Position numbers and translations under genes: made by a program | The notes under the pieces: generated by a model | Database searches by the model: none | Told to the model about the DNA's origin: nothing | The model's input: the letters and a program-made list of their open reading frames with translations, nothing else | Shown: in pieces, positions 1 through 44,300 of the stretch | How positions within the stretch are numbered: position 1 is the first letter of the stretch | How the letters are laid out: each line of letters opens with the position of its first letter | IMG/VR virus record: IMGVR_UViG_3300033233_000064 | Span: 1 to 44,300 of that record | Length of the DNA stretch: 44,300 bases | Direction: 5' to 3' (one strand) | Source: a virus

Positions 1-147
1 AAAGAGATAGGAATTGGTAGAAATATTTATTATTGGTTAATAAAAAATGGATTTCCAAAAAATTATCAAATATTATGTTTCAATTGCAATCTAGCAAAAG
101 CACATTGGGGCTTATGTCCACATCAAAAACTGAAGATGGTTACAAAG
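1..147. repeat. Left copy of 147-bp direct terminal repeat
   Basis: Bases 1-147 match 44154-44300 with one mismatch (A at 127, G at 44280). The repeat lies inside the HNH endonuclease gene, and joining the ends restores one intact reading frame. This means the molecule is circular or terminally redundant and the contig is complete. The mismatch changes a Lys codon to Glu, so the two ends came from slightly different molecules or carry a base error. Confidence 0.95.
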
Positions 148-153
148 TTTTAA
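1..153 (+). CDS. HNH endonuclease, C-terminal part (wraps from window end)
   Basis: The frame is open from base 1 to the TAA at 151-153 and carries the C-terminal end of the HNH endonuclease that starts near 43797. The visible motif CFNCNLAKAHWGLCPH is the second half of the treble-clef zinc/HNH fold. Only the last two codons (TTT TAA) are unique to this end; the rest duplicates 44154-44300. The full protein across the junction is about 169-171 residues. It ends 20 bases before queD. Confidence 0.85.
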   Translation, partial: KEIGIGRNIYYWLIKNGFPKNYQILCFNCNLAKAHWGLCPHQKLKMVTKF

Positions 154-173
154 CAGATCATTTCAATTAGCTT

Positions 174-524
174 ATGATAATAGTATATAAACAAGGAACT
201 TTTGAGTCAGCTCACCAATTAGACGGCCACCCAAAGTGTGGAAAGTTACATGGTCATTCTTATAAGTACGAAGTATGGATTTCAGCAGAACAATTAAAAT
301 TACCTTATGAATTTGTCATAGATTTTCACAATATTAGTGGTTATTTCAAACAATTTGATCATTCAGATAAAGTAATAAAAGAAAGTTGCGAACAATTTGT
401 CTTACTGGCAGTTGAGAACTTTCATAAAGTAATGGAACAAATGACACATAGAGATTATATTATCAAAGTTAGAATTTGGGAAACACCAACAGCTTATGCA
501 GAACTTGAACAACATTTTACCTGA
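174..524 (+). CDS. queD: 6-carboxy-5,6,7,8-tetrahydropterin synthase (QueD)
   Basis: QueD converts 7,8-dihydroneopterin triphosphate to 6-carboxytetrahydropterin, the second step from GTP to 7-deazaguanine. The 116-residue protein has the family's usual length. Zinc ligands are visible as H14 (SAH), H26 and H28 (LHGH). The catalytic C22 lies in PKCGKLHGH, the D62-H63 pair in FDHSDK, and the C-terminal signature WETPTAYAE carries E103. The start is the first ATG after the HNH stop, with no Shine-Dalgarno sequence. The gene opens a six-gene operon and overlaps queE by 29 bases. In a phage this set points to base modification of DNA rather than tRNA queuosine synthesis. Confidence 0.93.
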   Translation: MIIVYKQGTFESAHQLDGHPKCGKLHGHSYKYEVWISAEQLKLPYEFVIDFHNISGYFKQFDHSDKVIKESCEQFVLLAVENFHKVMEQMTHRDYIIKVRIWETPTAYAELEQHFT

Positions 525-1341
525 GGGAATATTACAGTCATTCGATCCTGAACTCAAACGAGCATTCGAGGTCAATGACACTATACCTGAAAAAGACAAA
601 GATTATACAAAAATTAAACTACGCCCTGGTTTCTTAAAAGTGTCGGGAGATTATGTATTTTATACTCTACAAGGCGAAGGTATGACTATGGGTATGCCAG
701 CGGTATTTCTACGTCTAAAGCTCTGTAATCTTCGCTGTGTTTGGTGCGATGCCTGGTATACATGGAACCCAAAAGCTATTGAGTTTTGGAAAGAAGGCGA
801 AGACTGGGAGTTGAATTTTGCAGTAACACGAATAAAAGCAGCATGGGATTTGAATTGTAAGAACAAAAAGATAGTGCCACGCTTAGTAATTACTGGTGGT
901 GAACCTTTACTACAGAAAGAAGCAATAGATAATTTAATGAATTTATTGCCTACTTGGAAGATTGAAATTGAAACAAATGGAACAATTATGCCTACTCCAC
1001 TACAATTTTTTAGATGTCAATTTAACTGTTCGCCTAAGTTAGCAAATAGTAAAAATGTACCACAAGCTCGTATCAACAAAGGAGTATTGCAAAAACTTAA
1101 TCAAGCGAATACAATCTTTAAGTTTGTAGTAATGAACGAAGACGATGTCAGGGAAGTTGAGTCAGATTTTGTTGAAGCTTTTAGTCTTGATCCGAACAAA
1201 GTAGTCTTAATGCCGCAAGGAGTAAAGGAAGAAGAAATCCAAATGAATATGAGGAACGTAGCTGAAATTGCTAAAAGGAAAGGCTATCGATTGCTTGGGA
1301 GATTACACGTTACCCTCTGGGGTGCTAAACGGAAAGTATGA
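496..1341 (+). CDS. queE: 7-carboxy-7-deazaguanine synthase (QueE), radical SAM
   Basis: QueE is a radical SAM enzyme that contracts 6-carboxytetrahydropterin to 7-carboxy-7-deazaguanine. The protein has 281 residues, somewhat longer than many QueEs because of an extra N-terminal stretch of about 45 residues. The substrate signature YTLQGEG is at 56-62. The iron-sulfur ligands are C77, C81 and C84 in CNLRCVWC, the CX3CX2C spacing, and TGGEP at 133-137 binds SAM. The start lies inside queD in another frame. The end overlaps folE by four bases (ATGA), typical of translational coupling. Confidence 0.94.
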   Translation: MQNLNNILPEGILQSFDPELKRAFEVNDTIPEKDKDYTKIKLRPGFLKVSGDYVFYTLQGEGMTMGMPAVFLRLKLCNLRCVWCDAWYTWNPKAIEFWKEGEDWELNFAVTRIKAAWDLNCKNKKIVPRLVITGGEPLLQKEAIDNLMNLLPTWKIEIETNGTIMPTPLQFFRCQFNCSPKLANSKNVPQARINKGVLQKLNQANTIFKFVVMNEDDVREVESDFVEAFSLDPNKVVLMPQGVKEEEIQMNMRNVAEIAKRKGYRLLGRLHVTLWGAKRKV

Positions 1342-1898
1342 AAACGTTTGATAAATACAAAGTAGAAAAAGCTGTAGGTGATTTATTGTCGGCTCTTGGA
1401 ATAGATTGGATCAATGATGACAATTTCAAAGAGACACCTATTCGTGTAAGTAAGGCAATGAAAGAAATGAACGCTGGTTTATACGAAGAATATAATGGAG
1501 TAAAGGTATTCAAGTCAGATTATAAGGGTATGATTTCATTTAATAATATATCTGCGATTGGTCTTTGTCCTCATCACTTACTCCCTATTGAATACGAAAT
1601 ATCGTTTGCTTATATTCCAACACAATACGTTTTAGGGCTTTCTAAAGTTCCACGTGTAATTAAAAATCTTTGTTCTCGTCCTGTTTTACAAGAAGACCTT
1701 ACTAAAGATATTGTAGAATACTTTGAGAAAAAACTACATCCATTAGGAATGGCAGTTGTTGTGAAAGGTATTCATGGCTGTATGAAATATAGAGGCATAA
1801 AAGAAGCAGAAATAGTTAAGACTTCCGAGCTAACAGGGCCATTTTTAACTGAACCTGATGCTCGAGAAGAATTTTACCAATTAATCAATAATCTATGA
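1338..1898 (+). CDS. folE: GTP cyclohydrolase I (FolE)
   Basis: FolE opens GTP to 7,8-dihydroneopterin triphosphate, the first step of both folate and 7-deazaguanine synthesis. The 186-residue protein is near the family's usual length. The zinc site is visible as C77 and the HH pair 79-80 in LCPHHLLP, with C148 in HGCMKYRG. The core GLSKVPR at 100-106 is also typical. Both ends overlap neighbours by ATGA (queE before, queC after), so it is embedded in the operon. Carrying its own FolE frees the phage from the host pterin supply. Confidence 0.94.
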   Translation: MKTFDKYKVEKAVGDLLSALGIDWINDDNFKETPIRVSKAMKEMNAGLYEEYNGVKVFKSDYKGMISFNNISAIGLCPHHLLPIEYEISFAYIPTQYVLGLSKVPRVIKNLCSRPVLQEDLTKDIVEYFEKKLHPLGMAVVVKGIHGCMKYRGIKEAEIVKTSELTGPFLTEPDAREEFYQLINNL

Positions 1899-2632
1899 AT
1901 GAACCAAAAATAGTTGTGATTGTATCTGGCGGCATGGACTCAATAACGCTTCTTTATTTAGCATTACATGACGCAGGAAAAGACCCGAAGAATATTAAAG
2001 CATTATCTTTTAATTATGGTCAGAAACATAAAAAAGAACTAGGCAAAGCTCATCAAATCTGTGTAAATCTAGGTATAGAACATCATATAATTCAATTACC
2101 TATTGGTGAATTCTTAACGTCAGCTCTTACAACTAAAGAAACAAAAGTACCAGAAGGCCATTATGCACAAGCTAATATGAGCCAGACAGTCGTACCAAAC
2201 CGCAATATGATTATGCTTTCACAGGCGTATGCGTATGCAACTTCAATAGGTTTTGACAAAGTTTACTTTGGTGCTCATGCAGGAGATCACCCAATCTATC
2301 CTGATTGCCGACTTTCATTTGTAATAGCATTGAACAATGCTCTCAAAGTAGCTAACGAAGGCTATTCTAAAGTTTATATTGCAGCTCCTTTTATAAATAT
2401 CACGAAAGGACAAATTGTAAGAATAGGCAGAACATTAGACGTGCCTTATGAGGATACGTGGTCGTGTTATAAAGGTGAAAATAGACCTTGTGGTAAATGT
2501 GGAACGTGTGTTGAACGTACAGAAGCGTTTTTGTCTAACAATATTAAAGACCCAGCTATGACAAATGAAGAATGGCAAAAAGCAGTTGGTTATTATCAAT
2601 TAGCAAAAAAACAATATGAACAACCTAAATAA
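1895..2632 (+). CDS. queC: 7-cyano-7-deazaguanine (preQ0) synthase (QueC)
   Basis: QueC uses ATP and ammonia to turn 7-carboxy-7-deazaguanine into preQ0. The PP-loop SGGMDS sits at residues 11-16 near the N-terminus. A C-terminal zinc site is formed by C191, C199, C202 and C205 (SCYKGENRPCGKCGTC). At 245 residues it is slightly longer than the bacterial enzyme. There is no fused glutamine amidotransferase domain, unlike phage proteins linked to the G+ modification. It overlaps folE by four bases and queF by 17. Confidence 0.94.
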   Translation: MNEPKIVVIVSGGMDSITLLYLALHDAGKDPKNIKALSFNYGQKHKKELGKAHQICVNLGIEHHIIQLPIGEFLTSALTTKETKVPEGHYAQANMSQTVVPNRNMIMLSQAYAYATSIGFDKVYFGAHAGDHPIYPDCRLSFVIALNNALKVANEGYSKVYIAAPFINITKGQIVRIGRTLDVPYEDTWSCYKGENRPCGKCGTCVERTEAFLSNNIKDPAMTNEEWQKAVGYYQLAKKQYEQPK

Positions 2633-3101
2633 GAAGTATGGAGAGGAAACAATCAATAAGTTTGCTGATCCTAAGCAATGGGAAATATGGCCTGCCCCAA
2701 AAGGATTAGAAGTGTTATATCAAACATTTCCTGAATTTACCTGTCTTTGTCCGAGATCGAGTTATCCTGATTTTGCTAAGGTACATTTAATTATAGTTCC
2801 ACGTGATAAAGTTTTAGAATTGAAAGCATTAAAACTGTGGCTTAATTCTTATCGGGAAAAGAAGATTAGTCACGAAAATGCTACATATGAAATACTACAG
2901 ACGTTATGCCAGTATCTCGATATTCGGTATGGATTTATACTTATGGAATACACGCCACGAGGAAATCTTACTACTTATCCAATGCGGGAGTTTATAGGAA
3001 CTATGGAAGCTTTCCATGAGTCTGAAATTAAAAGTGTTATTCAAAATGCTCATTTCATAAAAGAACAACTAATTAAAAAAGTTCTTAACAGAGTACCATG
3101 A
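2616..3101 (+). CDS. queF: preQ0 reductase (QueF)
   Basis: QueF reduces the nitrile of preQ0 to the aminomethyl group of preQ1 with NADPH. This 161-residue protein has the unimodular QueF layout. The nucleophilic cysteine is C45 in FTCLCPRSSYPDFA, with acid D52. The NADPH-binding motif E(S/L)K(S/A)hK appears as ELKALKLW at 68-75, and the HE pair is H86-E87. A YTPRG segment follows, as in Bacillus QueF. Because the NADPH motif is present, it fits a true reductase better than the archaeal QueF-like amidinotransferase, which lacks it. This predicts preQ1, not preQ0 or archaeosine, as the end product. Confidence 0.88.
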   Translation: MNNLNKKYGEETINKFADPKQWEIWPAPKGLEVLYQTFPEFTCLCPRSSYPDFAKVHLIIVPRDKVLELKALKLWLNSYREKKISHENATYEILQTLCQYLDIRYGFILMEYTPRGNLTTYPMREFIGTMEAFHESEIKSVIQNAHFIKEQLIKKVLNRVP

Positions 3102-3102
3102 T

Positions 3103-3906
3103 ATGCAAATCTATTTCTCAACGACCACCTTACAGTACGGCTTATATGAGTCTCTTGTTGAAATGGACGTGAGAAATATGTTGTTTTCGTATGAGTATAG
3201 GAGTAACTATAATGATTGGCTCAATCTTATAAAGCACCTTAATAAACCTAACGTAATGATAGATAGCGGAGCATTTTCGGCTTGGACAATCAACAAGCCA
3301 GTAAATAGAGAAAAGTATTTAGAATTCATTTACAAAGTTAGAGCTGAATTTACTCCATACGTCAGTAATATTTTTTATGTCAATCTTGATATGATACCAG
3401 GTGAGTTTGGACGGAAGCCGACAAGTGATGAAATAGAACAGTCAGCACAGAAAGGATTAGATAATTATTACTGGTTTAAAGAGAAAGGAATAACAACGAT
3501 CCATGTATTCCACCAACACGAAGATTTCAAATGGCTTGAAAAACTGATGGCACTAGAGCCTTATATTGGAATATCGCCAGCAAATGATTTGACAACAAAA
3601 TCAAGATTGCCCTGGCTTTACAAATGTTTCTCGATCGTAAAAGATAAGAATAAGACCCATTGTTTTGGCGGAACAAGTAAAGACATACTCTATCAAGTAC
3701 CTTTTTATTCAGCAGACAGCTCAAGTTATGCTATTAGTCGAAAGTTTAGTCCTCGGTGGCATGGTACAAAAGTAGGAGCTGAGGTGAAAAATAAAAACAT
3801 TACGTTTATAATTAAGAAGAAGATCAAAGAAGAAATCAGGGAAAAGTTAACGATTGAACATGAAGCAACTTTACTTTGGAAACAACGAGGTATTAACCTC
3901 AATTAA
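3103..3906 (+). CDS. dpdA: DpdA-like DNA guanine transglycosylase
   Basis: This 267-residue protein resembles phage DpdA, the tRNA-guanine transglycosylase relative that swaps guanine for a 7-deazaguanine base in DNA. IDSGAFSAW at 53-61 matches the TGT DSGG(F/Y) substrate pocket, with D54 as the counterpart of the TGT active-site Asp. YIGISP (154-159), HCFGGTS (186-192) and FYSADSSS (201-208) follow, with D205 a candidate nucleophile; that assignment is an inference. The C-terminal tail is basic. It is shorter than bacterial Tgt and lacks the Tgt zinc ligands. It starts one base after queF and closes the operon. Confidence 0.82.
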   Translation: MQIYFSTTTLQYGLYESLVEMDVRNMLFSYEYRSNYNDWLNLIKHLNKPNVMIDSGAFSAWTINKPVNREKYLEFIYKVRAEFTPYVSNIFYVNLDMIPGEFGRKPTSDEIEQSAQKGLDNYYWFKEKGITTIHVFHQHEDFKWLEKLMALEPYIGISPANDLTTKSRLPWLYKCFSIVKDKNKTHCFGGTSKDILYQVPFYSADSSSYAISRKFSPRWHGTKVGAEVKNKNITFIIKKKIKEEIREKLTIEHEATLLWKQRGINLN

Positions 3907-3909
3907 AAA

Positions 3910-3925
3910 TTATAATACATTATAA
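3910..3925. promoter_or_regulatory. Near-palindrome TTATAATACATTATAA with -10 box
   Basis: The gap between dpdA and the ParB-like gene holds TTATAATACATTATAA, one base off the perfect palindrome found at 30105-30120. It contains TATAAT at 3911-3916, eleven bases before the ATG at 3928. It could be a -10 box giving a very short leader, an operator, or both. Confidence 0.45.
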
Positions 3926-3927
3926 CT

Positions 3928-4500
3928 ATGTCAGAACTAAAGATAGTCGGTACAGTTATCACTATTCCAGTCGATCAGATATTTCCTAATGCGTGGAACC
4001 CGAAAGAGTCGGTTGATGATAATAGATTTAACAAAGAAGAATACGAGAAGTTAAAAATTACGATCGCAAATAAAGGCTACAATGATTATATTAAAGTAAG
4101 ACAAGTCGATGGAAAATACGAAATTGTTGATGGATTTCATAGGTGGAAAGCGTGTAAAGAGTTAGGTTTTAAAGAGCTTGTTTGTATAAATTATGGGTCT
4201 ATTTCAAAAGAAGAAGCAATCGGCATTACATTAGACACAATCTACATAAGAATACCCGCGAGTGAAGTATTAACCGCAAAACTGGTGAAAGATTTAGTTA
4301 CCATGGGAGTGGCAAAAGAAAAGATTGGTCCATTCGATACAGCAAAGATAGAAGAATACCTGCAAATGGCAAACTATGATTGGAGTAAGATTGAGCATGC
4401 GGTAGCACCTACGGACGAGCATAAAAAAGTTAAGTGTCCTAATTGTGGCAATATATTTGAGCCTAACCTCTGGGTCAATGAGGAAAATACAAATAACTAA
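3928..4500 (+). CDS. ParB-like nuclease-domain protein with C-terminal CxxC
   Basis: The first 100 residues look like the ParB/sulfiredoxin N-terminal domain: a start strand with IPVDQIFPN at 13-21, and the signature YEIVDGFHRWKACKELG at 64-80 with its GxxR-like helix. The C-terminus has a single CPNCGN knuckle (C170, C173), half of a zinc ribbon. Phage ParB-like genes often sit directly before terminase genes, as here, but their exact role (DNA binding, nicking or packaging) is uncertain. 190 residues. It lies two bases upstream of the small terminase gene. Confidence 0.7.
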   Translation: MSELKIVGTVITIPVDQIFPNAWNPKESVDDNRFNKEEYEKLKITIANKGYNDYIKVRQVDGKYEIVDGFHRWKACKELGFKELVCINYGSISKEEAIGITLDTIYIRIPASEVLTAKLVKDLVTMGVAKEKIGPFDTAKIEEYLQMANYDWSKIEHAVAPTDEHKKVKCPNCGNIFEPNLWVNEENTNN

Positions 4501-4502
4501 TT

Positions 4503-5039
4503 ATGGGAGAAGTATTACCATTAACAAATACTCAATGGACGGAGAGGTTAGAAAAATTACGTCCGCACCTACGACAAGGTAAGTCTCTTTATAGAGCTTG
4601 TGTTGACGCTTCAGTCCCTCATAGTTCTACAATGGAAAAGTTTAATACTGATAAAGACTGGGCGGAAAGAGTAGAGCGTGAAATGAACTACGTGGCTGGT
4701 CTATATTACCAAGGCATGTATTCACGAATACTTATTATCTCAAATAAGGTACAGAAACAGACGGAAATCTCAAATCAGTTCATAGATAAAAAGATCACTG
4801 AAGAAGAGTTTCATAAACAAATGGAAAAATGGAAGCTAACAATAAGCGAAGACATCTTTTGGAAATGGTTATCGGAACACCACCCAAGCGTAAAAAATGA
4901 GTTTGCAGCACGTTCGGAAGTAACAGGTAAGGATGGAGCTGATTTATTGCCTAAAGAGTTGTTGCAGCCTAAAGCACTTGAAACAGCCTTGAAAACCTTA
5001 GAATATATCATTAAAAAAGAACAACAGACGGTAAAATAA
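4503..5039 (+). CDS. terS: Terminase small subunit (putative)
   Basis: This 178-residue protein directly precedes the large terminase. Residues 20-45 (GKSLYRACVDASVPHSS) read as a helix-turn-helix, the DNA-recognition part of small terminases. A helical middle follows, and the segment EFAARSEVTGKDGAD is a common small-terminase signature near the C-terminus. It would recognise phage DNA and load the large subunit. The call rests on that motif, size and position. Confidence 0.72.
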   Translation: MGEVLPLTNTQWTERLEKLRPHLRQGKSLYRACVDASVPHSSTMEKFNTDKDWAERVEREMNYVAGLYYQGMYSRILIISNKVQKQTEISNQFIDKKITEEEFHKQMEKWKLTISEDIFWKWLSEHHPSVKNEFAARSEVTGKDGADLLPKELLQPKALETALKTLEYIIKKEQQTVK

Positions 5040-5044
5040 TATGT

Positions 5045-6607
5045 ATGGACTACAAAATAATTTATGATGAGGGCTTTAGACAAGAATTGTTTAAAGCCAA
5101 TCCTGACTTTATCAGAGAATACCTGCCTCTGCTAAAACAAGGAATTAGTTCAATGCCACTTTCTAAGTTTGCTGAAATCTACGTTAATGCATGGGATCCA
5201 GAAGCCTTACAGAATGGTTGGCATGGAGTAAACTTACAAGACTATTACGAGGAAATATGGACAAATCACCCTAAATCTATAATTAAAGCACCAAGAGGAC
5301 ACCTTAAAACTACGTCAGTACTCGAATGGGTAGTGAAGCAACTTATACTCAGAAACTATCCTCTTGAAGTTAATTACTACCACTGGTCAGTTGATCTTGC
5401 TATAGAAAAGCTTCGGAAGATAAGGCGGATTATTGAAGCTAATCCTGTACTAAGATACTTCTTACAGATAGATGAAGCACAATCGTTAAAGCAAGACCTT
5501 ATTGTCCTCAAAGACGGTACTATGGTTCAGCCTCTTTCATGGAAGACAGGAGTTATAGGTAAACACCCTCACATTATCGTATTAGATGATGTTATCTCAA
5601 AAGACGTAATTTACTCGGACGAACTTAATAAGAAAGCGATCGAAAAGTACTATCTTGATATTAACCCAATGATTACTAAAATGACAGAGGATAAAAAGAT
5701 TATTGTTATTGGTACAAGTCAGAGGAAAGACGACCTTTATGAAACCTTGCCAGCAGACTTTCATAAGATAATACTACAGGCTATCGTTGACGAGGACAAG
5801 AAACAGACCCTCGCTCCTGATCTTTATACGTATGACGACTTAATGAAAATGAGAGATAGTATCTTAAACAATCCGCTTGAAGGAGGGGAACGGTTTTGGT
5901 TGAAAGAATATATGAATATTCCTTTTGATAGACTAGGTACGATCGTAAAGAAACAAGACATACTTTATTACACCCAAGACCCATTTGACTTTGCCCGGAC
6001 TACTAAATTAGTTATCTTTCAAGGTTGGGATATTTCGGTAGGCAAGGATTTAGAAAAAGCAGACTGGACAGCAGGAGCAACACTGGGTATTCAAATACTT
6101 AAAGACGGAACATTACTTACATATCTTCTTGAAATGTTTGTTGCCCGAATTTTATTTAATGATAGACTTGAAGCGATTAAAAATATGTATAACCGGTGGC
6201 GGGAATTTTATCCTGCCGCAATAGGTATCGAGTCTGTTTCATTCCAGTATGATACTATTCAAGAACTAATCCGTACCACTAATTTGCCCATTATTGAAGT
6301 AAAAGCAATTAAGAACAAAATAGAAAGTTTCCAGACTGAATTAGGTCCATACTTTGAAAGGCATAAGGTATATATACATGAAAGTATGAAAGGAGTCGAA
6401 ACAGAACTATTAAGTTTGCCTACCGGATCACATGACGACCAAGCAGATGCTTTGAAGATTGCGATTAAGACTGCTTTATTCATGCCGATAGGTGGTGCGG
6501 TTTCAGATCAAGGAAAAGTAACGTCTAACTTTACTCCACCAAGAAAAGACTCAAAAGACATTCCAAGCCAAGCAAGTTTCGGTACAGTAAGAAGCAAGCA
6601 GTTTTGA
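5045..6607 (+). CDS. terL: Terminase large subunit
   Basis: The 520-residue packaging motor has an ATPase half with a Walker A variant PRGHLKTT (83-90) and Walker B HIIVLDDV (176-183). Its nuclease half carries D329 in GWDIS and the metal-binding HDDQAD (463-468). It pumps DNA into the prohead and cuts it. An overlapping ATG at 5041 is out of frame, so 5045 is taken as the start. There is no Shine-Dalgarno sequence. The final 40 residues are polar and probably disordered. Confidence 0.92.
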   Translation: MDYKIIYDEGFRQELFKANPDFIREYLPLLKQGISSMPLSKFAEIYVNAWDPEALQNGWHGVNLQDYYEEIWTNHPKSIIKAPRGHLKTTSVLEWVVKQLILRNYPLEVNYYHWSVDLAIEKLRKIRRIIEANPVLRYFLQIDEAQSLKQDLIVLKDGTMVQPLSWKTGVIGKHPHIIVLDDVISKDVIYSDELNKKAIEKYYLDINPMITKMTEDKKIIVIGTSQRKDDLYETLPADFHKIILQAIVDEDKKQTLAPDLYTYDDLMKMRDSILNNPLEGGERFWLKEYMNIPFDRLGTIVKKQDILYYTQDPFDFARTTKLVIFQGWDISVGKDLEKADWTAGATLGIQILKDGTLLTYLLEMFVARILFNDRLEAIKNMYNRWREFYPAAIGIESVSFQYDTIQELIRTTNLPIIEVKAIKNKIESFQTELGPYFERHKVYIHESMKGVETELLSLPTGSHDDQADALKIAIKTALFMPIGGAVSDQGKVTSNFTPPRKDSKDIPSQASFGTVRSKQF

Positions 6608-6631
6608 AGTTTATAAGTTCTAACGTATAAT
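6604..6631 (+). promoter_or_regulatory. Promoter for portal gene, leaderless type
   Basis: TATAAT at 6626-6631 ends exactly six bases before the portal ATG (6638). A weak -35 box TTGAAG lies at 6604-6609 with a 16-base spacer. Transcription would start at or next to the ATG. Confidence 0.6.
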
Positions 6632-6637
6632 AGAAGT

Positions 6638-8152
6638 ATGCCAGACAATCAACCGACACCAACACAGACACCGGGAAATCCAAACATGACACCGATACCA
6701 ACATTGCCTTATACTCCTGTATCAACAATACGTACTGCCCCACCTCGAACATCTGCTTTGCCTAATCCTGATTTAGATAGAGTAAAGCCAGGACGGGAAA
6801 TCATAGGCGAAGTAGGAGGAACAGGTACGTATATATTCGGCGGTTACTTAGCCCAGCAAGATTACAATACTGATCTTATCGGAAGAAGCCGTATTGATAT
6901 ATATGATCAAATGAGAAAAGGAGATGCTACTGTCCGTGCGATAATCCTCGCAATCATGTTGCCTCTTATGTCAGCTAACTGGTATATTCAAGAAGCATCA
7001 GACAATAGCAAAGACATAGCAGCAGCAGAACACATAGAAGATCAACTATTCAATGGACATAGGTCTTGGACTTCATTTTTGAGGGAAGCACTTCTCTACC
7101 TTGTTTATGGAAACTATAACTTTGAAAAGATATTTAATTACACCGATAAAGGTTTAATTGGCTGGGAAAAGTTTGCTCCACGATTACCAAAGACCGTTCT
7201 TAAATGGCAGATTGGTTCACCTCCTAATGCACAGTTTGGTATCACCCAGATACTTCCTACAGGCGGACAACCTGAAATCCCAGAATGGAAACTACTGATT
7301 TTAGTTAATGAACAAGAAGGTGAAAACTATGAAGGACAATCAATACTAAGAACTGCATATAAACACTGGTGGTATAAAGAAGGATATTATCGCGTTGATG
7401 CTTTAGCACAAGAGAGGCAAGGATTAGGTATTCCTTATTTCTTAAAGCCTCCTGGAGCTGCTGATGTTGATATTAAGAAAATGAGAGAACTTATGCAGAA
7501 CTTACGAGCTAATGAACAGGCGTATCTTGAAGCACCTGTTGGCTGGGTAGTTGACTTTATGGATATGAAAGCAAAGTCTATTAAAGACCCAATGCCGATG
7601 ATTGAACATCAGGACAGACAAATAAGTAAGGCAGTATTGGCTCAATTTCTTTCATTAGGAGCTAGTAGAAGTTCAGGATCACGAGCATTATCGGAAGACC
7701 AGTCTGATTTATTTTTGCTTTCCATACAGGCAGTAGCAAAGTATGTACAAGAAGTCATACAGAAAAAAGCAATCAATCAGTTAGTTGATTTAAATTTTGA
7801 AGTAGAAGAATATCCAAAACTTGAAATGGGAAAGGTTGGGTTTACTGATTTTGCTAAGTTGGCCGATGCAATAAATAAATTACAAGCAGCAGGAATGATA
7901 ACGTCAAACTATGAAACTGAGAAATACCTCCGTTCCGTTATGGATCTTCCTGATCTTGATGAGGATGAGTATAACGGAATTGCAGAAGCTGAAAAGCAAC
8001 AAGAAGCAGATAGACTGAAAGAGATAAAAGAAACAGTAGCTAATCAATCAAAACCGGTAACAGGAAGCACCATAGTTAAAGACTCTGCAATTGCCGAGAT
8101 TATCAAGTTTAGAAAAAGACTTAACCATGTCATTAAGAACAAGGTTCGATAA
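6638..8152 (+). CDS. Portal protein (DUF935 / Mu gp29-like)
   Basis: The 504-residue protein fits the DUF935 portal family. It has a helical N-terminal part with DATVRAIILAIMLPLMSANW, a central LREALLYLVYGNYNFEKIF segment and a long C-terminal helical stem rich in Glu and Lys. Residues 1-50 are rich in Pro and Thr and look disordered. The portal forms the DNA gate at one capsid vertex and binds the terminase upstream and the connector downstream. The position after terL and before a gpF-like gene is the Mu-type order. The start codon directly follows a -10 box. Confidence 0.85.
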   Translation: MPDNQPTPTQTPGNPNMTPIPTLPYTPVSTIRTAPPRTSALPNPDLDRVKPGREIIGEVGGTGTYIFGGYLAQQDYNTDLIGRSRIDIYDQMRKGDATVRAIILAIMLPLMSANWYIQEASDNSKDIAAAEHIEDQLFNGHRSWTSFLREALLYLVYGNYNFEKIFNYTDKGLIGWEKFAPRLPKTVLKWQIGSPPNAQFGITQILPTGGQPEIPEWKLLILVNEQEGENYEGQSILRTAYKHWWYKEGYYRVDALAQERQGLGIPYFLKPPGAADVDIKKMRELMQNLRANEQAYLEAPVGWVVDFMDMKAKSIKDPMPMIEHQDRQISKAVLAQFLSLGASRSSGSRALSEDQSDLFLLSIQAVAKYVQEVIQKKAINQLVDLNFEVEEYPKLEMGKVGFTDFAKLADAINKLQAAGMITSNYETEKYLRSVMDLPDLDEDEYNGIAEAEKQQEADRLKEIKETVANQSKPVTGSTIVKDSAIAEIIKFRKRLNHVIKNKVR

Positions 8153-8951
8153 TCTATCAGAATCCGAACTCCGCCTATTAGCTCATGAAACTGACTTTAC
8201 TCTCTATAAGATTGTCGGAGCAGAGGATTTTACTGCGAGGTATAAGAAGTATCCTGAAATATTTGATAAGTTTATAAAGTATGAGAGAAAACTTAAACGG
8301 AATATAAAGGACTTTTTTGATCACTTATCAAAAGAGTTGCCTTTTTATGTAAAACACACATTGACCGCACAAGAAGAAGACGAAGAAGACGAGAATACAT
8401 ACTTATATACATACAACTGGGATAAAGAAGAACAGAGTTTAGGAATTAAACTGTATGACTCGCTTTGGCCTATTGTACTTCTTGGCTTGGCAAGTTTGGC
8501 GAAAGAAAATAAGTATCCTTATCACCCACCCGTTGACAGTTCTAAAATAATTAGAGATTTACAGAAGTATAGCAGTAAATTATCAAGCGACTTAACAGAC
8601 ACTACTAAAAGCATGATAATTGAACAAGTTAAAGCATCAATTAAGCTTGGCGAAACTTCAACAGACTTATTAAAAAGATTAAGTACTATGGTTGACAGTG
8701 AAGCAAGAGCTGAAATGATTGCAAGGAGTGAGTCTGTACGGATGTATGCACAAGGCAGGTATAATATGGCACAGCAACTTGATTTACCGTATAAAATATG
8801 GGAGACGGCACCAGGAGCTTGTATAATCTGTTCGCCATTAAATGGAGTAACAGTAAAACGGGATGATGAGTTTGCTGATGGGATATTTGATGCCGGTGAT
8901 CCACACCCGAATTGCAGATGTAGTGTCCATTATGTCAATGACGCAGGTTGA
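8127..8951 (+). CDS. Mu gpF-like minor head / head morphogenesis protein
   Basis: The C-terminal half shows the Mu gpF-like signature: ARSESVRMYAQGRY, then ICSPLNG, then PHPNCRCSV, with cysteines that may bind metal. Such proteins attach to the portal and take part in head assembly or are ejected. An in-frame TTG lies at 8091, but ATG 8127 gives a smaller overlap with the portal gene (26 bases) and is preferred; the product is 274 residues. Its 3' end overlaps the minus-strand gene at 8930-9145 by 22 bases, tail to tail. Confidence 0.82.
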   Translation: MSLRTRFDNLSESELRLLAHETDFTLYKIVGAEDFTARYKKYPEIFDKFIKYERKLKRNIKDFFDHLSKELPFYVKHTLTAQEEDEEDENTYLYTYNWDKEEQSLGIKLYDSLWPIVLLGLASLAKENKYPYHPPVDSSKIIRDLQKYSSKLSSDLTDTTKSMIIEQVKASIKLGETSTDLLKRLSTMVDSEARAEMIARSESVRMYAQGRYNMAQQLDLPYKIWETAPGACIICSPLNGVTVKRDDEFADGIFDAGDPHPNCRCSVHYVNDAG

Positions 8952-9145
8952 GACTTCTTTTTTATTTGTTTAGATTTCTCTTTTGCAAAAACCGTATTTT
9001 TCTTAAGATCAACACAGTTAATACAATCTTTGTTTGTTGAGTAATCTAACGTTTCATGATCTTCTTTCCAATGACAACTGCCACAGTAAGGACAGTATAT
9101 CCCTATATTACCGCCTTGATCTTGAAATACCTTATATTCAACCAT
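8930..9145 (-). CDS. Small zinc-ribbon protein on the minus strand
   Basis: This 71-residue protein has two knuckles, CPYC and CINC, about 24 residues apart, which make a likely zinc ribbon, plus a Lys-rich C-terminal tail. It is the only convincing minus-strand gene in the window. Support for it being real comes from the cysteine pattern and from a perfect TATAAT (minus strand, 9157-9152) six bases before its ATG. It is transcribed divergently from the protease gene and converges on the gpF-like gene. Function is unknown; a regulator or an inserted accessory gene is possible. Confidence 0.7.
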   Translation of the reverse strand: MVEYKVFQDQGGNIGIYCPYCGSCHWKEDHETLDYSTNKDCINCVDLKKNTVFAKEKSKQIKKKSQPASLT

Positions 9146-9151
9146 AATGTA

Positions 9152-9157
9152 ATTATA
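9152..9157 (-). promoter_or_regulatory. -10 box of minus-strand gene
   Basis: On the minus strand TATAAT is followed by six bases and the ATG at 9145, the same leaderless spacing seen on the plus strand. No clear -35 box is seen. Confidence 0.55.
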
Positions 9158-9162
9158 CTACA

Positions 9163-9190
9163 TTGACAACGCCTCTATATATAATACAAT
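9163..9190 (+). promoter_or_regulatory. Promoter for protease/scaffold gene, leaderless type
   Basis: TTGACA at 9163-9168, a 16-base spacer and TACAAT at 9185-9190 end six bases before ATG 9197. It lies back to back with the minus-strand -10 box in a 51-base intergenic region. Confidence 0.7.
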
Positions 9191-9196
9191 ATAGGT

Positions 9197-10744
9197 ATGG
9201 GAAAATTCCTCAAGTATGATACTGCTCACGATATCGTTCATTCTTATTACGGCGGGACTAGTGCTAATTGCCCTCTCTGCAATGGAAAAGCGGAAAAGAC
9301 GGAAGCTGAGGAGATGGCTGGCGAATGTATTTCAAATAGAATGGCTATGAACCGTGGACCAATGTTACAGACAATGGGTGCTGAACTTGATACAAAAACA
9401 AGGAACAATCTTGAAGACAGTTCATTTGCTTATATAGACAGTAAAGGCGGAAGACATCTGCCTATTCACGATGCCGCTCATGTAAGAAATGCTTTAGCAC
9501 GTTTCAATCAGACACAGTTTGAGTCAGAGGCTAAAAAGAAAGAAGCATTAAGCAAAATACATTCTGCTGCTAAGAAGCTTGGAGTCGATGTTTCCGATAA
9601 CAAAAAGTCAACAGAAGCTCATATTTATATTGACGTGATGAAGTTTGCCGAGGACGGGAAACTGCCTAAAGAAATACAACTTATCCCTATTGGAAAATGG
9701 AACACAAGTCAATATGGACCAATCGAAGTAACAGAAGATGATCTTAAAGAAATGGTAAAAAACTTTAATGAAAAGGTACGCAAAGCTGTCCCTATTGATG
9801 TTGACCACGAGAACAAAAAAGCCGCAGGTTGGATACATAAACTTGAAGTACGAGCAAATGGATTATGGTCAGTTGATACTGAATGGACTAAGTTTGGTGA
9901 GGAACTAATCACCGGCGGTATGTACAAATTCCTTTCTCCTGAATTCTCGCAAACCTATGTTGATCCTGAAAACAATGATCTTATATTGAATAATGTATTG
10001 ATTGCCGCGTCCCTTGTTAACTTTCCATTGTTCAAAGAATTGAAGCCATTAAGGGCACATGAAGGAGAGTACTTGACAAAAGAAGAAAATGGCTTTATGC
10101 TTTATATATCGTTACCTAAGTTAGAAAAATTAGAAAATTCTAAAACTATGCAACTTTCAGAAATATTAAAGAAAGACACAATTTCCGCAGAAGAGAAAGA
10201 CTTCTTAAAAGTTCACGCATCGGAGTTAACCGATGAACAAAAAAAGAAATATGGAATTGCAGAAGCAGATGACTCACATAAGACGACAAAAACAGGCGAC
10301 GAACCGACACTTGTTAAAATCTCAGCTTCGGAGCTTGAAACACTTAAGTCGCAAGCTCAAGCAGGGGCAATCGCAGCGAAAGAGCTCGAAACTACCAAAA
10401 TGAAAGAAGAACTTTCAACTCTCCTATTTAAAGACAAACACATAAAGTTCAAAGCAGGTGAGATTGACAAGGTTATAGGATTTGCTATGACATTAAATAA
10501 AGATCAAAAAGTAGCCTTTAAAGAAATATTAGGAATGTTGCCAGATATTAAATTATTTGGTGAAATTGGTTCGGCAGAAAACGGATTTGGTAAAGCACCT
10601 AAAGGCAAAGACAAAAGAACAGTCGCAGGAAATGAACTGGACACATTGGTAAAAGCAAGAATGAATGAGAAAAAAGAAGATTATGTTACGGCTTTGAAAG
10701 CAGTACAAACAGAACACCCAGAAGTTACTAATTATACAGAATAA
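9197..10744 (+). CDS. Mu gpI-like prohead protease with scaffold tail
   Basis: The 515-residue protein has three parts. Residues 1-70 contain CPLC. Residues 72-133 resemble the small DUF6582-type domain (FAYIDSKGGRHLPIHDAAHV). Residues about 145-290 match the Mu gpI-like protease: IDVDHE, then GWIHKLE, then GLWSVDTEWT and YKFLSPEF. The remaining 220 residues are charged and helical, as expected for a scaffold. It would cleave itself and other head proteins during maturation. It is followed by the decoration and capsid genes, the usual order. Confidence 0.82.
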   Translation: MGKFLKYDTAHDIVHSYYGGTSANCPLCNGKAEKTEAEEMAGECISNRMAMNRGPMLQTMGAELDTKTRNNLEDSSFAYIDSKGGRHLPIHDAAHVRNALARFNQTQFESEAKKKEALSKIHSAAKKLGVDVSDNKKSTEAHIYIDVMKFAEDGKLPKEIQLIPIGKWNTSQYGPIEVTEDDLKEMVKNFNEKVRKAVPIDVDHENKKAAGWIHKLEVRANGLWSVDTEWTKFGEELITGGMYKFLSPEFSQTYVDPENNDLILNNVLIAASLVNFPLFKELKPLRAHEGEYLTKEENGFMLYISLPKLEKLENSKTMQLSEILKKDTISAEEKDFLKVHASELTDEQKKKYGIAEADDSHKTTKTGDEPTLVKISASELETLKSQAQAGAIAAKELETTKMKEELSTLLFKDKHIKFKAGEIDKVIGFAMTLNKDQKVAFKEILGMLPDIKLFGEIGSAENGFGKAPKGKDKRTVAGNELDTLVKARMNEKKEDYVTALKAVQTEHPEVTNYTE

Positions 10745-10748
10745 TACC

Positions 10749-11132
10749 ATGCCAGGATTTACAGAGTATCGTGAGAAGTCATTTATAGCAACGAATGATT
10801 TAACAGGAAAACAATATTATCTCGTTGGTTTTGATGCAAGTAACGTCAACCAGGTGGTTTTGGCAAATGCCCAAACTGTTCCTGCTATTGGAATAGTAAA
10901 GAATGAAGGAGTTGCAAAAAAATCAGTAAATATTGTTATGCCACAAGAAGGAACATATAAGGTAATTCTTGGCGGAACAGTTTCAATCGGTTCTTGGCTG
11001 ACAGCTGATGCAAATGGAAAAGCAGTCGCAACAACAACAGTAAAAGATGTAGTTATAGGAAAAGCAGTACAGGCTGGAGTTGCAGGAGATATTATAGAAG
11101 TTATGCTTTGTTACGGAACATTAAGTATTTAA
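10749..11132 (+). CDS. Capsid decoration protein (DUF2190-like)
   Basis: This 127-residue, beta-rich protein lies directly before the major capsid gene. It contains patterns typical of DUF2190-type head decoration proteins, such as VNIVMPQEGTYKVILGGTV and GSWLTADANGKAV. It would trimerise on the outer capsid surface and stabilise the head. There is no Shine-Dalgarno sequence; the start is four bases after the protease stop. Confidence 0.75.
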   Translation: MPGFTEYREKSFIATNDLTGKQYYLVGFDASNVNQVVLANAQTVPAIGIVKNEGVAKKSVNIVMPQEGTYKVILGGTVSIGSWLTADANGKAVATTTVKDVVIGKAVQAGVAGDIIEVMLCYGTLSI

Positions 11133-11150
11133 TAATTTATTTAAACTAAA

Positions 11151-12086
11151 ATGCCACAAGTATCACAGGTTTATGTAGACTTGCCGATGACCAACGTTTC
11201 GTTGGCATATAAGAACATTGCATATGTTTCGGAAGAATTATTTCCGGTAATCCCAGTTCCCCATGACACTGGTATCTACTATGAATACTTGAAATCACGA
11301 TTTACTGCCGACAATACCGATGTCCGTGCTCCTGGTACTCGTGCACAAAGAATTGAATATAAACTTCAGAAGAATACTTATGGTCCATTAGATGACCATT
11401 CTCTTGAAATCCAAATCCCTGATGAGGAACGAAAAAACTCGATACAACCTCTTGATCCTGATACCGATGCGACAATCGAACTGACTGAAAAAGCAAAACT
11501 ATATAAGGAAGTAAATGCGGCAAGTAAATTTACCGACACTTCGGTAATCACTCAATATTCTACTCCTGCTGCTCTTTGGAATGACTATGCGAACTCAAAC
11601 CCAATCACTGACGTACAAACTGCTAAAAATACTGTTTCTAAAGCAGTACAGGTTGTACCGGAAATGCTTGATCTGTACCTAAGCTATCCAGTATACGCCC
11701 AACTTATCAATCATCCTGACATCATAGAACGTGTAAAATACTCACAGCTTGGTATTGTGAATGCAGATACACTAAGACAAGTCTTTCAAGTTAGATCAGT
11801 ACGAGTAATGTTTGCTGTTAAGAATACAGCAAAAGAAGGACAGACAACTTCACTGGATTATGTCTGGGGTAAACATGCTTGGCTTGTATACCGTACTGCA
11901 ACACCTGGATTAAGACAAGTCAATACAGGGTATACGTTGAACATGCCTGAAATTGCTGGACCTTGGGTAATTGAAGCATGGAGAGAACAAGCAGAGAAGT
12001 CTGACTATAAGAGAATATCATATTACTACCAACAGTTTATCATGGCAGCACCAGCGATATATTTCTTCAATGGAGCGGTAGCATAA
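11151..12086 (+). CDS. Major capsid protein
   Basis: The 311-residue protein sits in the capsid position after the protease and decoration genes. It has the pattern of Mu-like/HK97-fold capsid proteins: an N-terminal arm (SEELFPVIPVPHDTGIYYEY), a long helix rich in charged residues around 105-125, and a C-terminal WVIEAWREQAEKSDYKRI segment. It should form the capsid shell. Codon use is rich in strong codons, as in other structural genes here. Confidence 0.85.
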   Translation: MPQVSQVYVDLPMTNVSLAYKNIAYVSEELFPVIPVPHDTGIYYEYLKSRFTADNTDVRAPGTRAQRIEYKLQKNTYGPLDDHSLEIQIPDEERKNSIQPLDPDTDATIELTEKAKLYKEVNAASKFTDTSVITQYSTPAALWNDYANSNPITDVQTAKNTVSKAVQVVPEMLDLYLSYPVYAQLINHPDIIERVKYSQLGIVNADTLRQVFQVRSVRVMFAVKNTAKEGQTTSLDYVWGKHAWLVYRTATPGLRQVNTGYTLNMPEIAGPWVIEAWREQAEKSDYKRISYYYQQFIMAAPAIYFFNGAVA

Positions 12087-12118
12087 AGTTAATAGTTGTA
12101 CCTAATTAAACCACTATT

Positions 12119-12691
12119 ATGGGAGCAGTAATTAAACCAAAAGGTCGAGTTATCCGCGACGAGTTTCTTACCAATAAAGGATATATCCGTAGAAATGCTT
12201 TTACAGCACCTCTTGCTGCAAATTCTACATCATTATTAAATACCGCTTCTCTTGATGGTTCTACAAAGACTACTTTTGTTGCACAGCCTGATATGGCAAG
12301 AAACATATCACTCGTGGCCTCAGGAGTAACTACGGCAAATGTAGTTATAAATGGTACTGACATACGGGGGGCCGTTATTACCGAAACAATCGCACTAAAT
12401 GGGGGAAGTGCAGTATATACACTTAATGCTTTCTTAACCGTAACGTCAATCGTATTGCCGACTGTAGCAGCAACTAATGTCAATGTCGGAATATCTACCG
12501 CATTAGGACTTGACAGGAAGATGACTGAAAACGGCGTATTCCTTGCAACAGTAGATGCTGCCGCAGATAGTGCATTACCAACAGTTACCGTTTCTGGAAC
12601 AAGTGTTTCTTTGAACAAAGTAACATTTGCTACAGCACCAAATGCAACTCATAATTATGTTGTTTATTTTGTTGCCACTGAGCTTATATGA
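12119..12691 (+). CDS. Virion structural protein, beta-rich
   Basis: This 190-residue protein is rich in Ala, Thr, Val and Asn, with alternating beta strands and two glycine turns. It reads as a head- or fibre-associated beta-sandwich protein and I do not recognise a family. A 7-bp inverted repeat (TAATAGT/ACTATTA, 12090-12119) covers the start codon. It follows the capsid gene and overlaps the next gene by four bases (ATGA). An open frame on the opposite strand here is a shadow of this gene. Confidence 0.65.
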   Translation: MGAVIKPKGRVIRDEFLTNKGYIRRNAFTAPLAANSTSLLNTASLDGSTKTTFVAQPDMARNISLVASGVTTANVVINGTDIRGAVITETIALNGGSAVYTLNAFLTVTSIVLPTVAATNVNVGISTALGLDRKMTENGVFLATVDAAADSALPTVTVSGTSVSLNKVTFATAPNATHNYVVYFVATELI

Positions 12692-13233
12692 ACGTAAAAT
12701 TTCTTACAAATATATTATATGAAGGTCAAACATTTGAAAAAGGAAAAGAATATGACCTTGATGATAGTGTATTGGGAATAGTTAGACAACATGTAGAAAT
12801 AGTAAATCCACCTGCTCCACCGACTCCTGTTGAACCTAAAAACATTGAACCTGAAAACAAACAAGAAAACAAGCAAGAAGAAGGGAAAAAAAATGAACCT
12901 GAACAATCTGCTAATCCGCCTGCACCTGATGTTACAAGCACTCCAAGCATACCTGATGAAGATGTTAGACCTGTAAAAGAGACTTCTGACCTAAAAAAAA
13001 AAGGAACAACTCAAAAGACAACTCAAGAAACAACTGAAGGAACAAATGTATCTGAAAATCCCGAAGCCTCAGTTCTTGATGAAACTACTGATAAGCATGG
13101 GGCAGATGAAACTAAACAAGATACTGCAAAAAATGATGGACAATCTCCACAGTCTTCCACAGACCAAACCACTGAAATACTTACTGACAAAGCTAATAGG
13201 CTCAAAGAAGTTTTAGATAAGTTAAATAAATAA
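12688..13233 (+). CDS. Head-associated protein with long disordered tail
   Basis: Residues 1-45 form a small domain (NVKFLTNILYEGQTFEKGKEYDLDD) like the short phage proteins found beside capsid and connector genes. The remaining 135 residues are a low-complexity tail of Pro, Glu, Lys, Thr and Gln, surely disordered. It ends in a short helix (LTDKANRLKEVLDKLNK). Such tails may extend from the head surface. Its start overlaps the upstream gene by four bases. Confidence 0.6.
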   Translation: MNVKFLTNILYEGQTFEKGKEYDLDDSVLGIVRQHVEIVNPPAPPTPVEPKNIEPENKQENKQEEGKKNEPEQSANPPAPDVTSTPSIPDEDVRPVKETSDLKKKGTTQKTTQETTEGTNVSENPEASVLDETTDKHGADETKQDTAKNDGQSPQSSTDQTTEILTDKANRLKEVLDKLNK

Positions 13234-13235
13234 CT

Positions 13236-13835
13236 ATGCCACAGCAATTTACCATACCAGGTCTTTACAAAGCACTCGTAGGATTAAAACCAAACCATTA
13301 TAATGGAGCAACGGCTACCATTGGTGCTCCTGTCCAAACAGTAGGAACAGGTCTTTCTGATTTGACTGCTGGTGGAACTTCAACAGCGTTAGTCGATCAT
13401 GTATATACAATCAAGATATCTGTAACTGGTGCACCAGACAGTTTTCAGTGGAAAACAGATAGCGGATCATTTAGTGGAAACGTGGCAATTACAGGAGCTG
13501 CCCAGACGCTCGCAAATGGAGTAACAGTAACATTTGCAGCAACAACAGGACATACATTGAATGATACATGGACGATCACTGTCCTTTCAGGAGTTAGTAT
13601 TTCTGCAGCGGTTGGTTTAGGACGGATTATTGTTAATCAAGTAGGGAGTGGAGCGGAACTTAAATTATATGATGGCAATAGTTCATCAGGCACACTTCTG
13701 TATGATGGTGTAACCGCAGCATGGACGGCTGGGAATGCATATGAAATGGGATTAGCACTTCAAGGCGGACAAGGACTGTATGTCGCTTTGTATGCTTCAA
13801 CAACGTATCCCGATTTAATAGTTGGAACATATTAA
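13236..13835 (+). CDS. Virion structural protein, Ig-like beta-rich
   Basis: This 199-residue protein of Gly, Ala, Thr and Val has strands separated by short turns, resembling an Ig-like or head-fibre domain. The middle (VDHVYTIKISVTGAPDSFQW) and the repeated VTVTFAATTGHTLNDTWTI look like a beta sandwich. Family not recognised. It starts two bases after the previous stop without a Shine-Dalgarno sequence, so coupled re-initiation is likely. Confidence 0.6.
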   Translation: MPQQFTIPGLYKALVGLKPNHYNGATATIGAPVQTVGTGLSDLTAGGTSTALVDHVYTIKISVTGAPDSFQWKTDSGSFSGNVAITGAAQTLANGVTVTFAATTGHTLNDTWTITVLSGVSISAAVGLGRIIVNQVGSGAELKLYDGNSSSGTLLYDGVTAAWTAGNAYEMGLALQGGQGLYVALYASTTYPDLIVGTY

Positions 13836-13838
13836 AAA

Positions 13839-14480
13839 ATGGCTATTCCTTCAAAAGTAACAAACGGTGGAAATAACACAGCTAATGCTACTAACGTATT
13901 CCGTATCACATGGTCAACCGCTTTATCAGTAGCTCCAATCTATCAGATGTGGGATAATTCTTCAACTTTTCCTGCAGTTGATGCGGCAGGATCAACGACT
14001 ACTAAAGAAGCGTTTACCGGAACAGCAGGAAATTCTAACAAGCCAGAATATGCCTTATACTGTTCTTCAAGCACAGGACCAGGAGCAAGTCTTTGGCTTC
14101 CGGCTACAGCGACAGCAGGTTCGGCTAATCCAAATAGAATGAAAGGGTCAACTAACTATGTTACCGATCCTACAATTCCAGGTGCATCAGGAGTAACCAA
14201 ATTCAATATCACTGCAGAGTTTGCCTCAGATAGTTCTGTTCCAAGTTCAAGTTCACAAAATATATTATTACAAGTAGTCTATCAATACACAGGCACTGCA
14301 CCGTCTTTAACGTACGCGTATAATGATGGTGGAACGGAAGCAACCCCAGTATGGACAAACTTTACTCCCGGAACAAATGGAATTAGATTAGTTAATGCAG
14401 GAACAGTATCAGGAACTTATAAGTTTACCTTGCCCGCTTCGTCAGTAAGTTATGTGACGGAGCTTTGGGTAACTACTTAA
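13839..14480 (+). CDS. Virion structural protein, beta-rich
   Basis: This 213-residue protein is rich in Ser, Thr, Asn, Ala and Gly, with low charge and many aromatic residues near turns, typical of phage surface or fibre proteins. No enzyme motif is seen. It belongs to the block of structural genes placed between the capsid and connector genes. It starts three bases after the previous stop. Confidence 0.6.
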   Translation: MAIPSKVTNGGNNTANATNVFRITWSTALSVAPIYQMWDNSSTFPAVDAAGSTTTKEAFTGTAGNSNKPEYALYCSSSTGPGASLWLPATATAGSANPNRMKGSTNYVTDPTIPGASGVTKFNITAEFASDSSVPSSSSQNILLQVVYQYTGTAPSLTYAYNDGGTEATPVWTNFTPGTNGIRLVNAGTVSGTYKFTLPASSVSYVTELWVTT

Positions 14481-14482
14481 TT

Positions 14483-14773
14483 ATGATAGATATACCAATA
14501 AAGACGCAAACAAAAACACAAACAAAGACAGACGTTTGTGAGTCATGCGGAAATGTATTGCCTTTATTTAACGTTTCTCATCACCAAGAAGAGAACGACA
14601 AAGTATGGAGATATTGTCAAAAGTGTAAGACTTCGCATGAAATAGAATTAGCTGTTAATGAAAAACTAAAAACCCTTATGGCCATTAGTCCTCAATTGGC
14701 AAATGATCCTAATGTAGCAAACCAAATAAGAAACCGAGTTGTACAACAGTTCTTAAAAGATGGAAAGTTATAG
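14483..14773 (+). CDS. Small zinc-ribbon protein in structural block
   Basis: This 96-residue protein has four cysteines, C19, C22, C45 and C48 (CESC and CQKC), a classical zinc ribbon. A helical C-terminal half follows, and a Thr/Lys repeat (KTQTKTQTKT) sits at the N-terminus. ATG 14483 is two bases after the previous stop; a TTG further upstream would overlap and is not preferred. Function is unknown, possibly an assembly factor. Confidence 0.6.
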   Translation: MIDIPIKTQTKTQTKTDVCESCGNVLPLFNVSHHQEENDKVWRYCQKCKTSHEIELAVNEKLKTLMAISPQLANDPNVANQIRNRVVQQFLKDGKL

Positions 14774-14783
14774 TGCATTATAA
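14768..14783. promoter_or_regulatory. Near-palindrome TTATAGTGCATTATAA
   Basis: This is one base off the perfect palindrome at 30105-30120. It overlaps the last codons of the zinc-ribbon gene and holds TATAAT at 14779-14784. It lies 40 bases before the next gene. It could be an operator or part of a weak promoter; no good -35 box is seen. Confidence 0.4.
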
Positions 14784-14822
14784 TTTACTGGTCAGCCTTG
14801 AAGCTGATACAGGTTCAATCTT

Positions 14823-15239
14823 ATGTTCATAGCTCATTTGTCAAATGGCAAGACCTTCACCGGGAAAGATGGTTACTGGGATGATTGTCCAGACCAAATA
14901 GCTTCATTACATATTACGCTTCCAGTCCAAGTTAAAACAATGACTTCTGACGGATCAGTAATTGCCATGCCACCGCCCACAGTCGAACTAAAGAATTATG
15001 AGGCTTATTACTTCGCCCACGAAGCTGTAGCACAGATAATGACATTTGGAGGAGGACAGGTCAGCAGAGTAGGTAGCGGACAAGGAACAGAGATTGCCGA
15101 AGTCATGGCGGGAATAGACTATAAACACGATTTAGTAGTCTATATTCGAGTTGATAAGAAAGCAAACATAACAGTTAAGAGATTTCCAGTAAAGGAATTG
15201 AAAGTCAGAGAAAGTGCTTTGCGTAAAGGCGTGTTATAA
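14823..15239 (+). CDS. Uncharacterised structural-region protein
   Basis: This 138-residue protein has mixed alpha/beta character, with an acidic N-terminal part (GKDGYWDDCPDQ), a central glycine-rich stretch (MTFGGGQVSRVGSGQG) and a basic C-terminal part. Family not recognised. Its place among virion genes suggests a minor virion or assembly protein. TATAAT at 15235-15240 lies within its last codons and may drive the next gene. Confidence 0.55.
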   Translation: MFIAHLSNGKTFTGKDGYWDDCPDQIASLHITLPVQVKTMTSDGSVIAMPPPTVELKNYEAYYFAHEAVAQIMTFGGGQVSRVGSGQGTEIAEVMAGIDYKHDLVVYIRVDKKANITVKRFPVKELKVRESALRKGVL

Positions 15240-15280
15240 TAAAACTATCCACTTGTTCCTCACGATAGGACTACAAGTTT
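15235..15280 (+). promoter_or_regulatory. -10 box followed by a leader hairpin
   Basis: TATAAT at 15235-15240 is followed by a hairpin: ACTTGT (15251-15256) with TCCT, loop CACGAT, then AGGA and ACAAGT (15273-15278), with a 2-base bulge. The gene it precedes starts at 15320, so this would be a structured leader of about 70 bases, unlike the leaderless genes nearby. Confidence 0.4.
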
Positions 15281-15319
15281 CCACAGTTGTACTGAACATT
15301 ATCAGTTTCAACAATTTAT

Positions 15320-16312
15320 ATGAGCCAACATACAGACTTGTCAATAGTACCAGTTTCAGTAGCTCCTTCTCCTGCAACAAGTGGTACTACGGTGGGTGTA
15401 ACAGATGCCAATGCAGCCTATCTTCCTAATGTATATCCTTGGTATGCTGTCATAAAGGCAACAGGTCAAGCTCCAACAAGAACAAATGCAGAGATAGTCA
15501 AAGTAACCGCAGGATCATCTGCTGGTGGTATAACTACCTATACGATTGTCCGGACACAGGGCATTCCGGCTACTTCGGCAAGAACAGTTGTAGTGGGAGA
15601 TGATATATATGATGCAAATTCAGCTGTTCTGTATCCTCAAGGAGCACTTGTCGGAGATACCGATACACAAATCGTAAGTGGAAAAACCTTAACTTCCCCC
15701 CTTTTTCAAGGAAAAGTAGACGGGTGGATTTCAGCCAATGAAACGTGGACGTATGCCTCACCTTCAACCATCACTGTCCCATCAGGTGCTGCTTCCAAGT
15801 ATCAAAAAGGTGATAGGATTAAGTGGACTCAAACAACTGTGAAATATGGGGTAATTATAGCAGTTGCTGATACCTTGCTTACGATAGCAGTTAATACTGA
15901 CTACACAGTCGCCAATGCAGCCATATCAGCTAACTATTATTCCCATGAGGCAAATCCGATAGGGTATCCTCATTGGTTTAACTTTACTCCTACATTTACT
16001 GGTTGGAGTACTCCTCCTACATGGGTTCTTGCCCGATTTATGATAATAGGAACATTTTTTTGGGCAAATTTTCGTGGGAATTTTAACTCTGGTACAAGTA
16101 ATTCTACTAATTTTATTATGGGTATGCCAGTTACTCCAGTTTCAGGAACTGTTCATTCACAAGCTGAAATTTTAGAAGATAACGGTGTAAGATTTGGTCC
16201 TGGTGCTTGTGAACCTAGTAATTTTCAGTTATATAAAAATGGAGGTTTAGCTTCATGGACAGCCTCAGGAACAAAAGGAGCGGAAAATTTATCTTTTCAA
16301 TGTCAATTTTAA
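15320..16312 (+). CDS. Tail-fibre-like structural protein
   Basis: This 330-residue protein is Ser/Thr/Ala/Gly-rich and beta-rich. The N-terminal half has a fibre-like fold (VYPWYAVIKATGQAP, then TVVVGDDIYDAN), and a hinge reads SGKTLTSPLFQGKVDGW. A C-terminal head with aromatic residues (YPHWFNFTPTFTGW) may bind a surface. The TLTSP hinge also occurs in the fibre at 27309-28283. A 30-bp element in the 3' flank (16347) recurs in the 3' flank of that other fibre gene. Probably a head or tail fibre; the receptor is unknown. Confidence 0.6.
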   Translation: MSQHTDLSIVPVSVAPSPATSGTTVGVTDANAAYLPNVYPWYAVIKATGQAPTRTNAEIVKVTAGSSAGGITTYTIVRTQGIPATSARTVVVGDDIYDANSAVLYPQGALVGDTDTQIVSGKTLTSPLFQGKVDGWISANETWTYASPSTITVPSGAASKYQKGDRIKWTQTTVKYGVIIAVADTLLTIAVNTDYTVANAAISANYYSHEANPIGYPHWFNFTPTFTGWSTPPTWVLARFMIIGTFFWANFRGNFNSGTSNSTNFIMGMPVTPVSGTVHSQAEILEDNGVRFGPGACEPSNFQLYKNGGLASWTASGTKGAENLSFQCQF

Positions 16313-16346
16313 TTAACTTATAAATCAATTCATTAAAAGTGATATA

Positions 16347-16376
16347 AGAAACTCATTATCAATAATTAAAACAAAA
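16347..16376. repeat. 30-bp direct repeat, copy 1
   Basis: The stretch begins AGAAACTCATTATCAATAAT and ends AAAACAAAA. It matches 28300-28329 at 29 of 30 bases. Both copies sit just after a tail-fibre gene and just before the next ATG. Confidence 0.8.
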
Positions 16377-16380
16377 ATGA

Positions 16381-17658
16381 ATGTTTGGAAATCAATTCTC
16401 GGGAGCACCGTTTTCAGGAACAGAGCAGTATAGTGTAACTGCTTATTCTACAGTTGCGATCTTCACTTCTCTTGAACAAAAACCGATAGACTCCACCATA
16501 GCAATACTTACCACACTTGAAACAAGTCAACAAAAAAGTACAACAGGCATTCTTACTACACTTGAAAGTTCAGCTAAAGACAACACGATAGCGATTTATA
16601 CCATACTTGAAACCGTTCAAAAGAAAAACACCACAGCTTTGCTTACTACTTTAGAAACGGCACAGATAAAATCTACTGTTGCTATAAATACGACTTTAGA
16701 AAGTAACCAAAACAAAAATACAATTGCAATACTGACAACTCTTGAAACTATTCAAGAAAATAGTACAACAGCAGTCTTTACAGTGTTAGAAGCGTATAAA
16801 TATAGTAATATAGCAATTTTGACTACTTTAGAAACAACCCCAAAATACAGTACTGTTGGAATACTCACTACCTTAGAACAGAGTCAGCAAAAAAGCACTA
16901 CTGCTATTTTGACTAATCTTGAAGCATATAAATTTTCTACTGTAGCAGTTTATACATTACTTGAAATCTATAAATATAGCAATGTAGCCTTATTAACCAC
17001 TTTTGAAGTACCTCAAAAATATTCTACGACAGCGATACTTACCATACTAGAAACTCACACAATCTATTCGACTTTAGCATTGCTCACTACATTTGAAACA
17101 AGTTTTAAGTATTCACCAGTTGGAGTTTTGACTATATTAGAAAGTTCACAAAAAAACTCGACTATAGCTTTATCTATTACTTTAGAAACATCGTCTAACT
17201 ATTCAACTGTAGCATTGTTCACATTATTAGAATCATCTGTAAGGTATTCTATATCAGCTCTATTGGCAACATTTGAAAGCAGTCCAAAAAATAATACTGT
17301 ATCTATCTTAACAGTTTTTGAAAGTTATCCCACTTTTTCTAACATAAGCTTGTTAACTATTCTTGAAACAAGTCAAAGATACAAGACAGTTGCTATCTTA
17401 ACTATTTTTGAAGTTACGCCTCAATATTCAACAGTAGCCTTATTTACATTTCTTGAAATTGTTAAAAAGTCAACATTAGCTCTTTTCACTAACCTAGTTT
17501 ATCCTGATAAAATTTACCTAAACTTTACTCGGTTTAAAGGAATGGGTGGAAATGCAAAATATAGATCAAATAATATATCAAGGTTGGGGAAAAGCATAAT
17601 AGGGAACAGCAAATTCAAGTCGGTTACTATTTTGCGGTTTAATAAAAAACAAGTATAA
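16381..17658 (+). CDS. Repeat protein with 24 tandem 15-residue units, fibre-like
   Basis: Residues 23-377 consist of 24 consecutive units, 19 of 15 residues and five of 14. Each reads roughly S-T-V-A-I-L-T-T-L-E-x(5). Glu at position 10 is present in 23 of 24 units, Thr at 7 in 22, and position 9 is Leu or Phe. There is no cysteine. Each unit gives one strongly beta-prone strand plus a polar turn, so an elongated beta fibre is likely. Fifteen-residue repeats also build the triple beta-spiral of adenovirus and reovirus fibres, but the Gly/Pro turn of those is missing. The last 48 residues are basic. Family not recognised. Confidence 0.7.
   Translation: MFGNQFSGAPFSGTEQYSVTAYSTVAIFTSLEQKPIDSTIAILTTLETSQQKSTTGILTTLESSAKDNTIAIYTILETVQKKNTTALLTTLETAQIKSTVAINTTLESNQNKNTIAILTTLETIQENSTTAVFTVLEAYKYSNIAILTTLETTPKYSTVGILTTLEQSQQKSTTAILTNLEAYKFSTVAVYTLLEIYKYSNVALLTTFEVPQKYSTTAILTILETHTIYSTLALLTTFETSFKYSPVGVLTILESSQKNSTIALSITLETSSNYSTVALFTLLESSVRYSISALLATFESSPKNNTVSILTVFESYPTFSNISLLTILETSQRYKTVAILTIFEVTPQYSTVALFTFLEIVKKSTLALFTNLVYPDKIYLNFTRFKGMGGNAKYRSNNISRLGKSIIGNSKFKSVTILRFNKKQV
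16447..17511 (+). repeat. 45-bp coding repeat array (24 units)
   Basis: The DNA repeats with a period of 45 bases (42 in five units), all in frame. Units are diverged at synonymous sites while the protein pattern is kept, so the array is maintained by selection and is not a recent expansion. It is not a CRISPR array because there are no unique spacers and the frame is open throughout. Confidence 0.85.
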
Positions 17659-17659
17659 T
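17654..17659 (+). promoter_or_regulatory. -10 box for connector gene, leaderless type
   Basis: TATAAT ends exactly six bases before ATG 17666. The -35 region is weak (TTGCGG, 17632-17637, 16-base spacer). Confidence 0.45.
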
Positions 17660-17665
17660 AAATAT

Positions 17666-18631
17666 ATGAGTGAAACCCAACGTATTCCAAACTTCTCAGA
17701 CCTCAACTTAAAAGAAAGATCGTATGTTTCTGTTGCGGCTAATTCAGCACAGGCAATATTAAATGTAACTAATGCTGCAGGATTTCTTGCTAATGACTTT
17801 GTTTGGGTCGGGCCTAATTTTGGTTCTGAAATAGCAGAGATTAAACAAATACAAAGCATTACGGGAAATCAACTTACTTTTACAGGAAATCTTAGTAATA
17901 ACCATGCCAAGTTAGAAAGAGTAGTAAAATTGTTTGGTGATAAAGTAAAACTATATTCATCTGCTAATATAGATGGCTCTATTCCTGCCGACAGTACTTT
18001 TACGACAGTTATCGGGTCAGCACCTATTCAAGCTGATGATATGTTTACAGACATTACCGACTCTGCTGGCAGTTCTTTATATTGGTATAAGGCAGTATAT
18101 CTCAATTCATTCACTAATAACGAAACATCTCTTTCTCAGTCAGTTGCTATCCGAGGTGGAGGCTATGGACACTATGTTTCTATTGAAGATATAAGGCGTG
18201 AGTGTGGACTTACAGAAGATATACAAATAGACGACACACAAGTTGCAACACGTAGAATGGAAGCGGAAGATATTATAAATGGAATGTTACGCGGAGCAGG
18301 GTATGTCTTGCCACTTGTAGATAGTAAGAATAATGCTTATACTCCGCCCCTCATTGAAAATGCCTGTAGATTACTTGCCGCGGGCATGATTTTAGTTCAA
18401 GACTACGGACCGACTGCGGTAACAGACACGAAAGACGGAGAGGGCAAAATGAAAGAGGCTTACGATATTATGGATAAAATCGCATATGACGATATTGTTT
18501 TACTTGACGAACAGTATAATCAATTACAAAGAACAAATAGAGTACTCGGTTACCCCGACAATACGACAACTACAAGTGGTCCGCAAGGCAATCCAGAGCC
18601 TCAAATGTTTCCTATGGATAAAGTATATTAG
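17666..18631 (+). CDS. Head-tail connector (Mu gp36 / DUF1320-like) with N-terminal beta domain
   Basis: The 321-residue protein has an N-terminal beta domain of about 165 residues with Ig-like features. From about residue 170 it carries a helical connector domain: VSIEDIRRECGL, VATRRMEAEDIINGML and PPLIENACRLLAAGMILVQDY. These match the gp36-like head-tail adaptors that close the head below the portal. The fusion makes it longer than the usual 140-residue adaptor. It is separated from the capsid gene by about 5.5 kb of structural genes. Confidence 0.72.
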   Translation: MSETQRIPNFSDLNLKERSYVSVAANSAQAILNVTNAAGFLANDFVWVGPNFGSEIAEIKQIQSITGNQLTFTGNLSNNHAKLERVVKLFGDKVKLYSSANIDGSIPADSTFTTVIGSAPIQADDMFTDITDSAGSSLYWYKAVYLNSFTNNETSLSQSVAIRGGGYGHYVSIEDIRRECGLTEDIQIDDTQVATRRMEAEDIINGMLRGAGYVLPLVDSKNNAYTPPLIENACRLLAAGMILVQDYGPTAVTDTKDGEGKMKEAYDIMDKIAYDDIVLLDEQYNQLQRTNRVLGYPDNTTTTSGPQGNPEPQMFPMDKVY

Positions 18632-18632
18632 T

Positions 18633-19073
18633 ATGTTACATTTTACAATCAGTATACAAGGTTTGAACGAAGCAGAGGCTTTAGTAGGTAAGGTCAAGAA
18701 AGCTGTTAGTGAACTTGATAGTTGGCTAACTGATGTTGGAGGCTATTTAAAGGATTTTTTTGAGAATAGCGTATTTGAAAGCGAGGGATCAGTGTATGGT
18801 AATGTCTGGAGTTCTTTATCGCCAAGTTACATGGCTGAAAAGTCGGTACTTTACCCGGGCCGCGGAATACTTGAAGCATCAGGAAATATGAGGCATAGTT
18901 TTGAAGCTATGTCAGGATCGGACTTTTTGACCATTACTAATACCTCGCCTTTAGCTTTGTACCACCAAACAGGAACATATAAAATGCCACAACGTATCAT
19001 TATGCAACTTGACGATACACGAATAAGCAAGATTGTTGATATGTTAAAAGATCATATTCAAAGTTATTTCTAA
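18633..19073 (+). CDS. Tail completion protein (Mu gpG-like virion morphogenesis)
   Basis: The 146-residue protein has the phage virion morphogenesis layout: an N-terminal amphipathic helix, WSSLSPSYMAEKS, GRGILEASGNMRHSFEAM and a C-terminal HQTGTYKMPQR segment close to the signature HQ.G. This family completes the tail or neck. The start is ATG 18633, one base after the upstream stop; a longer in-frame extension overlaps the connector gene and is rejected. The next gene begins three bases downstream. Confidence 0.75.
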   Translation: MLHFTISIQGLNEAEALVGKVKKAVSELDSWLTDVGGYLKDFFENSVFESEGSVYGNVWSSLSPSYMAEKSVLYPGRGILEASGNMRHSFEAMSGSDFLTITNTSPLALYHQTGTYKMPQRIIMQLDDTRISKIVDMLKDHIQSYF

Positions 19074-19076
19074 ACT

Positions 19077-19571
19077 ATGGCAGACTACCAAGACACAGTT
19101 GTTGACACGATAATAAACTTATTAAAAGCAAACCTGCCTGATGGGTATTTCAAGAAGTATTTTTATGGTGATCCTTTAGACATTCCTACATCATATCTGC
19201 CTTGTGTAATGGTTTCTAAAAAGACAACAAATATTAGTCAAGGGCCTACTCAAAAAGACCTACTCCAATACGCTATCTTTATTCAACTTGCCTACAATAA
19301 ACGCAATGACTTCGGTAAAAGTCCTGACGAAGTAGTAGGAGTAAGGGCATTGGAGCAATATGCAGAGGGGCGTGATCCGACAACAGGACAGTATTCGATA
19401 AACTCGGTAGCAGGTATTCTTCGCGTCAATTTTACAATGGGGAATATCATCATTGATCAGAACTTAGATATTAACTATGGTATTGTTCCTCGGCCTAACA
19501 AGTTAATAACAGCGGAGTGTCAAATCAAGGCAACAATGAAAGAGTATGTGTATGTGCCTAGTCGAACTTGA
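19077..19571 (+). CDS. Tail terminator / neck protein (putative)
   Basis: The 164-residue protein lies between the tail completion and tail tube genes, the usual slot for a tail terminator. It has an N-terminal helix (TVVDTIINLLKANLP), a strand PCVMVSKKTT and a C-terminal strand pair. The call rests mainly on position and size. Confidence 0.55.
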   Translation: MADYQDTVVDTIINLLKANLPDGYFKKYFYGDPLDIPTSYLPCVMVSKKTTNISQGPTQKDLLQYAIFIQLAYNKRNDFGKSPDEVVGVRALEQYAEGRDPTTGQYSINSVAGILRVNFTMGNIIIDQNLDINYGIVPRPNKLITAECQIKATMKEYVYVPSRT

Positions 19572-19609
19572 CGTATGTTAGTTTTAGTGTTAGTATAGTT
19601 ATAAGGCTT

Positions 19610-19756
19610 ATGAGATATAAAAACGTGTCAACTAATGAACTTGTTATTCCGAACGTAGGCATAGTTAAGCCAAATGATGAAATAGAGTCTTCAGAAGAAC
19701 TTAACAATCCAAATCTAAAATTAGTTAAGGCTAAAGAAAAGCCTGTTGAAAAATAA
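19610..19756 (+). CDS. Small protein before tail tube gene
   Basis: From ATG 19610 this makes 48 residues with the pattern VSTNELVIPNVGIVKPND, similar in feel to the small N-terminal domain of the 12688 gene product. The upstream 38 bases hold TTGACG (19568) and TAGTAT (19591), a possible weak promoter. A TTG start at 19568 is in frame but less likely. It ends five bases before the tail tube gene. Function unknown. Confidence 0.5.
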   Translation: MRYKNVSTNELVIPNVGIVKPNDEIESSEELNNPNLKLVKAKEKPVEK

Positions 19757-19761
19757 CATTT

Positions 19762-20937
19762 ATGGCACAAGTCGAACGGTTAGGCAATCTCGGTTATCTA
19801 GGTCTTGCTGGTGAAGTTACAAAAGGTACGCCTGTAACTCCTACTGCTTTTGTGCCTTTATATAAAGAAACACTTGGTACTGATCTAAAACTTGACGAAA
19901 ATAACCCTATTGTTGGTACTAAATTCAAGCCTTACAATGCCTTTATGGGTCAGAGGGAACATATAGGAACAATTGAAGTATTAGCAGAACCAAACACCGC
20001 AGAGTATTTTTTCGATATGTTACTTACAGCCGGTGCTATAACAGGAGTAGGACCTTATACTCATCCATTCACTCTTTCTCCAACTACTCAGCCAAAATCC
20101 TACACAATCGAATTCTTGAAAGGTCAAGTCGTACATCGTTTCTGGGGAGTAGAGGCAGAAATCATTGAACCCGCATGGGACAAGAATATTATGAAGTTCA
20201 ATATCACTTTATCTGCTCTTGGGAGTTTAAGCGTAAGGGAGATTGCAAGTGTCAATACTACAACGATTACGTTAAAGACAGACTACGATCAAACACCGAA
20301 TAAAGGTTTTGTTGTAGGCGACATCGTTCGCGTTATGAAATCTGATGGATCAACTACTCTTGACACGACTATTGGTACTGTAAATGCTGATGGTATAACT
20401 CTTGTGCTTGGAGCTTCAGCTGCTTCCTATGCTGCAGGAGATTTTATATTCTTAAGAAGTCTTACTCCGTCATTAACTACTGTTACTCCTTTTGAATGGG
20501 CTCGTACTCAGTTTTGTTTCGCATCAACTGCCGCAACGGCTTTGACCGCAACACAGACTAACGTAGAACAAGGTTCAAAATGGAAAGTAGAACATACATT
20601 TGAAAACAAAGCAGGAGCTCATAGATCAGGAAGTTATGATCCTGTTTCACTTCCTAGGTTACAAGGAGTAGCTACTGCAAATATAAAGAAGTTTTTTGAC
20701 TATCCAGATGAACTAAACAGGTTCTTAAAAGTAGGAGGGTATGCACTTGTGATCAGACACTATTCAGAAACAGGTTATGAACTTCGTATTACTCTGAATA
20801 ATATCATACAGAAAATAAACAAGAGGCCTCTTGAAACAGGAAAGCTAATCTATCAAGAAATAGACTATGATGCTTACTATAATGTAAGTGATGGTCAAGG
20901 GTTTGATGTTAAAGTAATTAACAATTTGGCAGCTTAA
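19762..20937 (+). CDS. Major tail tube protein
   Basis: This 391-residue, beta-rich protein starts with NLGYLGLAGEVTKGTPVTPTAFVPLYKET, a pattern shared by many siphovirus tail tube proteins. It sits between the tail completion genes and the tail chaperones. A middle insertion (about residues 170-230, TTITLKTDYDQTPNKGF) looks like an Ig-like extra domain. It would stack as rings to form the tail tube. Confidence 0.78.
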   Translation: MAQVERLGNLGYLGLAGEVTKGTPVTPTAFVPLYKETLGTDLKLDENNPIVGTKFKPYNAFMGQREHIGTIEVLAEPNTAEYFFDMLLTAGAITGVGPYTHPFTLSPTTQPKSYTIEFLKGQVVHRFWGVEAEIIEPAWDKNIMKFNITLSALGSLSVREIASVNTTTITLKTDYDQTPNKGFVVGDIVRVMKSDGSTTLDTTIGTVNADGITLVLGASAASYAAGDFIFLRSLTPSLTTVTPFEWARTQFCFASTAATALTATQTNVEQGSKWKVEHTFENKAGAHRSGSYDPVSLPRLQGVATANIKKFFDYPDELNRFLKVGGYALVIRHYSETGYELRITLNNIIQKINKRPLETGKLIYQEIDYDAYYNVSDGQGFDVKVINNLAA

Positions 20938-20956
20938 AAATTATAATGCAATATAT
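20918..20956 (+). promoter_or_regulatory. Promoter / palindrome before membrane protein
   Basis: TTAACA at 20918-20923 and TATAAT at 20942-20947 are 18 bases apart. The -10 box ends seven bases before ATG 20955. The same stretch, TTATAATGCAATATAT (20941-20956), is two bases off the palindrome at 30105. Confidence 0.5.
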
Positions 20957-21215
20957 GTTTGTTCTAACAAGAAAAACACTACTATTTTTAGCACTGTTTG
21001 TTGTGTTGGTACTCATTATCTTGTCTTTAGTTCTTATCCGTAAACCAAAATTACTCGCACCGAAACCTAATATTGTTTATATTATGGTCGTAGCTACTCC
21101 TACACCTACCTTAACGCCAAAAGAAAAAGCTTTGTTAAAATTAACTATTAATCCAACTGCTACCGCAACGCCAAAAGTTAAACCAACGATTACGCCAATA
21201 ATTAAATCAAAATAA
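20955..21215 (+). CDS. Single-pass membrane protein inside tail operon
   Basis: The 86-residue protein has a basic start, a strong membrane helix (LLFLALFVVLVLIILSLVLI) and a Pro/Thr-rich outer tail (ATPTPTLTP, TPTATATPKVKPTITP). An ATG at 20946 is in frame but overlaps the -10 box, so 20955 is preferred. It separates the tail tube gene from the tail chaperones, an unusual place, and has its own promoter. It may act on the host envelope, for example in superinfection exclusion; this is an inference only. Confidence 0.6.
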   Translation: MFVLTRKTLLFLALFVVLVLIILSLVLIRKPKLLAPKPNIVYIMVVATPTPTLTPKEKALLKLTINPTATATPKVKPTITPIIKSK

Positions 21216-21216
21216 T

Positions 21217-21546
21217 ATGCCTACACTAGGTGAAAAGAAACAGAAAAAAATAATCCTGCCGTCTTCAGTCCCGGGAGATGAAGCTTGGGTCATAGTTGAT
21301 ACGAATATTACTATGGAGATTGTATACGCTATTGAGAACTTGGAAGGTAAACAAGCAGATTTTGAAGCGTTTAAGCGTCTTATTGTCGATTGGAACTTTA
21401 CTGATAAAGACAAAAAGAAGCTTGAAATCAATGCGGCAAATATAGAAAAGATGAACATATTCGACATAAAAGCGATCAAAAAAGAACTAGGAATTGAAAC
21501 CGCACAGAAGCAACCTGGCCTTACAGATCTTAAAAAAAAAGACTAA
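21217..21546 (+). CDS. Tail assembly chaperone (gpG-like)
   Basis: The 109-residue protein precedes the tape measure gene, the slot of lambda gpG-like tail chaperones. It begins two bases after the membrane-protein stop. The frame ends just after a run of nine A bases (21532-21540) coding for Lys, and the -1 frame continues openly for 79 codons. This is the standard programmed frameshift layout of siphovirus tail chaperones. Confidence 0.72.
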   Translation: MPTLGEKKQKKIILPSSVPGDEAWVIVDTNITMEIVYAIENLEGKQADFEAFKRLIVDWNFTDKDKKKLEINAANIEKMNIFDIKAIKKELGIETAQKQPGLTDLKKKD

Positions 21547-21779
21547 TTCTACTCCTTACTGCAGACAATCCAAATGAGGTCGCAATCGATCCACCTCTTG
21601 AATATATGTTTTTAAAGTACCGAGAAAAGTTTCACTTGTCATGGCAAGAATTCTTACGAGAGCCTTTAGATATGATAAAGATAGACTTTGAGATTTGGGG
21701 AATAGAGGAAAAAGTAAAAGAATGGAAGAAAATACCTACTACGGAAAAAGATCAAAAACAGACCAAAACTCAAAAATAG
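21540..21779 (+). CDS. Tail assembly chaperone, -1 frameshift extension (gpGT-like)
   Basis: From 21540 the -1 frame is open to TAG 21777-21779. It encodes 79 residues such as YREKFHLSWQEFLREPLDM, followed by IDFEIWGIEEKVKEW, a helical sequence. There is no good start codon of its own. It is therefore read by a -1 slip on A_AAA_AAA within 21532-21540, giving a fusion of about 187 residues from 21217. The +1 frame closes quickly. Confidence 0.75.
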   Translation, partial: RLILLLTADNPNEVAIDPPLEYMFLKYREKFHLSWQEFLREPLDMIKIDFEIWGIEEKVKEWKKIPTTEKDQKQTKTQK

Positions 21780-21795
21780 ATTATAATTGATTTAT

Positions 21796-23346
21796 ATGCC
21801 AATCTTAGGAGACCAACAGGTTCAGGTTAATATAAAAGTCAATTCTGATACAGGTGGAGTAGACAGTGCTAGTAGTTCACTTGAAGGATTTGGCGGAACA
21901 CTACAAAATATAGGAACAATTGCTGCAGGAATAGGACTTGAACGAATAGCAGAAGGAATAATCAATGTAGGAAAACAAGCCGCTATGTTTGCTGTAGACT
22001 ACGCTTCAAACCTCGAACAAGCTCGTATCGCATATGATGCTTTCACAGGTTCAGCACAAGCAGGAGGTCAGGCATTAAAAGAAGTTACTGATTTTGCACG
22101 AAAGACACCTTTTCAGCTTCCTGAAGTCGTAACGGCAGGACAACAGTTATTAGGCTTCGGGTTTTCTGTAAAAGACTTGTTGCCAAAATTAAATGAAGTA
22201 GGAAGCCTTGCTATCGCTACTCATAAACCAATGAGCGTTGCGATTGATTTATTTGCAAGAGCAAGAGAGGGAATGTTTAATCTTCGTGAATACGGACAGT
22301 TTGGTATTTCAAGGGAAGCACTTGAAAAGTTTGGTGTTTCATTCACAAAGGCAGGAGCGGCAGTCAATAAATCTGAATTACTTCCAGCTCTTGAGAAACT
22401 TATTAAAGCAAGGTTTGGAGATGTACTTCAAAAAGAAGCGACAACACTTGGTGGAGTAGTGTCAAATATAAAAGATGATATAGGCCGTATGGCTTCTGTA
22501 TTTATTGGCCTTGATCCTGAAACGGCAGATATTGTAAAAGGCGGTATATTCGAGTCAATAAGAAATTTTGCTACAAATCTTTATAACTGGATAGAAAGTC
22601 ATCAAGCAACAATAAAAGAATGGGCTAAAACTTTCCAGACTGCGATTATGAATATAGTTGGCTTTGTAGGCAGTGGTTTTAAGACAGTTGTTGGTTTACT
22701 TCAAGGTCATTCGGGAGAGATAAAGTTTATCCTTACTGAACTTGGTTCTATTTTTCAAAAAACATGGGATGTCATAAAATCTATTTCTCAACTGTTTATG
22801 GATACGATCGGTAAGTACATAAAAGATCATTGGGATTATATTGCAGGAACAGTTAAGTTTGCTTTGACTTTAATCGGCGGAATAATAAAGATAGCATTAG
22901 ATTTAATATCGGGATTTTTCAAGGTATTTGATGACTTACTTCGCGGGAACTGGGGTAAACTTTGGAATGATATTAAAAATGTAGTCGTGAATATAGTCAA
23001 AGATGTAACAGGAATTGTTAGGGGATTTTTCGATTGGATAGGTAGTGCCGTAAATGATGCTATTAAAAACATACTCCACGTTGGAAGTACGAGTAAAAGT
23101 ATTACAAAAAGAGCTACTGGTGGCTTTGCATCTGGTCTTACATTGGTCGGCGAGAATGGTCCTGAATTATTGTCTGTTCCTAATGGTTCTTATGTTTATA
23201 ACAATAACCAAACAAACCAGATGATAGGTCAAAAAGGTAGCGGCGGAGTAACAATCAATCAGAGAAACAATATTTATAATCAAGTTGATTTTGATGCATT
23301 GAATAGAGAAATGGCTTGGCGGTTACGATTAGTAACGGTATCTTAA
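21796..23346 (+). CDS. Tape measure protein
   Basis: The 516-residue protein lies after the tail chaperones and has the tape-measure make-up. The N-terminal domain contains TFARK-like VTDFARKTPFQLPEV and IDLFARAREGMFNLREYG. A central hydrophobic stretch at about 340-400 (FALTLIGGIIKIALDLISGF) could cross membranes during ejection, and a glycine-rich C-terminus (RATGGFASGLTLVGENGPEL) follows. At about 1.5 angstrom per residue it predicts a short tail near 75-80 nm. A TATAAT at 21782-21787 ends eight bases before ATG 21796; an in-frame TTG at 21787 is rejected. Confidence 0.88.
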   Translation: MPILGDQQVQVNIKVNSDTGGVDSASSSLEGFGGTLQNIGTIAAGIGLERIAEGIINVGKQAAMFAVDYASNLEQARIAYDAFTGSAQAGGQALKEVTDFARKTPFQLPEVVTAGQQLLGFGFSVKDLLPKLNEVGSLAIATHKPMSVAIDLFARAREGMFNLREYGQFGISREALEKFGVSFTKAGAAVNKSELLPALEKLIKARFGDVLQKEATTLGGVVSNIKDDIGRMASVFIGLDPETADIVKGGIFESIRNFATNLYNWIESHQATIKEWAKTFQTAIMNIVGFVGSGFKTVVGLLQGHSGEIKFILTELGSIFQKTWDVIKSISQLFMDTIGKYIKDHWDYIAGTVKFALTLIGGIIKIALDLISGFFKVFDDLLRGNWGKLWNDIKNVVVNIVKDVTGIVRGFFDWIGSAVNDAIKNILHVGSTSKSITKRATGGFASGLTLVGENGPELLSVPNGSYVYNNNQTNQMIGQKGSGGVTINQRNNIYNQVDFDALNREMAWRLRLVTVS

Positions 23347-23347
23347 T

Positions 23348-24205
23348 ATGAAATCAGTCTATATCGACACACAACAAATACATTCTAACTCAGATAATAC
23401 ATTAGGGTATTATATTACCGCAACTGACGGACTAGATATGCCCAGTATGAGAGTACCTACTTATGATAAACCGGGTGAATTTGGGGCATTCGTATCAAAC
23501 CAACTGTACGGAAGACGACTTGTTACTTTTGAAGGCGAAGTCTTTGGATCAAGCCTTACTGACTTTCAATCGAAAAGACGAGCATTGGAAAATGCTATAC
23601 AAATAGTTAAAGACTCAAACAGTATTCCTGTAGCAAAGACTTTGAAGTTTACGACTATGGACGATCTTGCACTTCAAGCAAGTTGTTATATGCAAAAGTT
23701 CGTAATGAAAATTGATATAGGAATGTGGTCGGCAAAATATATGATGGAATTGATCTGTCCTGACTTTGGATTAGAGTCTCAAAATCTATCTACTATTGTT
23801 ATAACTACTCCCGGTGGTGGCGGAGCAGTTTATCCTGTAATCTATCCTGTTATATATGCCGCGGGTTCGGGAGGACTGGCAACGGTAGTCAATAATGGAA
23901 ACACAAACGCCTACCCAATAATTACATTGAATGGACTTCTTACTAATCCGGTTATTCTTAATGTAACTACAGGCCGGTATATAAGTTTAGGTATAACCAT
24001 CGGTGCAAGTGATACGCCTGTTGTAATAGACATGAAGAATAAGACAATCTTACAAGGCAGTACTCCTGTTATCGGTGATAAGAACTTCGGCTCTGACTGG
24101 TGGTGGCTTGCTTCTGGATCAAATCTTATTCAAGTAACTACAGGAAATATTAGCGACACAGGAAATGTTAGTATAAGTTACAGAGATACGTACATTGGCA
24201 TTTGA
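23348..24205 (+). CDS. Distal tail protein (Dit-like)
   Basis: The 285-residue protein follows the tape measure. It contains RLVTFEGEVFGSSLTDFQSKRRALENA near residues 56-82, the characteristic core of Dit proteins, with a beta-rich C-terminal galectin-like half. It would form the hexameric ring joining tube and tip. It starts one base after the tape-measure stop and ends one base before the hub gene. Confidence 0.8.
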   Translation: MKSVYIDTQQIHSNSDNTLGYYITATDGLDMPSMRVPTYDKPGEFGAFVSNQLYGRRLVTFEGEVFGSSLTDFQSKRRALENAIQIVKDSNSIPVAKTLKFTTMDDLALQASCYMQKFVMKIDIGMWSAKYMMELICPDFGLESQNLSTIVITTPGGGGAVYPVIYPVIYAAGSGGLATVVNNGNTNAYPIITLNGLLTNPVILNVTTGRYISLGITIGASDTPVVIDMKNKTILQGSTPVIGDKNFGSDWWWLASGSNLIQVTTGNISDTGNVSISYRDTYIGI

Positions 24206-24206
24206 T

Positions 24207-25301
24207 ATGTCAGAAAACATTTTATCACGTTATTCAATCGAGATTTATACGCCTCTTGGCACTTTGATTGCCGACCTTACTGGTATGGCCTCAATGAGAG
24301 CTCTTAGTGTTGCTCGAAATCGTGTAGCTACATGTTCTTTTGATATAGACTTCTATACTCTACAATCATTAGCTCAAAAAATGAACATGACCATATTTGA
24401 CCTTATCGCTATAAACCACAATGAGATACGGATTAGGCGAGGAACGAGGTATTTAGCTGGCACACAGATTTCTTACTTTGATCCACAGTTTGATGAAAAG
24501 TCAAACAAAGTGAATGTACGAGGAGTAGGGTTTCTTGATCTTTTTGCCAGTCGGTACATTGACTGGAATGGAAATACCGACTGGGTTTATAGTTCAACTG
24601 ATGCAGGGGCTATTGCTTGGGATTTAATAAATCACTCTCAATCTCAAATAAATGGTAACTATGGCATTACTCAAGGAACGATCCAGACCTCGGTAAATAG
24701 AGCAAGAACATATCCAGCTTATAAAAACATAAAAGAGGCATTGGTTGAACTTTCTCAAGTACAGAATGGCTTTGACTTCGAATTCGCTTATGATAAAAAG
24801 TTTAATGTATATTATCCCTCACAAGGAATAGACTTGACAAACACTGTTTTATTTAATTACCCAGGTAACATTAAAAAGTTCCAGCCAACTCGTGATGGCA
24901 CACAGATGTTTAATCGGGCAATTGTGAGAGGACAAGGTCAAGGAACACAGCAGTTAATAGAAACAAGAGATGATACGGTAACACAGGCATTTTATTATGT
25001 AAGGGAGTCTGTATTAAGCTATCCTGATATTTCAGAAACAGCAACACTGGATGCTCATGGAGATGGACAAATTGCAGTATTCAAAAATCCTCTTGAAATA
25101 ATTCAGTTGACTATAGACGGATCAAAACAACCTTTCTTAGGTTCGTACTGGATTGGCGACAGAATAAAGATTGAGATTGACCGACAACTTAAAGACTATG
25201 GATATATAAAAAACCATACATATAAAATTGATGCGATTGACGTTTCAATAGATGATAATGATGTAGAAGATATTACTTTAACAGTTACCCAATTTTCCTA
25301 A
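24207..25301 (+). CDS. Tail hub / tip protein (gp27-like)
   Basis: The 364-residue protein has the order expected of a baseplate hub: beta barrels around RYSIEIYTPLGTLIADLTG and RALSVARNRVATCSFDI. It then has a domain with KNIKEALVELSQVQNGFDFEF and a C-terminal GDRIKIEIDRQLKDYGYIKN. ATG 24207 lies one base after the Dit stop; a TTG 12 bases upstream overlaps Dit and is rejected. There is no visible peptidase domain. Confidence 0.72.
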   Translation: MSENILSRYSIEIYTPLGTLIADLTGMASMRALSVARNRVATCSFDIDFYTLQSLAQKMNMTIFDLIAINHNEIRIRRGTRYLAGTQISYFDPQFDEKSNKVNVRGVGFLDLFASRYIDWNGNTDWVYSSTDAGAIAWDLINHSQSQINGNYGITQGTIQTSVNRARTYPAYKNIKEALVELSQVQNGFDFEFAYDKKFNVYYPSQGIDLTNTVLFNYPGNIKKFQPTRDGTQMFNRAIVRGQGQGTQQLIETRDDTVTQAFYYVRESVLSYPDISETATLDAHGDGQIAVFKNPLEIIQLTIDGSKQPFLGSYWIGDRIKIEIDRQLKDYGYIKNHTYKIDAIDVSIDDNDVEDITLTVTQFS

Positions 25302-25718
25302 ATGCCATACAATACATATCAAGAACAACTGCTTAATCAAATGATAAACGATATTGCTCTTTTGAAGCAACAGATGAACCAGTTGAGGACGAACCAAGTC
25401 AAGACTATCTCTTTCGGCAACATTATGCTTGACGGAAGCACAGGAAAAATTACTGTCGGATCATCACCTAATCAAATACTTATTGACGGAACTAATAACA
25501 AGATTACGTTAGGTTATGGCTCGGCTACGCCTATTGTTTTAGACTCGACAAATAAAAAAATAACATTCGGCAATATCACTTTAGACGGAGTAAATGGAAA
25601 GATTATGATAGATAATGGCACTAATTCTATTGTGATTGATGGAGCAAATACGAATGGTCCGAGACAGATTTGGTACAACGGAGCTACACCTGTTATAGTC
25701 ATAGGTAGTCCAACTTAA
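25302..25718 (+). CDS. Short tail fibre with coiled coil and beta repeats
   Basis: The 138-residue protein starts with a coiled coil (residues 5-32, LLNQMINDIALLKQQMNQL). It continues with about five imperfect 15-residue units ending IxLDGxxxKITxG, with Asn/Asp-Gly turns, which would form a beta-prism or triple helix. It follows the hub gene directly and is probably a trimeric tip fibre. Confidence 0.62.
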   Translation: MPYNTYQEQLLNQMINDIALLKQQMNQLRTNQVKTISFGNIMLDGSTGKITVGSSPNQILIDGTNNKITLGYGSATPIVLDSTNKKITFGNITLDGVNGKIMIDNGTNSIVIDGANTNGPRQIWYNGATPVIVIGSPT

Positions 25719-25719
25719 T

Positions 25720-26529
25720 ATGGCAGACAATGTTATCAGAGTATCAATTCCAAATGGCGGCGGCGGTTACTACAATGCATTAACCGATACTAATTTAGAC
25801 CATTTTGCTTTATATACAGATCAAGACAATATTTTAGTGAAAGAACATAGTCGGGGGACTTTAAGTTGTCTTGGAAATGCCTATCCTTCAGGTTATCCAA
25901 TAAATCACAATCTTGGGTATGTTCCTTTGTTTTTAGTCTATGCTTATGATTATGCAGGATACGAAGGACCTGCCGGAAACTGGTTACAAGTAGGAGACGG
26001 AAACCTGTCTATATGGGTTGCGGCAATAAGTGATGCGAATACTCTTACTATTTATCCTGACGGAAATCCAAATCAAACAAACACGTTCAAATGGTATATA
26101 TTTTACGATAATATAGTAGGGTCAAGCGGTCATACAATTACTGAAAGTGCTAATGTATTGAAAGTAGGGAAAGCGGGGGTAAATGTTTTAACATCAATCG
26201 ATCCAAATGATTATATTTTTCATAGCGATTTAAATACGTTTAAGATTATAAAAGAAGGAACTGCAACAATAAGTTATACCGCAAATGGAGTATATAGTTT
26301 TAATCATAATGCGGGAATTTTAAATCCCGCCGCATTTCAGATTTTTGTTATGTTTCCTGATGGGTCGGTAACTATGGGAAACGGTACATTTGCCTGTCAA
26401 AGCAGAAATGGGGTATTTCAATTACAGGCTGGAATTAACACGACACAGATAAGCTGTAAAATATTTGGAGATAGTGCCGCTCATTCAATTTACGTTAAAT
26501 ATTATATATATGAAACACCTCTAACATGA
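25720..26529 (+). CDS. Tail fibre protein with two copies of a GYNALT-type domain
   Basis: The 269-residue protein has two related halves. One starts IPNGGGGYYNALTDTNLDHFALYTD, the other VGKAGVNVLTSIDPNDYIFHSD. Each continues with a strand-rich region that includes a NHNLGYVP- or FNHNAG-like segment. The downstream gene encodes a third copy of the domain. It is a fibre or receptor-binding candidate, and the start is one base after the previous stop. Confidence 0.6.
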   Translation: MADNVIRVSIPNGGGGYYNALTDTNLDHFALYTDQDNILVKEHSRGTLSCLGNAYPSGYPINHNLGYVPLFLVYAYDYAGYEGPAGNWLQVGDGNLSIWVAAISDANTLTIYPDGNPNQTNTFKWYIFYDNIVGSSGHTITESANVLKVGKAGVNVLTSIDPNDYIFHSDLNTFKIIKEGTATISYTANGVYSFNHNAGILNPAAFQIFVMFPDGSVTMGNGTFACQSRNGVFQLQAGINTTQISCKIFGDSAAHSIYVKYYIYETPLT

Positions 26530-26945
26530 GTACTAAAATAGTAAAGATAAAACCAGGATATAATGCTTTAACTGAAACTGACCCGAACAATATGACATTT
26601 TGTTCAGATTTCAATACTTTAAAATATTATACTTCTGGAAGCGTCAACATAAGCGGATCATGGACTACAAATCCAGGTGATCCAGTAAAAACTTTTTCTA
26701 CAACAGTAACTCACAGTTTAGGATATAAGCCTTTCTTTGTTTGTTATGTTAATTTTGCAGGTGCGTATAATATTATTCCTTATATCCAAAGTATTATGAC
26801 GATAGGAAGTGAAATTGCCTCAGCATGGGTTGATAACACATATTTGAATTTTGATGTACAATTAAGACCGGGAATAAATTCTAATACATGGAACTTTAAT
26901 TTTACTTTTTATTATAAATTATTCAAAAATAATACCGGACTATGA
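26526..26945 (+). CDS. Tail fibre protein, third copy of the same domain
   Basis: The 139-residue protein begins VKIKPGYNALTETDPNNM and has THSLGYKPFFVCYVNFAG, closely paralleling both halves of the preceding protein. Overlap of four bases (ATGA) with that gene supports co-translation. Three related domains in two adjacent genes suggest duplication, perhaps for alternate receptor binding. Confidence 0.6.
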   Translation: MSTKIVKIKPGYNALTETDPNNMTFCSDFNTLKYYTSGSVNISGSWTTNPGDPVKTFSTTVTHSLGYKPFFVCYVNFAGAYNIIPYIQSIMTIGSEIASAWVDNTYLNFDVQLRPGINSNTWNFNFTFYYKLFKNNTGL

Positions 26946-27268
26946 TAATCGGATATAATAAAAATACGGGGATAATTAATGGAGTGATTTATGGAAGAAT
27001 TCACAGAGAAGATGAATTGAAAATGAAAATAGGAGGAAAGGATGATGAAATGATTATAGTTCAATGGAAACCTGTTAGATGGTATGACATTGACGGAAAT
27101 ATGATAAATGGAGATGAAGTAGATGAGAAAGGCAGAAAGATTGCCTATACTGAAGATTGGGAGCCAGACTATGAGCAGAAAGAACTATTTATAATGTTAG
27201 ATGAACACCCTGACAAGATATATGAATACAAAGTTGATTTGAAAACTAAACAATTAGTTAAAAAATAG
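26942..27268 (+). CDS. Tail-region protein of unknown function
   Basis: The 108-residue protein has alternating strands and acidic turns (WYDIDGNMINGDEVDEKGRK). It overlaps the fibre gene upstream by four bases, so it is likely a partner or chaperone of the fibres. Family not recognised. Confidence 0.55.
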   Translation: MIIGYNKNTGIINGVIYGRIHREDELKMKIGGKDDEMIIVQWKPVRWYDIDGNMINGDEVDEKGRKIAYTEDWEPDYEQKELFIMLDEHPDKIYEYKVDLKTKQLVKK

Positions 27269-27273
27269 ACTCT

Positions 27274-27302
27274 TTGACTAAAGTTAAAAGTGATGATAAC
27301 AT
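27274..27302 (+). promoter_or_regulatory. Promoter for main fibre gene, leaderless type
   Basis: TTGACT (27274-27279), 17 bases, TAACAT (27297-27302), then six bases and ATG 27309. This is one of the cleanest examples of the leaderless layout in the window. Confidence 0.65.
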
Positions 27303-27308
27303 ATATAC

Positions 27309-28283
27309 ATGAGCAACTATTTGGCAATCCGTAATGGTGGAAAGACTGACGAGCAAGGTGCGGAAAGAATTTTTGCTAAAATCCTCAGTGGTCAAGGCTG
27401 TATAGGCTCAGGAGACTACTTGGCGACTCAAAACGGAACGCCTAATATGTCAGTAAACGTAGCGGCAGGAGATATTATCCTTACGTACTTGACTTATGTT
27501 TTCCATATCTGGGCTGATGCTACTAATAATGTCGCAATAGCTTCAAACTCATCAGGTCTTACAAGAATTGATGCGGTTGTCGCTTGGGTCGATCTTACAG
27601 TAGTTAATTCTACTTCAAGTAATAATCCGGGAGCTTCAAAAGTTACGGTCGTACAAGGAGTAAATGGCGGTTCAGCTCCGTCAGACAGTGATATACAAAC
27701 AGGAATAGGAGCTGGTAATCCGTTTATGAGAATTTGCAACGTAACGGTAGCATCGGGCTCTATTTCTATAGTTAATGCTAATATTTCAGACCAGAGAACA
27801 CTTTTACCTGCACTTGTTTATACTACATCTCCTCAAACCTTATCTGGCCCTAAAACCTTAACTTCGCCAGTGATAAATAATGGAGTGTTTACAGGAGGAG
27901 GTGCATTACTGTCTAAAGTATTACATTTTACAAGATACCTTGATGATGCCTCAGGGGATGTTCCTTATACTGGATTTGGGTTCAAGCCAAGTGCATTACA
28001 TATAACTGCTTGTATTAATGGTGCAAGTTATGGATCTTACGCTGTACCAAGGTCATATTCTTTTGGTTATGGAGATGCAAATTTGAGCTCATATTGTATA
28101 TTTAGTGGTTGGAATGGTCTTTTAGCTTTAACTGCTAATATAATATATATTGATTCTGATGGCTCACACAAACAAATTGCAACTATCAAATCTTATGATA
28201 CTGATGGATTTACATTGACATATACATTAATGGGATCAGGTCAGCATACGTTAATTGATTTTATGGTTATTGTTTTTAAATAA
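27309..28283 (+). CDS. Tail fibre / receptor-binding protein
   Basis: The 324-residue protein opens with YLAIRNGGKTDEQGAERIF, followed by a baseplate-like beta domain (residues 45-165) with RIDAVVAWVDLT and ICNVTVASGSISIVNANISD. The hinge LSGPKTLTSPVI at about 180 matches the hinge of the 15320 gene product. The C-terminal head (from about 200) has FGFKPSALHITACINGASYG. Its own promoter, its place before lysis genes and the variable-looking head favour a receptor-binding protein. Confidence 0.65.
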   Translation: MSNYLAIRNGGKTDEQGAERIFAKILSGQGCIGSGDYLATQNGTPNMSVNVAAGDIILTYLTYVFHIWADATNNVAIASNSSGLTRIDAVVAWVDLTVVNSTSSNNPGASKVTVVQGVNGGSAPSDSDIQTGIGAGNPFMRICNVTVASGSISIVNANISDQRTLLPALVYTTSPQTLSGPKTLTSPVINNGVFTGGGALLSKVLHFTRYLDDASGDVPYTGFGFKPSALHITACINGASYGSYAVPRSYSFGYGDANLSSYCIFSGWNGLLALTANIIYIDSDGSHKQIATIKSYDTDGFTLTYTLMGSGQHTLIDFMVIVFK

Positions 28284-28299
28284 CCCTTTAAAAACGTAC

Positions 28300-28329
28300 A
28301 GAAACTCATTATCAATAATGAAAACAAAA
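28300..28329. repeat. 30-bp direct repeat, copy 2
   Basis: This matches 16347-16376 at 29 of 30 bases and lies between the fibre gene and the lysis cassette. It may mark a past recombination between fibre loci or a shared regulatory element. Confidence 0.8.
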
Positions 28330-28336
28330 TTTTACT

Positions 28337-28627
28337 ATGTTCAAAGGACATTCTCATTATGACCAAAAAAAGCAGACGTTTGCCGATAAGATTTCTACTA
28401 ATAACGTTATTCCTATTCTCGCTTTTGTCCTTGGTATAATCTTTTCTTGGTACAAGTTTCAAGCAAAGTTTGATGTAATTGATACAAATTATCAAAATCT
28501 GTACAATTTAGTACAACAAAATAAGCAAGATATAACCACATTAAACAATCTTTTGTTGACAAATAAAATCATACAATCTAATGATGTTAAAGGTGTTTCA
28601 ACAAGTTCGGGAAGATTGACAAAGTAG
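28337..28627 (+). CDS. Small membrane protein with periplasmic coiled coil (lysis cassette)
   Basis: The 96-residue protein has one membrane helix at about 24-39 (VIPILAFVLGIIFSWY) and then a helical part with heptad-like leucines (VIDTNYQNLYNLVQQ). The position before the endolysin suggests a lysis accessory or holin-like protein; it also fits phage proteins of the haemolysin-XhlA type. Not firmly assigned. Confidence 0.55.
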   Translation: MFKGHSHYDQKKQTFADKISTNNVIPILAFVLGIIFSWYKFQAKFDVIDTNYQNLYNLVQQNKQDITTLNNLLLTNKIIQSNDVKGVSTSSGRLTK

Positions 28628-28655
28628 AAAGTATTTTGAAAAAGTATTTTGAAAG

Positions 28656-28685
28656 TTGACAGAATTATAGTTAAAGTAATACAAA
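28656..28685 (+). promoter_or_regulatory. Possible promoter for endolysin gene
   Basis: TTGACA at 28656-28661 and TACAAA at 28680-28685, 18 bases apart, lie 13 bases before ATG 28699. A 12-base tandem repeat (AAAGTATTTTGA) precedes it. Confidence 0.45.
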
Positions 28686-28698
28686 TTTACAAACTTTT

Positions 28699-29754
28699 AT
28701 GTTTCATAAAAACTTTCCTTGGGGAAAAGGGCTTTGGATTTGGGAAATACAAGCACTCCTTAGTCAGTATGGCACGATTGATGCTGCCTGTCAAAAATGT
28801 AAAGATACCAATATTTCTTATGTCATTATAAAAGCAGGGGATGGCAAAAATACATGGCCTCAGTTTAGCAAAGACCTCATTGGCAAGTTCAAGTTCTACG
28901 GAATAAACGTATATGCGTGGAGCTATGTTTATGGAGATGATCCAGTGCGTGAAGCACAGATCGCTTCATGGGCTTTAAACTTAGGAGCTGATGGATTTGT
29001 GATTGATGCAGAAAGCGAATACCAAGGAAAGAATACACAAGCAGTTACTATGATGACTGAATTAAGAAAAGGTAATCCCGATAGTTTTGTTGCCTATGCT
29101 CCGTTTGCTTTTATTCATTTACACAAAAGTTTTCCTTATCAAGAGTTTGGGAAATACTGTGATGCAGTAATGCCACAGATGTATTGGGGAACAATGGGAA
29201 TGTCTGTACAAGATTGTATAAATCAAACCTATCAAGATTTTTTACAGTGGCAACAGATAGTACCGGCCGAAAGTGTTAAGCCAATAATTCCAGTAGGTCA
29301 AGCATATGATAATTCACAAGAGAATTATGTACTTACTCCAAAAGATTTAACTGATTTCATAAATGGAGTAGCAGGTTATCATTCTGTGAACTTCTGGTCT
29401 ATGCAACATATTTTGAGAGATGATTGTTGGTCTGCAATTAAAGACGGAGCAGTAAAACCATACTCCCCGCCAGTATCAGAAATACCGCCACAACCGCCTA
29501 AAGAGGAAGTCAAACCCGTTCAGCAAACAACTACTCCGAGTGATAACACACAAACGCCTATAAAACCTGTCGAGCAACCAAAAGAGCCTACTGTAACGCC
29601 TCAAATACCAGTAGCAGATTATTCAAAAAACAGCACTGCCAAGCCTCAAACTGAAACACCACCTAATGACCTAAAAAAAGACTTAAAACAGATTGATTAT
29701 TTCTTACTGTTTATCAAGTTTCTTGTTAAAATTTTTAATACTAAACTATGGTAG
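28699..29754 (+). CDS. Endolysin, GH25-like TIM-barrel glycoside hydrolase
   Basis: The 351-residue protein has an N-terminal barrel of about 250 residues with YVIIKAGDG, YGINVYAWSYVYGDD, ADGFVIDAESEY (D103 and E105 as likely acidic pair) and CDAVMPQMYWG. This layout fits lysozyme-like GH25-related hydrolases. A Pro-rich linker (residues 255-315) follows. The last 23 residues are hydrophobic (DYFLLFIKFLVKIF), possibly a membrane-interacting tail. There is no signal peptide, so it depends on the holin. It ends seven bases into the holin gene. Confidence 0.72.
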   Translation: MFHKNFPWGKGLWIWEIQALLSQYGTIDAACQKCKDTNISYVIIKAGDGKNTWPQFSKDLIGKFKFYGINVYAWSYVYGDDPVREAQIASWALNLGADGFVIDAESEYQGKNTQAVTMMTELRKGNPDSFVAYAPFAFIHLHKSFPYQEFGKYCDAVMPQMYWGTMGMSVQDCINQTYQDFLQWQQIVPAESVKPIIPVGQAYDNSQENYVLTPKDLTDFINGVAGYHSVNFWSMQHILRDDCWSAIKDGAVKPYSPPVSEIPPQPPKEEVKPVQQTTTPSDNTQTPIKPVEQPKEPTVTPQIPVADYSKNSTAKPQTETPPNDLKKDLKQIDYFLLFIKFLVKIFNTKLW

Positions 29755-30020
29755 GATTTGATCCCCATGCTCTCATCGGTTTAACTGGTGCACCGGTAGT
29801 TGAGAGTATTGTTAACTTTTTGAAAGACCAGTGGAGATTGTCACCAAAGTTAGCACCAATCGCGGCAATCTTACTTGGATTGATTTTGAACATTTGGGCA
29901 GGATACGTACTTAAGGTAGATTTTGTAAGTACGATCTATTCGGGTCTTATTACTGGATTTGCGGCAAGCAGTTGGTATGAACTAACTAAGTTACCAACAA
30001 CAAATAACGTGATAAAATAA
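29748..30020 (+). CDS. Holin (putative)
   Basis: The 90-residue protein has two membrane helices at about 35-55 and 59-75, separated by a short charged turn, and a short polar C-terminal tail. It overlaps the endolysin gene by seven bases. Size, topology and position are those of a phage holin that permeabilises the membrane at the end of infection. The family is not specifically recognised. Confidence 0.7.
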   Translation: MVGFDPHALIGLTGAPVVESIVNFLKDQWRLSPKLAPIAAILLGLILNIWAGYVLKVDFVSTIYSGLITGFAASSWYELTKLPTTNNVIK

Positions 30021-30103
30021 AAATTGATGCTACTGCTTAGGAGATCATCTTAACAGGTGTCCAATCCGGCCATACAGTTAAGCACATACCAAGCAAGTAG
30101 TAT

Positions 30104-30121
30104 CTTATAATGCATTATAAG
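30104..30121. promoter_or_regulatory. Perfect 18-bp palindrome CTTATAATGCATTATAAG
   Basis: The sequence equals its own reverse complement. Related 16-mers occur at 3910, 14768, 20941 and 33605, each in or at the edge of an intergenic gap. It is an operator candidate, although each also includes a TATAAT-like box. Confidence 0.55.
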
Positions 30122-30135
30122 TCTGAAAAATACAG

Positions 30136-30163
30136 TTGACTTTTTTTGAAAAGGTACTATTAT
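30136..30163 (+). promoter_or_regulatory. Promoter of candidate short RNA
   Basis: TTGACT (30136-30141), 16 bases, then TATTAT (30158-30163). Transcription would begin near 30170 and meet a terminator at 30197-30219. Confidence 0.55.
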
Positions 30164-30169
30164 AAATAT

Positions 30170-30219
30170 ACGTCCTCGCGATAATATCAAAAAGGTACTC
30201 CTACGGTAAGAGGAGTTTT
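30170..30219 (+). ncRNA. Candidate ~50-nt small RNA
   Basis: The stretch runs from the likely start after the 30136 promoter to the terminator ending at 30219. It has no open frame. The terminator loop shows GGTAAG (30205-30210), complementary to CTTACC at 30298-30303 and 30323-30328 in the leader of the next gene. This could allow loop-loop pairing; function is inferred only. Confidence 0.4.
30197..30219 (+). terminator. Intrinsic terminator
   Basis: ACTCCT (30197-30202), loop ACGGTAAG, AGGAGT (30211-30216) and TTTT. The stem is six base pairs. Confidence 0.6.
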
Positions 30220-30222
30220 CTA

Positions 30223-30252
30223 TTGACAAGAGCAATTTTTTAGTGGTATAAT
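30223..30252 (+). promoter_or_regulatory. Strong promoter of initiator leader
   Basis: TTGACA (30223-30228), 18 bases, TATAAT (30247-30252), with an extended -10 TGG directly before it. The -35 box sits just after the upstream terminator. Transcription would start near 30259 and read the attenuator-like leader. Confidence 0.75.
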
Positions 30253-30264
30253 TATCACCAAGTT

Positions 30265-30353
30265 ACGTGAACTGCTAATTGTTGGTAAGGATAAAAACTT
30301 ACCAAAGTCTCTTGTCAAGAGCCTTACCAACTGTTATTAGTTCACGTTTTTTT
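30265..30353 (+). promoter_or_regulatory. Attenuator-like leader with alternative hairpins
   Basis: Long form: ACGTGAACT (30265-30273) pairs with AGTTCACGT (30339-30347), and GTTGGTAAGG (30281-30290) with CCTTACCAAC (30322-30331), followed directly by a T run up to the ATG at 30354. This is a terminator shape. Short form: TTGGTAAG (30283-30290 area) pairs with CTTACCAA at 30298-30305, and CTCTTG with CAAGAG at 30309-30321. The two forms exclude each other, as in attenuators and riboswitches. The ligand or trigger is unknown. Confidence 0.65.
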
Positions 30354-31160
30354 ATGGATAGAAGAAAAAGTGCATTGTTTAGTAAAGGATATGGATACAT
30401 GCCTAATGTTGTTTTATTTGACAAAGACCTTCCTTCAACAGCAAAACTTCTTTTTGTTCTTATTAGTAGTCTTTCAGCTGAACGAGGATATTGTTTTGCA
30501 AAGAATGAATACTTAGCTGAAAAAATGGGAATTTCTGAAACAATGGTATCACTTCATATAAAAAGTCTTGAAAAATATCTTATTATTGAAAATGGAACGA
30601 GCATAAATAGACAAATATTTATTGCTGAATATGAAGAAAATTTAGAGGAAAATTTAGAAGAAAACGTAAAAGAACCCTTAAATAAACTTAAAGGTCAACC
30701 TTTAAATAAACTTAAAGGTTATGAGGCTACATATATTAATAATATAAAGAGTAATATAGTTACTAACGTAACTACAGAAAAACCTGTACAAACCAGTAGG
30801 AATTTAAAACCTGTTTCCATAGAAGAAGTTATACTCACTCCTACAGGTAAGCCTACAAGTAAGAAACAGTATGGTAATGGTGACGTTTCGTACCTTATCG
30901 GGTACATGAAAGACAAATTAGGCCTACCAATACTTGATGGAACGGAACAAGAAAACCGGCGGTACTGCTGGCTCACAATGAACAAGTTCGGAGGAAAAGA
31001 TAAAATAGAGCGGATTAACAAGGTAAAACTACTTATTGAAGCCGCCAGTCAAGACACATTCTGGGCTACTCACATTACTTCGTTTAAGATGTTATACTAC
31101 AAAGGTGTTCAGATTATCAGTTCACTACGCCATAATAAGTATGGCGTAACATACTTATGA
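30354..31160 (+). CDS. Winged-helix protein, putative replication initiator
   Basis: The 268-residue protein has a winged helix at about 22-82 (KLLFVLISSL, NEYLAEKMGISETMVSLHIKSL), like the HTH domains of phage replication proteins. An acidic and repetitive linker (LEENLEEN, then two PLNKLKG) follows, and a C-terminal helical part with YCWLTMNKFGGKDKIERI resembles regions that bind host replication proteins. The first gene of the early region, just after a strong promoter and attenuator, fits an initiator. No helicase or polymerase is nearby. A longer form using a TTG at 30279 would sit inside the hairpin and is rejected. Confidence 0.6.
   Translation: MDRRKSALFSKGYGYMPNVVLFDKDLPSTAKLLFVLISSLSAERGYCFAKNEYLAEKMGISETMVSLHIKSLEKYLIIENGTSINRQIFIAEYEENLEENLEENVKEPLNKLKGQPLNKLKGYEATYINNIKSNIVTNVTTEKPVQTSRNLKPVSIEEVILTPTGKPTSKKQYGNGDVSYLIGYMKDKLGLPILDGTEQENRRYCWLTMNKFGGKDKIERINKVKLLIEAASQDTFWATHITSFKMLYYKGVQIISSLRHNKYGVTYL
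30673..30720. repeat. Two 24-bp iteron-like direct repeats
   Basis: Two adjacent units differ at two of 24 bases. Each contains CTTTAAATAAACTTAAAG or nearly so, with an internal inverted repeat. An AT-rich stretch (30730-30765) follows. They lie inside the initiator gene, as in the lambda O origin, and could be the replication origin. Confidence 0.5.
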
Positions 31161-31408
31161 GAATAGACGATTTAAGTCCTAATCAAAAACAGTATATAAT
31201 CGAAACGTTTGATGGTGATAGATTTAATATAGACAATAATCAAAGAGAGGCAATACTTAAAGGTACCGGTCAATTTTTTGCTTTCAAGAATGGAGAAGTT
31301 TTGAATAAGTCATCAATTAAAATGATTGTAGTTGATAGAGAAAAGACAAAAGAATTATTTTTACAATCACCGGAAGGCAAAAAACTCCTCGAAGAAAAGA
31401 CAGAATAA
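31157..31408 (+). CDS. Small acidic early protein, unknown
   Basis: The 83-residue protein overlaps the initiator gene by four bases (ATGA), so it is probably translationally coupled. It has a mixed alpha/beta look (IIETFDGDRFNIDNNQREAI) and an acidic C-terminus. No family recognised. Confidence 0.55.
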   Translation: MRIDDLSPNQKQYIIETFDGDRFNIDNNQREAILKGTGQFFAFKNGEVLNKSSIKMIVVDREKTKELFLQSPEGKKLLEEKTE

Positions 31409-31449
31409 TACTATTCTAAGCCGATCTGAAAGGAGTCTTTAATTTGCAG

Positions 31450-31479
31450 TTGACATTTAATATACATTAGTTTTATAAT
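31450..31479 (+). promoter_or_regulatory. Early promoter, family member 1
   Basis: GCAGTTGACATT begins the -35 (TTGACA 31450-31455), followed by 18 bases and TATAAT (31474-31479). It belongs with the promoters at 33385 and 35933, which share GCAGTTGACATT and a TATA-rich spacer. Confidence 0.75.
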
Positions 31480-31493
31480 ATGTATATTAAGTT

Positions 31494-31667
31494 ATGATAA
31501 CACCAGAAGTACTTAAACAACAACTAAAACAAGTCAAGATCGAACTAGACACGATGAAAGTCGAACAATTGGCTACAGGTAAGTATCGCTTATCACAAAT
31601 CAAGGCAAAGCAGTCAGAGTTTATTAGATTGTCAAACAAACATCAAAAGTTAGTGCTTGGTTACTAA
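31494..31667 (+). CDS. Small helical early protein, unknown
   Basis: The 57-residue protein is a single charged helix pair (VLKQQLKQVKIELDTMKVEQL), coiled-coil prone. It begins 14 bases after a -10 box and has no Shine-Dalgarno sequence. It is the first gene of a run of small genes. Confidence 0.5.
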   Translation: MITPEVLKQQLKQVKIELDTMKVEQLATGKYRLSQIKAKQSEFIRLSNKHQKLVLGY

Positions 31668-31668
31668 T

Positions 31669-31812
31669 ATGAAAAAGTTCAAAGTAATTGTTACTTACAT
31701 AGTTGAAGTCAAAGACTCTCGGAAAATAATTGAAGCTCTTGAACTTGGAAAAGAGCCGGATGATATAAAAACAATCTTAATGGAAACCAACAAGAAAGGG
31801 GGTGAGAAATAA
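31669..31812 (+). CDS. Small early protein, unknown
   Basis: The 47-residue protein has a strand-helix pattern (KVIVTYIVEVKDS) and overlaps the next gene by one base (TAATG). Its last codons supply the G-rich ribosome binding site of that gene. Confidence 0.45.
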   Translation: MKKFKVIVTYIVEVKDSRKIIEALELGKEPDDIKTILMETNKKGGEK

Positions 31813-32048
31813 TGTCATATCCACAAGCACTAAAATTGTTAGATAAACAGATACAAGATCATGCTCCGTTATCAGTAATCAATGCAACTATAGACGACAT
31901 AAAGTATATAAGATTGATAAAACCAATAACGTGTGCAGAAATAAAAACCTGTCCACAATGTAAGAATGAACACTCAAGAAGAAGTATGTTTTGTTCACAG
32001 GCTTGTTACGACAAAGATTGGTATATTAGAAGTAAGAACGCAAATTAA
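31812..32048 (+). CDS. Small zinc-binding protein
   Basis: The 78-residue protein has a helical first half and a C-terminal CPQC ... FCSQAC segment, four cysteines of a small zinc finger. It has one of the few clear Shine-Dalgarno sequences here (AAGGGGGTGA, nine bases before ATG). Function is unknown. Confidence 0.6.
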   Translation: MSYPQALKLLDKQIQDHAPLSVINATIDDIKYIRLIKPITCAEIKTCPQCKNEHSRRSMFCSQACYDKDWYIRSKNAN

Positions 32049-32056
32049 GCCTTTAA

Positions 32057-32088
32057 CTTTGCCGTCTTATGAGGAAAAAACGGCAAAG
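32057..32088 (+). other. Intergenic hairpin
   Basis: CTTTGCCGT (32057-32065) pairs with ACGGCAAAG (32080-32088) across a 14-base loop. No U-tract follows, so it is an RNA structure, not a terminator. It precedes the gene at 32100. Confidence 0.55.
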
Positions 32089-32099
32089 ATTAAACGCTT

Positions 32100-32261
32100 A
32101 TGAAAATTGTAGATATTAACGGAAAACCATATCCGTATTGGAAAAAAATATCAAGGTGTAATATCTGTAAACGAAATATACAGTGGAAATTAGAAAGTGG
32201 TCGTTGGATACCTTTTTACTTAACTGGCGAACGTGATACTTGTTATCAGTTAAAAAAATAA
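32100..32261 (+). CDS. Small cysteine-containing protein
   Basis: The 53-residue protein has CNIC (residues 20-23) and a later Cys48, with aromatic residues around them; probably a small metal-binding domain. It starts after a hairpin and ends one base before the next ATG. Confidence 0.45.
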   Translation: MKIVDINGKPYPYWKKISRCNICKRNIQWKLESGRWIPFYLTGERDTCYQLKK

Positions 32262-32262
32262 T

Positions 32263-32403
32263 ATGGTCAAAAAAATCTGTACCTATTGCGGAAGGATTGA
32301 CAAAGAATGTGATTGTGCTTGGGAGGCGTGCCATTTAGGCGAAAAAGAATTGAAAGAAAAGATCAAAAAGTATCAAGATTTATTATATAAGTTAAAAAAA
32401 TAA
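32263..32403 (+). CDS. Small zinc-knuckle protein
   Basis: The 46-residue protein has CTYC, CDC and C23 followed by a charged helix (EKELKEKIKKYQDLL). The arrangement suggests a zinc knuckle with a coiled-coil tail. Family not recognised. Confidence 0.5.
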   Translation: MVKKICTYCGRIDKECDCAWEACHLGEKELKEKIKKYQDLLYKLKK

Positions 32404-32405
32404 GT

Positions 32406-32609
32406 ATGAAAGACGATAAACTTTTCAAACTGTTTGTTTCATCAGTACAGGAAACAATTGAAGAAATAATTACTGATCCTTTAGTAAGGTCTTTATTCTA
32501 CACAAAGATTACTAACAAGTTTGAGACAAAATCAAAAGACATTGGTAATCAGCTAAAGATAGAAATTGCTCAGTTGAGAAACAAAGTAAAGGGGGTGAAA
32601 ACATCATGA
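32406..32609 (+). CDS. Small helical protein, unknown
   Basis: The 67-residue protein is almost entirely helical (VSSVQETIEEIITDPLVRSLF), with a basic C-terminus. It overlaps the next gene by four bases, and its last codons (AAGGGGGTG) form that gene's ribosome binding site. Confidence 0.5.
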   Translation: MKDDKLFKLFVSSVQETIEEIITDPLVRSLFYTKITNKFETKSKDIGNQLKIEIAQLRNKVKGVKTS

Positions 32610-33082
32610 ACCAGAAAGAAGCATTGGTTAATTTGCTTGTTGATATGTCATATGACTTTCGACTAACTTTAGTCAGTAAATGGTTAGAAGATATTAATTT
32701 TCATAAAGAAAATAGTATTTTGTTAAAAAGATGTAGTTATAAAAATCCTGAAAAAATAAAAGTATTGGACACATATGACAAACTTACTCAAAAATATTCT
32801 TATCATGTTAAGTTTGTTGAAGAACTTGAAGCTAAGTTAAAAGAAGAAAATAAGTACCAATTATATGAAAATGGAGTTAATGAATTAAAAGAGGGTAGAA
32901 GTGCTTTCATAGATGGCCAGATGATACATCCAATTGATGTCTATAATTATAGAAGAACTAATTGGTATGGTCCTTTTAACTATATTTTTTGTTGGGGAGT
33001 AGAGAGTAAAGACTGGAAGTCGGGTGGAGGTGGAGAAAAGTTTGTAGATGAACTAATTAACGATTTAATAAACAAAGAATAG
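32606..33082 (+). CDS. Early protein of unknown function
   Basis: The 158-residue protein has a helical first half with KYSYHVKFVEELEAKLKEEN and an aromatic, glycine-rich second half (NWYGPFNYIFCWGVESKDWKSGGGG). No enzyme motif is seen. It has a clear Shine-Dalgarno sequence, 11 bases before ATG. Nothing identifies a family. Confidence 0.5.
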   Translation: MNQKEALVNLLVDMSYDFRLTLVSKWLEDINFHKENSILLKRCSYKNPEKIKVLDTYDKLTQKYSYHVKFVEELEAKLKEENKYQLYENGVNELKEGRSAFIDGQMIHPIDVYNYRRTNWYGPFNYIFCWGVESKDWKSGGGGEKFVDELINDLINKE

Positions 33083-33115
33083 AAACAGGAATAGAAATAG
33101 AGAATAGCCTTTAGG

Positions 33116-33150
33116 CCTACAACTTAGCCGTAAAGGTACTAGGTTGTAGG
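33116..33150 (+). other. Intergenic hairpin with 12-bp stem
   Basis: CCTACAACTTAG (33116-33127) pairs with CTAGGTTGTAGG (33139-33150), one G-U pair, 11-base loop. There is no U-tract. It lies ten bases before ATG 33161 and could influence translation or RNA stability. Confidence 0.6.
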
Positions 33151-33160
33151 ACTTAATGCT

Positions 33161-33388
33161 ATGGAAAATGAAATAGAATATTTAAAAGAATTAAAGACCT
33201 TACTGTTTAAGAAAATTGACAGTAAGTGTCCGGTTTATGAAGTCAATGCGGTTATTGATGAAATCCGTATCTATCAAGCAATTATCGAAAAAGATTTTAA
33301 GAAACAAAAACAGCAGATTAAAGAAACGGAAAACTCATTTCAAGCCGTATTGTCAAGCATAGAACAGGTAATTAAAAAAAGCAGTTGA
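33161..33388 (+). CDS. Small helical protein, unknown
   Basis: The 75-residue protein is predicted as one long helix (EIEYLKELKTLLFKKI, then QQIKETENSF). Its stop overlaps the next promoter region (TTGACA at 33385). Coiled-coil oligomer possible; no family recognised. Confidence 0.5.
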   Translation: MENEIEYLKELKTLLFKKIDSKCPVYEVNAVIDEIRIYQAIIEKDFKKQKQQIKETENSFQAVLSSIEQVIKKSS

Positions 33389-33414
33389 CATTCATTATAC
33401 ATTATTATTATAAT
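33385..33414 (+). promoter_or_regulatory. Early promoter, family member 2
   Basis: TTGACA (33385-33390), 18 bases, TATAAT (33409-33414). It shares GCAGTTGACATTCATTATA with the 35933 promoter. Confidence 0.75.
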
Positions 33415-33427
33415 ATTTATAACAAAG

Positions 33428-33601
33428 ATGTCATATACAAAGCAAGGTACTTGTCCAAAGTGCGGAAACACAGTCTTTGAAAAAGGAGTAAATAAAGAAT
33501 GGTTTTGTGTCGGGTGCGGAGAACCACAACAGTACGAACCTGACCCGGACGAATATTATGATGAAGAAGGACTAGATAATTTAGAGAATGATGTTAATTA
33601 A
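33428..33601 (+). CDS. Small zinc-ribbon protein
   Basis: The 57-residue protein has CPKC and CVGC, 15 residues apart, a clear zinc ribbon, and an acidic tail (PDPDEYYDEEGLDNLEND). It begins 13 bases after a -10 box. It could act as a transcription or nuclease regulator; function is unknown. Confidence 0.6.
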   Translation: MSYTKQGTCPKCGNTVFEKGVNKEWFCVGCGEPQQYEPDPDEYYDEEGLDNLENDVN

Positions 33602-33604
33602 AAG

Positions 33605-33620
33605 TTATATTGCAATATAA
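33605..33620. promoter_or_regulatory. Palindrome TTATATTGCAATATAA
   Basis: This is a perfect 16-bp palindrome, two symmetric changes from the 30105 site. It lies four bases upstream of ATG 33625. Confidence 0.45.
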
Positions 33621-33624
33621 ATCT

Positions 33625-34002
33625 ATGGGAAACTTTTTTGAGATAGATTGGCAAGATTTGAGCTACGAGAAACAGCAGGATATTTTAGACACTTTGAAAG
33701 TACAGTTCAATGAAGAACTGAAACAGGAAGCGGAAGAAAACCGAAAAAAATACCCAAACCGAGAAATCTATTTTGATGATTATACTAAAAAGCCGGGTGA
33801 AACTTTACCTGTCTATACTACTTATGAGAAAGTAGATTGGCGGATAATTATAGTTGACCTTTATTCTCTTAGTTTTAATCCTCATGACTGGAGCGATGAA
33901 AGGCGACAAGGCCAGTTAGAATACACAATCGAGGAGTTTTGCGATGAAAAGGCACATGAGAAGATAGCTAACCATTTTAGACAGTTTACAGTAGAAATTT
34001 AA
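33625..34002 (+). CDS. Early protein of unknown function
   Basis: The 125-residue protein has a helical N-terminal half with many Glu and Lys (LKVQFNEELKQEAEENRKK) and a mixed C-terminal half with WRIIIVDLYSLSFNPHDW. ATG 33625 is preferred over an upstream in-frame TTG inside the palindrome. No family recognised. Confidence 0.5.
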   Translation: MGNFFEIDWQDLSYEKQQDILDTLKVQFNEELKQEAEENRKKYPNREIYFDDYTKKPGETLPVYTTYEKVDWRIIIVDLYSLSFNPHDWSDERRQGQLEYTIEEFCDEKAHEKIANHFRQFTVEI

Positions 34003-34024
34003 AATAGAAATTTAAAGTAGAAAT

Positions 34025-34265
34025 ATGAAAAATCAAAATAATACTTTTAGTACCGATTCATTTTTACTTGCTAGTTTTTTGCTTTCACAGTCATGTATTT
34101 TGCTATCTACAGATAAAAACAATCCGAGAAGAGTGGTTTTTATTTTCCAAGAAACTGAACAACGAAAGAAATTAACAGAGGATTTTTTAACTTATAAAGG
34201 CATTGGTAGAACCTCATCGCTTTTTTAGTGCCCAAAAAGATTTAAAACAATTAATTTATCAATAG
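34025..34265 (+). pseudogene. DUF5659-like protein, frame broken near the C-terminus
   Basis: The first 59 residues (STDSFLLASFLLSQS, then PRRVVFIFQETEQRKKLTEDFL) resemble the small DUF5659 family. The frame then changes: after TAT AAA the +1 frame reads ALVEPHRFFSAQKDLKQLIY, the expected family C-terminus, to TAG at 34263-34265. The zero frame gives a short unrelated end at 34228. One extra base near 34188-34200 explains it. Read as a damaged gene, a sequence error or, less likely, a +1 frameshift. Confidence 0.6.
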
Positions 34266-34289
34266 AAATAACGAATAACACTTAAAAAT

Positions 34290-34673
34290 ATGAAAATAGA
34301 CGGACAAGGAGTAGTTGAGACAGATACACATTTAGTGTTTGGTTTGCGTGATCCTTTCTTTTCTGCTTATAAGAAGTATCGCTGGACTGCTAAAGAAGAA
34401 GGGATAGGTATCAGCCGCGAACTAATACGTGTAGCATACAGGAAAGGAAAAAAGATAATCGCAGTTTATAATTCAATCCGTTTTGAAATCGCACCGATAA
34501 AAATAGCAGAGTATTACAAAAATGCAACTATTAAGCCACTTCATAAAGCACATGCAGGAGTATTGCTTGTGGTTATTCCTCTAAGTCTTTTCACAAAGTT
34601 AGAAGGCACGTTTAATTTTGAGGAGTATAAGAAGAAAGAAAGCGAACGAGTAAAAGTTAATAATTTATTTTAA
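34290..34673 (+). CDS. Early protein of unknown function
   Basis: The 127-residue protein has mixed structure with a basic middle (ELIRVAYRKGKKIIAVYNSIRF). It directly precedes the PD-(D/E)XK nuclease gene, three bases apart, and may be its partner. Family not recognised. Confidence 0.5.
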   Translation: MKIDGQGVVETDTHLVFGLRDPFFSAYKKYRWTAKEEGIGISRELIRVAYRKGKKIIAVYNSIRFEIAPIKIAEYYKNATIKPLHKAHAGVLLVVIPLSLFTKLEGTFNFEEYKKKESERVKVNNLF

Positions 34674-34676
34674 TCT

Positions 34677-35795
34677 ATGGAAGACATAAAAAATGAGAAT
34701 AACGGAATGTCTTGGAGCCTTTATCAATTCTGGAACAAAAGCCTTGAGAACAGAAAAGAAAGAGTAATGGTGAAGCGTGAGAATATGTGGGCTTCTGAAC
34801 TTGGCGGATCATTTATAGACAGGTGGTTAAAAATGAATGCTACGCCTTTTACCAATCCGCCTAATCCTCGATCACTACGGAAGTTTGAAGCAGGTAATCT
34901 TTGGGAAGCGATAGTCGGTTACGTCTTGAAACGAGCGGGAGTGTTACTTGATGCACAAGGCTGGGTTAGTTATCAATATCCTAACCTCTTACAGGTAACG
35001 GGCAAACTTGACTATCGTGCCGGTGGCATTCCTAACTTTCAGACAGCAAAGGAAGTGTTAGATAAAGAGTTTACATGGCTTCCTGAAACAATTAAGAGAG
35101 GTACGAACGCAATAATCGAAGGACTACAGAAAAAGTATACACTGGTTGAACTACGAAATATTGTACTTGAAATAAAATCTTGTAGTTCATTTATGTTTGA
35201 TGTTTATGAACGAAGCGGGCATGCTAACCCTAATCACAAGTTACAGTTATTTCACTATCTCAAAGCTCAAAACTTACCAGAAGGTCATGTAGTCTATATC
35301 TGTAAAGATGATTGCCGGATGCTTGAAATAGGTATCTTTAATGTAGAAGGTGGAGAAACGGAACAAGAATACCACGAAGACATAGCAAAGATGACACATT
35401 ACATACGCTCAAATGAAAAACCGCCTCTTGAAGATGCTATAGTATTTGATGAGGAGTTTGGAAAATTCTCAGCTAACTGGAAAGTTGGATATTCAAATTA
35501 CCTGACAATGCTTTATGGATTAAAGGATCAAATGGAATTTGACGAAATATATAAGCCAAAAGCAGAGCAGTACAATCGAGTACTAAAAAGAGTTGTTATG
35601 GTAGCAATGGGCAAGACTACTCCAACTGGAAAACCTATTGTAATGACAAAACCTAACCTTGAAATTGTAGAGGAAATAAAAAAAGACTTCCCAAACTTTG
35701 ACAGTATTGTTGAGACAGCAAAGGCAAACACTAAAATGTTAGACGAAAAACAGTCAGACGTAATAGAAGAAATAGAGGCGGAAAATTTAGTTTAA
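34677..35795 (+). CDS. PD-(D/E)XK exonuclease-like protein
   Basis: The 372-residue protein has the core of a PD-(D/E)XK nuclease. E77 lies in LWEAIVG, D112 in GKLDY, E165 and K167 in LEIKS, and a QLFHYLKA helix (190-197) follows, as in RecB/Cas4-like phage recombination exonucleases. The C-terminal 100 residues are helical and charged. It would act in recombination or end processing with the SSB-like protein and NinG. The metal site appears complete. Confidence 0.75.
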   Translation: MEDIKNENNGMSWSLYQFWNKSLENRKERVMVKRENMWASELGGSFIDRWLKMNATPFTNPPNPRSLRKFEAGNLWEAIVGYVLKRAGVLLDAQGWVSYQYPNLLQVTGKLDYRAGGIPNFQTAKEVLDKEFTWLPETIKRGTNAIIEGLQKKYTLVELRNIVLEIKSCSSFMFDVYERSGHANPNHKLQLFHYLKAQNLPEGHVVYICKDDCRMLEIGIFNVEGGETEQEYHEDIAKMTHYIRSNEKPPLEDAIVFDEEFGKFSANWKVGYSNYLTMLYGLKDQMEFDEIYKPKAEQYNRVLKRVVMVAMGKTTPTGKPIVMTKPNLEIVEEIKKDFPNFDSIVETAKANTKMLDEKQSDVIEEIEAENLV

Positions 35796-35799
35796 TAAA

Positions 35800-35925
35800 A
35801 TGACTATATGGAAATTGATCGTATTCATTATTTCTATTCTTACGTATTTATTTGTAGGTTGGTACGCGTTATTCATATTATTACTTATTCCAGTATTAGA
35901 AATTATCGAAAGGCATTGGAATTAA
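35800..35925 (+). CDS. Very small membrane protein
   Basis: The 41-residue protein is nearly all hydrophobic (LIVFIISILTYLFVGW, then FILLLIPVLEI), with one or two membrane helices. It is too short for most gene finders. It lies between the nuclease gene and the next promoter. Confidence 0.5.
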   Translation: MTIWKLIVFIISILTYLFVGWYALFILLLIPVLEIIERHWN

Positions 35926-35932
35926 AAAGCAG

Positions 35933-35961
35933 TTGACATTCATTATAAATTATATTAACAT
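35933..35961 (+). promoter_or_regulatory. Early promoter, family member 3
   Basis: TTGACA (35933-35938), 17 bases, TAACAT (35956-35961), with the same AGCAGTTGACATTCATTATA block as 33385. ATG 35992 lies 30 bases downstream. Confidence 0.7.
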
Positions 35962-35991
35962 AATTTATAGGTTATCAATTTAATCAATTAT

Positions 35992-36606
35992 ATGAAACAA
36001 TTTGATTTCCAAGAAGAAGTAAAGAAAGACAGTAACTATGTAAAGATACCAATTAACAGTGTTACTGTTATCGCGAGTTTAGTTTTTGTTCTTTTCATTA
36101 GTGTTTTTAGTTACTGGTTTGGCGGAAACTACCGATTAAGAAGCCCTATTGTGATAACATTTCGTTTGCCTTTCGAAGCAATTAAAACGACCCCTTTACC
36201 TAACGGATTACAGAAAGTCAATGCACAAGAAACTACTCCTCTATCGCCTACTCTGACACCAAAAAAGCAATCTCTCATACCAGAAGTACAAGCAAAAGAT
36301 ATGACAATTGCCGACTATATAGACCAGGCAAAGCATAAAGACATCTTACGTAAGATTTATACTTTGGAAAGTTCACAAGGCAGAAATGATGGCTGTAAAG
36401 ACAATGGCAAGTTAAACGGCTTCGGGTATGGGCAAAACCGTTATACATGGAACTGTTTTGATACTCCGCAAGAAGTGGTTAATAAGGTTGATGCATGGTT
36501 TGATCGGGAATTACAGACTAAAACTTTAGCTGAAGCTCTTTGTTATTACAATAAGGGAATTGTGGAAAATAATTGTACTTATTATCAAAATTATTTGAGT
36601 CTATAA
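35992..36606 (+). CDS. Membrane-anchored lysozyme / transglycosylase-like protein
   Basis: The 204-residue protein has a cytoplasmic start, one membrane helix (about 23-44, VTVIASLVFVLFISVFSYWF), a Pro/Thr-rich linker and an outer domain (115-204). The outer domain has KIYTLESSQGRNDGC, GKLNGFGYGQNRYTWNC, DAWFDREL and ALCYYNKG, the ES-type signature and YN-like core of SLT/lysozyme folds with cysteines that could form disulfides. The order suggests cell-wall remodelling from the membrane. It is far from the lysis cassette and under an early-type promoter, so it may help entry, block superinfection or remodel the wall; unclear. Confidence 0.6.
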   Translation: MKQFDFQEEVKKDSNYVKIPINSVTVIASLVFVLFISVFSYWFGGNYRLRSPIVITFRLPFEAIKTTPLPNGLQKVNAQETTPLSPTLTPKKQSLIPEVQAKDMTIADYIDQAKHKDILRKIYTLESSQGRNDGCKDNGKLNGFGYGQNRYTWNCFDTPQEVVNKVDAWFDRELQTKTLAEALCYYNKGIVENNCTYYQNYLSL

Positions 36607-36627
36607 AAATAAAATAACCCCAATAAT

Positions 36628-36939
36628 ATGAATACAAAGAAAGAAAAGAAAGATTACGGAAAAATATTTGACGATAATATGGGAAATCCTCTAAAACAAA
36701 TAGATGAATTGGTGAAACAAGCTAAAGAATTAAAACCTGAAAAGAAAGTAAGGATAGAGGAGATAACGCCAAAAATTTATACAAAAAGAACGCTTTTAGG
36801 TAAATCTAATATTTCTGTTACTTTACCTTCTAATTATAAATGTTTTTACTTACAAGCAATTTTTGAATATTCACCTAAATTAAAAAAGGTATTTGAAAAA
36901 AATAATTATGAAATTGTATTAAAAGTTAATTCCCGATAA
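36628..36939 (+). CDS. Early protein of unknown function
   Basis: The 103-residue, Lys-rich protein has a helical first half (NPLKQIDELVKQAKELK) and a C-terminal strand-rich part. No family recognised; it is one base from the next gene. Confidence 0.45.
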   Translation: MNTKKEKKDYGKIFDDNMGNPLKQIDELVKQAKELKPEKKVRIEEITPKIYTKRTLLGKSNISVTLPSNYKCFYLQAIFEYSPKLKKVFEKNNYEIVLKVNSR

Positions 36940-36940
36940 T

Positions 36941-37213
36941 ATGAAAAACTTAAAAGAAAAAATTAAACAGATGTTTGTAAAACTTGAAAGAGAAAGTCAA
37001 TCTGATAGTCAAATGGTAGAAGCTATCCTCTCCCTCTTTAAACAACAGATGAAGGGATTAGTTGGAGAGGAACGAAGACATATTACAGATACAAAAGGAA
37101 TTAAAAACAAAGGTAAAACTAAATGGGATAAAATAGCTAATGAAGTTCAAAAAGACATAGACGCTCAAAACCAATTACGAGAAGAAATATTACAAAACAT
37201 TGAGAGTTTATAA
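36941..37213 (+). CDS. Helical early protein, unknown
   Basis: The 90-residue basic protein is helical throughout (KNLKEKIKQMFVKLERES) with a long charged C-terminal helix. The phrase KGLVGEERR resembles KGLVGKIVE in the 38469 gene product, so the two may be distantly related. Function unknown. Confidence 0.45.
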   Translation: MKNLKEKIKQMFVKLERESQSDSQMVEAILSLFKQQMKGLVGEERRHITDTKGIKNKGKTKWDKIANEVQKDIDAQNQLREEILQNIESL

Positions 37214-37225
37214 CCCAATACTTAT

Positions 37226-37411
37226 ATGAAAAAGATAAAAGTAAAAATAGAGTTCTTTGGACCAGTAGCAGAACATAACCTTTTATGTTGGCATTGTTTT
37301 GAAAAATCAGCAATTTACGATATAAACAAATCTATATTCAAACCTTGTTGGCATTGTCAGAAAATATTTGGAATGTTAAATCATAAAAAATGGTATCAGT
37401 TTTGGAAATAA
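37226..37411 (+). CDS. Small zinc-ribbon protein
   Basis: The 61-residue protein has CWHC repeated twice (CWHCFE and CWHCQK), 20 residues apart, a symmetrical zinc ribbon, followed by a basic aromatic tail. Function unknown. Confidence 0.55.
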   Translation: MKKIKVKIEFFGPVAEHNLLCWHCFEKSAIYDINKSIFKPCWHCQKIFGMLNHKKWYQFWK

Positions 37412-37436
37412 GAAGTTATAAATTTATTAACGGAGT

Positions 37437-38000
37437 ATGAAAAATAAAATAAAAATAGATGGAGAATTACATACAATAGATATTAGTGATGGTAAAGGTG
37501 AGATGTTATTTTCTATGAACGGAGCTTGTGGAATGACAATTTTAATAGACGATAAACAAGTTTCTGATAATGGGTTTATTGATGGTGGTAGAATGTGTTT
37601 AGATGGAAAAGTTAATTTTAAGTATGAAAGGAAAACAGAAAATTTTAGTTGGTATGACTACTGGATTATTGATGATAAAAATTACGAAAAGTTAAAGGAA
37701 ATCCACAAACTTACTTGGGAAGAAATTAAAAAAATACCAAAAAATATAAGGATAGAAACTGCTTTATGGGGATTAAAGTATCAACCGATTGAATATATTC
37801 ATAGCGGTTATCAATTTGGTAGAGAGCTTACTTATAGTGACTTTTGTATTTGTTTTGATAAAAATACTATCGTAATGTTCAAATCAAGCCATAATAGTTA
37901 TATAGCCCCTGATTATCTGGAAATTGATAGTAAACATAAGAATTTTGATAAGTTGTTCAAAGCAATAAAAAAAACAATTAAGGATTATTTTAACTTATGA
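37437..38000 (+). CDS. Early protein of unknown function
   Basis: The 187-residue protein has a beta-rich first half with many Gly and Asp (DISDGKGEMLFSMNGACGM) and a helical second half. No conserved motif is recognised. It overlaps the next gene by four bases (ATGA). Confidence 0.5.
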   Translation: MKNKIKIDGELHTIDISDGKGEMLFSMNGACGMTILIDDKQVSDNGFIDGGRMCLDGKVNFKYERKTENFSWYDYWIIDDKNYEKLKEIHKLTWEEIKKIPKNIRIETALWGLKYQPIEYIHSGYQFGRELTYSDFCICFDKNTIVMFKSSHNSYIAPDYLEIDSKHKNFDKLFKAIKKTIKDYFNL

Positions 38001-38203
38001 AACCCAAAATGGATAAACCAATAGATAAGAAAGATTTTACAAAAGAAGAAATTGATTTAATGATAATGGACTATAAAAACTTTTTATCAGTGGACAAAAT
38101 ATACAGAAAAACTATTGGTGGGGATATTAAATTTATAGAACAGTTAATTAAAGTAGAGAATATCAGAAAAAGTATTTTAGAAAAATTATTAAAATATTTA
38201 TGA
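37997..38203 (+). CDS. Small helical protein, unknown
   Basis: The 68-residue basic protein is helical (DLMIMDYKNFLSVDKIY). Its start overlaps the previous gene by four bases and its stop overlaps a 17-codon open frame (38200-38253) that itself overlaps the next start. Confidence 0.45.
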   Translation: MKPKMDKPIDKKDFTKEEIDLMIMDYKNFLSVDKIYRKTIGGDIKFIEQLIKVENIRKSILEKLLKYL

Positions 38204-38253
38204 AAAAACCAATAAGGAAAGAGAAGATAGGGAAAGGGGGGAAGGAAATATGA
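38200..38253 (+). CDS. 17-residue coupling peptide (possible)
   Basis: This frame overlaps both neighbours with ATGA and carries the Shine-Dalgarno sequence AAAGGGGGGAAGG of the following gene. It may be a translated linker that couples the genes. Too short to be sure. Confidence 0.25.
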   Translation: MKKPIRKEKIGKGGKEI

Positions 38254-38462
38254 GTTACGGAGGCGAATTGACAACAAAAGTAGTTGAAATCAAAATATTA
38301 AAAGCAAGTAAACCGACTTATTGGTATGCCGATAAAGTTGGAAAAACTGTAAAAGCAAGAAAGCGATTTTATGATGGAAAACCAAGCGGATACTATGAAG
38401 ACTTTTATGATAGAAATGCCAGTTATTTTCAAGACGATATTAAAGAAGTTAATACATTATAA
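38250..38462 (+). CDS. Small basic protein, unknown
   Basis: The 70-residue protein is rich in Tyr and Lys (ASKPTYWYADKVGKTVKARK), with beta character. It has a strong purine ribosome binding site ten bases upstream, one of three in the early region. No family recognised. Confidence 0.5.
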   Translation: MSYGGELTTKVVEIKILKASKPTYWYADKVGKTVKARKRFYDGKPSGYYEDFYDRNASYFQDDIKEVNTL

Positions 38463-38468
38463 AATTTT

Positions 38469-38768
38469 ATGAACCTTAAACCACAAAGAGAGGGGAAAGA
38501 TACAATATCCACCATTATCAGTCGGTTTGATGAAAAGTTTGGTAAAGGAAAGACACGGACAGAAAATGGTTTATATAGTTTAAAGGGTTGGGCCGACATA
38601 GATATTAAAACCTTCCTTGAAAAAGAATTGAAGGGGTTGGTTGGTAAGATAGTGGAAGAAGTTGATACTTTAATTCAACATCCACCACCTGTTCAAGGCG
38701 ATACCACTGTTTGTATAGATTTGGATGAGTGGGAAAAGTTTATTAAAAATTTAGAAAAGAAATATTAA
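38469..38768 (+). CDS. Early protein of unknown function
   Basis: The 99-residue, mixed-charge protein has TISTIISRFDEKFGKGKTRT and ELKGLVGKIVEEVDTLI. The second segment is close to KGLVGEERR in the 36941 gene product. Function unknown. Confidence 0.45.
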   Translation: MNLKPQREGKDTISTIISRFDEKFGKGKTRTENGLYSLKGWADIDIKTFLEKELKGLVGKIVEEVDTLIQHPPPVQGDTTVCIDLDEWEKFIKNLEKKY

Positions 38769-38799
38769 CACGTTGCGGTATTGAAAGTTAATTGTTTAT

Positions 38800-38934
38800 A
38801 TGAAAGACATTATTGAAATCGACTCTATCCCTATCTGGATAAAGACAAGAAAAGCGAAGCTCATTAAAAGATTATTATTTATTCTTACATTAGGCCTATT
38901 TGGTGCAATGTATGAAAAAGTAAAACGATTATGA
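38800..38934 (+). CDS. Small membrane-associated protein
   Basis: The 44-residue protein has an amphipathic first part and a hydrophobic stretch (LLFILTLGLFGAM) ending in a basic tail. It overlaps the next gene by four bases. Confidence 0.45.
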   Translation: MKDIIEIDSIPIWIKTRKAKLIKRLLFILTLGLFGAMYEKVKRL

Positions 38935-39134
38935 AAAAAGCAATATTGTGTGGTTATTGTGGCCGGTTAATAGCGTATTCAAAGTCTTATCTAATGAAAA
39001 TTTTAGATTATCGATCTGAAAAACAGTTGGACCAAAAGCCTTTTGAATACAAAGCAAGAGTGTGTAGAGTTTGTTCAAGAAAAGCGGGTTATAAAGTTAA
39101 AATAATAAAAACAGTTAAAATAGTAAAAAAATGA
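38931..39134 (+). CDS. Small zinc-ribbon protein
   Basis: The 67-residue protein has CGYC (7-10) and CRVC (45-48) with a highly basic C-terminus, suiting a nucleic-acid-binding zinc ribbon. Overlaps on both sides place it in a tight translational unit. Confidence 0.55.
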   Translation: MKKAILCGYCGRLIAYSKSYLMKILDYRSEKQLDQKPFEYKARVCRVCSRKAGYKVKIIKTVKIVKK

Positions 39135-39325
39135 TAGCTACAATCTTATTTGGTACTTGTATGTTCTTCTTAACGTTCTTTTTGTGGCTTCTCATTGTAA
39201 AGGTTTGGAATTACCTATACAGAAAGATTAAAAAGGAGACAATAGACAAAATAGAAGTCGTTGTTAATAATGAAAGTGATGACCTCACTTATGGATCTGA
39301 AAATATGGTTTCTGACAAAATTTGA
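39131..39325 (+). CDS. Small membrane protein
   Basis: The 64-residue protein has one membrane helix (ILFGTCMFFLTFFLWLLIV) and an acidic cytoplasmic tail. It overlaps the preceding gene by four bases. Function unknown. Confidence 0.5.
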   Translation: MIATILFGTCMFFLTFFLWLLIVKVWNYLYRKIKKETIDKIEVVVNNESDDLTYGSENMVSDKI

Positions 39326-39428
39326 TCCTAGGTATGGAAATGAATATATTATTTACCAAACGTGGGATGGTTATAGATTTTACTGGTTTAATAAGAAAAA
39401 GTATAAAAGTATCAAAAATCACTCTTGA
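39291..39428 (+). CDS. Small protein, unknown (possible)
   Basis: The frame from ATG 39291 (or 39270) gives 45 residues rich in Tyr, Trp and Lys (YIIYQTWDGYRFYWFNKKK), a plausible small folded protein. It overlaps the preceding gene and its stop overlaps the TTGACA at 39425. No further support. Confidence 0.4.
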   Translation: MDLKIWFLTKFDPRYGNEYIIYQTWDGYRFYWFNKKKYKSIKNHS

Positions 39429-39453
39429 CATCAGTGGTTATAAATTATATAAT
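39425..39453 (+). promoter_or_regulatory. Consensus promoter before SSB-like gene
   Basis: TTGACA (39425-39430), 17 bases, TATAAT (39448-39453): a perfect consensus promoter. Directly after it, 39453-39468 matches the 16-bp palindrome at 13 positions, a place where a repressor would block transcription. ATG 39487 lies about 27 bases after the likely start. Confidence 0.8.
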
Positions 39454-39486
39454 ACTAATGTATTATAAATTACTGAATACGAACCT

Positions 39487-40008
39487 ATGGTAGACTTAAT
39501 AAGTGACGAGCAGAAAGTAAAACCTGACTCTGTATTTCTGAAGCTTCAAAATGGTTGCAAGGTGACTATAAAATCACACCTTGTTAGATTATTTACTTAT
39601 TTTGATAATTCAAAGAAAAAGACGATCCTTTGGAGTGAGTTATTGAATCAGCCAAAACGCCAAGAGTTTTATTACTGGGTTGAACTACAAATAGGCGAGG
39701 ATAAAACAGAAGGCATTGCACGGATACCTGGTCCTATTTTTTTTTCAATGAACGAGAACGAAAGATTGCTTGAAAAAGACAAGCGTTGTTTTGTCTGGAT
39801 TATAAGTAAACAAGGCGAAGGATTGAAAACGAAGTATGAGGCAGTCCGGGGAGTTGATGCACCAGAAATAACGGCTGATATTATTGATAGTAATTCAAAG
39901 AAGTTGCAACAGATTTTGACAGGTTATGAGTCTAAATTAGCAGAAGGATTAAGGAATTATCTTGAAGAACAGAAAGTTGACGTAAAAAAAAAGAAAAAAT
40001 TGACCTAG
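39487..40008 (+). CDS. Putative ssDNA-binding protein, short form
   Basis: The 173-residue zero-frame protein has strand-rich sequence (DSVFLKLQNGCKVTIKSHL, YYWVELQIGEDKTEG, KRCFVWIISKQGEG) compatible with an OB fold, then a helix (SKKLQQILTGYESKLAEGL) and a Lys run. It stops just after an A_AAA_AAG heptamer (39987-39993). Without a slip it lacks the acidic tail; with a -1 slip it continues to a DDLPF end. Context with NinG and nucleases supports a DNA-metabolism role. The OB fold is inferred, not proven. Confidence 0.6.
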   Translation: MVDLISDEQKVKPDSVFLKLQNGCKVTIKSHLVRLFTYFDNSKKKTILWSELLNQPKRQEFYYWVELQIGEDKTEGIARIPGPIFFSMNENERLLEKDKRCFVWIISKQGEGLKTKYEAVRGVDAPEITADIIDSNSKKLQQILTGYESKLAEGLRNYLEEQKVDVKKKKKLT

Positions 40009-40088
40009 TTCCGCCTAATTCTCCTCGTGATTTAGGGTATCATATACCTGATGAGGAAAAGATCAGTCCTGATGATTTACCATTTTAA
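39993..40088 (+). CDS. -1 frameshift extension with SSB-type acidic tail
   Basis: After A_AAA_AAG the -1 frame gives a 31-residue extension that continues IDLVPPNSPRDLGYHIPDEE and closes with KISPDDLPF before TAA 40086-40088. The end DDLPF matches the conserved tip of bacterial single-stranded DNA-binding proteins that recruits partner proteins. There is no start codon suited to independent translation. The fusion would be about 200 residues, while the short form would lack the tail. Confidence 0.6.
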   Translation, partial: EKIDLVPPNSPRDLGYHIPDEEKISPDDLPF

Positions 40089-40117
40089 TTATCATTTTAA
40101 GAGTTCATAAAATATCT

Positions 40118-40705
40118 ATGGTTGATACAGCGTTAGTTGACACAGCATTGGTTGACAAAGCATTTGAGTATTACCAGAGAGTTATTGAGTTACAGAAAGT
40201 AGGCATTGACTGGTTTTTAGAGATGGGAAAGACATTATATACGATTAGAGAAGAAAAGCTGTATAACTATATGGGTAATGGTGGATTTGATACGTATACT
40301 GATTTCCTCAACAATCCAGAGATCGGCTTCAGCGAACAGTCAGCATACGTCTACACGTCAGTGTACGAGTTCTATATCATAAAGCTGGGTATGACTGCTG
40401 CTGAATTAAAAGAGATGCCTCTTAATAGATTAAAAAGGCTTATACCTTTATTAAGAGATAAGTCAGTAGAAGACGCGAAGAAACTACTTGAAAAGACAAA
40501 CGGACAGACGAGCAAAGATTTTGAAAAAACAATAGGTGAAGAAAACATAGCACCCGACAAGCCCGAAGTATATATTGACACAGAAAGTACTAAGTGGATT
40601 ATTCGCTTCAAACCTGAATGTGTATTAAAAATTATCAATATTCGAAATGGCCAAAACATACTGGAACCAGTACGTAGCACTACAGAGGATAAACCAAAAG
40701 ATTAA
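40118..40705 (+). CDS. Early protein of unknown function, DUF3102-like look
   Basis: The 195-residue protein starts with a tandem repeat (VDTAL VDTAL VDKAF) from an 18-bp duplication, then a helical segment (IDWFLEMGKTLYTIREEKLY) like phage proteins of DUF3102 type. A SVEDAKKLLEK region and a strand-rich C-terminus follow. The next gene overlaps it by 59 bases. Function is unknown. Confidence 0.5.
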   Translation: MVDTALVDTALVDKAFEYYQRVIELQKVGIDWFLEMGKTLYTIREEKLYNYMGNGGFDTYTDFLNNPEIGFSEQSAYVYTSVYEFYIIKLGMTAAELKEMPLNRLKRLIPLLRDKSVEDAKKLLEKTNGQTSKDFEKTIGEENIAPDKPEVYIDTESTKWIIRFKPECVLKIINIRNGQNILEPVRSTTEDKPKD

Positions 40706-40916
40706 CTGCTCGGCAGTAACTCTCAACAAGTACGAGAAACAAGGCATAGTTGGCCCTGATATCTATTATATGTGGGGGAAAAAAAGGTTGCCCGGGTATT
40801 CTGATGAAACAATCGAAGTAATGATACAGGTTATTAGAAAAATGAGACTTGACCGTTCCGAAAAAGGTCTTGAAAATAAAAGGATACGTGAAATGAAAAC
40901 AAATTGGCGATATTAA
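40647..40916 (+). CDS. MerR-like helix-turn-helix protein (putative)
   Basis: The 89-residue protein contains NCSAVTLNKYEKQGIVGPDI, then a basic wing and a helix (DETIEVMIQVIRKMRL), like a MerR/excisionase-type winged helix. It is read in another frame across the end of the preceding gene. The call is moderate. Confidence 0.45.
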   Translation: MAKTYWNQYVALQRINQKINCSAVTLNKYEKQGIVGPDIYYMWGKKRLPGYSDETIEVMIQVIRKMRLDRSEKGLENKRIREMKTNWRY

Positions 40917-40931
40917 AATGAAAACTAAGAC

Positions 40932-41435
40932 ATGAAAACTAAAACAAAAGCATGGAACACGTTTTCTTTGTTTGTTCGGATAGGTGGAAAATATGGAGCT
41001 TTGAATACAACTAATAACATTAACAGGTGTGAATGTTTTACTTGTCGGTTTGTCTACGATACGGCAAATGAACAAGCGGGGCATTTCATACCAGGGCGGT
41101 CAGGTTCGATACTTTTTGTTATAGAACTTGTCAATCCTCAATGTTTTAGGTGTAATATAAACTTGAAAGGAAATTGGATTGCGTACGAGAAACGGATGAT
41201 TGAGATTTATGGAAAGGAAAAGGTCGAAGAATTCAAACTATTAAAAAATAGAACTGTACAGTGGAAAGAGTGGGAGTATGAAGAACTAAGAATTGTTTAC
41301 CGAGAAAGACTAAGAACATTATTAGAAAAAATTGATCTCAAAACGATAGAACCAAAACTAATGAGAGCACTTATTACACATGGCATTTTGGCGAAGAAAG
41401 ACGGACAAGCGGGTCATATGGCAACGTCAGTATGA
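40932..41435 (+). CDS. ninG: NinG-like recombination protein
   Basis: The 167-residue protein shows the NinG pattern: AWNTFSLFVR at the N-terminus, CFTC (C35, C38), QAGHFIPG and NPQCFRCN. These Cys and His residues make the zinc/HNH-like core. NinG (lambda Rap) is a Holliday-junction endonuclease. A close ATG at 40919 opens a five-codon frame and is not used. It is followed by the DUF559 gene, which overlaps it by 56 bases. Confidence 0.78.
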   Translation: MKTKTKAWNTFSLFVRIGGKYGALNTTNNINRCECFTCRFVYDTANEQAGHFIPGRSGSILFVIELVNPQCFRCNINLKGNWIAYEKRMIEIYGKEKVEEFKLLKNRTVQWKEWEYEELRIVYRERLRTLLEKIDLKTIEPKLMRALITHGILAKKDGQAGHMATSV

Positions 41436-41766
41436 TTTAACACTGAACATGACTTACCACGAGAAAGTGGCTTTGTTTTTCTTTACGAAGAATGTAATAC
41501 CGGTTTACTGTCAACTTAAGTTAGGATCGTTTATAGGAGATTTTGTAGGAGTAGATAGAAACTTTGTATTAGAACTTGACGGTTGGACACACAAAGACGA
41601 TGAGTATGACGATAATAGAAGTAAGTACCTTTTCAAGCATGGATTTGAGGTCTTTCGGCTTACTAATGAAGAAGTAGATGAAGACCACATTGTTACAATC
41701 GTGAATCAGGCAGACTATGTAGGGATAGAGTCAATGTCTCGACGTATAAGCCGCATTAACAGTTAA
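41380..41766 (+). CDS. DUF559 / Vsr-like endonuclease
   Basis: The 128-residue protein has the PD-(D/E)XK core of DUF559: GDFVG (D54), FVLELDG (E65, D67), WTHKDDEYDDNRSKYL and GFEVFRLTNEEV. The family resembles Vsr mismatch nuclease. It starts inside ninG; an alternative ATG at 41449 would give a 105-residue form that still holds the whole catalytic core. Role: nicking or repair, uncertain. Confidence 0.7.
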   Translation: MAFWRRKTDKRVIWQRQYDLTLNMTYHEKVALFFFTKNVIPVYCQLKLGSFIGDFVGVDRNFVLELDGWTHKDDEYDDNRSKYLFKHGFEVFRLTNEEVDEDHIVTIVNQADYVGIESMSRRISRINS

Positions 41767-41776
41767 ATATTTACTT

Positions 41777-42025
41777 ATGGCAGAAATAGTAGTGGAGTCT
41801 CAGTTAGATGTGTTAAAAAGAGTCCGGAATGAAATGCAGGATAAGTTAGTCCGTAACCAGATTGATTTCGAGTTTTTTAACAGTAAGAGATTAATTGTAA
41901 ACAATGGACAAGAACGAATACAAATCGAGAGAGAGTTTAATATTCGAAAACAGGCAGTTGCCGACCTAACAACAATATTACGTATTATAGATGAGCTTAT
42001 TAAGAAGATACCGACAGTCAACTAA
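41777..42025 (+). CDS. Small coiled-coil protein, unknown
   Basis: The 82-residue protein is two charged helices (LDVLKRVRNEMQDKLV and EREFNIRKQAVADLTTI) with a short loop, a helical hairpin. It comes right after the DUF559 gene and may be an accessory factor. Confidence 0.5.
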   Translation: MAEIVVESQLDVLKRVRNEMQDKLVRNQIDFEFFNSKRLIVNNGQERIQIEREFNIRKQAVADLTTILRIIDELIKKIPTVN

Positions 42026-42026
42026 A

Positions 42027-42470
42027 ATGCCCATGCCAATCTTAGAGAAAATCGAAGGCAGAAATCCAAACTGTGAACAATGTCATGGTAAGGGATTGTA
42101 TTATTACGATGAACACCATGGCACGATTTGTAATTTTTGCTGTCCTCATGACGCTGGCTGGATAGAACTAAAAGGCGAAGCATGGGGCAGGAACCAAGGT
42201 AAAGAATTATGTGAGAGAGGATGTGGAACATTACGTCCGGGCAAAAAGTACAGAATGATTAAAGAGCAGTCTGACAGAATGCTTAAAGAAAGTGATTTAC
42301 CTGAAGTTGATAAAGTAATATTAGATCAAGGATTGTTTATCGTTAAGTGTAGATATTGTGATTATAAAGTTGTTATTGGCTCTTTAGACATGGATAGTGT
42401 TTGTAACAATCTTAGCTGTTTGAGAAATAGAATTATGACACCAAACAAAAAGGCAGAAAAAGGCAGGTAA
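42027..42470 (+). CDS. Zinc-finger protein with DnaJ-like knuckles
   Basis: The 147-residue protein has CEQCHGKG (a DnaJ-type knuckle), CNFCC, CERGC, then CRYC and CNNLSC, enough for two or three zinc sites. ATG 42027 is one base after the previous stop; an earlier in-frame start overlaps and is not preferred. It may be a nucleic-acid or protein-binding zinc protein; family not recognised. Confidence 0.6.
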   Translation: MPMPILEKIEGRNPNCEQCHGKGLYYYDEHHGTICNFCCPHDAGWIELKGEAWGRNQGKELCERGCGTLRPGKKYRMIKEQSDRMLKESDLPEVDKVILDQGLFIVKCRYCDYKVVIGSLDMDSVCNNLSCLRNRIMTPNKKAEKGR

Positions 42471-42521
42471 TGGCGGGTTGTGGTGAAGGTTTTAGTGAAA
42501 TTTAAATATATATTTAATACC

Positions 42522-42551
42522 TTGACAAGTTATAAAAGTTTAATGTAAGAT
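42522..42551 (+). promoter_or_regulatory. Promoter for RHH/zinc gene, leaderless type
   Basis: TTGACA (42522-42527), 18 bases, TAAGAT (42546-42551), then seven bases to ATG 42559. Confidence 0.55.
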
Positions 42552-42558
42552 AAACTAT

Positions 42559-43047
42559 ATGCAATTCGAGACTGCTCTAGTCCTAAAAAGAATTACCATA
42601 CGGATACCAGAGAAGTTTCACTTCCGAATAATGGAGATAGAGAGAGTTTTAGGTTCAAAAGAAGTCAATTACAACTCGATTATGCGTACACTTTTATCTT
42701 ACGGGCTTCAGATTTACGAAGAAGAAAACTTAAAAGTAGATAAAGGAGAAAAGATAGAAAAAAAGATAGAAAAGAAAATAGAAAAGCCAAATCATAAAGT
42801 TAATGGTAAGGAAAAGAATCAATTGATTACTGATGGCGGCGAATTATTGTGTTGCCAGTCGTGTGGAACGACACCTAAAAAGCTTACGAGCTTTAAACAC
42901 AAGGAAGACATCTTTGTTTTTTGTGATGAATGCGTAAAGTTAAATAGGCATAAAGAAGTTATTAAACGGATAGACAAAAACCTTTACGGAGATGAGATTT
43001 ATATGTTTGACCAGTCAAAAAATGGAACAAATCAAGTTTTTATGTGA
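42559..43047 (+). CDS. RHH-type regulator with zinc-ribbon half
   Basis: The 162-residue protein starts with a ribbon-helix-helix-like segment (LKRITIRIPEKFHFRIMEI and NYNSIMRTLLSYGLQIYEE). A Lys/Glu repeat linker (IEKKIEKKIEK) and a zinc ribbon (CCQSC and CDEC) follow. The layout suggests a DNA-binding regulator with a metal site. It overlaps the methionine aminopeptidase gene by 26 bases. Confidence 0.55.
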   Translation: MQFETALVLKRITIRIPEKFHFRIMEIERVLGSKEVNYNSIMRTLLSYGLQIYEEENLKVDKGEKIEKKIEKKIEKPNHKVNGKEKNQLITDGGELLCCQSCGTTPKKLTSFKHKEDIFVFCDECVKLNRHKEVIKRIDKNLYGDEIYMFDQSKNGTNQVFM

Positions 43048-43759
43048 ACTGTTTCGAATACTGGTAGGCAAGGCGAAAGTTGGAGTAACTACAAAGCAAT
43101 TGGACGAGTTTGCAGAAAAGTACATTATAGACCATGGGTACCAACCTTTCAATAAAGGATATAAGCATCAAATATGTGAGTTTCCATATCCGGCAACACT
43201 GTGTACTTCGGTCAATGAAGTGATCGCTCATGGATTTCCGTCAGATTATAAACTTCAAGACGGTGATTTAATAAATATTGATACCGCAGTCTGGAAAGAC
43301 AACAGATGTGCAGATGCGGCTATGAGTATTGGAATAGGACAGATAAGCGAAAGAGATCAAGAATTGTTAACAGTAGCAAAGAAAGTACTATGGGCTGGGA
43401 TTGAAAGTATAAAGCCAAAAGTTCAGGTCAAAGATATCGGTTCTATAATGAATAAAAAAGCAGAAGAACTGGGTTATGTCACTAATCGTTACCTCGGCGG
43501 TCATGGGATTGGTGAAAATATGCACCAATACCCTACTATCCCTAATTTCTATGATCACAATAACAATCAAATAGTCGAAGAAGGCATGATTATTTGTCTT
43601 GAACCGCAAGTCACGAAGAAAGACCGAGAAGGAATTATCAGTAATGGCGGGTGGACTTTGAAAACAAAAGATAACAAGAAAAGTGCTTACTTCGAACACA
43701 TGATAAGAGTCGGTAAAGAAGGGCCAGAGATATTGACAGATCATTTTACATATCCATAG
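43022..43759 (+). CDS. map: Methionine aminopeptidase type I
   Basis: The 245-residue protein removes initiator methionine from new proteins. All metal and catalytic residues are present with the spacing of the E. coli enzyme: H70 (IAHGFP), D87 (NIDTAV), D98 (CADAAM), H161 (GGHGIG), E194 (CLEPQ) and E225 (FEHMIRV). ATG 43022 gives a good N-terminus (VGKAKVGVTTKQLDEF); a longer in-frame start at 42992 overlaps more of the upstream gene. MetAP is unusual in a 44-kb phage. Confidence 0.92.
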   Translation: MEQIKFLCELFRILVGKAKVGVTTKQLDEFAEKYIIDHGYQPFNKGYKHQICEFPYPATLCTSVNEVIAHGFPSDYKLQDGDLINIDTAVWKDNRCADAAMSIGIGQISERDQELLTVAKKVLWAGIESIKPKVQVKDIGSIMNKKAEELGYVTNRYLGGHGIGENMHQYPTIPNFYDHNNNQIVEEGMIICLEPQVTKKDREGIISNGGWTLKTKDNKKSAYFEHMIRVGKEGPEILTDHFTYP

Positions 43760-43760
43760 T

Positions 43761-43788
43761 TTGTAATTTCTATAAAATAAGATATAAT
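43761..43788 (+). promoter_or_regulatory. Possible promoter before HNH gene
   Basis: TTGTAA (43761-43766), 16 bases, TATAAT (43783-43788). The second ATG of the gene (43797) lies eight bases after it. Confidence 0.45.
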
Positions 43789-43796
43789 TGATGGAT

Positions 43797-44300
43797 ATGG
43801 GATTTGAAAAGGGACACGTTTTTTATAAAGGAGCAGAGAAAGGGTGGTTTAGAAAAGGTCAGACAGCTGTAAATAAGGGTAAGAAATTAAAGAAAGACAA
43901 TTTATGTATAAAATGTAGAAAGTTTCCCACTCTTTTGAATAGTGGTAGCTATTGTAGAGAATGTACTAACGAAAGGCAAAGGATCTGGAGAAATAAGAAC
44001 AGAGAAAGAAGTAGACTAAGTGCAAAAATACAAGGACAAAATGTAAGAAAAAAAGTATTTTTATATTATGGAAATAAATGTATTTGTTGCGGTGAGACTT
44101 GTTACGAATTTCTATCCATTGATCATATAAATAATGATGGAGCATTACATAGAAAAGAGATAGGAATTGGTAGAAATATTTATTATTGGTTAATAAAAAA
44201 TGGATTTCCAAAAAATTATCAAATATTATGTTTCAATTGCAATCTAGCAAAAGCACATTGGGGCTTATGTCCACATCAAGAACTGAAGATGGTTACAAAG
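43797..44300 (+). CDS. HNH homing-type endonuclease, N-terminal and main part
   Basis: Read from ATG 43797 (an earlier ATG at 43791 overlaps the promoter spacing) the frame runs to the window end and closes at base 153. It has zinc knuckles (CIKC, CREC) and the HNH core: CICCGETCYEFLSIDHINND, then NIYYWLIKNGF, then CFNCNLAKAHWGLCPH. This matches phage HNH endonucleases. These genes behave as mobile elements inserted between phage genes; here it sits between the MetAP gene and the queD operon. Its promoter may also serve the operon, because no other promoter was seen before queD. Confidence 0.85.
   Translation, partial: MGFEKGHVFYKGAEKGWFRKGQTAVNKGKKLKKDNLCIKCRKFPTLLNSGSYCRECTNERQRIWRNKNRERSRLSAKIQGQNVRKKVFLYYGNKCICCGETCYEFLSIDHINNDGALHRKEIGIGRNIYYWLIKNGFPKNYQILCFNCNLAKAHWGLCPHQELKMVTK
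44154..44300. repeat. Right copy of 147-bp direct terminal repeat
   Basis: Matches bases 1-147 except G at 44280 (A at 127). It marks the point where the circle was cut during assembly or the terminally redundant end of the molecule. Confidence 0.95.

What the first reader, a model, noticed from the sequence alone, without database searches (positions are those of the whole stretch)
174..3906. Complete GTP-to-preQ1 pathway plus DpdA: self-sufficient 7-deazaguanine DNA modification
Six genes in a tight operon, with ATGA or short overlaps, encode FolE, QueD, QueE, QueC, QueF and a DpdA-like transglycosylase. Established work shows that phages with DpdA place preQ0, preQ1, G+ or ADG bases in DNA to resist restriction. 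Many carry only part of the pathway. Here the set looks complete and every catalytic motif I checked is present.
Basis: partly seen in the sequence, partly recalled or inferred. Interest (0 to 1): 0.85.

Follow-up and report, generated by a model that had tools for sequence, protein, structure and literature searches.

The report
Phage cassette for preQ1-modified DNA
This bacterial virus carries its own full set of genes to make a modified guanine from GTP and swap it into its DNA, probably to dodge host restriction enzymes; the kit is already known from other phages, but here a small ParB-like protein, probably a dedicated helper of the swapping enzyme, travels with it.

Summary
Bases 174-3906 hold six co-directional genes in the order queD-queE-folE-queC-queF-dpdA. 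Each has convincing family matches, and the catalytic residues checked are present. QueF meets every criterion of a preQ0 nitrile reductase, not a QueF-L archaeosine synthase, so the likeliest product is preQ1, placed in DNA as dPreQ1.

The set is not new. Streptococcus phage Dp-1 (dPreQ1 measured), Cellulophaga phages, Nanhaivirus and Arthrobacter phage Mufasa8 carry the same genes. Of 80 metagenomic phage loci fetched by DpdA alone, 25 hold all six.

Two things were missed. The contig is a complete genome: 147-bp terminal repeats give a 44,153-bp circle. And the cassette probably has a seventh gene, a ParB-fold protein at 3928-4500. Of its 24 closest relatives, 20 sit directly behind DpdA. 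ParB-paired DpdAs are shorter than the rest. It resembles bacterial DpdB only in superfamily; a mycobacteriophage paper already guessed such a link. The ParB role is inferred, not shown.

The parts
174..524 (+). queD: 6-carboxytetrahydropterin synthase, 116 aa
   Evidence: PTPS 9e-16; motif FESAH..CGKLHGHS aligned to solved QueD; DH and C-terminal Glu motifs read from sequence
496..1341 (+). queE: radical-SAM 7-carboxy-7-deazaguanine synthase, 281 aa
   Evidence: phrog_2076 7.4e-54; CNLRCVWC cluster motif and TLQGEG aligned to solved QueE
1338..1898 (+). folE: GTP cyclohydrolase I, 186 aa
   Evidence: PF01227 6e-45; zinc ligands CPHH and GCM aligned
1895..2632 (+). queC: 7-cyano-7-deazaguanine (preQ0) synthase, 245 aa
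   Evidence: PF06508 8e-65; SGGMDS PP-loop and CX8CX2CX2C zinc site
2616..3101 (+). queF: preQ0 nitrile reductase, unimodular, 161 aa
   Evidence: QueF-II over cut-off; Cys45, Asp52, Glu87 and QueF motif ELKALKLW match B. subtilis QueF; QueF-L lacks the motif (criteria from PMC5372742)
3103..3906 (+). dpdA: short DNA-guanine transglycosylase, 267 aa
   Evidence: phrog_887 1.6e-36; AlphaFold pLDDT 91; Foldseek best hits TGT in PDB and phage DpdA in BFVD; D54, D96, H186, D205 invariant in 54 homologues
3928..4500 (+). ParB_N-domain protein with C-terminal zinc ribbon, 190 aa; candidate DpdA partner
   Evidence: PF02195 3.8e-9; ParB fold; 20 of the 24 nearest relatives lie directly behind DpdA
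4503..5039 (+). probable small terminase subunit, 178 aa (by position; weak Sf6-terminase match)
5045..6607 (+). large terminase subunit, 520 aa
   Evidence: phrog_38 1.5e-57
43791..44300 (+). HNH endonuclease gene, 5' part; continues at 1-153 across the circular join, directly before queD
   Evidence: 171-aa ORF intact across the join
1..147 (.). terminal direct repeat, equal to 44154-44300 with one mismatch; closes a 44,153-bp circle

Best explanation
A self-contained DNA-modification cassette of a siphovirus-like phage. FolE, QueD, QueE and QueC turn GTP into preQ0; QueF reduces it with NADPH to preQ1; DpdA cuts guanine from the phage DNA backbone and puts the 7-deazaguanine in its place, giving dPreQ1 DNA that host restriction enzymes handle poorly. 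Shown here: gene set, motifs, folds, operon structure, complete genome. Inferred from relatives: the reactions and protection from restriction. Inferred and less sure: that free preQ1 rather than preQ0 is the inserted base, and that the adjacent ParB-fold protein helps DpdA to engage DNA.
For: Family matches and motifs for all six enzymes. DpdA fold and conserved catalytic residues. QueF meets all four published QueF criteria, and QueF-L does not carry the motif (PMC5372742). The same gene set in Dp-1 gives dPreQ1 and no dG+ in virion DNA; CAjan needs dpdA for modification and for restriction resistance (PMC6884629). No queuosine or preQ0 transporter family (Vut_1, QueT) among scanned ORFs. 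The cassette is kept as a unit in L002, L010 and many IMG/VR contigs.
Against: No chemistry was measured. DpdA has no detectable sequence match to a solved TGT, and hhalign to E. coli TGT aligns only the DSGGF block; PDB TM-scores are about 0.53 and other TIM barrels follow close behind. Hutinet et al. leave open whether phage QueF acts on the free base or on dPreQ0 in DNA. Dp-1 is only lightly modified. The host is unknown.
Confidence: 0.84

Rival explanations
1. The product in DNA is archaeosine (dG+): the T-fold protein is a QueF-L amidinotransferase acting on dPreQ0.
For: HHpred classed most phage QueF proteins closer to QueF-L (PMC6884629); QueF-L is detected weakly.
Against: The protein scores 62 bits to QueF against 22 to QueF-L and carries the NADPH motif ELKALKLW that QueF-L lacks; Dp-1, with a like protein, has dPreQ1 and no dG+.
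Confidence: 0.06
2. An auxiliary queuosine module: the phage boosts preQ1 for host tRNA and the TIM barrel acts on tRNA.
For: The enzyme shares the tRNA TGT fold; phages with preQ0 genes but no DpdA exist.
Against: No QueA, QueG or QueH family was found in the scanned ORFs. The protein has only two cysteines and no TGT zinc site. Nearest relatives are phage DpdA, and dpdA of CAjan is needed for DNA modification.
Confidence: 0.06
3. DpdA inserts preQ0 and QueF then reduces the nitrile in DNA, so queF is the last step rather than the fifth.
For: Hutinet et al. state that this cannot be excluded; CAjan, Rosebush and nt-1 DNA carries dPreQ0.
Against: QueF reacts with the free base in bacteria; the active-site motifs here are those of the free-base enzyme.
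Confidence: 0.2
4. The ParB-fold protein belongs to the packaging module (ParB-TerS-TerL) and has nothing to do with DpdA.
For: Here it lies directly before TerS and TerL; L193 has ParB with TerL and no DpdA.
Against: Of the 24 nearest ParB relatives 20 have DpdA directly in front, with gaps of -34 to +70 nt except one of 289, against 2 of the next 56; ten or so of those 20 show no TerL match in the fetched stretch. In phi38:2 and Mufasa8 the pair sits among que genes with no terminase annotated nearby.
Confidence: 0.3

Closest known systems
Streptococcus phage Dp-1 (queF-queC-queD-queE-folE-queT-dpdA)
   Same: All six enzymes in one operon; QueF motif ESKSLKLY; dPreQ1 measured in its DNA (PMC6884629)
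   Different: Other gene order, a QueT transporter, a longer DpdA (311 aa) and no adjacent ParB
Arthrobacter phage Mufasa8 (dpdA-parB-queF-queC-queD-queE-folE)
   Same: All seven genes including ParB directly behind DpdA; best viral structural match to the window DpdA, TM 0.84
   Different: DpdA leads the cassette; its QueF is annotated as GTP cyclohydrolase I and its QueE as lipoyl synthase
Cellulophaga phages phi38:2, phi3:1, phiSM
   Same: Six genes plus a ParB-like gene overlapping the end of dpdA; DpdA 34% identical
   Different: Genes spread over about 6 kb, away from terminase; ParB lacks the GxHR motif
Nanhaivirus (Pan1, R26L)
   Same: FolE, QueD, QueE, QueC, QueF and DpdA present
   Different: DpdA 433 aa, no ParB beside it, queE several genes away
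Escherichia phage CAjan
   Same: preQ0 pathway plus DpdA; dpdA needed for modification and restriction resistance
   Different: No QueF; carries dPreQ0; putative preQ0 transporter
Bacterial dpd cluster (DpdA + DpdB + DpdC)
   Same: DNA transglycosylase with a ParB-superfamily helper (DpdB, PMC12839542)
   Different: DpdB is a 350-aa DGQHR protein; the window ParB does not match its model

Membership tests
GTP-to-preQ0 pathway (FolE, QueD, QueE, QueC) | All four enzymes with catalytic and metal-binding motifs | tested here: met
QueF (preQ0 nitrile reductase) | Cys55, Asp62, Glu97 (B. subtilis numbering) and the QueF motif E(S/L)K(S/A)hK(L/Y)(Y/F/W) | tested here: met
   C45, D52, E87, ELKALKLW (criteria in PMC5372742)
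QueF-L (archaeosine synthase) | QueF-like fold without the NADPH-binding QueF motif | tested here: not met
   motif present; QueF-L 5jyx aligns with AIEEFKKM in its place
DpdA (DNA-guanine transglycosylase) | TGT-like barrel with the base-binding DSG Asp and the nucleophilic Asp | tested here: met
   the role of each Asp is assigned by analogy with TGT
DpdA (DNA-guanine transglycosylase) | Grouping with known phage DpdA in sequence | tested here: met
   phrog_887 1.6e-36; tblastn to Cellulophaga, Mufasa8, CAjan; tree
DpdA (DNA-guanine transglycosylase) | Exchange of guanine in DNA | not testable with these tools
   needs biochemistry
tRNA-guanine transglycosylase (Tgt) | C-terminal zinc site CXCX2C...H | tested here: not met
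   only Cys175 and Cys187 in the protein
DpdB (NCBIfam NF041060) | Match to the DpdB model | tested here: not met
   no match in the window; hhalign to DpdB-like proteins aligns 57 columns around DGxHR, probability 55%
ParB/Srx superfamily | ParB_N domain and fold with the GxHR/GxRR box | tested here: met
7-deazaguanine-modified phages | 7-deazaguanine measured in virion DNA | not testable with these tools
   needs LC-MS of virion DNA

The most novel reading that the evidence does not exclude
Short phage DpdAs form an obligate two-protein insertion module with a dedicated, translationally coupled ParB-fold protein that supplies DNA binding or nucleotide-driven loading in trans, a phage counterpart of bacterial DpdB; the window is one member of a broad group found in many phage lineages.
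Probability: 0.5. Interest if true: 0.6.

Novelty: new member of a known kind. Interest (0 to 1): 0.42.

Why it matters
The cassette makes the phage independent of host queuosine metabolism for the precursor, and dPreQ1 was reported as possibly the most protective of the 7-deazaguanine marks tested (HVTV-1; PMC6884629). The broader value is the ParB link. ParBc proteins also accompany the cytosine modifier CmoX and are often fused to DNA methyltransferases, with their role there called unknown (PMC12783734). A small, complete seven-gene cassette with a compact DpdA is a good system in which to ask what ParB does for DNA base modification.

Tried and rejected
Rejected: unrelated TIM barrel; QueF-L; ParB as a recognisable DpdB by model. 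A fused DpdA-ParB protein was looked for among ORFs of the fetched loci and none was found. A DpdA profile against PDB sequences gave only a chance hit. PADLOC gave only the ParB domain of type II methyltransferases for the ParB protein. Promoter and terminator scans were near the shuffled expectation and not used. The paper I recall as defining later phage deazaguanine types (NAR 2023) is not held, so DpdA subtype naming was not tested. Host assignment was not achieved: TerL has only remote, taxonomically mixed relatives.

Full report
Observation. The window is an entire IMG/VR virus record of 44,300 bases. Six co-directional ORFs fill 174-3906: queD, queE, folE, queC, queF, dpdA, with junctions of -29, -4, -4, -17 and +1 nt. 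All six have strong family matches, although DpdA is recognised only by PHROGs (phrog_887, 1.6e-36). Alignment to solved structures places the known functional residues: the QueD Cys/His box, the QueE CX3CX2C cluster and TLQGEG, FolE CPHH and Cys, QueC SGGMDS and its four-Cys zinc site, and QueF Cys, Asp and Glu.

Completeness of the genome. Bases 1-147 repeat at 44154-44300 with one mismatch, and a 171-aa HNH endonuclease gene reads through the join, so the map is a circle of 44,153 bp. The single mismatch may be why the record is classed linear. The operon therefore runs HNH - que genes - dpdA - parB - terS - terL without a cut edge. Fifty-three further ORFs give structural, replication and lysis families, and no queuosine or preQ0 transporter. 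Head, portal, protease, tail and tape-measure proteins mark a tailed, siphovirus-like phage.

Which base. Hutinet et al. (PMC6884629) found phage QueF and QueF-L hard to separate. The published QueF criteria are Cys55, Asp62, Glu97 and the motif E(S/L)K(S/A)hK(L/Y)(Y/F/W), which contains residues that bind NADPH (PMC5372742). The window protein has all of them (ELKALKLW), while archaeal QueF-L reads AIEEFKKM at that place. The bit scores are 62 and 22. So preQ1 is expected, as in Dp-1, whose homologous set yields dPreQ1 and no dG+. Whether reduction precedes or follows insertion is open.

Is it DpdA. The AlphaFold model built on 54 homologues has mean pLDDT 91. The seven best PDB hits are all tRNA-guanine transglycosylases (E about 1e-4, TM about 0.5), followed by other TIM barrels. 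In the viral library the best hits are phage queuine tRNA-ribosyltransferases, Mufasa8 first at TM 0.84. Asp54 (in DSGAF), Gly56, Asp96, His186 and Asp205 are invariant. Asp54 and Asp205 sit in the motifs that hold the base-binding and nucleophilic Asp of TGT (inference from the aligned DSGGF block, and from general knowledge of TGT). The protein has only two cysteines and no zinc site.

How common. Of 80 IMG/VR loci fetched with DpdA alone, 43 carry QueF and 25 all six genes within the fetched stretch, although many are cut by contig ends. Among 121 distinct DpdA sequences, including loci fetched through QueF (a biased set), 60 have all six. Sequenced phages with the set include Dp-1, Cellulophaga phages, Nanhaivirus and Mufasa8. 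The finding is thus a new member of a known kind.

The seventh gene. A ParB_N protein (3928-4500) follows dpdA after 21 nt. (a) Beside DpdA, 17 of 105 neighbour proteins match ParB_N, against at most 1 of 105 proteins from five or more genes away in the same loci (Fisher p about 8e-5). (b) A ParB gene lies within 400 nt of 21 of 121 DpdAs; on the DpdA tree the label needs 8 changes, at least 6 forced by well-supported branches, against about 21 for shuffled labels, so the pairing is inherited in clades and has arisen or been lost several times. (c) ParB-paired DpdAs are shorter, median 269 against 322 aa (Mann-Whitney p about 1e-8, not corrected for kinship). Four of the unpaired ones, at 248-254 aa, have an upstream neighbour that in three cases is a weak ParB_N match. 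(d) Reciprocally, among the 80 best ParB relatives, 20 of the top 24 have DpdA directly in front, and 2 of the other 56; several of these are near-duplicates. Of the four exceptions, two (L194, L205) are cut at the contig edge, one (L195) follows a truncated queC, and one (L193) truly lacks DpdA. (e) Pairwise distances of 18 ParB/DpdA pairs correlate (Mantel r 0.66, 0 of 5000 permutations as high), which co-inheritance alone could also give.

What the ParB protein may do. Its model matches ParB/Noc N-domains, with sulfiredoxin and free serine kinase further down. The nucleotide-binding box reads DGFHR, and bacterial DpdB-like proteins have DGQHR, but the two families share only that block and the NCBIfam DpdB model does not hit the window. 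Bacterial DpdB is described as a ParB-like ATPase that helps insertion and is dispensable in some clusters (PMC12839542). The CRB2 mycobacteriophage paper suggested a ParB-superfamily ORF beside DpdA as a dpdB homologue (PMC6392294). ParBc proteins accompany another phage base modifier, CmoX, with unknown role (PMC12783734). The most likely reading is that ParB gives a compact DpdA its hold on DNA; this is inference.

Verdict. The set is known and common; the ParB partner and the complete circular genome are the additions. Interest is moderate.

Noticed in passing
window 1-147 and 44154-44300: 147-bp direct terminal repeat with one mismatch; the record is called linear but closes to a 44,153-bp circle.
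   Followed up: yes
window 3928-4500: ParB_N protein with a C-terminal zinc ribbon, coupled to dpdA in many phages; candidate partner of DpdA.
   Followed up: yes
window 43791-44300 and 1-153: HNH endonuclease gene directly upstream of queD, crossing the record's join; HNH-like ORFs also lie within the que region of L003 and near the broken queC in L195.
   Followed up: partly
window 42992-43756: M24 metallopeptidase resembling methionine aminopeptidase (PF00557, 7e-38) in a phage; a Cys-rich ORF (42559-43047) overlaps its start.
   Followed up: no
window 31441-31486, 33376-33421, 35924-35969: Three 46-nt repeats, each with a TTGACA box and most with a TATAAT-like box, possibly repeated promoters.
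   Followed up: no
window 2616-3101: This QueF lacks the conserved second cysteine (Cys99) that protects B. subtilis QueF from oxidation and has Ala there; instead an extra Cys sits two residues before the catalytic one (CLC), also in L002 and L003.
   Followed up: partly
L184 5521-5928 (Mufasa8 gene 92): Annotated as GTP cyclohydrolase I but matches the QueF profile (2e-31) with ESKALKLY, and not the FolE profile; probably a misannotated QueF.
   Followed up: yes
L195 2643-3744: Truncated queC directly before a ParB of this subfamily, no DpdA: looks like a decayed cassette.
   Followed up: partly
L005 6711-7175, L036, L037, L038: ParB-like neighbours of DpdA in the Cellulophaga clade have lost the GxHR box yet keep their place behind DpdA, so nucleotide binding may be dispensable there.
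   Followed up: no
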